Positions 1 to 64,000 of a DNA stretch of 64,000 nucleotides are shown here, in pieces. The stretch covers positions 41,134,440 to 41,198,439 of the forward strand of contig OX485807.1 of the NCBI GenBank assembly GCA_950295325.1. Reading direction: 5' to 3'. The number at the start of each line of letters is the position of its first letter. Within the stretch, counting starts at the first letter, position 1. Origin of the DNA: Polytrichum commune (lineage: Eukaryota; Streptophyta; Polytrichopsida; Polytrichales; Polytrichaceae). The notes under the pieces were generated by a model that was given only the letters and a program-made list of their open reading frames with translations, ran no database searches and had not been told where the DNA came from. The translations under genes and the position numbers were made by a program.

Positions 1-119
1 TTTCATCACTCACCTTCAATTGCAATAATAAGTTCATAACGCCACCCGAAGTTTTTCTTCTCAGTCATAGTTAGTAGTGTGTCCTCTTAAGAAATTTTCT
101 CTTATAGTTGTGAAGGTTT

Positions 120-1130
120 TCTTTGCCCATGAGAGCAATACCAAAGGAGAAGAGGTTGAATGCTATAGCCTTGTTGAAGCATGAACGTAGTACACCTGAA
201 GCATCAAAAAATTTGGGTATCTCAATCTATATGCTTTATGATTTGTAGAGAGTGTGTTCCTCACGTGGAGGATTCAAATGGAGGGCACCCAAGAAGCATC
301 ACCCATTCTCAACGTCAAGGATGTGTAAGAGCCATCATAGTTGGTGGACTAGACAATGCGTGAGGATTATTTTGAGTGAGCACTTGAATGTGGTAGTGAC
401 CACCAACATAGTGAGGCGTGCACTTCATGAAGTAGGTCTTGGGTCACTAGAGAAGCAAAAGGAGTCATTGCTCATGGCCAAGAATGTGCATTGCAGGTTG
501 GGATTTGCTCAATATCATCATGTTGGACTATCTATGAATGGTATACGGTGATTTTTAGTGACGAGACTATGATCAATTGATTTCATTCTAATGGTCGCGT
601 TTGGTACTGTGTAAGGGATGAGAATCTCAATTACAAGCTCATCATGTGAGTCAAACAATCAAACATGGAGGTGGTTGTATGACTTCATGTGGCATGGGTT
701 ACATGTGCAAGTTACAAGGAAAGATGGCACAAGCTTTATATCTTAGCATTCTTCAAGATGGGGTCATGAAGACAATTATATGGTATCGTTTCAACCCTTC
801 TCGTTTCCTATTTTAGCATGATAGTGATCCTAAACATACTGCAAAATTAGTTGAGCGATAGTTGTCAATGCAGAACTTTGGATGTACGTACTTGGCCTCC
901 GCAATCACTTAATCTAAATCTTAATGAGCATGTGTGAGCACTTGTGACATGAAAATTAAATGAGTATCCAACACCAACCAAAGGAATGCTTCAATTATGG
1001 GAGCATGGGCAAGTTTCTTTCCATTCCATCATTCATGAGGATCGAGTGGCAAAAGTTCTATCATAGCACATCCGATTGTATCCAAGTTGTTTTAGCTTCT
1101 AAAGGAGGGTGGACAAATTATTGATTTACA
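120..1130 (+). pseudogene. Decayed Tc1/mariner-type (DD34E) transposase
   Basis: A Tc1-family cut-and-paste transposase can be followed across shifting frames. It starts with a helix-turn-helix-like segment at about 129-240 (PKEKRLNAIALLKHE), then a linker with VRRALHEVGLGSLEKQK at about 410-470. The first catalytic block, VIFSDET, is at about 546-570. The second, HDSDPKHTAK, is at about 818-848. The third, WPPQSLNLNLNEHV, at about 890-933 carries the glutamate, and the spacing from the second D fits DD34E. The tail GGWTNY ends near 1,123. Several stops and frameshifts interrupt it, for example after YMLYD and inside the F*HDSD block, so it cannot encode an active enzyme. Terminal inverted repeats were not identified; the left end may lie outside the window. 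Family assignment is firm. The resemblance to fungal Tc1 proteins rests on memory of the family. Confidence 0.85.
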
Positions 1131-1168
1131 GGTAGATGTAGGTTACAAAAATGAGGCTATGTGTATTG

Positions 1169-1995
1169 TTCTCTTCAAATCACCAATTCTCCAAGTGTTG
1201 TTTTGCAATAGACATGAGACTTTGGAAGAAGAAAAAAATGTACTAGAATACGATTATTAACGTACATAGGTGAAAGTTTGTATGTTATTGTTTCTAATTG
1301 CATGGCATTGTGTGTGAAAATTGATGTAGTGAGGCACTGACTTAGTTTTGAGAGTCAATGCATATTCACTCCTCGATGCTTAGAAGTAGAATCAAAGTGA
1401 TTTAGATCAATGTCTCTTTCTATATCATCCACAAATAACCACAATCAATTCCTGCTTTCCTTTTAATATCATTGTGAACCCACATGTGTTGAGAACACCT
1501 AAAGGATTTTAACACAAAAATAAGAAATAAATATTTATATATTATTTATTTCCCTTTAAATCAATAAATGCTTACATGTACTTCGCCAAGTTATTTAAGG
1601 ACACCAATTGCATGGATGTGATCTTCAAATCAACAACATCAAGTGTGCATCATAAATTTACTACTTTTTGACCTTGTGACTTTCATTTCATAGCACACGT
1701 ACTATGAGTATTCCAATTTATTGGGCATATCAAGTGTTTAACTCAAGGGGGGTAGCTAGGAAGAAATAGCAGAACGAAGGGGCCACACAAAATTGAATTA
1801 AAGCATAGAATTCTCTTCAAATCATTGTTTCTCCATGTGTAATTCTGCAATAGACGTGAAATTTTGGGAAATGATGTACTAGACTATCACTATTACCTTA
1901 CATGAGTGAAAGTTTGCATATCATTGTTTCTAATTTCCCTGACATCATGTGTGAAAATTGATGTAATGAATCACTAACTCAGTTTTGGAAGCCTT
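1169..1995. repeat. Direct repeat pair of about 180 bp
   Basis: Positions 1,169-1,345 and 1,809-1,995 are diverged copies of one sequence. Both begin TTCTCTTCAAATCA, contain GCAATAGAC and GTGAAAGTTTG, and end near GTGTGTGAAAATTGATGTA. They lie just downstream of the Tc1 remnant and may belong to its 3' flank or to an unrelated dispersed repeat. Confidence 0.6.
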
Positions 1996-2000
1996 TAAGT

Positions 2001-2026
2001 CGATACTTACAACATTGTAAGTATCG
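2001..2026. repeat. Short perfect palindrome
   Basis: Twelve-base arms (CGATACTTACAA / TTGTAAGTATCG) are separated by two bases. No gene is adjacent, so a terminator role is unlikely. Confidence 0.6.
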
Positions 2027-2684
2027 AGTCCCCAGTAACTACTACGTGAGCTTCGTTTCCAAATGGGTCGTCACTTCATTTTCCAAATTGGTCGTCAGTT
2101 CATTTAACCATGTGAACCATGGACACGAACACATGAATGCGGTTATCTTAATCAACCTCGAAACAAGGACAAACACATGAATGCGGTTAAATAACTAGCT
2201 CCGCCTCGTCATTGATAGGTACTAGCATGGAGTAGGTTGCACCATAAAAGAGTAATATCTGGGCTTCCTTTATTGGGCCCAAAACCCACATGTGTCTTTG
2301 TGCACTTTCCTCTCACATGGGAGGGCCCATGGCATAAAAGAGGTGTGTGTATATAAAACTATATATATAGTGTATTGCCGCTATCTATCTATCTTTTATC
2401 CCAAAGACAATGAGTACAATGATCGCATACCACACTACACATGAACTTGTGGACGTGCCATGTGTGCCCTTCGTCAACTACGGGGGGTTGTAGACCATTT
2501 GCTCTTTTGGAGAAAAAAAATTTTCGGGTAGCTTTTGGCTGCCCCATGCCCGGCCACAAGTGAGGCTCATTCTTGTTTTGAAATTTTATAAAAGTGTATT
2601 CAATTATATGAAAATTACAAGAATAGGTAGAGTATAGGAGATATGGGAATGCCCACCTGGCACATGCACATACATACACATTAA

Positions 2685-3215
2685 GGACCGCTTTACACCT
2701 AGAGGCTGGGCCAATTCGTTGTGTAAGAGGTTTGAAATTCTCACTTGTGATTGGCCAAAGGCTGAAATTGGTCCCAACCCCTTTATATCTAGAGGCCGGG
2801 CCGATTTGGTGGTATGAAATTTTTGAATCATAAAAGGCATGGTACGACACGGCCCGAGCTCGTTGAATTGGGTGCACCCAAAATGGAGGGCCAATTCTTG
2901 GCTTCGGGGTCAATGTCACATTTCAATAGAATTTTTTTTAATACAATATGATTTTTTCAGCGAACTATGTCCATTGGATTATGTGGAAATATGAACGGCT
3001 CTATGCTAGATTATGCTAGATCCGTTGGATTATGCTAGATTTATTGAATCAGCCTAGCTTCTTGACCCTAAGGCCTTTACATATGGAAAAATTGGCCCTC
3101 ATTATAATCTTATTATAATGTGTAATTGAGGCCGGCCTCCAACCCATAAGGGGCTGAAATTTCATGCAATCAGCCTCAAGGGAAATTGGCCCGGCCTCTA
3201 GGTGTAAAGTGGCCC
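2685..3215. mobile_element. Tourist-like (PIF/Harbinger) MITE, family B
   Basis: A 531-bp non-autonomous element. The left end reads GGACCGCTTTACACCTAGAG and the right end is its reverse complement with a few changes (CTCTAGGTGTAAAGTGGCCC). TAA directly flanks both ends (2,682-2,684 and 3,216-3,218), the three-base TWA duplication typical of PIF/Harbinger elements. The CTAGAGGC-GGGCC block of the terminus recurs internally near 2,790, giving subterminal repeats. There is no coding capacity; the longest frame inside it is a repeat artefact. A family-A MITE follows 136 bp downstream. Confidence 0.85.
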
Positions 3216-3353
3216 TAAGCCTCTCCCCACAAAGTCTATTGGCCAATAACCCTACCCGTGTGGGCCCCTTGTGGAGGTCGGTTTAACTTCCGCATCTTCA
3301 AGGAAGCACGAGGCAATGTGAAGGGTCGTTTCTTTGAAGGTGTATGTGCCTTA

Positions 3354-3852
3354 GGCCCACTTCTCACACGAGCCAAGAGCCGTGACCATGAAATTGTGAG
3401 AGCCCAAAAGAAAGTGTCCAAAGGTCATCCCAACACACCTCCAAAATCATGTAGTGTGGTCACGGATCCTCAAGTGTAGTGTGAAGTCATATGTGACCGG
3501 GTCCTCAACCAAATGCTAATTCAATGAATTTTTATTTATGCATGTCCTCACACATGATAAAATAGAATATATCATTGGTTGTGAGCATTCGTAGTGCCAT
3601 GGTCTCCTAGTACTGTGTTAGGCCTACCACCACGAGGTGGTTTTGAGAAATAGTCCAAGTGACCATGAAACATGATCCATCTGATGCCATGTAGGAATCC
3701 ATGTAGACTTTACATCCATCTTGCATCCACATACTTTGTTGGTCCCTCACGCGTAGTGTGAAGTGAACTTGGACACGCTCCGCCTTTTCCACCAATGAGA
3801 GTGCTTGAAGTGTAATAGTCATGGGCTCTCAGTCTCGTGTGTGAAGTGGCCC
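3354..3852 (-). mobile_element. Tourist-like MITE, family A, copy 1
   Basis: A 499-bp element whose termini match GGGCCACTTCACACACGAG in inverted orientation, flanked on both sides by TTA (3,351-3,353 and 3,853-3,855). The whole sequence is the reverse complement of the element at 9,503-10,000 with moderate divergence, including the same internal ATGATCCATCTGATGCCAT-like and CCATGGTCTCC segments. It has no coding potential. Mobility would need a Harbinger transposase supplied elsewhere; none is in the window. Confidence 0.92.
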
Positions 3853-3869
3853 TTAGGTGGTCACTTGTC

Positions 3870-6800
3870 TTGTGTGGCTAGCTAGGTTGGGTTTTTAGGT
3901 GGAGTGTAAGCAGATAGAATTTGGTCAAATTCTAACCATGTGTATATTAGAAGTGACCATGTCATACTATGCAATGTTGCACAGCCTAGAAGCAAACTAT
4001 TTTCTGCCATCCTCATAAAGAAAATAAAGGTTTCATTTAGCCAAGGTTAATACTTCTTCCCTACTAAATTACTTTGTGACCAAAATGGATTCACTTTTGG
4101 TCATGGAACTTGATGTCAAGAATTGTAAGAGTGGTATAACTATATTGAGACCACTTCAAATTGAAGGGTCAGAGTCTCATTTTGTAACCATTTTGAGACC
4201 ACTTCCATATGTCCAACAAGTGTTTACTCAGCAACTAACACATGAGGAGGCACACAAGTATACCTTTCTAAGCATATGTAAGCCTACATATATACTCCTA
4301 ACAAAGCTATTCTAAGAACCATAAAATTTTCACTTTAACTAGAGGTCCCAAGAGCTTACGAATTCCGATTGCAAACCTCATCCTCATTTGGAAACATTAG
4401 CAAAGTAGATTCCTCAACTCATTGATCCAACACCATATTGGCTTATGGAGTTGGAAGTGCTCACAACAAACACGCGTGCCCCCCCCCCCCCCCCCTCCAC
4501 ACACACACACACCTTATGAGGTATTTTCATTCACACATGTAGTTTGCAAATCAGTGCAGCAATAGTTGGCGGTGGGGTTTTCAAATTGTAATCTATCATG
4601 AGTTCATGCCTTGGTCTCTACCAAATTTGAATAGGTTGTTACCCTTGTTGACCTTGGACAATAATGTTAAAGCAGTTGTTGCCTTCTCAACTTTGTCCTT
4701 TGAACATCCATCTTGGAATTCTCGAATCATGCCACACTAGCATGAACAACCAATTAAGCTCATGATGGTTACTACACGGATCAAGCTTAATGAGGTACAT
4801 GAAGTACATGGTGGTTATGGTTGTGGTTGTGGTTGTACTTAGCATTTATTCTGCCCTTTCCACAAAAATCAAACCAAAGAAAGCAAAGCATGGGCACAAT
4901 CACTTGTATTGTTAATAACCCTTGGCCCATGTCCAAAGGATACCATTTTTTTAATGGTAAATTAATTAAGTAATTTGACTCTAAAGGTTTGAGATATAAA
5001 TCTAATCACTACAGTTTTGTTTTCAAATGGACACAAGAACTTAGTTAGTGATAAGCTCTAGACTCCTATGGATTGTGGTTAATTGGGTCCCACCAAGTTA
5101 ACTTGACTTCAAAATTATAAATTGTATAGTGATGTTTGTTCAACACTTTCAATGATGAAAGGTAATTACCACATGGGATCCAACAAGGAGTTCACCAATG
5201 TGAATTTGAAGAATGAAATCTTTTCTTAAATAATAATTATTTCATGGTGAACCAGATAGCACCCTACTATATTGGAGCCAACATTATCATAGGTTGAATG
5301 ATATACATTTGTCACCCTCAGTTAGGTGAAGGGTGCTTAAAGCAATCCTTTGGCTAATTTAGTATGGTTTTGGAGTCCATTAGGATCAGTGGTATGCATG
5401 ATTGGCTTAGCAAATTGGCCTAGACATGGTAAAAACAAAGTAAAACTAGATTTCACATCATATGAATATACTACAAAAAAAAAATTAAAGTCACTTATGC
5501 CTAGCTACTTTAATCCCTCCCTAAACCCGTGATTATTTCACTGCAAACGATTACTAAAACCCTCGTAACATTCATCCAAAATTACCCTCCCTTCATGTCC
5601 AAAACCAACCCGCTTTCTCCCAAATTGGTCCCACTATTTGTCCAAACCGCCCCTGCACTAAAACTGACACTCCACTCAATAAAACATTTGAAGCCAACAA
5701 TACAACAATTGACTCAATCTTATTCATCTAAGAGCAAAGCGAGAAGGAGTCTAAATCATTATACATAAATGATTTTCATTTATGGACTTTACATGATTGA
5801 CACAAGAAACTTTCCTAACTTTTGCATACGAGATCTCAATACAAACATATAAGTAACGCATCCTTAGCTACATCCAGCGCATACCCAAATCCAATCCTAC
5901 TTTTGTCCAATCCAACCCTGCATCCTCTTGAAACTATCATGCTTGGCACATGCATCCATCCCTGCGTTGCAATAGAAACATTCACACAGTTTAAGGTGTG
6001 TTTTAGCTACGACATTAGGAGGTGTGCATAAGGATGTGCTTTTGGAAGGGGTTTGGAATTAGCATTCTCTACCTTATTTCGTGATATACTTCAAATCTTT
6101 GTTTCAATAAGGTGACATAATTATTAACTCCACAAAATTGATATTCACTTCCACATCTATAAATACATATAAAAAAGCCACATAACTAAAAACCTCACAT
6201 GACGTGTCAATCTTCCCCCCACTCCCTTTTTGTACTACGTTACTTATGCTATTTGGTGCCGCTTACCATTTGGAATTATGCAGTGCAATAACACTCCACT
6301 CAAATCGTCAATAATCTACTTAGTGAAATATTTTATCTTCTACAACGTTCATACTACCCGTATAGGCTCTCTATTTCATCTTTACTAGTGCCAGAATGTA
6401 ATTCTCACGTAAAATTCAAAGGGTCTCAACCAATGCAAGATTGACACATGGCAAATTTTGAGGGGAAAATAATTTATTTATGTTGAAATAAAGAGCCCTC
6501 TACGATACTTATATGTACTTGTTTTATAAGAAAGTGAAATTTGGAGTAAAAATTTCTAGCACCGCATAATTCAATTCCTAGGTGAAATCTAAACCTTGTA
6601 AGGATTCGTGAAATCTAAATCTTTGTGGGTTATCCCTAGGCTAGAGATTTGTGATGTCTACGTAAATTCATCCATTGGGAAGGTGAGAACACAGTAAAGT
6701 GTTTTATAGCATGAATGACTTTTTCTTTACATTATTGGAAATGGCATTAGAGACTCTGAATTATTCTTGTGGGGATCTGTTGGAAAGAATTGGCTTTCAA

Positions 6801-7600
6801 TGTGTTGAAGGTGTGCTTTTAGTACAACGCACTTATCCACAACGGATGAGTTTACATAAGCGTCACAACCTCCAAGCTCCACCCCTAAATGAGGAATCCA
6901 AAACCATTGCAACATTAAAATAATAAATAAATAAATAAATAAACCGATGCCATACACTCAGAACTAAATCTAGCTCATTTAAGGTTCCGTTTACCCTAAT
7001 TACAATAGGCTACCCTTTCAAACAAAGAGTTAAGATAGACAACCCTTATTTGCCTACTTTTCCTTATCATACATCTATACTTGAGTGGTATGTGGTTTAC
7101 AATGGCTTCAAGAACGAATACCAAAGAGACATGTGTTTATAAGAAGTTTAACTACGCACTTAGAATATGATAACCATTCGAGGCTCAATATTCAACATAA
7201 ATAGAAGGGGCTATATGACCAAAGAATATTCACTTTCACAATGAATAAGATACTCATATGAACTCTAGAAATTATGAGGAAAGTGACTACGGCCTCGATT
7301 TGGGTTTTCAAATCGCACATTCATATCCTAGGAGAAGTGGTCTAGTTAGGAAAAAATAACCATTGAAGACCCCTACACCTTATCATACCAAAGTCTTGAG
7401 TCAAGTCAACATTGTTGTTTCAAAGTGGGAGAAATTCAACAAACGTGCAGACTAGCAACTTATGAGAAATGTGAAGGTTTTTTCATAAAAAAAGCGTGTG
7501 TCTGTGTGTAGAGATTCAACGAGGATGAGCATAACATGTGGCGAGACTTGGAAGTGAGGGAACAAGACAAGTCATTATTTAAGCTTGCTTGGTCTTTGAA
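3870..7600. other. Gene-free AT-rich sequence
   Basis: No frame here resembles a known protein. It holds a 17-base poly-C tract at 4,479-4,495 followed by a CA run, a (TAAA)n run near 6,921-6,943, and a stretch at 7,066-7,225 that recurs at about 39,230-39,395 (shared ACATGTGTTTAWAAG and GACTCAATAATCAACA-like blocks). Confidence 0.6.
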
Positions 7601-7620
7601 TATCCTGATTATCGGGCATA

Positions 7621-8369
7621 ACTAAGGGTGAGTTTCCATGTAGGCTGCTCGCCCACTAGAGTAGAGGCGCCCATAACCAATCACTTAAGAGATTTTGTGC
7701 TAGATCAGGAGAAGTATAAGGTAGTGTGAATTTTTTTTTCATGTAGGAAGATAGAAATCAGGAGGATTGTGTAATTTTCAGTAATTTTATTCCTTAAATT
7801 GAAGTTACTGTGAATTTTTGAACCCAAAAGTTGAGTCGAACATATTAACAATGCCTAGAGTCTGCCATGACCACTCATTTTAACCGCTCATTTCTTCTCA
7901 CTTTAGCACTCAAACCAAGGCATGTGTCATGGCATTATTGGTTCCGGCTTGATTGAAATTGAGCCCCAACTTGATCGGAATTCCAATACCTTATAGATTG
8001 CCGACGGGGTCTTGATTGAGAATAGGTACCTTTATTATAGATAAGCACAAACTACCAACCAACCACACTCTCATGGCCTACTAGAATGTGGAGGGCCGTT
8101 GACACGTTCTGATAGATTTCCATGCGCCCACCAAAGCACTTTTTAACTTACAAATGTCCATCACTAAAGGATTGCAAATCGGTTTTAGGAGGAGGAGCAG
8201 GAGGAGGAGAAGGAGGTTAGTAGGTGGGCTTGGATTTCAGAAGATGAACGTAGCTAGTTGGCACACATGAACCCTACCCCATCAGATTCCATCTACATTT
8301 GGGCAAAGTTATCTTTATCCTCACTAGCATTTGGTGGGCAAGCGGCCTACATGGAAACTCACCCTTAGT
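7621..8369. mobile_element. 749-bp terminal-inverted-repeat element
   Basis: The first 35 bases and the last 35 form an inverted repeat with only two mismatches (ends ACTAAGGGTGAGTTTCCATG and CATGGAAACTCACCCTTAGT). Nothing between them codes for a recognisable protein. An internal purine-rich GGAGGA repeat lies near 8,190-8,220. TAA abuts the GGGTGAG terminus on the left and TTA on the right, which hints at a Harbinger-type TWA target, but the two are not identical, so the superfamily is left open. Confidence 0.75.
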
Positions 8370-8485
8370 ATTACATGAATCATTGCTCAATAATACATTG
8401 ATTATGACCAATACATAAGACGTGCTCAACCTCATTAAGGTAGGGATGATAGCGTGGATCTAGTCATTTGGCCAACCCTTTGATT

Positions 8486-8501
8486 GGGGGGGGGGTGGGG
8501 G
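8486..8501. repeat. Poly-G tract
   Basis: Ten G, one T, five G. One of only two long homopolymer tracts in the window that read G rather than C on this strand. Confidence 0.9.
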
Positions 8502-8509
8502 TGATTGGT

Positions 8510-10300
8510 TGAGGCAGGCTACAACTTTAGCATTCTTTGGTATGGCATTTTGTGTGTGCATTGTTTGTTGTTGTATGTGTGCATTGGATTGTGTCTACTT
8601 GGTTATACCTTTGGGTTGTTGTTGTTTCGCCATGCCTTTGAGGATGTGTGCTCTTGTTCTCTCTCAAGGGCAAGAGAGAACCCACACATGCCTGAAATAT
8701 TTTGAGCCACCCATGACCATTGCTATGGGAGGAATGGATCCAGATATAGGATTCCTCATGAATTTAAGGAAGTTTATTGAGGAGGAATGCATTGCCGGAT
8801 TGTGTTATGCAGAGAGGGGTGGGACATTGACACACAAACATTTCTAAATGGTGGTCAAGGGGAACTTCACGAGTTTGTCAGTGTTGAGCAAGAAGATGAA
8901 GGTTTGTTTTGGAATGAGATGAGATCCTCCCACATGTCCATGTTGTCTCATGCAAGAAACTGAGGGATGAGGAGCATTTTGAGTTGGTGCATCATAATGT
9001 GTCCGTGGAGGATATGAATGAAGGGAAAATGGTCTCAATTTGTGCCAAAACAAAATGAGGGGAAAATGGTATGTGAAGTTTGGGAAGGTTGGTTTGAACA
9101 ATCATGTGAGTTTCTCTCATAGCAACATTTTGCAAGGGCTTATCAATGGGCCCATTTCCACATGAAGAAGCACTTAGGTGTTAGTCTTCCAATGACATTA
9201 TTCCGTATGTGCAAAAGCAAGCAATTCTATCCCAACCTATCTTGGGTTATACCGTTGAGGTCCACATGCATGGATGTCAAGCATGCACCTTCAATATGGA
9301 AGATCGTGATGAATCCGATGATATTGTCATGGAAGACATATGTAATCATCTTCTTTGACAACATCACGGGAGTGACAATATCAGGTACTTCAATGCACAA
9401 GAAATTGCGCCTGACCGTGCACATGAGAGAGAGAAATCAATAAAACTTTGCATGATGAAGTTTGTCACAACTTACATCTCAATTCACTGGAACCAAAGCT
9501 TAGGGCCACTTCACACACGAGACTGAGAGCCCGTGACCATTACACTCCAAGCACTCTCATTGGTGGAAAGGTGGAGCCGGTCCAAGTTTGCTTCACACTA
9601 CGCTTGAGGGACCAACGGAGTATGTGAATGCAAGATGGATGTAAAGTTTACATGGATTCCTACATAGCATCAAATGGATCATGTTTCATGGTCACTTGGA
9701 CTATTTTCAAAATTCACCTTTTGGAGATAGGCCTAACACAAAACTGGGAGACCATGGCACTCCAAACGTTCACAATCATTGATTTATTTTATTTTATCAT
9801 GTGTGAGGACCCACATGAAGAAAATTCGTTGAAATAGCATTCAGTTGAGGGCCTATTCACATATGACTTCACACTACACTTGAGGGTGTGTGACCACACT
9901 AGATGATTTTGGAGGTGTGTTGGGACGGCCTTTGTTCACTTTCTTTTTGGGGTCTCACAATTTCATGGTCATGGCTCTTGGCTCGTGTGTGAAGTGGCCC
10001 TTAGTGACCTCCAACATAAGTGGCTTGATGAGGATATGAGGGCTAGGGTTGCAAACTATGGCATTGGCACCTCACACCCGATTTGCTGTTGGTTTCAGGT
10101 GTATCTACTGGGCCTCCTCATGCCCCGATCACACCAAACTTTCTGTCCAATTCCAGCTATGAAATTGTTGGGGATAATGTTCAGAAATAGATGTTGGTCC
10201 ACCATTTTTCACACTATTACAGCCGTAGATGCCGAAGGATGGTGTCTGAACTGGCTGGTGTAATCAACCCCTTCGTCACAGTCTCGGCGGTGTGGGCAAT
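8510..10300 (+). pseudogene. Decayed HUH-endonuclease (replitron-like) gene, split by a MITE
   Basis: A long broken coding region. A readable stretch at about 8,660-8,850 gives GGMDPDIGFL, then FIEEECIAGLCYAERGGTL, then THKHFQMVVKGN. In context THKHFQ looks like the histidine-hydrophobic-glutamine form of the HUH metal-binding motif of Rep-type single-strand nucleases. About 100 bases on, CKKLRDEEHFELVHHN could be a damaged YxxK motif. A further block at 9,140-9,330 reads WAHFHMKKHLG, FRMCKSKQFYPNLSWVIP and APSIWKIVMNP. The frame then runs into a family-A MITE (9,503-10,000); removing it and one TTA joins LEPKL to SDLQHKWLDEDMRARVANYG downstream. Multiple frameshifts and stops are present. 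HUH identity is an inference from motif order, and no helicase domain is seen. It could be another Rep-like or Helitron-related family. Confidence 0.45.
9503..10000 (+). mobile_element. Tourist-like MITE, family A, copy 2
   Basis: A 498-bp element with ends GGGCCACTTCACACACGAG and CTCGTGTGTGAAGTGGCCC, flanked by TTA on both sides (9,500-9,502 and 10,001-10,003). Its termini match each other better than those of copy 1. It sits inside the HUH-like pseudogene, and host coding sequence resumes in frame across the target site, so it arrived after that gene. Confidence 0.93.
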
Positions 10301-13300
10301 GTGCTAGCGGGGTTCGCAGTAGGGTGGGCACTTTTGAGGCCTCCTCCACGTCGACATTGTCAACAATGGGAGGGGGGCCTATGCCCGGAGATGGTACCCC
10401 CTATATGTGTGCCAATACGGGGTCTACACTCCTCCAGAGTGAAGGAGGCCTTCTGAGCAGTGTGTATTTTTGACAAAGTTTTTGCAAGTTTTTGAAATTT
10501 GACACGCAAAAACTCGCACAAAAATAAAATGCACATCAATTTAGATTTTGACATGTAGTGTGAGTTGTGAAGAAAGAAACCACAAGTCAATTGACACTTT
10601 ACAAATTGAAATGACTCGTAGTAATAGGCATGTGACATTTTAGAAAAAAATGTACATGTCAATTGACATTCATTTTTGTTTTTGAAAACATCACGTGACA
10701 CTTTGGATTAGAAGTTGAACGTCAAATAAAATTTGTCAAACACACATACTGCTTCTGAGCCTGAGGCTATGTACTCGCTATAGCCTTCCCTGGATAGAGA
10801 AGGGAGCACAATCTACTGCTTGAGTAGTGTTATGGTGGTTGGATCCCTCCAAATCAATCTCTTTTATTGGTTTCATATTCTATGTTTATTGCCATTCTTT
10901 TTTATGTATTCTATCCATAATTTTCCATAAAGGTGGTTTGAGCGCATTAAGGACATTAAGGGCTTTGAGATGAACATGGAATTTATGTGGAAATGAGCAT
11001 GGAGCAATGACCCCACATTCCTTGAAAGTGAATTGTTGAGAAAAATCATTTGATAGTGACCATAAGAGTTGTTCTAAACATATTTCTTAAGATATTCCCA
11101 CCCAAATTTATAGTCAACCCCAAACACAACGAATATCACAATAGGAACTTCAATCAAAAATAGATGACGCATAATCGTGGTGCATAGTTCTGATTCTAGA
11201 TTGATATAGCCATACATCATTTGATGGAACCCATACACATGTTCAATGGGTTCATTTGCTTCATAATATATACCTCGATCCACCACACCACATGTCATAA
11301 AATCGAATGCTACGAATACATCACCCTCGTCCCGAGTGAACCTCGTAATCCTAAATTTCATGCACATGCAAAACATAGCGAGAAAAATCCATTGATTATA
11401 TACATATAAAGAGAGGAGGAGGATGATATAGGCCATGAGCCTACAATTTAAGCATTATGAAATAACTGGGCAATTCGAAATAATTGTACATACATTTGGG
11501 CCAAGCCAAGCATCTAGCCCACGTGGGGCAAGATGCCATATACTTGGCATGTGAAACAACATGATTTAGAAGCACGAGGCCAAAAGGGGAAACGATTTAG
11601 TCACACAAGAGTCTCGGCTTTGTGTACTTAAGTTGGCATACAATGAGGCGAGAACTTTGTCTCGTGCACGGCGCAATGTGTTTTACGACCGGGTCACCTT
11701 TTCATTTGATTTCTCATCCTTGGGTGCACACAATATTGGTTGTAGCTATCCCCCTGGGGGTGAATTTAGTATAGAGTAATGGGCCCATGTGCAAGCAAAG
11801 TCATTCAACAGGGTGGGTGGGGATTCTTTCTCTTAAAGATAAATTTTGGGACACCGTCCAATTATTCAGTTTTCAAATTTTAGCTTTTTAAGCGAGGGTT
11901 GATTTTATCACAAGATTCTTTTTTCCCCTATCGGTAGCGTATGTAAACACCTCTGTTGGTATTTGCGTGTAAACCATTAGCAACCCAACATGCAAGAAGC
12001 ATGACAATTCCATGTGAAACCCTCAGCCCCAACCCGCTACATGCCCCCCCCCCCCCCTGGCAACCAACAATATCCTCAAGGGCATTACTAGATAACCTCC
12101 AATATCCACCTTACAACACATACCCCACTTTATCCTATGACATGTTCCTAAGTACTTTGTATTTTCTCCCACCTGTATTAGTTCTTATATATTTGTACTA
12201 CCCTCCGTTATCTAATATCCCTACATTTCTTATAAAAAAAATTCTACACATTTTATGGGGGAGTCTTTAAAACCTTTTGTCTCAATTTGAGTAAATGGAT
12301 TTCTAGATTCTTTGAATGAATCGGATCTTTTCCTTGATCTCACGTAATTTACAAGATTCACATTACGTGCACCCCCTGAGCCCACGAGAGTGCACGATTG
12401 GGGTGATAATTTAAAGACAATGGGTGAAACACACATAGCTAAAGGTTTTCTTTTTCGTTATGTAGATATGCTAGGCTCTTAATAATGTGAGAAGAGTTGT
12501 AAGTCTACATTAAAGGTTATAAGCATCATGTTTTTATAGTATGTGTATGTTAGGCAGTCCAATATTTACCAATCTTCCAACTTGTGTAAAACATTGAGGC
12601 TATTTCTTACCTACAAGTTTGCACATATATTTCTATGTAGTGGCATGAAACTTGTATTAGGAGTATCGAGGCAACACCAACACGTCACTCTTTATTTTAA
12701 CTATGTGTGCACCACCAGGGCATGTCATACAATGAAAAACTTGCAATATGTGCATGTTGTATGATATACTACAATGCAAGTCCCATTTTCTCGACAAGTG
12801 AGTTGTGGAACCATTCAAATTACTCATTCAAGAGTCATTCCCACACAAATTTGAATCGAGATTCGTTTGATCACGACTATAATTCAACCAACCATTTTAA
12901 ACATTTGTAAAGCACTGGTATAGGACAAGTGTTGTCCCAACCCAACATGCAACACATCACTTGAACGTGGTCCCCCACTTTCTGGAACGGTAAGGAACAA
13001 TGCGATGACAACCTCATCATCACCACCACCACCAACACCATGTCTTTCATAATGTGTAGATATTATAATATTAGCTTTCACACAAGTATCAATGGGACTG
13101 GAGCCCTTTATACCATAAGACCTTTGTACATGTTGAATCGCAATGCCTTATAGTGATCTAAATATCTTAAATAATATATATTTCTTATTAATTTTACATG
13201 TTGGTTGGCATTCGGGTATGGGTATTGTGAAAATTCACTTTGAGTAAGTATGGGGTATGGAGAATAGATGAGAGGTTTATATGGGCAAGCATAGGGGAAT

Positions 13301-13500
13301 GTTATCGGATAGGTCTAGGACTAAGAAGAATTCTTCTTAGATGCATCTATGAAACATCTAAGAAGCAACCTAAGTTACCTTAGCTTGAGAAGTGAGTGAG
13401 AAGTATAAGTTAGATATAACTTCATGCTTGTGGCAAAGTTGTTTTGTTCACTATCCAACATTTCGAGAAATTTGTTCTTACAAGCTCATAACTTAACAAT
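10300..13500. other. Gene-free region with one unassigned open frame
   Basis: A 120-residue open frame on the minus strand (11,436-11,074) has a hydrophobic start and an acidic middle (TRDEGDVFVAFDF) but matches no family I recognise. It may be chance or an old element fragment. A 14-base poly-C tract is at 12,044-12,057. Nothing else stands out. Confidence 0.4.
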
Positions 13501-13504
13501 ATCA

Positions 13505-13745
13505 TTTAAGTATATTTGTACTAATTGCTTGTTTAAAAATAATAAGGGATGTGCACTTGTGGAGACAAAACATCAAACGATAACATCAAAAGCAACAACA
13601 CAGCAACCACAAGTTCAAATGTTTGTAGTCCATGTTCGCCAATTATCATATTTGTGTAGTCTTGTGATCTAGTGTACGTGATATCAGTGATTGGAATTGT
13701 CCAAAATTCATGCATATATAAATCCAAATATACTTCAATCCTACA
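13505..13745. repeat. Dispersed repeat C, copy 1
   Basis: This segment aligns with 38,285-38,525. Shared blocks include GGGATGTGCACTTGTGG, ACATCAAACGA and CCAAAATTCATGCATA followed by AATCCAAATATACTT. No coding capacity is evident. Confidence 0.7.
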
Positions 13746-13749
13746 TTTA

Positions 13750-16671
13750 ATATGCATTTAGAAGAATATATTCAATGAATGCGGAATTGACCAAGATTGC
13801 AAAAATAAGTACGAAGATCTCTTGCATCGAATATATATACATTGGGATGAATAGGAGCAAAGCGTTGAAACTATTGCGTGCACTTTTGATAGCATTGACT
13901 TCTCGTGCTCAATAGTTCAATCGTTAGGCTTTGATCGTGGAAGCCTACAAAGTCATGTTCTTATGTGAATCCCATATCCCCATATTCATTCCCCCACCCC
14001 AAAAAAAAAAATTATAACGTAAAATGCATACAATAAAGAAGGTGCAACTTCAATTTTTCCTGTAAATGGAGACCTTTGAATTGATGGTCTCCTAAAGAAT
14101 GCTAACTCTTGTGCTTTAATGGGTAGGTTGGGTAAGCGAACATATCTTGAGTGAGCATAAACATGGATGAGTTTAGACTTCGACCTAAATGAGTATGAAA
14201 TTAGTTTATCATTCATATTGTACTAATCTATTTTTGTTGCACATAGATTTCAACAATGGTTTCAAAGGGTTCGATGTTCGGTGATCAACAAAGCATTTTA
14301 TAGTTAGAAGAATTTGGTGATTGATACCAAATTACACTTCATTTATGCTTAATCTAAACATTGGACCACTCTTCGGAACATTTCCATAGTGCTTGCTAAT
14401 TTGAGAGTTCTAGAAGCAATTGAGTGGTATTGGAATAATAACATGACACACACATATATCACAATTGAAACAGGAAAGAAACCCGTTGCCCATGTTAGCT
14501 TTCTATCTCAAAAAAAATATTACAAAAAAAACAAAATAATAATAAAGATTAACATTATTTTTCTTTCCTTTTTTGGAGGGATGGAAGCCATTTATATTTT
14601 AATTATTGTAGAACTTTACACTCATCATTGCCCCGGCCTAGATCACATCTTCATTTAGTTGGGCCATGTTCCTCCTACGCCTCCTTCACTGCCCGGTCTT
14701 CCTACCCGCAATTGTGTGGGTTCCTCGTTGGGAATCAATGTGACAATAAGCATGGGATGGATGAAGATTGTGTATGTAGGTTTGGGAATGTATTTATAAG
14801 TGCACGGCCGGTATTAAATATCGTTAGTGCATGATCACACATAGTACACCAAGCACTAATGGAAAGGGGTGTGAAATCGGGTAACTTTAGTTTAGAGGAG
14901 AGCAGTCCCTCTACCCAAGGGTGTACTCTTCATTGGAATTCTAATTGACGTACGTAGGTGATTGTGGAATAAAATCCCTTATGTATGAGAAATCTATGGA
15001 GAAAACAAATGTATACATACTAAGGGTATGCTAGATAATAGACCCATGTGTTTGTCGTAAGATTTTTGGTTTAACATTCAGAGTATTGACCTCCAATATA
15101 CACACAATATAAATTATGAAGCAATTAGCTTATTATTACATATACAATGATTACACATTCCCTTTGAATGAAAAAAATTGAGAAATTTTCTTCATTCACA
15201 AGATGTAACTCATAATAATCTGACCCTAGAACGTATGTCATTGAGGCTAGAACAATAATGGCATCTAGATTTAGCATCATATAACCAATTAGGTTATAAC
15301 TTATAAGTCCACTTTCACTCATTTGACTTTTGATACCAGCATAACCCTATCTCCACATGCAAAAGGCAGGTCATTAGGTCAATAGATTCTCTACATTCAA
15401 TCCACCTATTACCAAAAGTTTGGTGCATTCTATAAACTTTTCCAATACACCAATCTCAGTAGTGAGAGGCTATGTAGGTACAAATGGTCTTCCACAACAA
15501 TGGCACAATCTAGAGGACAAGACTGAAGATAGCTAAAGAGCACTCAAAGAGCCATCAATTTGGAGAAATTGAGGAAATAGAGCAAACCCTAAGAACAATG
15601 AACCAGGTAGTCAATGGAACGATATCCACATGGCAAGAATGGATAGAAACTAAATTTGGATGAAAGGAACACATTCATTATTATACTTTTCTCTAAAACT
15701 TAGGACCCCCTTTTGTACATTAACCTCTACTTCAAATTTTTCAATAGCCTTTCTATATGTACACAAGTTACATAGTAACAAAATTTCCCCCTTGTGTAAA
15801 CAATGTATGGTAATGTCCTAAATATACCCATGTTACTCTCACGTAAGTTCATATATGATGTGAAGAGTCTCTCTTGGATCCCTTTATATGCACGTTCACT
15901 CTATATGAGCACTTTGAGGTGTGGGTCCCATGATCAAAACTAATTTCTTACAATACACATGGTCCTACATAAAAAAGTTGAAACTAAGATAATATTTGGT
16001 CAAAGATTGTGAGATATTCATAGTTGATTTCCTTATGTAGGAGTTGAGATTCTCCTCTTGGAATCACACGAGTTGAGAGCCAAATAGTGTGAGGGTTGTC
16101 TTTTTGTGATCCCTCATCCATATATTATTGCTTTAGGGATGCAAGCTCAAAAGTAATGAGAATATACCCAATAATCTAGACTAAGATGTTTTGACATTAT
16201 TTATTTGTTTGTTTGTTTGTTTTATTTGGAATTAAGAGATGTGCCCGAGACAAAGGTGGGTGGGTACAATGGGTCCTTAAAATTGGAGAGAGTTCCAAAA
16301 TGTACATCACAAATTTCCATAGGGTGGTGTATTGATTATCTATTATGTTGTATGTAGACCTTGAGGTAACAATCTTATGTAACCATTTTTGTGATAGTAG
16401 TGACGTGGCACAAAATAGGAGAAAATAATGAGATCATGCAATTACCACGACATTGAGTGTAATGTATATGTAATTTCGCAATTTTATTGCTTCGCATCTT
16501 CATTTTTTTTTTAATTTGGAGGTTTGTGATGTAGTGCACCACACTAAATATCTATGTCATCGCACATGTGACATCTCAAAACACAACCCATTTTGGGATG
16601 ACGTATAGATTTAGGCCAACTCAAAAATGAAGCAACATCATAATTCACACTGGTGACAACATTGGAGTCAC

Positions 16672-16710
<39 letters not shown>

Positions 16711-17030
16711 AACACACTATGGACATGTGTACACATAGACAAGACATACATTATACTTTATAGTGCAATTTATGTGACCACCCTAATCTCAGTGAGATTT
16801 CTTTACCTATGGTTGAATCTTCATAGTTTGAAATATGAAAATATGTCATATGAAAAAAAGACCTTCAAAATCGAAATTATTTCATCGTCTTCGAAATCTA
16901 TCTCTTGAACAATCACTAACTCGATTTCGCTCAACTGTTTGAATGCAATTAGCCCTCGAAGCTCAATTTCTTTTGTTGTTCACACTGTGCTCACACCTTG
17001 CTCAAATGACCCTAACGACGAATACTACCT
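13750..17030. other. Gene-free AT-rich region
   Basis: It contains a (CTTT)n microsatellite at 16,672-16,710 and short AT and GTTT runs. A fragment near 16,530-16,560 (GATGTAGTGCACCACACTAAAT) resembles the end of the CACTAC-type MITEs found later. No protein similarity was recognised. Confidence 0.6.
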
Positions 17031-17033
17031 TGT

Positions 17034-17266
17034 TTATCCCAGCCAGTGTGTGTTACTATTTGGAGTTACGCAATACAAGAACGTCTCACTCATGGGTTCA
17101 TTGTTTACTAACAAAAGCTCAACATGTTGTTTGAACATTAGAAAACATAAATAAGCTCAATTGGTAAAATATTACATTAATTTTTTAATATTTAACTAAT
17201 ATATAAAACTTTAAATAACTATATCATTGGGTAACTCCGAACAATAACACACACTTATTGGGATAA
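17034..17266. mobile_element. Short TIR element (MITE), 233 bp
   Basis: The left arm at 17,034-17,069 (TTATCCCAGCCAGTGTGTGT, then TACTATTTGGAGTTAC) is mirrored at 17,231-17,266 with a few mismatches. The inner TACTATTTGGAGTTACGCAA segment is also found in the CACTAC-ended elements at 47.6 and 52.2 kb, so these may be one superfamily. The target duplication was not resolved. Confidence 0.6.
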
Positions 17267-17269
17267 TCA

Positions 17270-20200
17270 ATGTACCTAACAATCCAACATTTCCTACCGG
17301 AATTGAAAACTCTCCCCATTCCTTGACATAACTTTGCATACTTTTTGTGGGTTGCATATGAATCTCTTAGTTTCTTTGATTACCTATGTAAGGTAGAAAT
17401 ACCATAATCCATTAACCACCCTCTAGCCGTGCACTAGACTGCCGTCAATATGGTGAAGTCCCATTTCTAAAACCGATCATGGTTCGGCGGCAACTTCAAT
17501 GCGTGTACATCTAGTGTAGCCAATGGGAGTCAAGTGTTAATGTACTCATGAAATAACTGATTTAAGCGATGTTTTGTATGGAAATGCGGATTACCGTGTT
17601 CGGTGTAGGGAGAATCTAGTGAAGGAGTAGGGAGTTGGACAACTTTCCACTTTGAAAAATTGTAGCATTTTTTGCGTAAGGCAGAAATATATGAAACAAC
17701 TTGCATTCATTCTTCCTAAATCCTTCTCGTCTATCTTGGAAAATTACCTCATGATCGTCAGACCAGATCTTCAATGCGAATCACCTTATTTTCACAGGTG
17801 ATGGTATTTCTACCTTCCAGACTCTTTACAGTTTTACCGCTCCTTTTCAAACGATTCAACCTCCCTGAAAGTGCAAAAGTTTACGGAAGTGTCTCCACTT
17901 TAAGGCTCAGTTACCTTGCCCTCCGCATCGAGTGCAGAAATGTGGCAAAGGATCACAGGCTCAAGAGATGTTGTGAAGCAAGCAATGAAGTCTACTAATG
18001 CGGTCGTTGGAACACATGAACACAATTCAATGGGAGGATGATGAGGTTGAAGCACTTTTGAAGCACATGGTGCACAGTGAGTGAGTGAGTGCCCTTGCAA
18101 ATTAGTGGGTGGGTATTTAGAGGAGTACAGTACTACAGTAGTAGTACAACAAGCAGAAAAACGACTTTCAAAGGATCCGATATACATATATATATATGTA
18201 TATATATATGTATATGTTCATCTAAAAAGGGAGTGCAAATTTCATGATTCCTTCTGGGAATCAGGTCAAATGGAACACTTGGCACTCATGTGGAGTTTTG
18301 ACCCAGCTCCGTTTTTATTCATGCATTATATTTTCTCTCATGATAAACTTGTGGCAGGCCTGTGTCATGGCGGCCTCCTCATCATCCGCTTCCCCTTGGC
18401 TGTGATTTGTCTGACGTTTTATCGTACTTAAGCTAAGGAAACATGTGCTCTATTAAGCTCTATAAGCTCTAAGTTACCACATGCACGAAGTGATGAGTCA
18501 GTAAGTTTGCGAGACAGGGCCTTGTGTATCAAGTTTCCCCCCCCCCCCCCCCCGCGTCATTCAGGCTTCCCGTGTGGTCGGGGGCTAGGAAGATCTCGGC
18601 CGTCGATTGCGACTTGGCAGATCTAAACGTTCTTAGGTTGCCTTCGAGCTTTTGGTTTCTTTTCCCCTCAGGTAGAGCTTGGAAAACTTCAGGTTGGATG
18701 AAATCTCCACCTCCATCCACTCACGAATCTTGGAAGAGATTTTTCGAACGAAGTCCTTCGTTAAGAGGACTTGCGAAGGAGATGATGCCAACGGGGGGGT
18801 TTTGAACTCCTACGTCTTCCTTCTGAAAGGTAGAGCCAAGGGCACTGGCCATCAACTCCAAGCCCCTTTTGATGACCAGGCTTGAAATAAAATGAAATGA
18901 AATTTCACTGGTTCTATGAGAGCATTTGTGTGGGATTTTGAAGGTTCCCAAAGGAACCTTCAAAATCACACACAAATGTTGGGATGAACAATCGACCCCT
19001 TCATCTTGCAAATATTGAATTTTCATCTGCCAAAATTTCATTTGTCAAAAGTTTTTTTCAGGTTGCCCGAGCAGTTTCGTAGACCGTAGGACGGGAACCT
19101 GTGGATGGATGGCTTGGATGTGGTGTGCCCATGACGACACACCCTTCATTCACAATGCCTCAATGACATGGAGGTTTTCCTTTTGAGTATAGTAGCAATT
19201 GGAAGAAAGAAAGAAAGAAAAGAAAAGAAAAACGAAAAAAACTATATATGGATCTAAACATGTGACAATCGTTATATAAACAAAACATGATGTTTGTTTT
19301 AGCCTAACATTTGTCAACTTAATTTAAGGTACTTTCTTCGAACAGAGCATTTACATTATGTGCAGATCATGGCTCTTACCCGTTCAAAACTTGTTGACAT
19401 GTCACATCCTTATTGGACACAAGCGTGTCGAACATGGACCATAGTGCACGACCTTCATGAATAGCGCTATGCATGATATCGTACAAGTGTCGTCCTACTA
19501 TAGGTTGTAGCAAGGTGTCCTTGTGTATAATATCTAGTACATATGGAAGAGAATGGTTATGATATACTAAGATCCAATATGTCCGATTCAAGTGGATGAC
19601 AATTTACATTTTGACTTTGAAATGTTGTAGTTATGCTAAGACTTTATTACATTTAAGTTTCGTGGAGCAAACCAAGCACCATAGTCCAAAACACTTTGTT
19701 GGCTGCATGGTGGAGCTTGAAGAGCTCATTAAAGGCTCAAAGCCTTTTAAAAAATCTCAACTCCCCCCCCCCCCCCAAATAACAACAAAGCTCCTAAAAT
19801 GACAAAAAAGTGCACATTGCCCATATGTTTGCCCCCTCTTGTGGAAGCATCCCTAGAGTTGCAAGGCCCTAGAGAGGAGCTTTTGTAGGCTTAAGAAAAT
19901 GTTTGCCACCCCTCCCATGGAACTCGACCCTTACTATGATACCAAAAATGCATGGACAAAATCATTTGACGATTAAAATAAATGCATACATTAACCATTT
20001 CTTGATTGTATTATTACTTTGTCATAAGGCATGTCTATAAAATGCATCACCACCAACGCCAAACACACAGTTTTAACACATTCGAGCGCAAACAAAATTC
20101 TCAATGGACGACAAAGACAAAAGTTAATGTGGTTCAAAGTTATGATATTTGTAGTCCAAGCGCAATGTAAACATACTATCAACCTAGAAGTGCGTGCACC

Positions 20201-20510
20201 TATTGCAAACATTTTGAACATTTCATACCTAAGGGATGGATAACAAAACTAGAACCTACATGAACAGATGTCAAAAAATCAACTTAAGAACATGAGAATC
20301 TTTTTGGAGTCAAGATGAATATCTTCTATATCCTTCAAATTGAAACTTATACATGACATGGAGTGTTTTCTTTTAAATACCCACAATTCAAATTGGATAT
20401 GTACCTCTACGTTAGAAACCATCATACATATGAGGCCAGTGTCCACATTAGATGCACCCACCTTTATTGTGTTAACCGACCTCCTCTTTTAGTTGACCAG
20501 ATACAACTGC
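17270..20510. other. Unassigned region between MITE and JAZ 3' flank
   Basis: Composition is less AT-rich around 17,760-18,110 and 18,540-18,900. A frame at about 17,925-18,040 reads AEMWQRITGSRDVVKQ then AMKSTNAVVGTHEHN and looks protein-like, but I do not recognise it and stops follow. A 17-base poly-C tract is at 18,537-18,553 and a 14-base one at 19,763-19,776. A (TA)n run lies at 18,181-18,215 and a GAAA-rich run near 19,201-19,235. Confidence 0.4.
18923..18978. repeat. Near-perfect 26-bp inverted repeat
   Basis: Arms 18,923-18,948 and 18,953-18,978 pair with a single mismatch around a four-base spacer. The inner halves read GATTTTGAAGGTTCC and GGAACCTTCAAAATC. Such tight symmetry in decayed sequence suggests a recent foldback or a transposon scar. 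No gene is attached. Confidence 0.8.
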
Positions 20511-20516
20511 TCCAAA

Positions 20517-20790
20517 ACATCCAGAAGGTAAAAAAAAAACACATCCACGCTCGGGTTTGGAAACACTTTGCTGGCAACTTTTGTAATGAGTTTCTTTCAG
20601 AAACATATGCATTTCAACCTTGGATATGGAACTCTACCTTAGAATCCATTCTAGGTCGCTTATCCGCATCAGGAAAACCAGCTTTAGTTGAGTTTGCCGA
20701 CAAGCTGCATCCGGAACATCCAGAGGGTCAATAACACACATCTGAACCTGGGTGTGGAAACACTTTGTTGGTAAGTTTCGTGAGGAGATA
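20517..20790. repeat. Direct duplication spaced by 200 bp
   Basis: Positions 20,517-20,590 and 20,717-20,790 share ACATCCAGA-GGT, CGGGTTTGGAAACACTTTG-like and GGCAA/GGTAA-TTT blocks. This is an old local duplication of about 75 bp. No coding function is seen. Confidence 0.6.
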
Positions 20791-20799
20791 AAAGGTGTT

Positions 20800-22149
20800 A
20801 TAGGGGGCTGGTGTATGGAAGGCGTGGTGGACTAAAGAATGGGGCAGACAACTATATTGGAGTACTGATCAGTCTGCAGAGAAGAGTAGATTAATTGACG
20901 TGAATGTGTCGTAAGCTGTGGCAGCAAGACTTTTCTGCACGAGTCAAGCACCTAGTAGATAAAAACGTGTGTAAGTAGGCGTACACGCAGGAATGTCAGA
21001 CTCAATCAGCAGACAGCCCGTTTCCGTTGGTTCAACTTTCAACACATTGCTCGTACAAAGCATACATTACTCCTTGTCTGCAGGAAAAGACTCCTCACAT
21101 GGCCTATTCCACGCCCTAGGGAATCTGAGTGCATCCCCAGAAAGGGGTGATCTCCAATTGGTAGGAGCAAGCCTTTAGCTCCAGCTTTGGGGCTGTGGTG
21201 GGGGTACCTACTAGCTTAGCTTATCTGATGCAGATGAGGTTAGCGTGTCACTACTTAGTGGAAGTTAGGCAGATGAAGAAGCTCGATTAACTTAGGAGAA
21301 GATCAAGTGTATCAAGCCACGATGTATGTCTTAATGTGCTACACAAGATTATACACCAACCTGATCATAAAACAGTGGAAGCAATCAATGGAATTCCTCA
21401 CACAAGCTGTGCCTTGTAAGCTATTGCAATCATAAAACGTTTAGGTGAAGAATATGGACAGTAACATTATGTGGGTTTACATAGGGGCAAAATATTGACA
21501 GCGAGAGGGGTTTACTGTGACTTCGTCCAGCAAGTGCAGCCACTATGGAGGCCACTGCAAGGACCAGTTTCGCTGCATCTCATGAGAACTCAGGACAAAA
21601 CTGCAGTCGAATAAGAGATCCTCACTGTTCACAGGAGGACCCACGTCATGACAGTTGTGAGAATCTGGAATATAGTTTGGTTTCCAATTGGCTGCCAGAA
21701 ATGTGCTGTACTTAACCACCAGAGGAGTGCCTGAATGTGCGCAGGACAAAGGAGATCCAAAATTTGAGTTGCATAATCACAACTCAGTAAGTACTTACTT
21801 GTCAATAAGATCCTCCAAAAACATTACAAAACCTAGATTTTTGGATGGTATCTACATATCTATACATTTTTTTGGAAAAATCTTAAATGATATACCCGAA
21901 CAGGTCCCAGCCATTTACTCGGTAGTATGCATTGATGTGGCCGGGCATGATATTCCTGTGCTTCCAGCTCAACCTCCATAATCCCGCTCGATTTAGTCTC
22001 TCTCAATCTGATGCATGTCTTCAACATGGATTGGCTTGGCCAAAGGTATTTACATGTATGTTCGTGAGACCCTGGTTTACTAGCCTACCGCTGCTAAAAT
22101 GCGACAAAGAATCACTTGCACTACTTTAACTACACAAAAATAGCAAAGG
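20800..22149 (-). other. 3' flank of the JAZ gene
   Basis: Moderate-GC sequence downstream of the JAZ stop codon, probably including its 3' UTR. Frames on both strands stay under 100 residues and none resembles a known protein. I saw no clear AATAAA signal on the minus strand. Confidence 0.4.
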
Positions 22150-25100
22150 TCATGACATTTCGTCATCCATTGCTTCAACCCTACTTTCGCTAGCAAGGCC
22201 TCTCAGGCCTGGTGACCGCCCACAACCCACTCCCGAACTTTCCCGTTCTCTTTCATATTCCCTTCCTCCAGGGGTCCCATTGCTGTTCTCTTCCGACATG
22301 CCTTGTCCGGGTGGAGTTTGTGGATGTCTAGTGCTTGGAGAGTTTGGTTCACTACCACTCGAAACACATGCCTGATTGCCTGGGCCAGACGAAGATAGCA
22401 GATTCCGAGCCCCTGATGTCGATGCTGGAGAGCAAGATCGAGTTGGGGGCTTGCTATTCAGAGGACTTGAAGACCTCTCATGTGGTGGAGAAGCAGATCC
22501 CTCATTCGGGAGAGGATAAGGTGCTTTTCGAACCCTGTACACACACCAAGCAAACTTCTCAGTTACCACCCTTTCCATCTACTGTGCTGGCACAAGTTGT
22601 GAGCATGCCCAAGGAGGCACTACCAGCATGCTGATTGCATGTCGAGAGAGAGATGAATTCAGTACCTGTCTTTCCTCTTCTCCAAAAATCGAGCCAAGGA
22701 TGCCTTCCGTGCCTGGGGTAGCTCTGCTGGATCAAATCAACAAAGCCCGTGTCACTATCAATACTTTACAGCTATTAAGTGAAATTAGCTCTCACAGACA
22801 ACAGACCACCAACACAACAAGTGATCAAGGAACTGGAAAGGCTCAAACACAACCAGGTACTCACCAATATGTGTTACCGGCGGAGGTTTTGCCAACCCCC
22901 GATTGGCCAATACAAGATTGACTGCAGTTGGAGCAGCAGAAGTCGTCGGTGCTTGAGGAACAGGAGACCCTGGTCTAGAGGTTGTAGACTGTGGCACTGC
23001 CATGGGAGCCGAGAAAGGACGCCCAGGGTTGACGCTTCCTGGTGGATTCGAGTAGTTTGATGCCCATGGCTTTCCACTACCAGCTAAGAGCATGATAGCC
23101 TGAGCCTGCAATCACAATGCCAACTTTTCGTCATGTCTTGGCAGGAGAATTGGTAGGGCTCTGTGTGGCTGCCCTAGCTCATAACTTAGTATCACTGAAA
23201 TGAAATTGAAACCAAAACAGCAGCTCACCTTGTCAAAGGGAACATCGTCGTACACATTCACCATGCCTGCATAAAAGATCGTAAGCTGGGCTGTCCGAGG
23301 GTTCTTGCTAGCTCCAGCTGGTCTGTAAGACAAAATAGATGTGAATGCACTGCAAATGCCATCGCTTATAAAAGTTTGCACTTATGGTGTATAGATAAAC
23401 CAAAGACAAATACTGCTACAACTTGCTCAAAGGTACCTTGCACCAGCCTGAGTTTCCATCTTCCCCCTTTGAGACAGTGCTTGTTGCATTTGTGCTGCTC
23501 TTGAGCCTTGTAACGTCATCCCATTTTCCAGATTGGGAAGCCCCTTCGCTTTGTTGAAAAGAGGCAGCGAGTTCCCAAATCCAGGGTGCTGCTGCGTAGA
23601 AGGTCGGGCCGGAGACAGGTGATCTGGACCTGCACGCTCTGATGGTTGTGCACTTTGCAGAGCCTCTTCACCCAAAGATGAAGGCTGTGCACCTGTGTTT
23701 TGTCCGCCTCTCACCTGGAGACTATATCCAAGCATGGCTGTTGCCCTCATGCTACTGCGAGCCTGATGAGCTGTGAATTCCTGCGACAAGTTGCCAAAAC
23801 CAAATCAAGATTCTCAATCGTTTGTACTAAATGATCATGTGCAGTGGAATACTGAGCAAAGCCTTCTGTGTGTGGATTTTCTTGCACACAGTCAACAGCA
23901 TCACCTCCCCGACTCCAGAGCACTACAGAGTAGTACTCGCAATATGTCAAGACATAACCCTGCAAGGCCCAGTGACTTACGGGAGGGTGGGATGGATTTG
24001 CAGGGGCAGACTGTTCCCATGCCGACAGTGATGGAGAATGACCAAGCATAGGACCATCTGTCATCTCCAATTTTGGAGCGACAACCGGCTTGCCCAATTT
24101 GTCGTCGGTGCGACTGTCGGTCTGCTGCTTCATTCCCGTCATCATCTGCTTGTTCCACGAAGGCCGGCGCATGCCTGTTCACAACCACTCGCATATTTAG
24201 CCACAAATCTGGCATCTCTAAACCTCGCAATCAGGGTCGATAGAAACGATACACTAGTCACTGACGACGTGGGTCAGTAATCTACTCTTTGTTCGCTCAC
24301 GTATTCAATTAGAGAAATTTAATTAGTACATGAACATACCGCTTCGACTCAAGGTTAATTGCGTATAGTTCCACGGATGCCAATTAAGTACCTCTCTCTT
24401 CAAAGTAGCGCAAGTAATCCCCTCGACTCAGTTTCATTATCTCAGCCTCCGAGAGCCCCGACGGAGGTACTCCAGTTAACCCACTCTCCAAGTCTTGGTC
24501 GTCTTTCCTTCCTGTAGACGGCCTCTTCCTCCCTATTTTTTCAGGAGAAGGAACGCCTGCAGAAGCAGAGACTGTTTGGATAAGGAGAAGATATCATTTG
24601 GCAACTCCACTAAGAATGCCACGCTCTAGCCTATAGTCCTTCCGTTCAAATTGTTTGTTTCTTATGTGGCAGACCTCATCAAGCCCACAAGTTAGTCATG
24701 TTGGAGACCTAGGTTTCAAGAACCCGATTGATTTTTGCGCTCTGATCAACTCCTTAGCCATTTCTCTCGCACTGCGCCTAGTGCAAGGAGCAGGGACCTC
24801 CTCAACACGGTGAAAAATACGCAGAGCGTGCATCTAGGACAAATGACACCGCATGTTGGATCTTCCGTCGAAATCAACCGAGCGTCCAGAGATATGCGAT
24901 TGGCAGTGTGCTAGGTTTCTCGACAAGGACGAGCCTCACTTCAATGCCATTCTAAGCAGACAGACATCTGGATTTGCAAAGAGAGAGACAGACACAGCAA
25001 CAGACAAATAAGTTACCTTGGCGGAGTCGATTGATGGAGCTGTCTCTGTCCGCAGTTCGAGCGCCCTCGGGAGCAGGCGAGCCCCTCGATGGAGGACCCG

Positions 25101-25227
25101 TTCCCACAGTTTCCGGCACGCTGGGAATGGGCCTCACTAAAGTGCCCCCGCGCTCATTGTCCTCGGAGCCAACCTGCTCGCTCCTTCCAACCCCCAGAAA
25201 GTCCATCACCATCGTCTCTCTAGCCAT
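22150..25227 (-). CDS. JAZ: JAZ (TIFY-family) jasmonate-signalling repressor
   Basis: JAZ proteins are nuclear repressors that hold MYC-type factors inactive until jasmonate ligand and COI1 trigger their degradation. Eight exons join in frame (564 residues): 25,227-25,017; 24,556-24,392; 24,174-23,981; 23,780-23,437; 23,322-23,229; 23,105-22,865; 22,726-22,666; 22,534-22,150. All introns are GT-AG, several with strong donors (GTAAGT, GTGAGT). The start gives MARETMVMDFLGV, matching JAZ N-termini; the frame extends upstream only through a GTG. The ZIM domain (about residues 316-347) reads AQLTIFYAGMVNVYDDVPFD across exons 5-6, with TIFY at 319-322. The Jas motif (about 418-443) reads ELPQARKASLARFLEKRKDR then VRKAPY. 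Long Ser/Pro/Gly-rich linkers and a 121-residue tail after PY make it larger than most angiosperm JAZ proteins. No LxLxL EAR motif is seen, so repression would need an adaptor such as NINJA through the ZIM domain. Confidence 0.93.
22535..22665 (-). other. Conserved Jas intron (131 bp) inside the degron
   Basis: The donor AG|GTACTG follows the codons for KRKD and the acceptor TACAG|GG precedes VRKAPY, so the intron splits the Jas motif between its N-terminal portion and its PY end. If it is kept, translation reads KRKDRY and then meets TGA at once, giving a repressor without the PY half. Angiosperm JAZ genes are known to have an intron at the same place with regulated retention. Confidence 0.85.
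22721..22730 (-). promoter_or_regulatory. Tandem CAGCAG (NAGNAG) splice acceptor of exon 7
   Basis: The intron ends ...GATCCAGCAG|AGCTACCC. Splicing at either AG keeps frame and adds or drops a single alanine just before ELPQARK of the Jas motif. Confidence 0.55.
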
Positions 25228-25732
25228 CGCACAGTGGCGCACTGGATGCCGTCTCGGCCGCTCTTAAGTTGATACCCCTCCTCTCCTCTTTTCTCTTCTC
25301 GTCTCCTTTCCTCAATACTCACACACCACCTGATCACCTCCCCCAACCTACAAACTACACCTGCTGCTGCTAAATCCCTAGCGCCTCACACACCAAACCC
25401 CTGTCCCCGAGTCCCCTTCGTCCTCCGCCACTCCACCCGAAGTCATGAAGCCGCTTCCGGCCAAATCACCGACCCTCCCTACTCCCTCCCTCCTCTTCCC
25501 AACCACCCTAAGCTCCTCTCCTCTCGCACAACCCTGAACTCAACGTAGTGAACTACTGCCAAAACTACACACCAAGGCTCCCACGTCGCGGTCGGCAGAA
25601 ATGCAAACTCCAATATTAGCTCCCCTCACTCGCTCATGCCTTCAATCATCTCCTCATTCCTCTTCATCCACACTCACTCACTCACAAACACACACGCACA
25701 TACACTCACATGTACGTCAACCCACCCCCCAG

Positions 25733-25764
<32 letters not shown>

Positions 25765-25779
25765 CTCTCTCTCTCTCTC
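25733..25779. repeat. (CT)n / (GA)n microsatellite in JAZ leader
   Basis: Two CT runs are separated by TTTT. On the transcribed sense strand this is a GA tract, a common plant 5' UTR or GAGA-element feature. Confidence 0.85.
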
Positions 25780-26049
25780 AAGCTTCGCCACCTTCGAGTA
25801 ATAAGGAAGGAGCAGATTCTGGTGCACCCACAGAGAGCGAAGGCGGGCGAGAAAAGCTCGTAAGGATGGTCAAATGAGCTGCGGTAGGTGAAGTAATAAG
25901 TAAGGTATGAATGCTCATGCGATCGCTGCGAGAAAAAGGATGGATGCGGGAGAGCGATTGCGGAGGTGACTAGCGATGAAGGATGAAGGATTCAAGGAAG
26001 GCGTGGGATTGCGGGAGAGTGATAAGTTAGTAAGCAGAGCCCCAAAGCG

Positions 26050-26055
26050 CACGTG
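26050..26055. promoter_or_regulatory. G-box CACGTG upstream of JAZ
   Basis: A perfect palindromic CACGTG lies about 820 bp upstream of the JAZ start codon. G-boxes are the binding site of MYC2-type bHLH factors, whose targets include JAZ genes themselves (negative feedback). Use here is inferred. Confidence 0.5.
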
Positions 26056-26418
26056 CTTCTGTGTCCATTCAAGCAGGCTGGGGCAATGGGATGGGATGGG
26101 CTGGGCTGGGCTGGGTTGGGCTGGCCGGGCCAAGTAGTGACTGACGACACATACTAGTAATTTACTATTATCTGTAGTATACCATGAGTTATATACTAGT
26201 AAACGATATGTATATGTATTCGTATATGTAGTGTAAAGGGTAGCGCGTGACCGTAGTGTATAAACGTATCCGGGCATTATATATAATGTACTCTAGTGTA
26301 CCAGTGCTAGGCGGGTTCTGGTACGGAGCAGTATAGTGTGGGACAAAACCCCCCTGGCTGGCGTCGTGGCAAATGGGGCCAGATGGTGGACGACCGGTCG
26401 TGGCCATTGATTCGAGGC

Positions 26419-26424
26419 CACGTG
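26419..26424. promoter_or_regulatory. Second G-box CACGTG upstream of JAZ
   Basis: A perfect CACGTG in GGCCACGTGGA context, about 1.19 kb upstream of the start codon and 130-140 bp upstream of the TATATAAT-like run. Confidence 0.5.
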
Positions 26425-26717
26425 GAGACGATCCCGCGGATAACTCCTTCCCAGCTTCTCATTGGACGCCAAAACAGCCAAGTGAATTAAAACGGGCTGA
26501 TTGGAAGTGGGGGTCACAACATCAGGTCAGTTAAGTCCCTCCTTATTAATTTCCTCCATACCTAGATGTTCTTGGGGTAGGTCAATATCCTTTTATTGGG
26601 TGTAGTGGACCGGCTATGGTGCATCAAAGTGTGACATCATCCATGCATGACATCATCAAGTGTTTCCCCAATTCATATATTCGGCCATGGTAATAATTAT
26701 TACCGCACCTTTATTAT

Positions 26718-26834
26718 GCCCCTTTATAAAGATTTGGGCGAACCAACCCATACACTCATTCCTCGTTGGATGCCTGAACTCTTGCCTCCAAAGAACCAGT
26801 GTACGGGTTGGTTCGCCCCAGCCCTTTATAAAGC
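26718..26834. repeat. Foldback with 36-bp arms
   Basis: The left arm 26,718-26,755 (CCTTTATAAAGATTTGGGCG, then AACCAACCC) pairs with 26,798-26,834 around a loop of about 42 bases with few mismatches. It is probably a foldback transposon remnant. Confidence 0.7.
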
Positions 26835-28766
26835 CCCCTCCCCCCCACAATGAACAATGTGGGTTCACATGACATATGTTGTATAAAGAAGAGGTATCTT
26901 CCTTATCCGACCTTGAGTTCATCCCGTAAGGTCCGGTGTGTGTTCGTACGGGATACATGATGGCTTGTACACCTCCTCCCCCGCCCCCCAACAAGTATCA
27001 CAATGTTTATTTATGTATATATGTGGGTTTATGTACTAGATATTGAACACGAGGAGCTCTGCTACAACCAGTAGCAAGGCGACACATGTATGATATTGGG
27101 CACAGTGTTCACCATGTTGTGAGGGCCATTCGCTATGGTTCGTATTGCTCGTGTTCGTGTCCAACGAGGACACGATATGTGGACGCAATGTGAGATGGTG
27201 AGCATTACGATGATGAAATTGTGTTTCGTGTGTTTTAACAAAACAAGAAGTGAGAAAGAAGTCATGTGTGACAACAATGATTGGATATACGCGACATATG
27301 TTTGAGTCTAGGTCATTAGTATGGATATACATCTTCTTGTTATTTATTTTGCATATATATTATGCTATGATAGGAGTAATGCATGTGATGAATGGGTTGA
27401 TTCTCCCTAGGGTTTCAACACATTTAACTAGGATTGTAAGAAAGCACTCGAACACCGCACCCCCGATGTGTCACACCTTGAGGGCCATAATGGGCCTCTC
27501 ATAAATTCAAGGGTGAACCCTTGATGGCGTAGACATACCAAAATAGGAGTCTTGACGTCAATTGATTGGATCTTGCAAGAAACCATAAGTGAGTTTGTAC
27601 CCCCACAAAAGTTTTTTTTTTTTTTTAAAAAGATCACACATAGTTATTGAAATTCTCTATTACATTCAAAAGTTTGATTGTAAAATTTCACAATTGTTTG
27701 TCTTCTATGTCATTGAAATTCAAATACGTCGAATGTATGGGCAACGCAAGAAAACAACTTATCTTCCAATGAGACAAACAACCTCCATAACTTGACGAAA
27801 TGGATACATAGGTCCACTTGTTGATTAGGTTTAGCAAGCCTACAATCAACAACATAAGAACAACCCACCACACCTAAACAATATGATTGATACACATGCT
27901 CCTACCAAAAAACATAACGCCTCACACTAATGAACACATACACCCACATGGGTTGCCCCATAGAATACCATTCCTACATGGCCTTACATATGTAATTCCA
28001 ACTTCAAGTGCACATGCATTGCGCGACTCAAACCAAATATCCTCCTTGCAAAGCTCCAACTCTTCACCGTAAATACCATACCAACACCCGAAAACACCAA
28101 TTTGTAATTTGATTCATCAAAATTACATTATACCACAATATAGAACCTATATATACTAACAACAACAACAACAACAATGACCTTGAGGATGAAGCATCGT
28201 ATAATAGTTTGACCATCATCAACAACACTATAGATGACCTTCATAACCAACTGATAATTCACTTGGAGAAAAGGTATATATATATATATAGAGGAAAAAT
28301 ACACCTTTTCGCCCTCAAACATCTTACCGTGCTAATAGTAAACAAATGTCACCTAGAGCCTCCAAACCCTTATCCTCCCCAATAAAAGAGACATCTGCAC
28401 ACACTCTACAAAATGCTACAAACCCCAAAAGTTGTGAAGGTTATTGATAGGCCATGCCATCTATCTCCATCAACAAGGATAATTCACCCTTTCACTCAAA
28501 TTTTCATCCTCTCTAAGGGGTGCAAGCACAATAAAGTGGACAACTCATGGTCCAACCGATTGTTAAGTGAAAGTAATTTAGAAATATACGCTAACTTTGA
28601 GTTTTGTGCAAAAATAATATATTGATCTTCAAAGCTAAGCAATTTATGATAACAAAATCTACACATTTTAGAAGACGGTGCAAGTGGTGTGCAAGGTGAA
28701 ATTGAACAAGCAATTGTCTATAATTTATTTTAAATACAATAAATTTACATTAAATTGATGGTTTTA

Positions 28767-28797
<31 letters not shown>

Positions 28798-29469
28798 GGT
28801 GATGCCCCTGAGTGGATAATGAGTTCAAGGAATATGAAAAAAAATTCCCATTTACAATTTCTAAGGTCATGAAGTCTATGTCCAAGACCGTATCCAACCA
28901 TTTGCTTTGGATAGTCATTTTTAATTGTAACTTTTGAAGATCTCAACTATATATTATACATATGAGTATTTAACACAACAATAGAGGTCGAACTTTATTA
29001 TTTAAAGATAAATAAATAACCAATTTAAACAACCCTTCGCTGCTACTTTTAGGCCTTTGACCAAAAAAGTATGGTTTTAGTGTACTGGAGCACTATTTTG
29101 GTCCAGTTTTGCTTGCACCCAAGGGTCATCCATGTCCAAACCCATACATTCACGTCTAACAAACCATGACACCTACCAACCGACCTACACAACTTCAAGA
29201 CGACAACCCTAACACACCTATTTCACACCCACCACCACCCTACTAAAAACACGCATACCCACTAGCCCCACATGCACATAAAACACCAATTGCAACCACC
29301 GCATATTACAAGACCCATCACCCTCGCCTTTTACCAAAAGAGACTACCTCCGCCATGACGCAATAGGCCCTTTCCCCTCAACCATACTCCGTAAACCCGT
29401 CCAGGATTTGAACCTAGACTTGAGTTTGCGGCTTTGATCAAAGATGAAGAGTATTTCATTCACGTTGGT

Positions 29470-29559
<90 letters not shown>

Positions 29560-31230
29560 ATTGTTATTTTAGTAATGAGATTGGACTTTGTGTTGTTGGA
29601 GATGAGATTCGACAACACTATAGTAGAGGAATGCATTATAGGATTAACATAAGATGTTGTATGGTTCAACACTTTGAATGCCGAAAGCTAATCTCCACAT
29701 TAGATTGACTCTTGTTTTAACCAATGTGGATACAAAACATGTCAATTTTCTTCCAAAAATCAATTGGTTTGTGTGGAAGTAGACAACCATTACCCTTCGG
29801 TAATGGAACAAGGTCAATAGCCCTATAACAATGGCTCTCCAAAGTTGATTGAGATGATTACCTCACTTATGTGAAACTTCCCCGGAGGCTGCAAAAATAG
29901 TATATTTGTAGGCATCTTCTTTTTTGCTACCACACAATTGTTAGTTGAGATATTCAAAGACTTTTAGTCCTTCCAATATGATTTATTATTTTATTTCATT
30001 ACAATTAAACAAAAGAAAGTTGCCAACGCTAATTAATTAAAGGAAGAAGGAAATGTGCCCATTTCGAGGGGCAACGAGGCCACTCAAGCATGAAACATTG
30101 TGATGTAAAAAGTAATGACAACCAAAGGGACCCCCAACCCACCATAGACAAATCCAATGGACTACCAACTAAGGAACACTCCCCCCTGGGGAAACATCAA
30201 GAATTGCCTAAGAAGCCTAAATGCATTGTTTATTCCAGTTCCAATGAATCTTATAGCTATCCCATCTACATAACACCCAAGGGCACCCAAAGTCTCACAT
30301 CAAAACTTGCAAGAGGGCTTTAGTTGAGAAATTGCTAATTTAAACCCTAGCCCAAGCCATCTTAACCTACACAATGAGCTTGTCCCAAACGAGGTGTTTA
30401 ATCTTCGTTTCATGCCAATGGTTGTGGTTGACCACCTTGTCATTCCATTCGATCCAAATGATCGACATGGTGATGCCCTGCATGAGGTGCCAAATCTTAT
30501 TACATTTGATGAATTTTTCCACATCTTCTCCCCTTGCAGTGCATGTTTCCAAAGAAAAATGTCACTAAATGCCTTTGCGGTAATTTTCCTTAGCTTTAGC
30601 ATAGGAGAAGTCATTGCCGATAAGTTCAAAGTATGGAGTCCAACAAACGTTGGATTGAAGCATTTCCATGCAGGTTCTAAGAAGGAAGTTGGTAGGTACC
30701 TTTAACCATAACTTCCGAGCTTTGCCAATGTACCCCCATGCTTTGGAGCCAAAGAAGCTTTGATGATTCTTAGAATTGAAGTAACATACCAACCAAACTC
30801 CCAACTAGCCCCCCCCCCCCCTTGAGGGTTGAACTTGCCAACTACGTACCTAAGCAATCAGCCGAAGATTAGACTCTCCCGGTTCCATAGCCTTCATAAT
30901 CCATTAGTAAAAGAGACTATTTTATGTGGTGTTAGGTGCACTAATCCTAGGGATATGTACCTCTTCTTCATAAAACATTCTTTCCAACTACCTCATGTGC
31001 TTGTGAGTTGTTGTTTTATTATATTGGACCCACCCCATACCGGATAAACAACAAATAATAGAGAGAAGAACATGATTACAAATAACCACCCACCCTACAA
31101 ACCTAAACTCCGAGGTGCTCCTTGGGGGGGCACTAGCGGTATTTTAGAAACGACGTGTGATATAGGGTATTTAATACTCATTTGAGGTAAAATTTTGAAG
31201 AATTCCATGTAAAATATAAGCGGCGAATTG
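26835..31230. other. Gene-free region rich in simple repeats
   Basis: It holds (AT)n runs at 28,770-28,797 and 28,276-28,291, a long (CT)n tract at 29,474-29,533 leading into (AT)n to 29,559, and a 13-base poly-C tract at 30,809-30,821. Frames are short. A phrase EECIIGL near 29,625-29,646 recalls the HUH-like pseudogene but is too short to call. Confidence 0.55.
29474..29559. repeat. Compound (CT)n-(AT)n microsatellite
   Basis: About 30 CT units are followed directly by about 13 AT units. This is the longest simple repeat in the window. Confidence 0.95.
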
Positions 31231-31231
31231 A

Positions 31232-31526
31232 TGTTGGAAACCAATTATAAAAATAAAAATACCATGCAATATAACATGTGTAAGGGATCACATTTTGCGT
31301 CATCAAAGAAGATGGAGGGCTTCATTTTATTCCATGAAGGTTTCTCTTCATTAAGGATACTTTGAACTCCATTATGTTTAAACATTGACACAAAGGGGTA
31401 TATTTGAGACAATATTTGATGTCTGAAACTCTTTTCCAGAGAGAAAAAAGAGAAAAACTCCGGTCTCCGGAGGAGACCGACGTGAATTAAGTGTCTGTTC
31501 GATCCACCCCCAATCCGATGCCCACA
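31232..31526 (+). mobile_element. Ty1/copia-type LTR, probably 5' LTR remnant
   Basis: A 295-bp segment begins TGTTGGAAACC and ends GATGCCCACA, the TG...CA form of LTRs. It is followed immediately by a tRNA-Met primer-binding site. No gag or pol frame survives downstream and no second LTR was found, so it is a truncated element. The exact left boundary is a best guess from the TGTTGG start common in copia LTRs. Confidence 0.65.
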
Positions 31527-31538
31527 TGGTATCAGAGC
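31527..31538 (+). other. Copia primer-binding site (initiator tRNA-Met)
   Basis: TGGTATCAGAGC is complementary to the 3' end of initiator tRNA-Met and is the standard minus-strand primer site of plant Ty1/copia elements. It abuts the LTR end. Confidence 0.8.
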
Positions 31539-31539
31539 G

Positions 31540-32320
31540 AATGTTGTACGAACTCTTGCAAATGTTGGACAACTGTGTTTCTTGACACACTGTATTTGAA
31601 GGTTGCACTTTGCTTGCATTCTCCATTACAATCTTGTTGATGAAATTAATTGTTATTGTGTTTTCTTCTTGCCATATCACAACAATGCAATTCCATTGTT
31701 AAAATGCCAATTCACAATGCACCCCCCCCCCCTCAACTAAAAATTAAAGGCTATCAAAAATTTGTAAGAAAAATAAAGTAATTAATATTGAATGCATTAT
31801 ATATATATATATATATATATATATCTAATTGCCAATATGGTATTAAAATTTTAAGCTCAGTAGATTTTTCCTACTTTAAGGACTCCTAATATTCTAAATA
31901 TTAATAAGAAATACCCCCTTGAAAATAAGTGGTTGTCGCAAGTGCCTCCAAGAATTCACAATGAGTGTCCCCCCCCCCACTACACTAATCCAACTTCTTC
32001 AAAATATCGGTGTAAATGAATTAATCAACCTCACGTGTGCTAACTCAGACCAAAAGAGGCTCCAAGTAACTTGGAAAGGTGTCCTTCCTCTTCCCATTAC
32101 CGGTCATAATCAACAAGCCAAATAAGTAGGTTCATGGATATGTTTGTCAAACAAGTAGGTGCAAAACCTCTCCCAATTGATTTCCATTATGGAGGCCTCA
32201 ATAAAACCGTTAGGATCATAGCCAAATGAATGACATATATATTTCTTATCCCCATCTAACAATGAACAACGAGTCATTGGTGCACTAGGAAATGCTATAT
32301 TGTTTCTTGCCCCCGGGGTT
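31540..32320. other. Gene-free stretch after the LTR
   Basis: Poly-C tracts lie at 31,722-31,732 and 31,969-31,978 and an (AT)n run at 31,798-31,824. No retroelement coding sequence is recognisable. Confidence 0.5.
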
Positions 32321-32997
32321 ACCCATTAACCCCAACTTCACAAGCCTTCGAAAGGGTTGTCTCCAGTGCATTTCACTCCATGTTGGTTGTGGTATTTTCA
32401 TGGACAAGTTTTGAGGTTAAGAAGAGATTTATATGTAGGATCTTGAAACATGGGATATGAGCTATATCGAGGAAAACAATGGGCATGAATAAACCTTTAG
32501 ATCTTTAGATTCCAATAATTGAAGGAAGGAATGCACAAGAAATTGTTATGTTTAATCCCCCATAAATGACCTTTGAGCAATCAAACTGACCTAGAAAATG
32601 AGCAAGAAAGATCGTGTGGTCCTAGACGGGATCAAATCAATAGTTGAGCACCCCAAAAAATTCTCATGCCAAAGTGTGCACACTGCAATGAGCTAGCCAC
32701 CTTGCATTTGGAGTATGTAAATTGTCTTGTATTTCTAACCACATAAATGCAAAGAATTCCTTTAAAATCACATAGTGTCCAACTGTTAAATCAAACCATC
32801 AATGTGAGCACAAAGGTTGTTTTTACATGAACTTGAACAGTAAAAGAAAATAATAGAATAGTAAAGGAAAAAACCCACGTTTACCATATAAACATCTATG
32901 ATGTTCATGCAAAGTATGCATTAAAGTGGCAACCATTGATTGGAGTCAACACCCTCACATGAGCTCCCAACACAACAAAAACATGACCGCTTCCCAC

Positions 32998-33546
32998 CAG
33001 AGCCCAACATTTTCCTTTCTAATTGCATCCATACCCAGACCATGCCCATCAGCAGCGACCTATGCCCACCCATGCCCACCCATAGCATGACATGTGCGCA
33101 CCCATGCCCACCCATGCCCACACATAGCATGACATGTGCCCACCCATGCCCACCCATGCCCACCCATGCCCACACATAGCATGACATGAGCCCACCCATG
33201 CTCACCCATGCCACACATAGCATGACATGTGCCCACCCATGCCCACCCATGCCCACACATAGCATGACATGTGCCCACCCATGCCCACCCATGCCCACCC
33301 ATGCTATTCAAATTGCGCCCATGTATTCAAAAATTATGTAATGTGTATTGTGTAATTGTGTAATTGTGTAATTGTGCCCCACCCATGCCCACCCATGAAC
33401 AATATTATCGCAGCCATGCCCACCCATGCCCACCCATGAACAATAATAGCTCAGCCATGCCCGCCCATGAACAATAATATTGCACCCATGCCCACCCAAA
33501 ACCCATGGGCATGGGCATGGGCATGGGCGCCCAATGTTGGGCTCTG
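32998..33546. mobile_element. hAT-type non-autonomous element carrying a minisatellite
   Basis: A 549-bp element bounded by perfect 14-base inverted termini, CAGAGCCCAACATT and AATGTTGGGCTCTG, matching the CAGRG-type hAT end. The flanks CTTCCCAC (32,990-32,997) and CTTCTCAC (33,547-33,554) agree at seven of eight bases, the 8-bp duplication expected of hAT. The paralogous repeat at 38,859-38,866 carries the site once, without the element. Its interior is built of GCCCACCCAT decamers. The minus strand therefore shows long open frames of repeated GHGWAW-like residues, which are repeat artefacts and not genes. Confidence 0.9.
33060..33305. repeat. Minisatellite within the hAT-type element
   Basis: GCCCACCCAT decamers are interspersed with five copies of CATAGCATGACATG (starting near 33,081, 33,123, 33,175, 33,215 and 33,258), giving higher-order units of 40-52 bp. 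A second, different repeat (CCCATGAACAATAATA type) follows at 33,385-33,495, ending in GGGCAT units next to the right terminus. Confidence 0.9.
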
Positions 33547-33924
33547 CTTCTCACCCTTGATATTTTTTGACATGTTTTAATCATCTCCAAATTGCAGGGC
33601 TCATGAGTCTGTTGGTAGATATCCACGTTGGCTTGATGTTTACAATTAATTTGATTGCGGATAAATGAGTCAGGTGGGATTAATGTAGGGAATAAATCAT
33701 CCATCGACCCAAAATTGGTTGCTTCTATATATGCTATCTTGATCATGTGGGTAAGGGTTTGAGAGAGAGAGAGAGAGAGATCCTTATGGGATCAACACAA
33801 TTGAAATGCCCGTTTAACCCACCGCATTGTGTAAGGGTTTCCCCAACAATAAGAAATAAGTAAGGGGCAAGCAAGCAACCTTGCCTAACTCCTCTCTCCA
33901 ACTTACATTTTAACATGGACTTTA

Positions 33925-34435
33925 GGGGCGGTTTACACTATGGACCAAGAGCCATGACCATGAAATTCTAAAATATGTGATTGGAGAGTAAAGTGCTCTT
34001 GGTCCCATTTGGCTTTACACTACCTTGAAAAAAGGAGAATGACCACTAACTTTGAGGTCCCCAAAAACTACTAAAATCTGCCATTTGGATAATGTGCCAT
34101 GGTCCAACGGGTTTTCCGTTGAGGTGAGGCAAAATGCTCGACTCAACGGAAATCAAGGGAGCCGTAAGGCTGAAAATCAGCCATTGGCCGATTTTTTTTA
34201 ATATTTTTTTTCCCGATTTTTTTTGACGTTACTGTAGATCGTTGGGATAGAAATATTAAAAAAATCAGCCCAAAGTTGTCCCAGTCCAAATCCACTTTAC
34301 ACTACAAGAGTGACCAAGCCACTCAAAAATCCATTTTTGATTTTTCATGGTCACGGCTCTTGGCCAAGAGCTGTGACCATGAAAATGATTTAATTTTCTT
34401 GGTCATGGCTCTTGGTCCATAGTGTAAACCGCCCC
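33925..34435. mobile_element. Tourist-like MITE, family C, copy 1
   Basis: A 511-bp element with ends GGGGCGGTTTACACTATGGA and TCCATAGTGTAAACCGCCCC, flanked by TTA at 33,922-33,924 and 34,436-34,438. The inverted repeat continues inward for about 40 bases (ACCAAGAGCCATGACCATGA). No coding capacity. The internal pair CATGGTCACGGCTCTTGG / CCAAGAGCTGTGACCATG near 34,348-34,383 forms an extra hairpin. Confidence 0.93.
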
Positions 34436-34627
34436 TTATTGAGACTTATTGCAGTTAAAGCGTCGCCATAAAGAAGTTTAACCTGACTAATGAATTCCTT
34501 GTTGGTGCCCAATTCAACATAGCGTGAAGACTTCGAAGCTTTGTCATATGACTATGAAAATTATAATATGTGAAAACATGTATGTTGTGTGAGAATCTTA
34601 GCCCAATGTAATGTTGTTTGGGATTAA

Positions 34628-35109
34628 GGGGTGGTTTACACTATGGACCATGAAGTCGTCCCACGTAAGAGGCCTATTTTGTGTGGGACAACTTCCATGG
34701 TCCGAGTTACTAAAATATTAGTTTTCATGGTTCGTGGGCCCTTCACTAGGTGTAAACCGAATGTGGACCATGAAGAATGACCGTGCACCAAAAAGTGGAG
34801 TCATTAACTAAGTTGGAAAAAAAATCATTAAAAAAATCCAAAAAAATCATTAAAATGGCATTTTTCTGACATGGGCCCTTGCTATTTTTCCTAGACCACC
34901 TCTTTTGCTTGTCCCAACGGAAAACCCGTTGGACCATGGCAGTGGATAGAGTAGGCTTAAAAAAACAAATTTGTGGACCTCAACCTCCGTGGTCACTCTG
35001 CCATTTTTTCTTGGTGTAGACCCAAGTCGTCCCGGGACGACTTCAACGTCCAATCACATCGCTTAGACGGCCATGGGACGACTTCATGGTCCATAGTGTA
35101 AACCGCCCC
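34628..35109. mobile_element. Tourist-like MITE, family C, copy 2
   Basis: A 482-bp element with ends GGGGTGGTTTACACTATGGA and TCCATAGTGTAAACCGCCCC, flanked by TAA at 34,625-34,627 and 35,110-35,112. It shares the termini of copy 1, but its subterminal region differs (GACTTCATGGTCC near the right end), so these are sister subfamilies. It lies only 190 bp from copy 1. Confidence 0.93.
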
Positions 35110-35112
35110 TAA

Positions 35113-38000
35113 GACAATATTGTCTTAACTGATTCTTAGGTTGTTTATTTAGACTAATGATATTGTTGAGCATGGGTTGAGGCCTTAAGCTGCACAATTT
35201 TAGCTACACACACAAAAAGAAGTGTAATTGACCTCTCGTTATCAAGGTACTTAGTGTCTCCCTCCTTAGGGATAACTAATCATAAAATTTTCACTCCCTC
35301 ATGAAAATTGCATGCTCTTTGTCTAAGTGAATCATTTCATAGAAATATCTGCCTAGTAGTGGGCCAAAACTCATGAATGAATTCCAAGGGGATCCCGTCA
35401 TGACCTCGTGCTTCTCTAGATGTCATAGAAGAATTTGTTCCATAAATTTCATTCTTTGTAGTGAATCCTTCAAATCCCCCTCAAAATGCATCTTGCACCC
35501 CTAGCCTTTCTATTATCAAATTCTTCAAGTTCTGTATTTAGTTATTGGCTCTGTCTGTAGGACAGAGGCTATGCATCAACTTCTTCGGTTCAAGAGCAAA
35601 TTTCCTAACCACTTTGCGTTCACACTTAGACGTTACTTGTTCTTGTTATTTTTGGTCCACTTTATTTAATGTGGATGTTAACTATAATTATATATGTGTA
35701 TATATATAGAGAGAGAGAACTATAATTGCTCCCTAAAATGCATTGAAAGAAATCTAGTTAAATATAGTTATTTCGGCAGTTCTTGATTATTTATTCTAAA
35801 AATTTCGGGTGATATCAAAATCCTTGACCTGCATTTGAGAAGAAGGTGCACAAAATCCAAGAAAGGTTTGGTATAGTAAATATCCATGGATTGTGTAGTA
35901 AGTTTTTGCTATGGCTCAAAACAACAAAACCCAGGGAACAAAGTCTCCAGGAAGACTGAGCTAGTGTCTATAAGGGTTATTGTCACATTGGATTAAGGAT
36001 TTTAATAACATGTTAAGATCTTTCTTCCTTCATTACTTCTTAATTCCAGTTATTTTCCCACTCTTATGGTTCTTTTGTGCTTCCTCAGTAGTGAGTGACT
36101 CCGTCCTATCAAAAGGTAATTTTCTATCATTCTATGGTTTCGACCTATGTCAGTCGTGAAGCTCAACAGCTTGGCAAGTAGTCATTGGCAATTTGTCAGG
36201 ACCGAAGTCCGGGGTAATGTCTTTTAGTAACCGCATCGTCTTTGATCAATGTAAATCACAATTGCAACAATTCAACATTTTAATTTCCTTTTAATTGAAC
36301 TTACAACCATCATGCCTATCTTCACATGCTCAAGTCACCACCTTAGTCTTCGACCATCTGGTGACTCATCTCAAACAATCATCCATTTGTCAATACGGAA
36401 TCAATACATCAACAGCTAGGCGATATTCTTCCTTAAGGCTTTAGTCCTCTATAGACTAATCAATCAACATACAAAGGGTAAAGTCTTACTCCAGTAAGAT
36501 ATTCTTTCCTTCAAGGGAAGGTACAGCTTTGACAGCCTATAGCCTGCCTCTAGCCCTTCCATCTTTTCCGCTGACACTTTGCTTAGCTCTTCTCTTCTTT
36601 CCCTCTCTGACACACTAGCTAATGGCTGTGAATTTGGGGCACTAGCCCAGGCGATGGCCTCACTCTAGCCTCCCTGTCTTTCTCTCTTCCTAAGACTATT
36701 GCCCTTCTCGGCTGGCTACTAAGCAGCCCCTCGGGACCTCTCAGTCCTCTCTACAGACTATGGCCATTATCTTTTCTTGACTTGGCCCATGGCCTGATCC
36801 CACTGGTCTCGGCTACTAGTCTTTAGCCAAGTCTATTGCCCTTCTTGCTTCCTATCAAGCCTTTTCTTACTTGCCTTCTTCACGACAGGCGGTATGTATC
36901 CGTCAAACTCCCTCTGACCAGTTGCCTTGCCACTCTCTGGCCTTTTATCAGACTATTGCCTGTCTTAGCCTTGCTCTCGGCCACTTCTTGATCTTTCAGA
37001 CCATTGCCTCACCTCAGTCACACTCCATATCTCTCAACCTCTTTCCGTCTCATCTCTGATCACTCACTCTGAACCAATCTCTACTCTTCCGAATGCAAAT
37101 TTCCTCTCAGACTACTTGCCTGATTTTGTCATTACAATGCTATGTCAGACTACTTGCCCAACCTTACTTCCAAATATCACTCACAACATTTCACATAACT
37201 TACTTCAACAATCCTCTTCACTCATAAGACAAACAATTTCACATAATACTTCACTCATAATCATCTCATGAACACAAAAGAGATAAGTCCACTTCAGGGT
37301 CCAAGTTTTTCGGCCCTTTAACTTCCTAACATTGTCATTCCAAGCTTCCTGCTTGTTCAAGACTATTGCCTGGCTCAATCACTGAGCTACAGACTTCTAC
37401 GCCTATTGCTAATCTGAGACTATGTAAGATCTTGCTGTTTGCAAATAGCCTGTCTTCCTACTTGCCTGGCTCCTTCTTAATGTCGAGAGAGAAGACCAGG
37501 TGGTTTAGCCGTCGTAACCACTTCTTAACGGCTATTGCCTGTTTTCATCCCTTTGGATGGCTACTGACTGCCTATAGCCGAATGAAAGACGTTAAATTTC
37601 AAGAATTGTCCTTTTCAGACAGGCGATAGCCAAAAAATCAGTTCTACAGATTGGCATGAGCAAAGTGGACAACTATAATTGTAGTCTTTCATAGTAAAGG
37701 ACAAAGCCTTACGGTTCTACCGTTTTCTTGTTTATTTTCCCTTTAGTTCATTCACTTCTCCATGTTCCCAATATTGAATGTATCATCTTGACAAGAAGTC
37801 GTAGTCTGTTCAAACTAGCCCTAAAAGAAATGCATGTCATGAGGTAAGCTAACCAATTCCTCTCCAAGTTTGTCCACCATTTCACCCTTGATACAAGATA
37901 AATTCTACTTGAAAGAAGACTTCCTAACTTGTTCAGTCTTATAGATAATTTCTATTTGGATTGGAGATGATCCAACCCTGCTCAATTCATATATTGTAAG
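35113..38000. other. Unassigned region with CT-rich block
   Basis: The part at 36,196-37,640 is CT-rich and repeats a GACTATTGCC-like motif about a dozen times. TGTCAGGACCGAAGTCC at 36,196 resembles a gypsy LTR start, but no matching end, primer site or second copy was found. The flanks are AT-rich and gene-free. Confidence 0.4.
36500..37640 (+). repeat. CT-rich block with recurring GACTATTGCC motif
   Basis: Variants of (A)GACTATTGCC or CTATTGCCTG occur near 36,693, 36,830, 36,950, 37,000, 37,109, 37,148, 37,361, 37,401, 37,465 and 37,532, with related CCTATAGCC at 36,535 and 37,570. Spacing is irregular. Long-LTR interior or decayed minisatellite are both possible. Confidence 0.55.
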
Positions 38001-38009
38001 CTTAACCCT

Positions 38010-39070
38010 TAACTTCCCAAGCCTATGAAAGCGTTCTTTTGAGTGCATTTCACTCGATGTCAGTTGTGGATTTTTCATGGACATGTTTTGAGGTTAAAGT
38101 GGGATTTGTTCATAGGATTTTGAAACATGGGACATGAGCTAATGGGCACAAATAGTCATGTGGATTTTAAGATTATAACGATCGAAGGAAGTGATGGACA
38201 AGGAATTGCCATGTTTTATCGTTCAAAAAAAGAGCTTTGACCAATCAAACTCAATTGGGAGACAAACAAAATGCTCGTAATTGACATTTAAGTATATTTA
38301 GACAACCCACTCATCCAAAAGAATAAGGGATGTGCACTTGTGGGGAGAAAAACATCAAACGAGAGCAGGAAAAACAACAATACAACAACCGCAACTTTGA
38401 ATGTTTGTATTCCACGTTTGCCAACAACCATATCGGTGTAGTTTTGCAAACTAGCGTACGTCATATTGGCACTTGGAATCATCCAAAATTCATGCATAAA
38501 TCCAAATATACTTAAATCATACTTTTGGTCCAATAGATGGAAAAAAAATTTAATAGTTCAGCTTCTCCACCAATTCTCGTGCCAAAATGTGCAAACCACA
38601 TTAGGCTAGCCACCTTGCATTTGGAGTATGTAAATTGTCCCATATTCCTCGCCAGATGCAAAGAATTCCTTTAAAATCACATAGTGTCCAAATGTAAAAT
38701 CGAATGGTTGATGTGAGCACACATGCCATTTCTACATGAACTCCAACAAATGTTTCACTTTTATCAAAATAAATGTCATGGATGTTCATGCAAAGTTTGC
38801 ATTGCAGTGGCAATCATTGATTGGAGTCAGAGCTCCCAACACAACAAAAACATGACCACTTCCCACTTTGATATTTTATACACATTCTAGTCATCTACAA
38901 ATTGCACAACTCGTGTGTTTATGGGTGGATGTCCGCGTTGGCTTGATGTTTATAGTTATTTTAATTGCAGATGAACGAGTTAGGTGGATTTCATGTAGGA
39001 AAAAAATCAAGCATCGACCAAAGATGGGTTGCTTGGGAAGTGAGGGGTTAACACCCATTGCAATTGACCC
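38010..39070. repeat. Long dispersed repeat D, copy 2 (empty hAT site)
   Basis: Diverged copy of 32,330-33,770. It lacks the hAT-type element but contains segment C (38,285-38,525), which is absent from copy 1 and matches 13,505-13,745. The single CTTCCCAC at 38,859-38,866 marks the unfilled hAT target. Confidence 0.8.
38285..38525. repeat. Dispersed repeat C, copy 2
   Basis: Matches 13,505-13,745 in the same orientation. It sits as an extra segment inside repeat D copy 2, so it may be a separately mobile unit or a portion lost from the other copy. Confidence 0.7.
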
Positions 39071-41838
39071 CACACGTGGATGTCAACCAAAGAAAACTAG
39101 TGCATAGAAGTGCACCTCACCTCCGTCCAAACCAAGCCCATTTGTGGTTAGCTCATCTCAATCAGGTTTCACTAAATCGCTTCTAGGTCTTCGAAGGTTA
39201 CAAAGATAGATCCGTGTAGATCCAACATAACAATTATCTAAATACACATATTTGAGTGATATATGGTTGGTTGCATATCTAATAACAAACACAAAATAAA
39301 CATGTGTTTAAAAGAGATTATACTACATACTCAAAATATGTTAACCTTTAGAGACTCAATAATCAACAAAATTGAGGGTCCTATAAGACCATAATGGTTT
39401 ATACGAGACTTTCTATTCTATAGGTCTTGTGTGGGTTGTATGCAACCGCATGTTTAGGCCTCCCATAGGCTAAAGATAACCTTGACCAAATACCAAGCTC
39501 GGGGAGCCGGTCGTCAATGTAGCCCCTAGTACAAGTGCCATTGGTTGTGGCCTTCATAACTATAATCCACATGTTGAGCATGTGGAAGAGGTGGTGTTGC
39601 ACACGAATGATTGGGGCATAATGCTTGATAGATCCCCGGACCCATTGAGCATTGCTACTTGGTTGAGTGATGATATGCCCATTCAACACTACAATAATGT
39701 GAAAATAGTTGGTCCATTATGTGTAGGGTGCTCGAATGAAAGTCTACGTGTTTTCAAGGTCTAATGGAAATCATTTGAAAAAAACACTCAATCATCATAA
39801 TATCAGCCCATTTGACATTGAATATGGGATTCATAGTAAACTGAGTTTGTATGATTGTATGTTGAATTCTATCATAGGGTCCTCCAATAAGATATGCAAA
39901 GTTGACTATGATATTGTTGTAGAAATTATAGTTTGACTGGATATGCACTATCTATCATATTATATACTAAACATAAATACATAGATATTTGATTTATCCA
40001 TCGCATTTTAATATCATCGCATTCAAGCAATCATTGAAGATTCGTATATCTTTCATAAAATGTGAGTATGTTGGAAGTGTAGTGATGGATCCACGTATAG
40101 AATCAAAACAACCAAAAAATTTCCATCTTTTGAGGATATGTCCAAACTTAATCAAATAACTCTTCCATGCCAAATGTAGGCTTTGACTTTCATCATAATT
40201 TCATAATAACACCTTTGCAAAGTTACACTTTCTTCTTAGAAACTGGCAGGTGAACTCGAGTGACATTACTTTTATCAATGCAACATTTATATGTAAATGA
40301 TTATGTGGTTATTAGTATGCCCATTTAGGGTTGTACAAATCTTTGGTGGGTATTCCAAATGGCACCAAACCCCCACCAATTCCCATGGCAATTATTCAAA
40401 TTCATAACCACAGTTATTGAATTTTCGAATGATCGAATTTGATTTGTGACTGTAGTTTGACGAGAATCAAAAGTTTTTTTTTTGGGTCATTTCTTTAAAT
40501 AATCATCAATGGTTTCTCAATTCTTTAACAAAATCCGTGAACTGTATTGAATTTGTTCCAAAATTTGAGATCATTGGAGATTTGTTTTCTTAAGATTTCC
40601 AAAACCTCTAAGCCAAACTTGTTTTCTATTTATGTATTATTCTCAGAAAACCAATAATGGAAACTACGAACAAAATCATGTACTCGTCCAACACCGGTCG
40701 TAGTTTGTTGAACCATTCCATAACAAACATGTGTGAAAACAAATTTTCATGAGCAGGGCTGGAAGTCCATCCCTTAATGTTGGACCCCACCACTACTATT
40801 AAGACAAAGAGAGGTACAAATAAAAGCTGACTCCCATAAGTTTGCGGTGGATGTATCTCGACTGGATTCCCAAAACGAAATTGGGACCTCTGATACTGTA
40901 ACGAGGTCAAACGGACTTAGAATATAGACGATGCTAGAATAGAATCGACCACGTTTTTCGCCCTTGACAATAACATCGGGCCACTTCAAAGGGGTGGGCA
41001 TATAGCCCATGGCGACTATTTGTGAAATTATATATTGCCATTCTTCTTTGCATCATATATACCAAATTAAATGGAAAATTTTGACCCGGTCTGGCCGTGC
41101 ATGAAGACCAACTTCTTCCACAATGTGTGAAAATTTGGGAGTGACCGGATCGTTCCACTTTTTGGCCCCGTGTTTCTAAAATCATTCACATGGCATCCAC
41201 ACCCACATGGGCTAGATGCTCGCCTTGGCTTGGCTTGGCCCGAACACATGCACAATAATGGCAACTTCCAATATATATCTCCACCATTGTAGGCCTCATG
41301 GCCTATAACTTAGTGCCCTTATCCTCCTCTAGCACACTAATGGATTAGCTTGCGGCTACGATTTGCATGCAATTGAACTTTTTTAAAATGATGTCGCATT
41401 TTGGAGATATTGTATTGCTTTCTAGGTGCTATTTATGGCACTGGGTTTATGACACGAGGTTGCAAAGGCGTTCAACGACAACCTAAAGGTGTGAACAAGC
41501 CATGGCACTTTGTGCCCGAGCCTATGTAGATGTCTTGCTCTTTACGTTAGGGTAACAAGGGGGCCTAGTGGACACTTGGGGGAGAGGGAATTATCGCATA
41601 CAAGCATACATGGTATTCATCCAACATTCAAACTCAACCCGTTCCGTATGTATGGCCGATTCATTCCAAATGATTCGGGCTACATTAATTCGGGGTTTTT
41701 GAAGTTGGTTTTCGGTGTCACCTTAACTAGAACTAACAAGATGTGTTTTTGTTTTACATGCACTCGCACACCGTAGGTTTGTGGTTGTTTCATCCCAACT
41801 GGATTTCATTATGTTAATGATGGGAGATTTTGTGTGTC
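39070..41838. other. Gene-free region
   Basis: Positions 39,230-39,395 repeat the 7,066-7,225 sequence. Short frames at 39,582-39,936 and, on the minus strand, 40,626-41,264 have no recognisable similarity. A frame near 41,640-41,760 reads GRFIPNDSGYINSGFLK and looks protein-like but is unassigned. Confidence 0.4.
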
Positions 41839-41839
41839 A

Positions 41840-42318
41840 TACTACACCGTTTGTGGTATTTAGTGTCACATGCGTAGTAATGTCACTTACCCTATTTTGA
41901 GGTGTATGTTAGGTTATACTGATGATTGGCAACTTCACCATAAGTGCCACATCATGACACGCGGCGTTCAAGTGTGCTCACTGATATCTTGGCATGAGTG
42001 AGTTATGTTCAATAGCGTTAGGAGGTGCATGCCCATGTTACAAGTTGACTACAGTGTACACAGATGACACTTGCCATTAGTACGCTAAAAAATATCTTCC
42101 CCTTGCATACTAAGATACAAGATTGTCATCTAAATTATCGCAATGTGCTATTGTAAATGTCACCGAGTAGATTTTTTCCCACTCAAAGAAGTTACTCATG
42201 TTGACGAACGGAATCATATTGGCAATTAGTGGGCGTGACATTTTGAGACCTCTAGGCATCTAGTTCAGGCCCTTCGCAAATATTGTATGTGACACTAAAT
42301 ACCATAAACAATGTAGTG
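41840..42318. mobile_element. CACTAC-ended MITE, copy 1 (about 479 bp)
   Basis: The left arm (41,841-41,869: ACTACACCGTTTGTGGTATT then TAGTGTCAC) is mirrored by 42,289-42,318, whose complement starts CACTACATTGTTTATGG. The inverted repeat is about 29 bases with three mismatches. CACTAC termini suggest the CACTA (EnSpm) superfamily, but a three-base target duplication is not clear. Its interior matches 61,275-61,530. Confidence 0.7.
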
Positions 42319-42319
42319 A

Positions 42320-43234
42320 GCTTATTTTCATACCAAAAACATGAGGGATAACATTGTGGATGGATACCGTTTCCTACTAACCCATGGTGTCTAGCCTCAT
42401 AAGTTTGTGTTATAGACAAACAGTGTGCATTTGAAAGGCTCTCAAATTTAGAAGAGACGTGGATATATCATGGGAGCATGGCAAGTGTATACGGGGTTCC
42501 ACAATACTTTCAAAGCGATATTGTATATTGTGAACCACACTATAGAGTTGCCCATGGTAAGTCACATAAATGACCACATTGTTGACCACCATGAAGGCAA
42601 ATATATATAAGGTTTATAGAAAGAAAGAAAGAAAGAAAGAAAGAAAACTAACTATATTTTTGCCAAAAGTAAGATTGGTGCGGCAAGCTCAAACAACAAG
42701 AAATCTAACCCTAGCCCTAGATGTCTTGCTCTTTTACTACCCCAACCAATATACACTATAACCTCCATATTATCAATCTCCTTGATGTCACTCCTTCTCT
42801 TATATCTTGAAACCCTAGGAAACAAACATTCTCGGTTTCAATCTCGCTCCTTATTGTCATGTGTTCCTCCCATACATCATCGGTTTCGACATTAAAATGA
42901 ATCACCAAAGAATTCAAACCACACACTCACGCACATCACAATGTCATCATCGTGACTATTGTCATTTTTGCAATGTTGGCTTTGTGTTATTCCATAACAT
43001 CACATGCTACACTAATTCTCTTTTTCCACGCATCCATATTAACACGACATCACTCCTTACATATCACCTGCATTTTTGATTTCCACAGGCATATTACGGA
43101 GTTTATAGTGTATCTTTAGGGTTTAGAGCTCGATTAAAGCGCAAACATTACTTGTTATAAAAAATATACAAAGATTACCTTCTTTAGCTGATCAATAGTT
43201 CCATAGTCAACATTGGACTTCAAATTCGTCTACA
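42320..43234. other. Gene-free region with (GAAA)n microsatellite
   Basis: A (GAAA)n run lies at 42,619-42,647. Nothing else is recognisable up to the pogo-like element. Confidence 0.5.
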
Positions 43235-43329
43235 TACCCTACCTCAACGGCAGGTCCGGCACACCAGTGCCGGATAATTAAAGAAAACAGTGCCAAACAG
43301 GTTCGGCAAGTGCCGTTGAAAAAATCTAA

Positions 43330-43385
43330 CTCCGGCACTTGCCGTTGATGACAATTCCGGCACTTGCCGAAGTCTGCTGCCGGAG
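43330..43385 (+). repeat. Subterminal CCGGCACTTGCCG repeats
   Basis: CGGCA-AGTGCCGTTG / CCGGCACTTGCCG motifs occur in both orientations within about 130 bases of the left terminus, and the terminal repeat itself contains AACGGCA and TCCGGC. The right subterminal region has only weaker GGCACT matches. Confidence 0.6.
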
Positions 43386-43469
43386 TCTGCTTCTTTGTAC
43401 TCCTAGGTTCGAACGAAGCGTCTTTCCTCAGTAATGTGATGTTTATGGTTTAGGTTTAAGGTTCAGGGC

Positions 43470-43580
43470 TTGGGGTTGATCAGGACAATGATCTGCGCGG
43501 CTTCAAATTTTTGGTTGCTTACGCCGCTGATGCTACTTTCATTGCATTTCGCGGATCTCGGACTTTTGAAGACTTAGGCC
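43470..43580 (+). pseudogene. Captured fragment, possibly alpha/beta-hydrolase (lipase-3-like)
   Basis: An open stretch reads GVDQDNDLRGFKFLVAYAAD then ATFIAFRGSRTFEDLGR. The (F/V)xAFRGx...D(L/W) pattern recalls the segment ahead of the nucleophile in class 3 lipases. The frame then runs into low-similarity sequence. Its higher GC than the surroundings and its place inside the transposon suggest capture. Identity is tentative; the catalytic GxSxG is not present. Confidence 0.3.
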
Positions 43581-44425
43581 GGGAGAGTCAGCCGTCGTCC
43601 TCTGCCAGTGGGGTTCATGGGGTGGTTCTGGAGCTTTCCCGCAGCTTCAGGGGATGTGGTTGCAACTTGCTCGCTCAATTGTCCAAATCGGAAAAGCGCA
43701 CAGCAATACAAGATTACACACAGCAATACAAGATCTTGAACAAACCGGCTCCTAATTCACATCACTGCTGAAGGTGTGACCGCGGTAAGCCGAGGATAAT
43801 GCCAATAACAACAACTTTTTGGATAGGACAGTAAGAAGTCTTTGCTTCCGCTGCTGCCGGAGTCTGCTTCCGCTACTACCGACGATTGGATGACTGCCGA
43901 AATGAGCTTCATGGCCTTCTTAAAGAAGAGGTGAATTACCGGTAGGTCAATCTCCACCTAAACCAAATCTGTCAAGTGTTTTCGACAACAGTAGTCTTAG
44001 CAATTAGCTCGTTTTGAAGGATTCGAGTGTTTCACCTTGAATTGTTCAGTGTGAACATCATGTAGTTTTCCCCGAGTTCATGGTTTGAGTGTCCTATGAA
44101 TCCTGAATTTGACACACGCAAGCATTGTATGCCATTGTATGCCAGCTTTTCTTCAATTTAGGATGATGTCGCTCAATCTTTCTGAAGGAGCATAAGTATA
44201 TGAATGAGTACTAGATTATGTCCAGATTTTACTTGCATAGCAATGGATACTTAAGACAATCCTTGATGACCCTTCCCTGTCAGTGTTTATGTATATAACT
44301 AACAGTTTGCAATCACTTCGTCATATCCCTGTGTGCAACTTATGTCAGCTTTGTGCAAATTGAATCGCAACTCCACCTTTGAACAAAGAGTTTTCTAAGC
44401 CTAATTTTTTTTTCTCTTTGGTCAG

Positions 44426-44562
44426 GTGTTGAACCTGGAGGTGATGGACAAGAGCCGGCATTGGAAAATTGTTGGATGCAGTGCAATGTCTGGGGAGGGC
44501 CTCCTAGCTGGCTTTCATTGGCTAGTTTCTGATGTGGGCTCTCCATCTACATGCTAGAGTGA
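44426..44562 (+). pseudogene. Captured last exon of an ARL2 (TITAN5-type) small GTPase
   Basis: After a well-formed 3' splice site (pyrimidine tract then GGTCAG) the frame reads VLNLEVMDKSRHWKIVGCSA, then MSGEGLLAGFHWLVSDVGS. This is the C-terminal part of plant ARL2/TITAN5, including the SA(x)TGE-like G5 guanine-recognition loop, here CSAMSGE. A one-base deletion near 44,543 shifts frame; the next frame gives IYMLE and a TGA stop, the expected family ending. The preceding 500 bases look like the host intron and the following 100 like its 3' UTR. The exon lies inside the pogo-like transposon and cannot make a GTPase: the P-loop and switch regions are absent. Confidence 0.85.
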
Positions 44563-44668
44563 CCACACTCTTGCATTGGCTGATTGAAGTTATCCCAATA
44601 TCAAGAATGTAGGAGCAGGGGGTTCCAAATTTCGACCATTCCCTTCTTGTTTTCATACAGCTTTCAAA

Positions 44669-46522
44669 ATGAGCCAACTTTTGTTATCATCGATGTTCGG
44701 TCGTATAAGTAAAGAGGAGAATCAATCTTATATTGAGAAGGCTGTTGAGGTTGACTGGTTGGAGCACAAAGATAAGAAGAAACCTTGTGATATTATCAAG
44801 AAACCGGTTGGTAGACCTAAAAAACTTAGAAGATTGGAGATGAGTTTGGTTTCCAACATATCTCCAATATTGCAACCTTCATCTTCTGGTACTAAGGCTA
44901 GGGTGAGGGGGCCTTACACCAATTGGTTTACGCATGAGCTTTGGTCTCCAATTGAAGCAGCTATGAAGCAGCTATGAAACAACACAAAAATCATACTGCT
45001 GCATTGAAATATTTGAGGATCACTCATTGCACCAAGGGTACATCTACAGGGCCTTACGATAAATTGTCACGAGGAAGTTTAAATGAGTGGTTCACAACCA
45101 GTGGAGAGATTCGAGGTCATGTTTCTGCATGTGTTGCAAGAAAACACGCATTTGTACCTCAAGGGCAACACATGCCACCACTTCAATCACATATGGAGGT
45201 TACCACAGAACTTGTGGAATTACTCTTAAGTATGAGGGAAGCAGGTGTTTCTCTGCATGCTGGAATTGTTCAACCAATCATTATTGGTTTTCTCCAAGAA
45301 AAAACCCCCGGAGTACTTCAAAAATTGAAGGTGTCATTGAATTGGACTAGGAGATTTATGCGATCTAGGCTCAATTGGCGATTTCGGAAGCCCACAACGG
45401 TTAAGGGTAAACTTCCAACTGATTGGGTAAATCAAGGTCACATGATGATCTTGAGAATTGCATACTTGGTTAAACTATACAACATACCTCTTAGTCTTGT
45501 GATGAATATTGATCAAACAAGCATACATTTGGTACCATTAGTTGGAGATAGGACTTGGGAAAAGAAATGATCCAATGATGTTGGCGTTATTGGAGGTGAT
45601 GACAAAAGGGCTATCACTGCTTGTGTATCTTCAGCAGCAAATGGTTCTTTACTTCCGCTTCAACTCATATTTTCAGGGACTACAAAGAGAGTCATACCCA
45701 AAACTCAGCGAGGACGGCAAGGCCTTGATTATGGTTTTCATTTCACTATGAGTGGGAATCATTGGTCGAATTTGGAATCTATGAAACAATTTGTGAATTT
45801 CATAATTGTTCCATATCTTCACCGTGAGAGTGACAAGTTAAATTTTTCTAGTTCGCAAAATATGGTGTGCCTTATTGATTGTTGGAGCGTACATACCAGT
45901 TCAGAATTTCGACTTTGGATGAAAACAACTCATCCCCGCATTTTGTTGCTTTATGTGCCGGCCAATTGCACATCTAAATTTCAACCAGCAGATATTGTCT
46001 TACAAAGGCCTTTAAAATGTGTTTTTGCAAAAAAAATTTAAGTTATGGTCTGCAAGTGAAATTCAAAGGATGGTGGCTAATAAAGTGCCAGTTGGTGCAA
46101 TGAAAGTTGATAGTTCAATGGAGACAGTCCGTGAAAATGCTGCTGAGTGGATGTTTATGGCTTGGAATAAGCTTCGAGTTCATAAAGAGATGATTGCATC
46201 CGGTTGGGCGCGATGTGGGATTTTAAAAGCGTGGGACTTTCGAATTCAGAATGAAGCAATGAAAGTGAATTTTGAGAAATCTCTTTTTGGAGAATTAGGC
46301 AATCTTGTTGAAGACCAAAATTCGGAATTAGATGTTCCTGATTATTATTTAGACATTGATGTTTTAGATTGTTTAGCTCGTTGTGTATCTAACTTGAGCA
46401 TATCTAATGAGATAGACTTACCTGATTTGAATGAAAGTCTTGACTTGGAGAATGACATATTAGATTTTGCACATTTTGATTCTACTGGGATTGAAGAATT
46501 CCCACCAACAAGTGAGAATTAG
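44669..46522 (+). pseudogene. pogo-like DDE transposase with three frameshifts
   Basis: The reading frame begins MSQLLLSSMFGRISKEEN just after a splice-acceptor-like TTTTCATACAG. An AT-hook-like KKPVGRPKK lies at about residues 47-55. The catalytic core follows: first D in VMNIDQTSIHL (about 45,502), second D in CLIDCWSVHTS (about 45,883), third D in SKFQPADIVLQ (about 45,990). An acidic tail rich in D, E and L ends at 46,522. Breaks: an 11-bp tandem duplication at 44,956-44,977, a one-base loss near 45,565, and an extra A in the run at 46,029-46,036. With these ignored the length is close to 600 residues, normal for plant pogo-type enzymes. It is inactive as read, unless the breaks are assembly errors. 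Confidence 0.9.
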
Positions 46523-46782
46523 AAGTACGATATTACTTATTATATACCAAATAGGTTAAATGTGATTTTATCACATTAAGTTTGCATATTAGTGTTGTTT
46601 TTTGATTTCTACGGAAAACACATATGTATTTTTTAGTTTATAATGAAATTTGTTTTACAAAAATTTGGCACTTTTATGATAGATTTTCCAACATTTTTGG
46701 CATTTTTGGGTTGCTGAAAAATAATTATTAGGCACTAGCAAAATCAATTAATTATGGCCGGACCTGCCGTTGAGGTAGGGTA

Positions 46783-47552
46783 GTGGAACAAGGACGAGTT
46801 AATCACAAACATGTTTTTATTGAAACCCCTTTATGTGGGTAAAGGTTGGTTGGGGCTCAACCCAACGAGCAAGATATTTAACCCTGGGTTTATTGTCTCG
46901 GGTTTATCCACTTCTTCATATTAGCCTTCTTCCCAATTCTTTCAAAACAAAGGCTTCTTATATCCTTGTAACTTGGCACATTTGCCACCTCATGCATATT
47001 AATTGTTTTTTTATTGGTTGTATTGTATTGAAGTTAATTGTTTGTACATTTAATCAATTGTGTATGCAATATAAACTAGCTTTCAAGTAAATCTACATTT
47101 TTGCATAAATTTGTGGACGATGTGTAAGTTTTGTGGCACTTGTTTTTGTTGCATGTATACAACTAGTGATGGCCTATGCCGGACATCGGTTTGGTGACTA
47201 TATCATTCAATAAAATATATATACACACACACACAATGGATTTTTAGTTACATTGATGATTGTTAATGACACTATGAATCTCTTGAGAATAAAGGTCGTG
47301 TAAAGACACTTTTGATAGGTAGGTCCACAACCCTCGAGAACCTCTCAAAATGGATAGTGGCGATTATTAACAAACTTTCCTTCAGTAATCAATGAGTTGC
47401 GTTTGCAGTTCTTAGAATAATACATGCGGTGTTTCTGTTGAAATACTTAGTTGCACGCCTTGGAGAAAAGTCGGCACAAGTATCGGGTGTCTCTACCTTA
47501 TGTGTTGTGAGCCCTTACTTCCAAAATTTTGTGATGTGGCTAAATATTACTA
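46783..47552. other. Gene-free stretch
   Basis: AT-rich sequence with a short (CA)n run at 47,222-47,235. No protein similarity. Confidence 0.5.
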
Positions 47553-47784
47553 GGCTACATTGTTAATGGTCTTTAGTGTCACTTACTATTTGAAGTTACA
47601 CAATACTACAAATATTTACTAAGAAGGCAAGTTTTTACCAAGTAATTTAAGTAATTTATGTTATATCATGTCCATACAACCTATTTATCTTTGTAGATCT
47701 ATAGAATGAAACCTACCATAAGAAGTTACAACGTTGTGTAATCCCAATTAAGAAGTGACACTAAATACCATAAATAGTGTAGTG
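47553..47784. mobile_element. CACTAC-ended MITE, copy 2 (232 bp)
   Basis: The left arm 47,553-47,582 (GCTACATTGTTAATGGTCTT then TAGTGTCAC) and right arm 47,755-47,784 (complement CACTACACTATTTATGGTAT) pair. The pairing extends inward through TTACACAA on both sides. The left tip has two changed bases. It is shorter than copy 1 and looks like a deletion derivative of the same family. Confidence 0.7.
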
Positions 47785-48850
47785 GTAAGTTTTGAGTGTA
47801 ACTCAACACTAAGTCTCAAAACATTGCAACTTTTATTAGTTATTCCAATCAATCTCAATTTGTCAAATTAAGTCTCAATCAATATAGAAAATTTCATTCA
47901 TTTAAGTAATCCACATGTCATGCATCTAGTGTCTAGGTAGATTTTTGAGCATGCATAATCGGTCGATATCCTAGTGGTGTTTCCAAGGCCAACCAATCAC
48001 ATGTCGTGATATTCCAATTTTCCTTCATTAAATTTAGGTGTATTCCATGGAATCCTCTAAATCGATTGGTAATTTTCATGAAAGTCTTGAACATCAAAAG
48101 GTTACTTCTCAAACTCAACTAGTTCATCTATAACTACATGTCAGTCCTTCCCATTCATTGCTTGCATGCAGGGAGGGGTGGGCTTTTTCCATGGTTGGAT
48201 CCCCTTCCCGGTTGCAAACAAAAAACACCGCCCCTCCATGTATAATAGATGTCGTTATTGAAAAATACACATCTAAAGTGGTATTCTGATCACGCCTCTA
48301 TGTTTACACAAGGTTTCCATCATATATGGCTCTAATCCCCCCCCCTTCCCCCCCCCCAAAAAACAAAACAAACACAATATGTTGTGTAGTTCCATTGACA
48401 ACCTAAATTTGGAGATGACCTATGCCCTTCGTGATGAACTCCAAAGTGCTCAATCATTAAAGTGTCGACCACTACTTTTGAGCATGTTCCTCCACACAAA
48501 CATTCCAGATTTTAGACTTTCCACTATAATTGAGCTAAACATGTTCTTCGCAATGATAATAGTTGTGGCACAATAGGTGAAGGTGCAAGGATAGAAAAAA
48601 GGAGAAATAAAGTGACCATAAGAGATAAAATTCTTGTCTACACTCGGGCTAGGACGGCAAATAATAAGGCTTTGCAAGACAGATAATATTTCTCATTGTT
48701 GAATCTTGCTCGAGGGGCCGAACCATTAGTATATTTTCTATTTGCAATCAAATGTTTATAGAAATATTTGATGAAAATCAATAATGAGTTTGCTAGTTTC
48801 ATTTGTATGTATGTATGTAGTGTAAAACTCACTGTGTGATCAACAAGGCC
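47785..48850. other. Gene-free region with poly-C tract
   Basis: Nine C, TT, ten C at 48,337-48,357. No coding similarity. Confidence 0.5.
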
Positions 48851-51060
48851 AGTGTAGATCCAAAGTGAAGAGTTCCGAGGACAGGGGATGGAGCGATGGT
48901 CGAGGGAGCGTCTCCGAGGGCACAGAGAGAATGGAGCGTTGGCCGAGGGAGCGAGAAGCGGCCAGGTGGCGGCTTGCGGAGAACCAAGCAGACAAGGGCT
49001 CGGTATGAGAGAGGACAGGGTGAAGACCCTTCGCCAACGGGAACTGCACCCCGAGCCGGGTATCGGGCAGCCGCAAGAGGAATGAAGATGAGGACCCGGG
49101 CAGAAAGGGGAAGGCAGGAGATACCCGGAGGGCCAGCCTTTTAAAAGACGGGGTGAGGTGACGTAGCGAGGTGACGTGGCGAGGCGACGTGGAGCCGGCA
49201 AGGGGACGTGGCCGCCTTAGGTAGTTGAAGGGACACACCCCCATGTTAGGGTTAGGATACCAAGAGGGGAGGTAGGAGCTAATTAGTGAGCTACACCTAG
49301 GGTTAGTGAACACTTGGCCACCATAGGAAAGCAATTAGTAAGCCTAAACAATGCCCTTTGGTAACTAGGCGGAAGGACATGAAAGGGCGGCCAATTTTGG
49401 ATGAATTTGATTAACATTTCCGTTGCACAATGAAGGAGCCAACTTTGGATGAACGGGGGAGTGATGAATGATAACCGTAAGCACCTAGGCACATCTAGGT
49501 ATTAGAAGGAATTGCAACAAATACACTTCTCACGAACATCTATATTTAGCACGTGTAGCTCTGTAAATAGACACGTCAGACCTAAATTTAGACTACAACC
49601 TGAATTCTGACTAAAATTAGCCTAATTAGACATTTGGCATTAGGAGGCCAAACCTAACCGCTAATTCAACCAAATGTAAGATTTCCAGGGCACTACGGAC
49701 CCCTATAGCACCTCATTAAGCATTTCTAAAATTCCTACGTGAGCGTCAACGAAGCCGGCCTTGCTTAAAGGTCCGCAAGTTCGTTTTCTTCGATCTTCAA
49801 GTCGAAAGCTCGTGTCCTTGAGAGACCGCGAGACCACGGAACGCGAGAACGACGATCAAAGATTCCGAGATATTTTGAAGATACTCGAAGTCGAAAGACT
49901 TCGAGCATAAGGACCAGTTGGTAGCCGAGAGCCGAGAGCCGCGAAGACTGGAGGCGCGCGGCTGAGAGACCGCGAGACCGCGTAAACGAAGACGAAGACT
50001 TAGAGATACTTGAAGATATTTGAAGATGGACGGTTTTGAGCAAGAAGACTAAAGTCTGGGAACTGGGAGTTCACGTTGCTGAAGGCCCGCAGTGCTGAGG
50101 GACCACGTGACCGTGGGAGAAAAGATTATGGACGGAAGATGTTTCTGAGGATGCGATTGAAGAGATTAGAGACACAGTTCGTTCGGAAGATTTGGAGAGG
50201 ACTGAGGGCCCACGGCGCTGAAGGACCGTGAGCCCAAGACCGAAGGTCCCGCGAGTTTGAAGCCCCTTTGACGACTAAGGTTTAGAGGAACTTTTTCATG
50301 GAAGTCTAAGGTACCCTTTTAGAACTAAGGAGATGTCAAGATATCAAAAGTAAAAGTTACTAAGAATTTGACAAGATCCAAAGCCCATTCTAAGGAGATT
50401 GCGTGGAGATTCCAAGATCTAAGCACTCGAGAGAATAGATAGATTAGAGAAGATTCCTTACAAGGAACTTAGAGATACTTGAAGATGAAGGATTAAAACT
50501 CTCATGAGTAAAGAATTCAAAGGAAAACCAGACAAAAGGGAACCTTAGAAGAATGAAGACATTAAGAGAATTGCAAAGCCATCATTCGAGAAAAAGGAAA
50601 CATTGAAGACCATCAAGTAGTCAACTTCCATCTTGAAGGCATTGCATTGACTTGTTAAAATTAACACTCAAAGTAATGTGATTGCATACTTTGGTTGAGG
50701 ATTTATAAATGAATGGAAGAATGTTATTATCGATTACAAAAGAACACTCTCTTCATTCATAACACTTAACCTCGACATTAGGATTTCGGGGAACATAGGC
50801 TTGAAAGCTTAGGCTACTTTCTCCTTAGAGATTTATCCAAGGGGAAACACCTTCAAAAGTTAATTTAGATAAGTGTAGTGTCCATGTAAACCGGTCAGCA
50901 GCGGGTTACACCGTCTAAGTTGCTGAGGGTTTGAAGGTGACATCGACACTCACCTTGTAAAATTTTGATTAGTATGTTCAATCCAAAGCGCATCTAAATT
51001 AGGTTACATTAGATACTACATCTTTGATTTTACTTGGAACCCGAACATTTTTAAACGGTT
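48850..51060. other. GC-rich unassigned block, possible LTR-element remnant
   Basis: Positions 48,850-49,210 and 49,750-50,280 are markedly GC-richer than their surroundings. The second part repeats GAGACCGCGAGACC and GAGATACTTGAAGAT-like phrases. Frames on both strands (up to 187 residues, minus) are arginine/proline/serine-rich, as expected from GC-rich noncoding sequence, and match nothing I know. The AACACTCTCTTCATTCATAA stretch near 50,744 resembles an LTR 3' part, but no primer site or polyprotein was found. Confidence 0.4.
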
Positions 51061-54000
51061 GTTCACCCCTAAATCCTTTCATTTAAACTCAAATAGGGTA
51101 ATATTATGAAATATGGTACTTTCTTATTATTAGAAACATCATTCAAAATCATTATTCAAAGTGAGCATGTAGGGGATGATTTTCACTTATTTCTCCTCCC
51201 CCCCCCCCTTCCTTCAATATTCAACATAACAATTTATTAAAAAAATCTCAAGAGTCAAATTAAAACACGGAGTAATGCATATTTGAAAATACATATCATA
51301 GATTCTATTCCCTCTACCCCGAAATGATTGTATGTGTTCCTAACTTTGGGGAGATTAAGGCTCCGCTAACCATTGACCGAGTAGTTGTAAGTAATAAGTA
51401 TGACTCTTAAAGTAGAAAACAACAACTACTCCGAAACGCTCCCCTGAAACACTCCCTGAAGTCGAAAGACTTCTTGATGATGAAAGTTTGGCGCAAAAAT
51501 ATTTGACTTTGAGCCTCAAATTTGTAGTCGGGCATATAAACCAAACAATCGTTGTGGGACGGAGGGAGTAGATGAATACCAATATTATTTGGTTTTTCTA
51601 TCCTGCTACCTAAATCACATATCATTGTCAATGTTACGACACCTATGATGATGTGTACAAGTTAGTCAAGCCAACTATTGTTTTGTTCTCGTTTAATTTC
51701 TTATATAATGAACAATGTAATGTTGTTGATAGTGAGTGTCACCCCACTGTTCCCCATCGTTCCCCACCATTTTCAAAATGCAAAAGGATCATATGTTGAA
51801 ACAAATGTGTCATATGCATGGATGAAAAGGGTTGGGTCAACATGGGCCCATACCAGTGTAACACACGAAAGTCTTTGTTTCAAAATTATCATGCAACCAC
51901 TAAAGGAGCTTCTTGGTCATGCGACTTCTTGGCCATCTATCTATTGGGATGAGTAGGAATAAGGCTCCAAAGACTATTACACATGTTTTTTCAAGAGCTT
52001 GATCCTAGACTCCTATTGTCAACACTCCGTTTAACATAATGTAACATACAAACAAAAGAAATGCATGATTTTATTTTATTTTTCTTTTATAAATTGTCCA
52101 GTGAACTATATGATTCATGTTTCGGAGTGATGGAATCATTGGTATCTTTACTAAGTCGTTGGACATGTCCTTTAAAAAATGACGATCTTATAATGCAATA
52201 ACTCGCTATGGATGTGTGAGAGAGAGACTCTCAAAATCCACTACATCATGTATGGTGCTTAATGTCACCTACTAGTTGGAGTTACGCATTGCTACAACAT
52301 TTGATTGTTAATGTAGAATTTAAACCTTTGTTATAAGATGATGTCATGTAAGCTTCTTGACCTCGTGTTTTACCAACAAATGTCTTGTAAATTTGGGTAT
52401 CTTCTAAAACCTTCTTAATTCTCATTCATGAAAATAAGAGTCTTTTTGTAGCATTACTCAACACCAATAAGTCGTGCAACCAAGAGGAGGTGCATCATTT
52501 AATTTTGTCATGTCCATGTGGCATACCCATATATTTTCCGTATCTTAAGAGTCTTTCAATAGAGAATTTATAACCTACAATGTGGACCTCTAAGTATTAA
52601 AGAGTGTGGGTTGGTAAAATATCGCCGTAACATTACTTAGTTGATGAGATAACTTCATGGATCTTATAATAAATTTGAGGATAACGCATTTGGATGCTAG
52701 AAGCCTAGTGCTTCATTTTGAATTTGAAGTCAGGGCAATTGAACACAACTCATCAAATGAGTAATGTTATGGTGCAATCACTTTATCATCCTCACATTTT
52801 TAGTGTGGAATTAAGCTAAAAATATGACCCACAAATACATACCGTACTAAGGGGCACTAACTTCATGCAAGTCAAGGTTTGATATCATGTATTAGTGCCT
52901 TTCCCAAGTTGGATTAAGGTTCATGTCATATACTGATGTCATAGACAAATGCAAGTTGCCCATTGTTTAAAATAAAGGCAATAACAACTAGTGTCATCAT
53001 ATGTTGATATTTGTGATGCTTTATCATTATGTTCATTGGCCCAACGAATTTGCCACGTTTAACCCATGCTTTAAGGCATGTGGGTCTTATTTGGTTGGCT
53101 TCAAGTTCTTTCCATGCAAAATGATGAATGAATTAACTATATAAATGAGCGTTTTTCCGCTTGTGCTTCTTGACCAAATCTTGGAAAGCTCGTGGTTGGG
53201 TTACATTTTCAAAACATAACCCGTGTTGCATTAGCAAATCTACGTTGAAATATTTGCAAAAATCGGTGTGGAATTCGGACCTCCCTTGAATAGTTATGGT
53301 TATCAGAAGTGTATGTTTGTTGATTTCTTAACTAGATACACATGTCCTCCCAAGTGTGTTCACTCTTGAGTGTAGAGTAGTTATTAATATTTGAAGACGT
53401 AGTGCAGTATTTGTTAAACATGTGTCTTTATGATGTTATGCTTTCTGATCCTAAGTGAACCACATACGAGTCAAGTATACGGGGGCGATTATGATAAAGA
53501 GCCACTTAAGATCCATCTACCTCATTATTGTCAATACAATGACATGGTTCTCAACGATTTACCAACACTATATGATATAAAGACAAATAACGTCCATGTC
53601 AACAAATATTGTCCATAACATCACACAACTCCTTGGTTGCATTCCATGGGACCATGTATCACATTATTCTCCTTTAATTCACGGATTCTTTGTTTACAAG
53701 GAGCAATCATGCTATGTAATATGAACTTGTGAGGCCAAACCTCCCACCCTTATGCGTGATAGTCCGGTGAGGGCTTGTAGCTCACATCCAATGCTCACTT
53801 CATTCCAATTCTCCATCATCCAGGATCTTCCTCCAATATTCAACATAAATATAGCACACACCAATTTATTCCATGTCGGGTTACAAGCATTAAGAAATGC
53901 TTTAATTAATGATTTTTTAAAAAAAATTTCCCCCCTTCCCCTCCTATCCTATCACACCTGAACTATTCATCCTACTCTCACTCACACTTCTACTTCATGG

Positions 54001-54100
54001 ACCTAACATCTTATGGTTCCTCAACCCCTAAATGATATATTTCCTAATCTAATCTTCCCCTTCTCTCGCCATTACCTAAACCCAACCATAATAGAGTCTT
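51060..54100. other. Gene-free AT-rich region
   Basis: It contains a poly-C tract at 51,198-51,208. One solo CACTAC-type end lies at 52,239-52,298 (CACTACATCATGTATGGTGC, then ACTAGTTGGAGTTACGCA); its partner end was not found. No genes recognised. Confidence 0.5.
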
Positions 54101-55650
54101 AGGACTATGGCCCAACCCCCTTGGTTCGGATTTAGTCTCGGTCCCTTGACCGGGATTCTACGTTGTTGGCATCCGGGCCTAGCCCGTCATCGCCCTTCAA
54201 CTCCCAGTTCAAGAACAGTAGCTCCCGGCAGTCGGCCCAACCAACGTCCCATGCTAGCAGCCGCGGCCTTCAACCCATGTCACCGCTTAGAGGCCTGTAG
54301 CGGCACCTCCTTGGCAGTTGGCTTCCACCTTCCCCCTTCGCAGCCTGAGGTGTCCTCCGAAGCCTGAATCGCTCACACAAGCCACATTCTATCAAAACAT
54401 TATTACATTATTACATCATCAAATCATCAAATCATCAAATCATCAAATCATCAAACCATTAAGGTTTGAGTTTGGAATTAATAATTACCATATCAAAACA
54501 TGAAAAAAATGAAAACTTGGATTGGATTAGATTAAGGTTGAACAAAGGACTAGGCTTTGATAATTGTAGGAGTTGTGTAATCATTTGGGAAGTTAGTAAA
54601 GAGGGGGGGGGGCTAAGGTGTTGAGGTCCACACCTTGCACTCCGGGTTTTATTTGGCTTAAGTAGGATGGGTAGGTGACCATTCAAGGACGGGGGCACTG
54701 TCGGCCCTAGAAAAATCCGGTCCCAGGGACCTCGAGACAGTTAGGAGGGCGCGGGCAGCAAAGTGGTGTCTCTCTCGGAAAAACAAGGATGCGGAGCTCC
54801 GGGGGTGGAGCCTCTGCCGAAACTGGGTAAGTGATTGCTGGTCACAACCAAGGTGAGGCGTGGCCGAATTGACCGACCTTGGAGCTGGGTAAGGAGGGAG
54901 ATCAAGCTCCTTCTCTGGAAGGAAGAAGCCAACACAACATTTGGCCAGGGCGGAGCCCTGTGAACCATGTGAACCTAAACTCCGAAGGCCCTTGAGCCAC
55001 AAGGAAAAATCCAGCAAGGAGCGAGTACTAGGGTTAGATTGGTAAGGAGGCAGCCACATTGCGGTGGCAGGGGAGGAATCGGATTAAGGTTGCAGCTGCG
55101 GCACGAAGATCACACAGGAGGAGCAACATTGATCGAGAGACTAGAGGATTGAATAGATGCACTCCATGGGAAAGATTTAAGGCAGGGTATCCAGACTATA
55201 AAATTGGTTTGGAGGAATGTGGGTGGCAGCTAATCCAACTGGTCTGAAGGTTTCGGGACCAAGGGGAAATGTTCGGGGCAAGCCAGAGAAGGTTATGACC
55301 GGGATGCAGAGTGTTGGGAGTCCACCAGGGTACCAAGTGCAACAGGCTTAACTAAAGCAGGTCACGAGGGCAGGCAGGTAGAGTCATCGGTGTTGGAGAC
55401 TTACTGTGACGGGCATTGACGGGCGTACCTCAAAGGGAACAACGCAAATTACAGGGACTGGGGCAGCGACTGAGAGCTTGGAACGGGGTTCTAATGGAAG
55501 ACCCATTGATTATGCAACCGGGGGTGTAAGGAGTTTGGGTAGAAAAGGGGGTATTAGGGGGTTGGGGATAGAAATTAGGTTAGTAAGTCTTAGTTAGTGT
55601 AGGGGTGGTGTTGTGATTCAAGGGTGGGGGTATCCACATTACATGTCTTA
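54100..55650. other. GC-rich unassigned block
   Basis: It switches from C-rich (54,110-54,370) to G-rich (54,600-55,600) on the given strand, which could reflect two oppositely oriented halves of one element. A TCATCAAA octamer is repeated about five times at 54,413-54,456. A ten-base poly-G is at 54,603-54,612. Frames reach 133 residues but have no recognisable similarity. Confidence 0.4.
54413..54456. repeat. Octamer minisatellite (TCATCAAA)n
   Basis: About five perfect or near-perfect tandem copies. Confidence 0.85.
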
Positions 55651-56681
55651 GGGAAGCATTGTGCTGAGGAGATGCGAGGTGCAATGTATTTCATTAATAT
55701 TGTTGGCCTTGTACTACCTGAATAAAGAGTTGTGTGTTGGATTTCACAAGCATTGGAGTCTCATAAGCTGAGCCATTGGCCAAATGGGATGGGAAGTACA
55801 TGTGAGCTACAAGCCTTCCCCCAGGACTATGACGCAAAGGGGTGGGGGTTTGGGTCTCACAAGTATCAAGGAAGGTAAATATTTGGAAATACATCCACTA
55901 GCATCCTATACCCGTGGTATTTGAGCATAAAGAATACCAAATAGTGTCAATAATATTAAAACAAAGAGAAATTAACCTAATGAAATGTCATTCTCTACTT
56001 TGAAAATTGCCAAACACATGGTTGACTTGAGGTTGACTCAACAGATGACAATAACTTTTAAGAATTATTGACGGTTTGCCAATGCTCATCCCAAATTCAT
56101 AGATAGCTTGGGTGACCTCCAACATTTTCCTTGCACAAACCTTGGGGGAGGTGACTACTGGAATTTTAGAAACCACATGAGATAAAATAATAAGATCAAT
56201 TTAATTCTTTTAGGGTCAAAATTATAATTATGTTAGATCTACCATACCATTGGAAATATGTCCCCTACATGATTATATGTATTAATGTCCTTCATTTTAG
56301 TAATCAATAAAAAAAGGTTATAGATATTGGATCCCCCTAAAAGTGTGTAGTAGGATCAATACAATAATTATGGCTTTTGTATTTAGTTTTCTTGTATTTA
56401 AATGTTTTTTTTTCTAGAGTGGGTAGTTGTGCAAAATTCTATGTCTTGTCATAATTGATAATAATTCTTGTTTTTTCTATCCATGTTTACAACTTGTCTA
56501 TGTTAGCTTGTATATTTTGTTATCTCCATGTAAATTTGTAACCCTTTAATTAATACCCAAATGCTATTGGTTGTGTTTTGAATGGTACTTTGAATGGTTT
56601 ATGATTGGTATAAATAATTGAAACCAATTTAATGACATGATGGATGGTATGGAATGTTTGTTGCTCACATAGTCGATTTTG

Positions 56682-57093
56682 CCACGGGTAGATCACTCCA
56701 TTGTCAAGTTGAACACCACGTGCAACCAAAAAAATCTTCTTTTGGTAAGTTGCACCACCAAAATGGGTCAAATTTTTATCAAATTGTTTTCATGAGTAGA
56801 TATACACAGTACCTATGACATAGTCAAAAGTGGTAACTAAATTTGATGATTTGTTTTTTTCATAAAACATACCATTTCTAACTAGAATGACACATAATTG
56901 AACTAAAACAATTACTAAAAAAATTAAAGATGACTAAAAATCTCAAAAAAGTATACAAAAGATACTATCAATGGTTATGTATATGTACAAAAAAATATCA
57001 TAAATTTTAAAATTATATATGGCATGTAATATAGGGGTAGCAAACTTTGTCCGCACGTGGTGTCAACTTGACAATGAAGTGACCTCCCCGTGG
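56682..57093. mobile_element. Foldback element with about 41-bp arms
   Basis: The left arm 56,682-56,723 (CATTGTCAAGTTGAACACCA then CGTGC) is mirrored at 57,053-57,093. The arms differ at a handful of positions, and the interior is AT-rich and noncoding. The outer boundaries are uncertain because similarity fades beyond CCACGGG. It is probably a MITE of unknown superfamily. Confidence 0.65.
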
Positions 57094-57449
57094 ATTTTGC
57101 AATGCTATAGTATTCTATCCACTATTTGGTACTTGTACGATTTATAAAAAAATATGGTGCCAAAAATTAGCCTCTCTAAATAATTACAAACAAATATAGG
57201 GGCTAAAAATTACGTTAAAGTAGCTTTATATTTACAAATAGGGCGGGAAAAAATATTAAGAGGTGCATAGATATCCTCCCATTGAATACCCTAATATTGC
57301 ACATGGTTACAAAACGTAAGGGGGTGTGATCACCCCGAGCACAAACCAAATGTAACACAAACAATGTTCCGGAAATGGGACAAAAGGTTGATCAAGAGAA
57401 AAAGCATAAACACATTTTCTACGATTCTTTAATTGTTATGTGTTTTTTT

Positions 57450-59130
57450 TTTTCCAATTTTTGGCCCTTTTGAAGGCCCATCAAAACCCAATACTTCTAG
57501 ATGGAGTGGCAAGTCATCAACCTAGATCCCGCTCTTCCACAAAACGAGAGGCTCATACTTGGCAATTTGAGGTCCAATCATGGCTTCTAGGGGCGCCCAT
57601 TCAACCATCTCAAGGCACCCGTTAGGGGTTGTTAGGATGCTCAAATGGCTATTGGAGAATTGTGATAATGAGGGGAGTCACATGAGCCAACCCTTCTCAA
57701 CCACTTGAACCAACCCAAAAAAAAAAGCGAAACCCAAGGGCACTTGAAGGGGCTAGAATGTGGAACAAGAAATCAGCAAAACACATCAATAAATGTGGAA
57801 ATTGTCGACTTGTCGGTGAGACGACAATTTCCATAATTTTTGGATATGTTTTTGTTGATTTGTTTTCCACATTCTAGCCCCTTTAAGAGCATGTCAAGGT
57901 GGAGAGGGAAATAATCAACCTCCCCCCCCCCCCCCCCAACACACACAAGTCCACATAAGAGGCTCATATTTGGCATTTGGAGTCCATTGGAATTTTGAAA
58001 GGTTCTTGAAAGGGCTTCAATGTGGAGGAGAAAACCAACCAAATTTCTAGAAATTGTCATCTTGGCAATCATGCAACAATTTCCCCCAAAAATGGTACTT
58101 TTGTTTTGGTTATTTTTTTCACATTCTTGCCTCTTCAAGGGCTCTTCAAGAATTTAAATATTTTGGATGGAGGCACTGGTCATCAACCTAGGTTTCATTT
58201 TGGATGGGAAATGACCCACTTGTTGACAAGATACTCATTTACAAAAACAATTGGATCCCCAATAATCAACAACAAAACATTGTTAAGGCTATGAAGAACC
58301 ATTATGAACTTTAGGAGTTGGTTTTTGCCCAAATGTTAACATAAGTTTGTGGGGTCAACTTTCCGATTGAAACAACCCTCTTGTTGTAAATGGTACCCAT
58401 TTACAAAAAAAAAAACGAACCCCCAAGAATTAACAACAATTTGCAAAACACTCATAAGGCCCTCAAGAACCATTTGTCCTCTCTTCGAAGATAAAATTTT
58501 CCCATTAATTTTATTTTTTCGGTTTTCGGCATTTCATTGAAAATGATCCGCTTGTTGATGAAATGCCCATTACAAAAACATTGTATAGTTAGCAACAAAA
58601 CATTTCATGTTGTTCAAATTGCATTTTCCCATTGCAAAAAAGGTTAGGGTTTCCAATTTAGATTGTCAATGACCCTCTCGTTGACAAAATACCCATTTAC
58701 AAAAACAATTGGACCTTCAATAATCAACATCAAAACATTGTTCAGGTTGTGAAGCACCATTATGTGCTTTCCAAATTGACTTTTTCCCCATTGGGAAAAA
58801 CTATGGAAATTCCAATATGGGTTGTCAATAACCTTTTGTTGATGAGATACCCAATTACAAAAAAATTGACCTCCTTGACTAGTCAACAAAAGCCTTGAGC
58901 ATGCTTAGGCACTCGGGAGCGTCATTTCCGAAGAATTTTGAAAAACCTAGTAAAATTTGGAGCCAACTTCAATGTGTCCAAAATGCTTGAAAGTACTCTA
59001 TGGGTATCGAGAGGGGGTTTTTTTTTTCAAAATTTTGAGCATTTTTTGAAAGCCCTAAGAAGGCTTTGGGAAGCGATGGGAACATTACCTTTAAGGAGTT
59101 TTGAAAACATTTGTAAAGTTTGGAATCAAC
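57450..59130. repeat. Degenerate tandem array, 130-200 bp units
   Basis: Recurring phrases such as TTGTTGACAAGATACCCATT, TACAAAAACAATTGGA and AATAATCAACAACAAAACA recur with anchors near 58,210, 58,368, 58,546, 58,674 and 58,830. The left half repeats CAAGGGC/GAAGGGCTTCAATG and CATCAACCTAG-like blocks. Units have diverged in sequence and length. A 16-base poly-C tract (57,922-57,937) interrupts it. Frames inside are fragments of the repeat, not genes. Confidence 0.7.
57747..57883. repeat. Long hairpin unit in the tandem array
   Basis: Arms of roughly 60 bases run inward from AAGGGGCTAGAATGTGGA and TCCACATTCTAGCCCCTT to AAATTGTCG / CGACAATTT around a loop of about 14 bases. A diverged second hairpin of the same layout occupies about 58,007-58,140. 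Confidence 0.75.
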
Positions 59131-59169
59131 CTTAATGTTTTCAAAATGGTGGAAAATGCCCTCTTGTGT

Positions 59170-61200
59170 GAAGTGGATTGCAGCATGAAAATTTTACAAA
59201 TCTAATGTTTACATTGTAGTTATAAAGGATCGTGAATGCGATTTTTTTTTCCAAGTTTTGGCCAACATCAATGAGCTTGCCCAACAACACATGAAATTAT
59301 TGTTGCAGTTTCAACACAAAAACCTTGCAAGGATTAGATGTACGTGTACAATGGATGATGTTTAACATAATACCATGTCATTCTATGTTGGTGGTTGTAT
59401 TCTAGTGTAGCTGCTAAGGAAGATTTCCACACTTTTGAAAACAACTGAAAATGTGGTCATTCTATTACAAACAATGAATTGGTTACATGCTCTTGGCATG
59501 TTCTTACTTAGGACAAGTGATATGTGTTGTGATATACATATGTATTAAGAGGGTATTCATTTTAAGGGGTATTATGTACATGACATTAATTTGAATGCAC
59601 CCAAGTGTTATACATAACATCATTTTTTGTTAATTTCATTGATCTTATTGAAACTTAGACCGTGTAGGAGACGTAAATTTATAGCACACTCAAGTTGTTG
59701 TGATTTGATCAATAACTTTTTTTTCCCCATAACATATGTGCTTGCATCCAACAATAACATAACATACATAAAATACATACACTACAATCTAGCAGCTAAG
59801 GCTTCTATTGAAATTCAACTTACAAAGTATACATATGGGAGGGGAATTGTTTCACTTGCTTTTGTACAAATTACTAGTGTGCTATGAATTATTGTCTTGG
59901 GGATGTAAGCATGCTCTTTGGACACCACAATTCAAATAACATGAATGTATAGAAGGGGATTCTTAAAGGCGTTGATATACATAATATATGAAAGGGGACT
60001 TTATTTTTAATTGTAATTTGTTGTTCTCTAAAATATAATGGTTGTTGAGTATTTTAAAGTAGAAGTAGATGTACAAATGACAATCCTAAAGCTTAGAGAA
60101 AAAAATGACAATATTTGTGCTTATCGTATGACTCAAATGACCATTTGTTGGTAAATCTAGATGCTATTGGTTTCCTAGCTTCAACAACGGATGTTGCATG
60201 GTCAAATTATCATGAGCTGCATCATATGGATGAACAAAATGTTTCTCAAGTTTGAAATTGAAAGTGGATTGGAAGCAAGGTATAGTTTGTAAGTGAACTT
60301 TGGGATAAGATATTTAATCTAAAAGATGTTGATTTCCAAATCCATAAACATGAGGGTATTATCATCATATGAACTATTGGTTTATATCTTAAACATCCCT
60401 TCATTATATTCTCATATCCAAATTTCATCCAATTCAAAACCCACCCCATCACTCGGGACTCCAAGACAACTTGACATAGTCCAAATGCACATACTACAAA
60501 CATATAGGAACAAATGGGAGGGTACAACAATTTCAATGCATGCTACAGTGGAGAAGAAATGCTGATGAGTTATACTACAAATACATGTGTATTATGTATC
60601 ATGTATCTATGCAAGGTTGACTACATGATGGTGAATACCTTCATGTATGTGGCCATATCATTAAATAACAACAAGGTCATGCGCTTCATACCCGTATCAT
60701 ATAGGATTGCAACTATTTTCAAGCACTAATAGTCAACCATATGTAATTAGGATGTCATGTTAGTACGTTGTTGATATATAGATTTATTAACTTTCAAAAC
60801 ATGTAGGTCATTGCAGCTATGCAAGCCATGATGAATTCTCTTTTTCTTATTTTAGCGCGAGGCAAAACCAATAAGCCACTTTGTTGCTTTACGGTTTTGA
60901 AGACAAAGTCTTGAGAGGAAATAAAAATAAATTTTTGAGGCCCACTTACTAACATTTAAGCTAAACTTATATATTACGACTTATTTCTAGATATACAAAT
61001 GCCAAGTTGATTACATTGTAATAGATCCCTTAACAAGATGTAGAGCATGAATTCCACAGTTTTAGGGTTCATTTATGAAATGTCAATTGTCCCCTTGCGT
61101 TCTGTTTATAGCCAAACTACTCAAATTTTATGGCATGTATTCTAGAAATATATCACATATTATTGCTCACTACTCACATGTTAATGCTCATCTCACACTG
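59170..61200. other. Gene-free AT-rich region
   Basis: Only short frames; no repeats of note and no protein similarity seen. Confidence 0.5.
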
Positions 61201-61530
61201 CTCAAATGCTAGCTTCCCTCTTGGCATTAGTATGCTCAAGAATATCTTCCCTTTGCATGCTAAAATGTAAGCACATGACATCTGCCATTAGTAAGCTCAA
61301 TAATATCTTCCCCTTACATAGTACAAGGCAAAAATATCATTTGAAGTACCTCAATGTGCTACGCTAGATGTCATAATGTAAATAATTACCATTTTAATAT
61401 TGTACTTATGTTAACTAATAGTATGATATTGGCAATTGGTAGACGTGACATTGTAGGACCTCCAAGCATCTAGTTAAGGCCCTTCACAAGTAGCGAACGT
61501 GACAATAAATAACATAACGGTGTAGTGACC
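61200..61530. repeat. Partial CACTAC-type MITE, copy 3
   Basis: 61,275-61,530 matches 42,062-42,320 (ATTAGTAAGCTCAATAATAT, GGACCTCCAAGCATCTAGTT). The right end (61,499-61,528) complements to CACTACACCGTTATG. The left end was not found. The ATTAGTATGCTCAA...ATCTTCCC block is duplicated inside, near 61,227 and 61,287. Confidence 0.65.
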
Positions 61531-61924
61531 TATGATCATGACCAATACTCTATAAAATCTCATTGGTTGAGAAACGAGTGGTTGTCCTACTTTGTTATAC
61601 AGATGGTCACCAAAAACAAAAGTGACCTTGGGTGGGCATGTTAGAATATGAACGAAAAGCAACATAGAATCATGCATGTCTATAAATGGATAATGTTTGG
61701 TCATGTGAATAACGAGAGAACTCAAATAGGTCGTCTCAACAGAAAGTCAGGTTACCACGTCAAAAGGAATTTAATATTTTAAACAATAAATAATGTAATC
61801 CTATTTAGTTTAAATCAATTTTAGAACATCAAGACACCTTACACCAAAAGTAGCATCAAAATAAGTTATTCACCCACACCAATTTCCTTCAAACATGTAC
61901 ATGGAAAGAATACTCTAAGAATTA

Positions 61925-62320
61925 GAGAGTGTCTAGATGCTAAATTGAATGGTCGATGTGAGCACAAAGGCCATTAATACACGGACATAAAAAAAAATCC
62001 TCTTACCAAAATAAACATCATTATTGCTCATGCAAAGGTTGCATTGACGTGGCAACCATTGATTGAAATTGACACCCTCACATGACCTCCCAACACAACA
62101 AAAACATGACCAATTCCTACTTTGACACTTTTTTCTTCCACTTTCTAATCTTCTCTAAATTGCATGGCCTCTACATATATGGGTAGATTTCCATGCTAGC
62201 TTGATATCTATTGTTAAATTGATTGCGGATGAATGAGCTAGGTGGGGTTAATATCAGGAAAAAAATCATCCATCAACCAATAAGGAGTTGCTTGGAAAGT
62301 TAAGGGTCAACTTAGTGACT
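61925..62320. repeat. Dispersed repeat D, partial copy 3
   Basis: Matches the second half of 32,330-33,770 and 38,010-39,070, including CAACACAACAAAAACATGAC and ATTGATTGCGGATGAATGAG. It also lacks the hAT-type insertion (ATTCCTAC then TTTGACAC at 62,113-62,128). Confidence 0.75.
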
Positions 62321-62329
62321 TTCACAAGG

Positions 62330-64000
62330 TAGACTTCGAACACACTCACCCCCCCCCCCCCCCTCCATCCCTCCCACCCACACACAATGGACACATGTGT
62401 TTTGGATACTTATCCTTAGATATTTACTAGACTAATGCTTCATTTATCCTCACTAGGGTTTACTTGAATAGTCACCTTCTTACACATGTTGAGTATGTGG
62501 AATTATAAAGAGTGCACATGTGCCAAACCCCACATGTGAGAATTGGTCACCCACCCTCTAAGTGCATGCCGCGTGTGCTCACATGCCTTGAAAATATTTG
62601 ATCTTTTGCTTTTGTATATTAATGTAGTGATTGGCATAGGCACCCTCACAAACCTTTTGAGCAATGTTGCACCACAAACCCATCAAGCACGTGCTCACAT
62701 GACCTCCAACATCATTCAATTAAATAGTGAGTAAAGTTAAAGGACATGCAATGTCCACAATCTTAATACCATATGGTGCTCCTTGATTTGCTTCATATAC
62801 CAATTCTAATTCTCGCGTGATAATTGATTAGGTCCAAGCAACACAAGATGTGGACATACATACATGTGTGTGTGTTCATAATCACGTGTCACGATGGGTT
62901 GTACGAGTTTTTGTAATTGTTTGTGGTTGGCGATTTAGGGGTTTATCATTTGTCATTAAACGATTTTATCATATACATATATAAAATTGAAACAACAAAC
63001 ACTCGTGCTAATGTCTTCCATCCTTCAATCACCGTCACACATATTGTGTATGACCAACCATAGGACACATGAAGCATGCTCAATATACAATATATCAATA
63101 CCTCCCCCTCAAAACAACCCCCAAACAAGCTACTTTGTTTGTCATATGCATTGGGTTCCTTCCCCAATTTCCTCTCGAGAATTGAACTCTTCAAAGTAAA
63201 AAAGTGTCAAGTCCTCGTATATAGGGGTTTTACTCCTAAACACCAACATGTCCCAAGGCAAAATTGTGGGTCCTTGTGCCCAAATTTGGAAAATAGCAAA
63301 AAGGTAGCCTTACTAACTCCCTCATACAACCAAAGAATCTTGAACTTGTGCATTTGTGTATTAACTATTGAATTTTGTTGCGCATATTTGAATGTATATG
63401 TGTTCGTCCCCTTTTTCTTTTGTAGGCATGAGAGATCATGGATGGGATCCAAGTCCAACAAGTGTATATTACATGTTGTTTTGGTTCTAACATGCCATGT
63501 ATTATTGTACTATACGTGGATGGTATTTATTACACAAAATGACTATGAAAACAAATATCCCACTTTAGGTGCATTTCTTGCGTGAAAAACGTTTCTCTAG
63601 ATTACACGTGGGTAATTAACATAATCCAATGGTTTTTGGTAGTGTCAAGTGGGGAGTGATCATAACCATCGTAGTAAGAAAAAATCATAAATATTGCTAT
63701 TGTGATAGTAATTATTGAAAATTAATGTGGAATGTCATAAATAAATTGCGAAGTAATATAGATTTTAGCATGGCCTTCAATCCCTCCCACCTCTAGTATA
63801 AGGGCTAACCAAGAATTACAATTAGGTCTGTGTTATGGTGCTACCACTTGTGTTGGCAACATGGTAGTGGTGTATTTAGTTTTTAGAGGTTGGGGAAGGT
63901 TACTTTATTTTATGCCACATGGTGATGTCGTTTTGCATAATGCTTGCATGTACACATGTATGAGAGAAATGGCTTTGCATCAATGTAATAGTAAACATCA
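62330..64000. other. Gene-free end of window
   Basis: A 15-base poly-C tract lies at 62,349-62,363. A 169-residue open frame at 63,076-63,585 has no family resemblance, low-complexity composition and no supporting splice or start context, so it is not called as a gene. Confidence 0.45.

Follow-up and report, generated by a model that had tools for sequence, protein, structure and literature searches.

A pogo-like transposon of Polytrichum commune carries a piece of the GTPase gene ARL2/TITAN5 (TTN5), and the sequence comparisons indicate that this piece was probably obtained second-hand, passing from an ARL2 gene to a Mutator-like element (MULE) of the Pack-MULE kind and from there to the pogo-like element. 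Gene capture is usually viewed as a step from gene to transposon. If the relay is true, every captured fragment is available for re-packaging by further elements of the same genome, counts of capture based on gene matches overstate the number of independent events, and a fragment could survive the loss of its first carrier. The window, by which the whole analysed stretch of 64,000 nucleotides is meant, corresponds to C5:41134440-41198439, and the assembly searched comprised 407.8 Mb in 64 contigs, 7 of them large.

The element in the window and its cargo

The pogo-like element occupies positions 43237-46780 (3,544 bp) and is bounded by perfect 24-base inverted repeats with TA outside. The left terminal inverted repeat (TIR) with its flanking TA (43235-43260, plus strand) is complementary to the right one (46757-46782, minus strand) at 26 of 26 positions, that is 24 bases plus TA, and the chance expectation of such a match within 4 kb is about 3e-8; the TA-flanked perfect repeats described from the sequence alone are thus real. 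All further features are on the plus strand. The left end of the element (43237-43391) is common to the cargo copies and, to about base 136, also to empty copies (16 genomic places, 14-row alignment). At the other side of the cargo lies the transposase leader (44644-44668) with a predicted 3' splice-site-like TTTTCATACAG, identical in the empty copy L026, and then a decayed pogo-like transposase gene (44669-46522) with its first stop after 102 codons.

The cargo was earlier taken for the end exon alone, which proved too narrow. It begins with the last part of ARL2/TTN5 exon 3 (43875-43930; read from the sequence and aligned to the MULE), behind which stands GT, and continues with parts of introns 3 and 4 (43931-44425), from which exon 4 and adjoining intron have been deleted at about 44124/44132, alignment to the MULE placing its coordinates 941 and 1387 side by side. 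Exon 5 (44426-44562) ends in the stop codon TGA at 44560-44562 and stands behind an intact 3' splice site, TTTTTTTTCTCTTTGGTCAG, so the ARL2 ending recognised by the sequence-only reading holds; its translation is 78% identical over 41 residues (E 4e-17) to an Arabidopsis TTN5 sequence. The start of the 3' untranslated region (44563-44640) forms the right cargo edge, 78 bases past the stop codon and adjoining the transposase leader. The alignment stops at MULE coordinate 1896 in both the window copy and the copy L018, and the two have an identical 3' cargo edge joined to one transposase leader. A one-base deletion near the end of exon 5 had been read as decay of this copy. The deletion is real, however it is present also in L018 and absent from all eight MULE copies and the resident gene, and was therefore inherited within the pogo lineage rather than arising by decay of the window copy alone. 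The exon 3 tail, the loss of exon 4 and a 454-bp filler at 43396-43849 are features beyond those noticed at first.

Pogo copies across the genome

Copies were sought with the window's own 163-base left end as query and the best candidates were scored, a search by which other empty members may be missed. Among the matches listed, 16 places share the left end, 14 with ARL2-derived DNA (the window, L018, L020, L021, L022a, L022b, L023, L054 and the short copies L048-L053) and two without it (L026 and L027; 3,276 bp, 99.8% alike). The proposed capture of ARL2 sequence by a pogo-like element is in this way borne out, since the ends are not peculiar to the window and cargo-free copies exist. Both ends could be read in 15 copies, and all 15 have TA at either side (L022a shows one end). 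In ten copies the perfect TIR was followed to its first mismatch and measured 24 bases in one (the window), 19 in six and 6 in three. These copies, their identities, insertion sites and junctions are read directly from the assembly.

Exon stretches are kept in four of the 14 cargo copies (window, L018, L020, L021), while the remaining ten hold ARL2 intron pieces and at most four bases of exon 4. In L022a, L022b, L023 and L054 the cargo consists of intron pieces of 66 and 91 bp; the six short copies (741-754 bp) hold about 87 bp of ARL2 intron. A 371-bp filler (L048:245-615) is common to L048-L053 and L020. One internal deletion, joining MULE coordinates 1144 and 1578, is common to L018, L022b and L023 and implies a single ancestor; L022b has other sequence left of its ARL2 cargo.

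The Mutator-like carrier and the resident gene

Eight loci (L010-L017) contain a 4.3-4.4-kb Mutator-like element with ARL2 exons 2-5. In L016 the inverted-repeat arms measure 253 and 272 bp and are 90% alike. Matching termini were found at both ends in all eight copies, with duplications of 9 or 10 bp, seven of them distinct (read by eye); L010 and L011 have their duplication in common, which leaves seven distinct insertion sites among the eight loci. Target duplications of MULEs are typically 9-11 bp. Outside these eight copies, the MULE with ARL2 is present at L025:3102-9813 in a broken and interrupted form; the left TIR there is 93% like that of L016 over 155 bases, and 25 sites are MULE-like against 1 native-like. 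The intact resident ARL2 gene, for which the sequence-only reading had advised a search, was found with exon 1 at C5:44.46 Mb (L019), 3.3 Mb from the window element.

Where the pogo cargo came from

Over 759 bases of window cargo, 61 sites have pogo and MULE agreeing against the resident gene, none has pogo and the gene agreeing against all MULE copies, and 12 are private. The same count (pogo with MULE/pogo with native) gave 57/0 for L018, 42/1 for L021 and 35/0 for L020, and for the short cargos 25/0 in L022b, 25/0 in L023 and 11/0 in L048. The counts were made on trimmed pieces, with L050-L054 left out. The distance of the window cargo is 9.8% to the resident gene and 1.9-2.9% to the three MULE copies compared. 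In a tree the four longer pogo cargos group as one clade (support 83), which near-zero branches attach to the MULE lineages. At either end the MULE cargo also covers more of the gene than the pogo cargo does, and transfer from pogo to MULE was considered and rejected for this reason. With the MULE-sided sites and the longer gene segment of the MULE, an origin of the pogo cargo from the MULE is the simplest reading. That a fragment of the ARL2 gene was captured is correct, but the resident gene was not its immediate donor, which was most likely the MULE with exons 2-5.

The gene which the MULE itself captured was probably not the resident one either. The eight MULE copies are set apart from the resident gene by fixed differences at 88 of 928 intron sites and 10 of 480 exon sites, the latter comprising 8 synonymous codons and 1 replacement codon (two bases). 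With equal neutral rates assumed and the introns as yardstick, capture from the resident gene followed by free drift of the MULE for half of the divergence would give about 18 replacements (2 or fewer, P = 3e-6); no more than about 18% of the divergence could postdate the capture. Few exon replacements in spite of the intron divergence suggest that the MULE probably drew on a functional ARL2 lineage that had by then split from the resident gene and was about 9-10% off it in introns. Purifying selection on the MULE cargo was considered as another cause of the conserved exons; it is disfavoured by later changes, L010 having D>G and Q>E while L013 and L016 show R>W as well as a stop, although such changes are few. 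Possible sources of the donor are a lost paralog, another haplotype or a sex-linked copy, hybridisation or horizontal transfer. It may tentatively be supposed that the ARL2 DNA relayed between the superfamilies was foreign, the Pack-MULE having introduced it from a related species through hybridisation or horizontal transfer (or else from a chromosome of the opposite sex or of another subgenome), with pogo elements then picking it up and spreading it to this day.

A functional donor other than the resident gene also leaves room for a different history, unlikely but deserving attention, in which pogo and MULE took up their pieces separately and at roughly one time, straight from one diverged ARL2 gene that has since been lost or was never in the assembly. 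Such a vanished gene could have served both elements, as none of the pogo cargos examined was seen to include sequence peculiar to the MULE, be it TIR or non-gene part. Nor does the near-star tree, made with four pogo rows and with L022b, L023, L048, L049 and L025 excluded as short, firmly assign pogo to a single MULE subgroup: the nodes between the pogo clade and the MULE lineages have support of only 46 and 50. At the MULE-polymorphic columns examined, pogo mostly agrees with the native gene and does not side consistently with any one MULE subgroup. However, this history requires two independent and closely timed captures of overlapping segments, as the bases on the MULE-only stem amount to 0 of 759 in the window cargo and 1 of 562 in L021. 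The protein search for ARL2 relatives in the assembly (56 matches, best candidates scored) also speaks against it: the matches listed with at least 54% identity all lie in the resident gene, the MULE or the pogo copies, the rest (29-50%) are other family members, and none among the 56 fits the donor.

Direct capture from the resident ARL2 gene is very improbable; the gene is intact with exon 1 and located on the same chromosome as the window element, yet the 61 sites against none and the distances given above would fit it only if the gene was later replaced. That the transposon merely inserted beside a native ARL2 fragment, a reading with no support beyond the window itself, is hardly credible and is refuted by ARL2-derived DNA between the same pogo ends, with TA outside, on C2, C3, C4, C5, C6 and C7.

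Foreign filler and the mode of capture

The 454-bp filler of the window copy is missing from the other fetched loci compared and is 98-100% identical to its donors on C3 and C1. Piece 1 (43396-43484) comes from C3:49664663-49664753, minus strand (89 of 91 aligned columns identical). Piece 2 (43475-43700) is like C1:19905111-19905336 (224 of 226 identical) and equally like C1:19760341-19760566, and it overlaps piece 1 by TTGATCAGG, common to both donors at the C3-C1 switch; the C1 donor lies within a class-3-lipase-like reading frame, with a weak Lipase_3 match (E 8.9e-4, 19.6 bits) below the curated cutoff of 22. Piece 3 (43712-43849), from C3:49664445-49664582, minus strand, is identical at 138 of 138 positions and is preceded by a slippage copy of CACAGCAATACAAGAT, whose duplication at the re-entry into C3 gives the direct repeat 43699/43719. 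The return from filler to pogo takes place at TGCTTCC, a word similar to TGCTGCC, the subterminal repeat of pogo. The order C3, C1, C3 together with the shared TTGATCAGG and the duplicated CACAGCAATACAAGAT points to template switching as the way in which the window copy took up these pieces. This uptake is an event separate from the ARL2 capture.

The ARL2 cargo may have entered by template switching as well, a reading favoured by CGGA shared at the left cargo edge of L021, although this may be the edge of a later deletion. As regards the mechanism only, a tandem-insertion model has been put forward for Pack-TYPE elements (PMC8903248), and here it would mean fusion of two neighbouring pogo insertions inside the Pack-MULE instead of gap repair. 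Local hopping is made likely by four family copies within C2:667-745 kb (L022a, L022b and L054 at 724-745 kb, L023 at 667 kb). Nevertheless, such a fusion is quite unlikely: no third 24-base TIR, with 3-4 mismatches allowed, occurs inside any copy scanned, and the C3-C1-C3 filler fits template switching, though it belongs to a different event from the ARL2 capture.

Transposase and activity

A transposase frame of 613 aa is found in the empty copies L026 and L027 and in the cargo-bearing L022b, L023 and L054; it is broken in the window (102 aa) and in L018 (53 aa). The L026 protein matches Pfam DDE_1 (PF03184; E 1.9e-10, 41.1 bits, cutoff 22) and has the triad D278, D400, D438 with 37 residues between the last two, motifs that were picked by eye. 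No HTH family, including HTH_Tnp_Tc5, was detected for it in Pfam at E 1, and a PDB sequence search with the transposase gave nothing under E 0.09. With DDE_1 and a D-D-37-D triad but no HTH detected, "pogo-like" is a fair name. The 5' part of the same empty element contains a 142-aa antisense frame (L026:4231-4659, minus strand) with no Pfam family above cutoff.

At two different sites, L054 and L022b agree over 3,172 bp (100.000%), and the 1,952 bases in view of L022a show no difference either. Recent local hopping on C2 would be the simplest reading of these identical copies, and gene conversion could be another cause of their likeness. At L022 (C2:742-745 kb) two cargo-bearing pogo copies stand head to head, about 2 kb apart, identical where in view. 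In the transposase region an unrooted comparison of six copies puts L022b and L023 at 1.0-1.1% from the empty L026 and L027, but at 2.1-2.3% from the window and L018. These distances speak against a simple picture, but one capture would still fit if the root is placed on the empty branch.

The ARL2 cargo sits 5' of the splice-acceptor-like motif beside the transposase ATG, the splice site being predicted. Exon 5 and its acceptor are absent in L022b, L023 and L054, whereas the transposase is broken in the two copies that retain them; a sample of two does not allow any cost of exon 5 to the element to be claimed. A host gene fragment lies inside a mobile TIR element at 14 of the 16 left-end places, as expected of Pack-TYPE elements. 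The window copy, its frame stopping after 102 codons, is also non-autonomous as the term demands. The cargo family as a whole appears not to be, with L022b, L023 and L054 having both cargo and the 613-aa open frame; taken strictly, the term applies to just the window copy and the short ones.

Proposed history

In the relay proposed here, a Mutator-like element would first have taken up the stretch of ARL2 that runs from intron 1 past exon 5, the source being a functional lineage about 9-10% diverged in introns. Early in the spread of this Pack-MULE, a pogo-like element would have copied at least MULE coordinates 531-1896 to a site just upstream of its transposase ATG, the probable route being template switching in gap repair of a break or excision site. 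The cargo-bearing pogo element may then have transposed and diversified by internal deletions, short branches turning non-autonomous and one open-frame branch apparently moving very recently on C2. Finally, the window copy would have filled another break with the pieces from C3 and C1.

Relation to known systems

Capture had been considered much less well known for the Tc1/mariner superfamily, but Tc1/mariner Pack-TYPE elements with gene pieces (Pack-Mariner) have already been described in rice and maize (PMC8903248). They are likewise TA-flanked TIR elements with host gene fragments, some multi-locus and mostly of low copy number; there, however, they were found with Stowaway TIRs, whereas the present element is pogo-like, some of its cargo copies are open-frame and its cargo is apparently second-hand. 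L010-L017 resemble Pack-MULEs in their long TIRs, 9-10-bp duplications and host gene exons plus introns; as far as tested they are ordinary, and they stand out only as the likely donor to another superfamily. Pifvine-3 of grapevine also has host exons and introns in a long 5' region, sometimes common to several copies, but it belongs to the PIF superfamily and no between-superfamily transfer is described in the accessible part of that paper (PMC2528002). Animal Pack-TIRs, for which gap-filling and FoSTeST models are discussed, show similar filler capture with microhomology at breakpoints (PMC8277862); in contrast to those animal cases, one element here has ARL2 cargo and a later C3/C1 patchwork. 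According to PMC7386202, pogo in land plants was reported only as Lemi, in 23 eudicots; the DDD-type transposase is a common feature and the 37-residue D2-D3 spacing lies within the DD29-42D range, but the L026 protein differs in the missing HTH_Tnp_Tc5 match mentioned above. In the literature searched, as far as its text was available (including PMC8903248, PMC13317346, PMC8277862, PMC7386202 and PMC2528002), no report of Pack-MULE cargo handed to a pogo or mariner element was found, which does not prove absence.

Because there are open-frame, cargo-bearing pogo copies with identical sisters, the process can be studied directly, and in the window copy a patchwork taken from two chromosomes, with marks of template switching, can be followed base by base. 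A further locus, L024 (79% over about 100 bases of intron), was set aside. Rfam gave no match in the window, and two MITE-like units with related inverted repeats flank the pogo element, one on each side (41841-42317 and 47555-47782).
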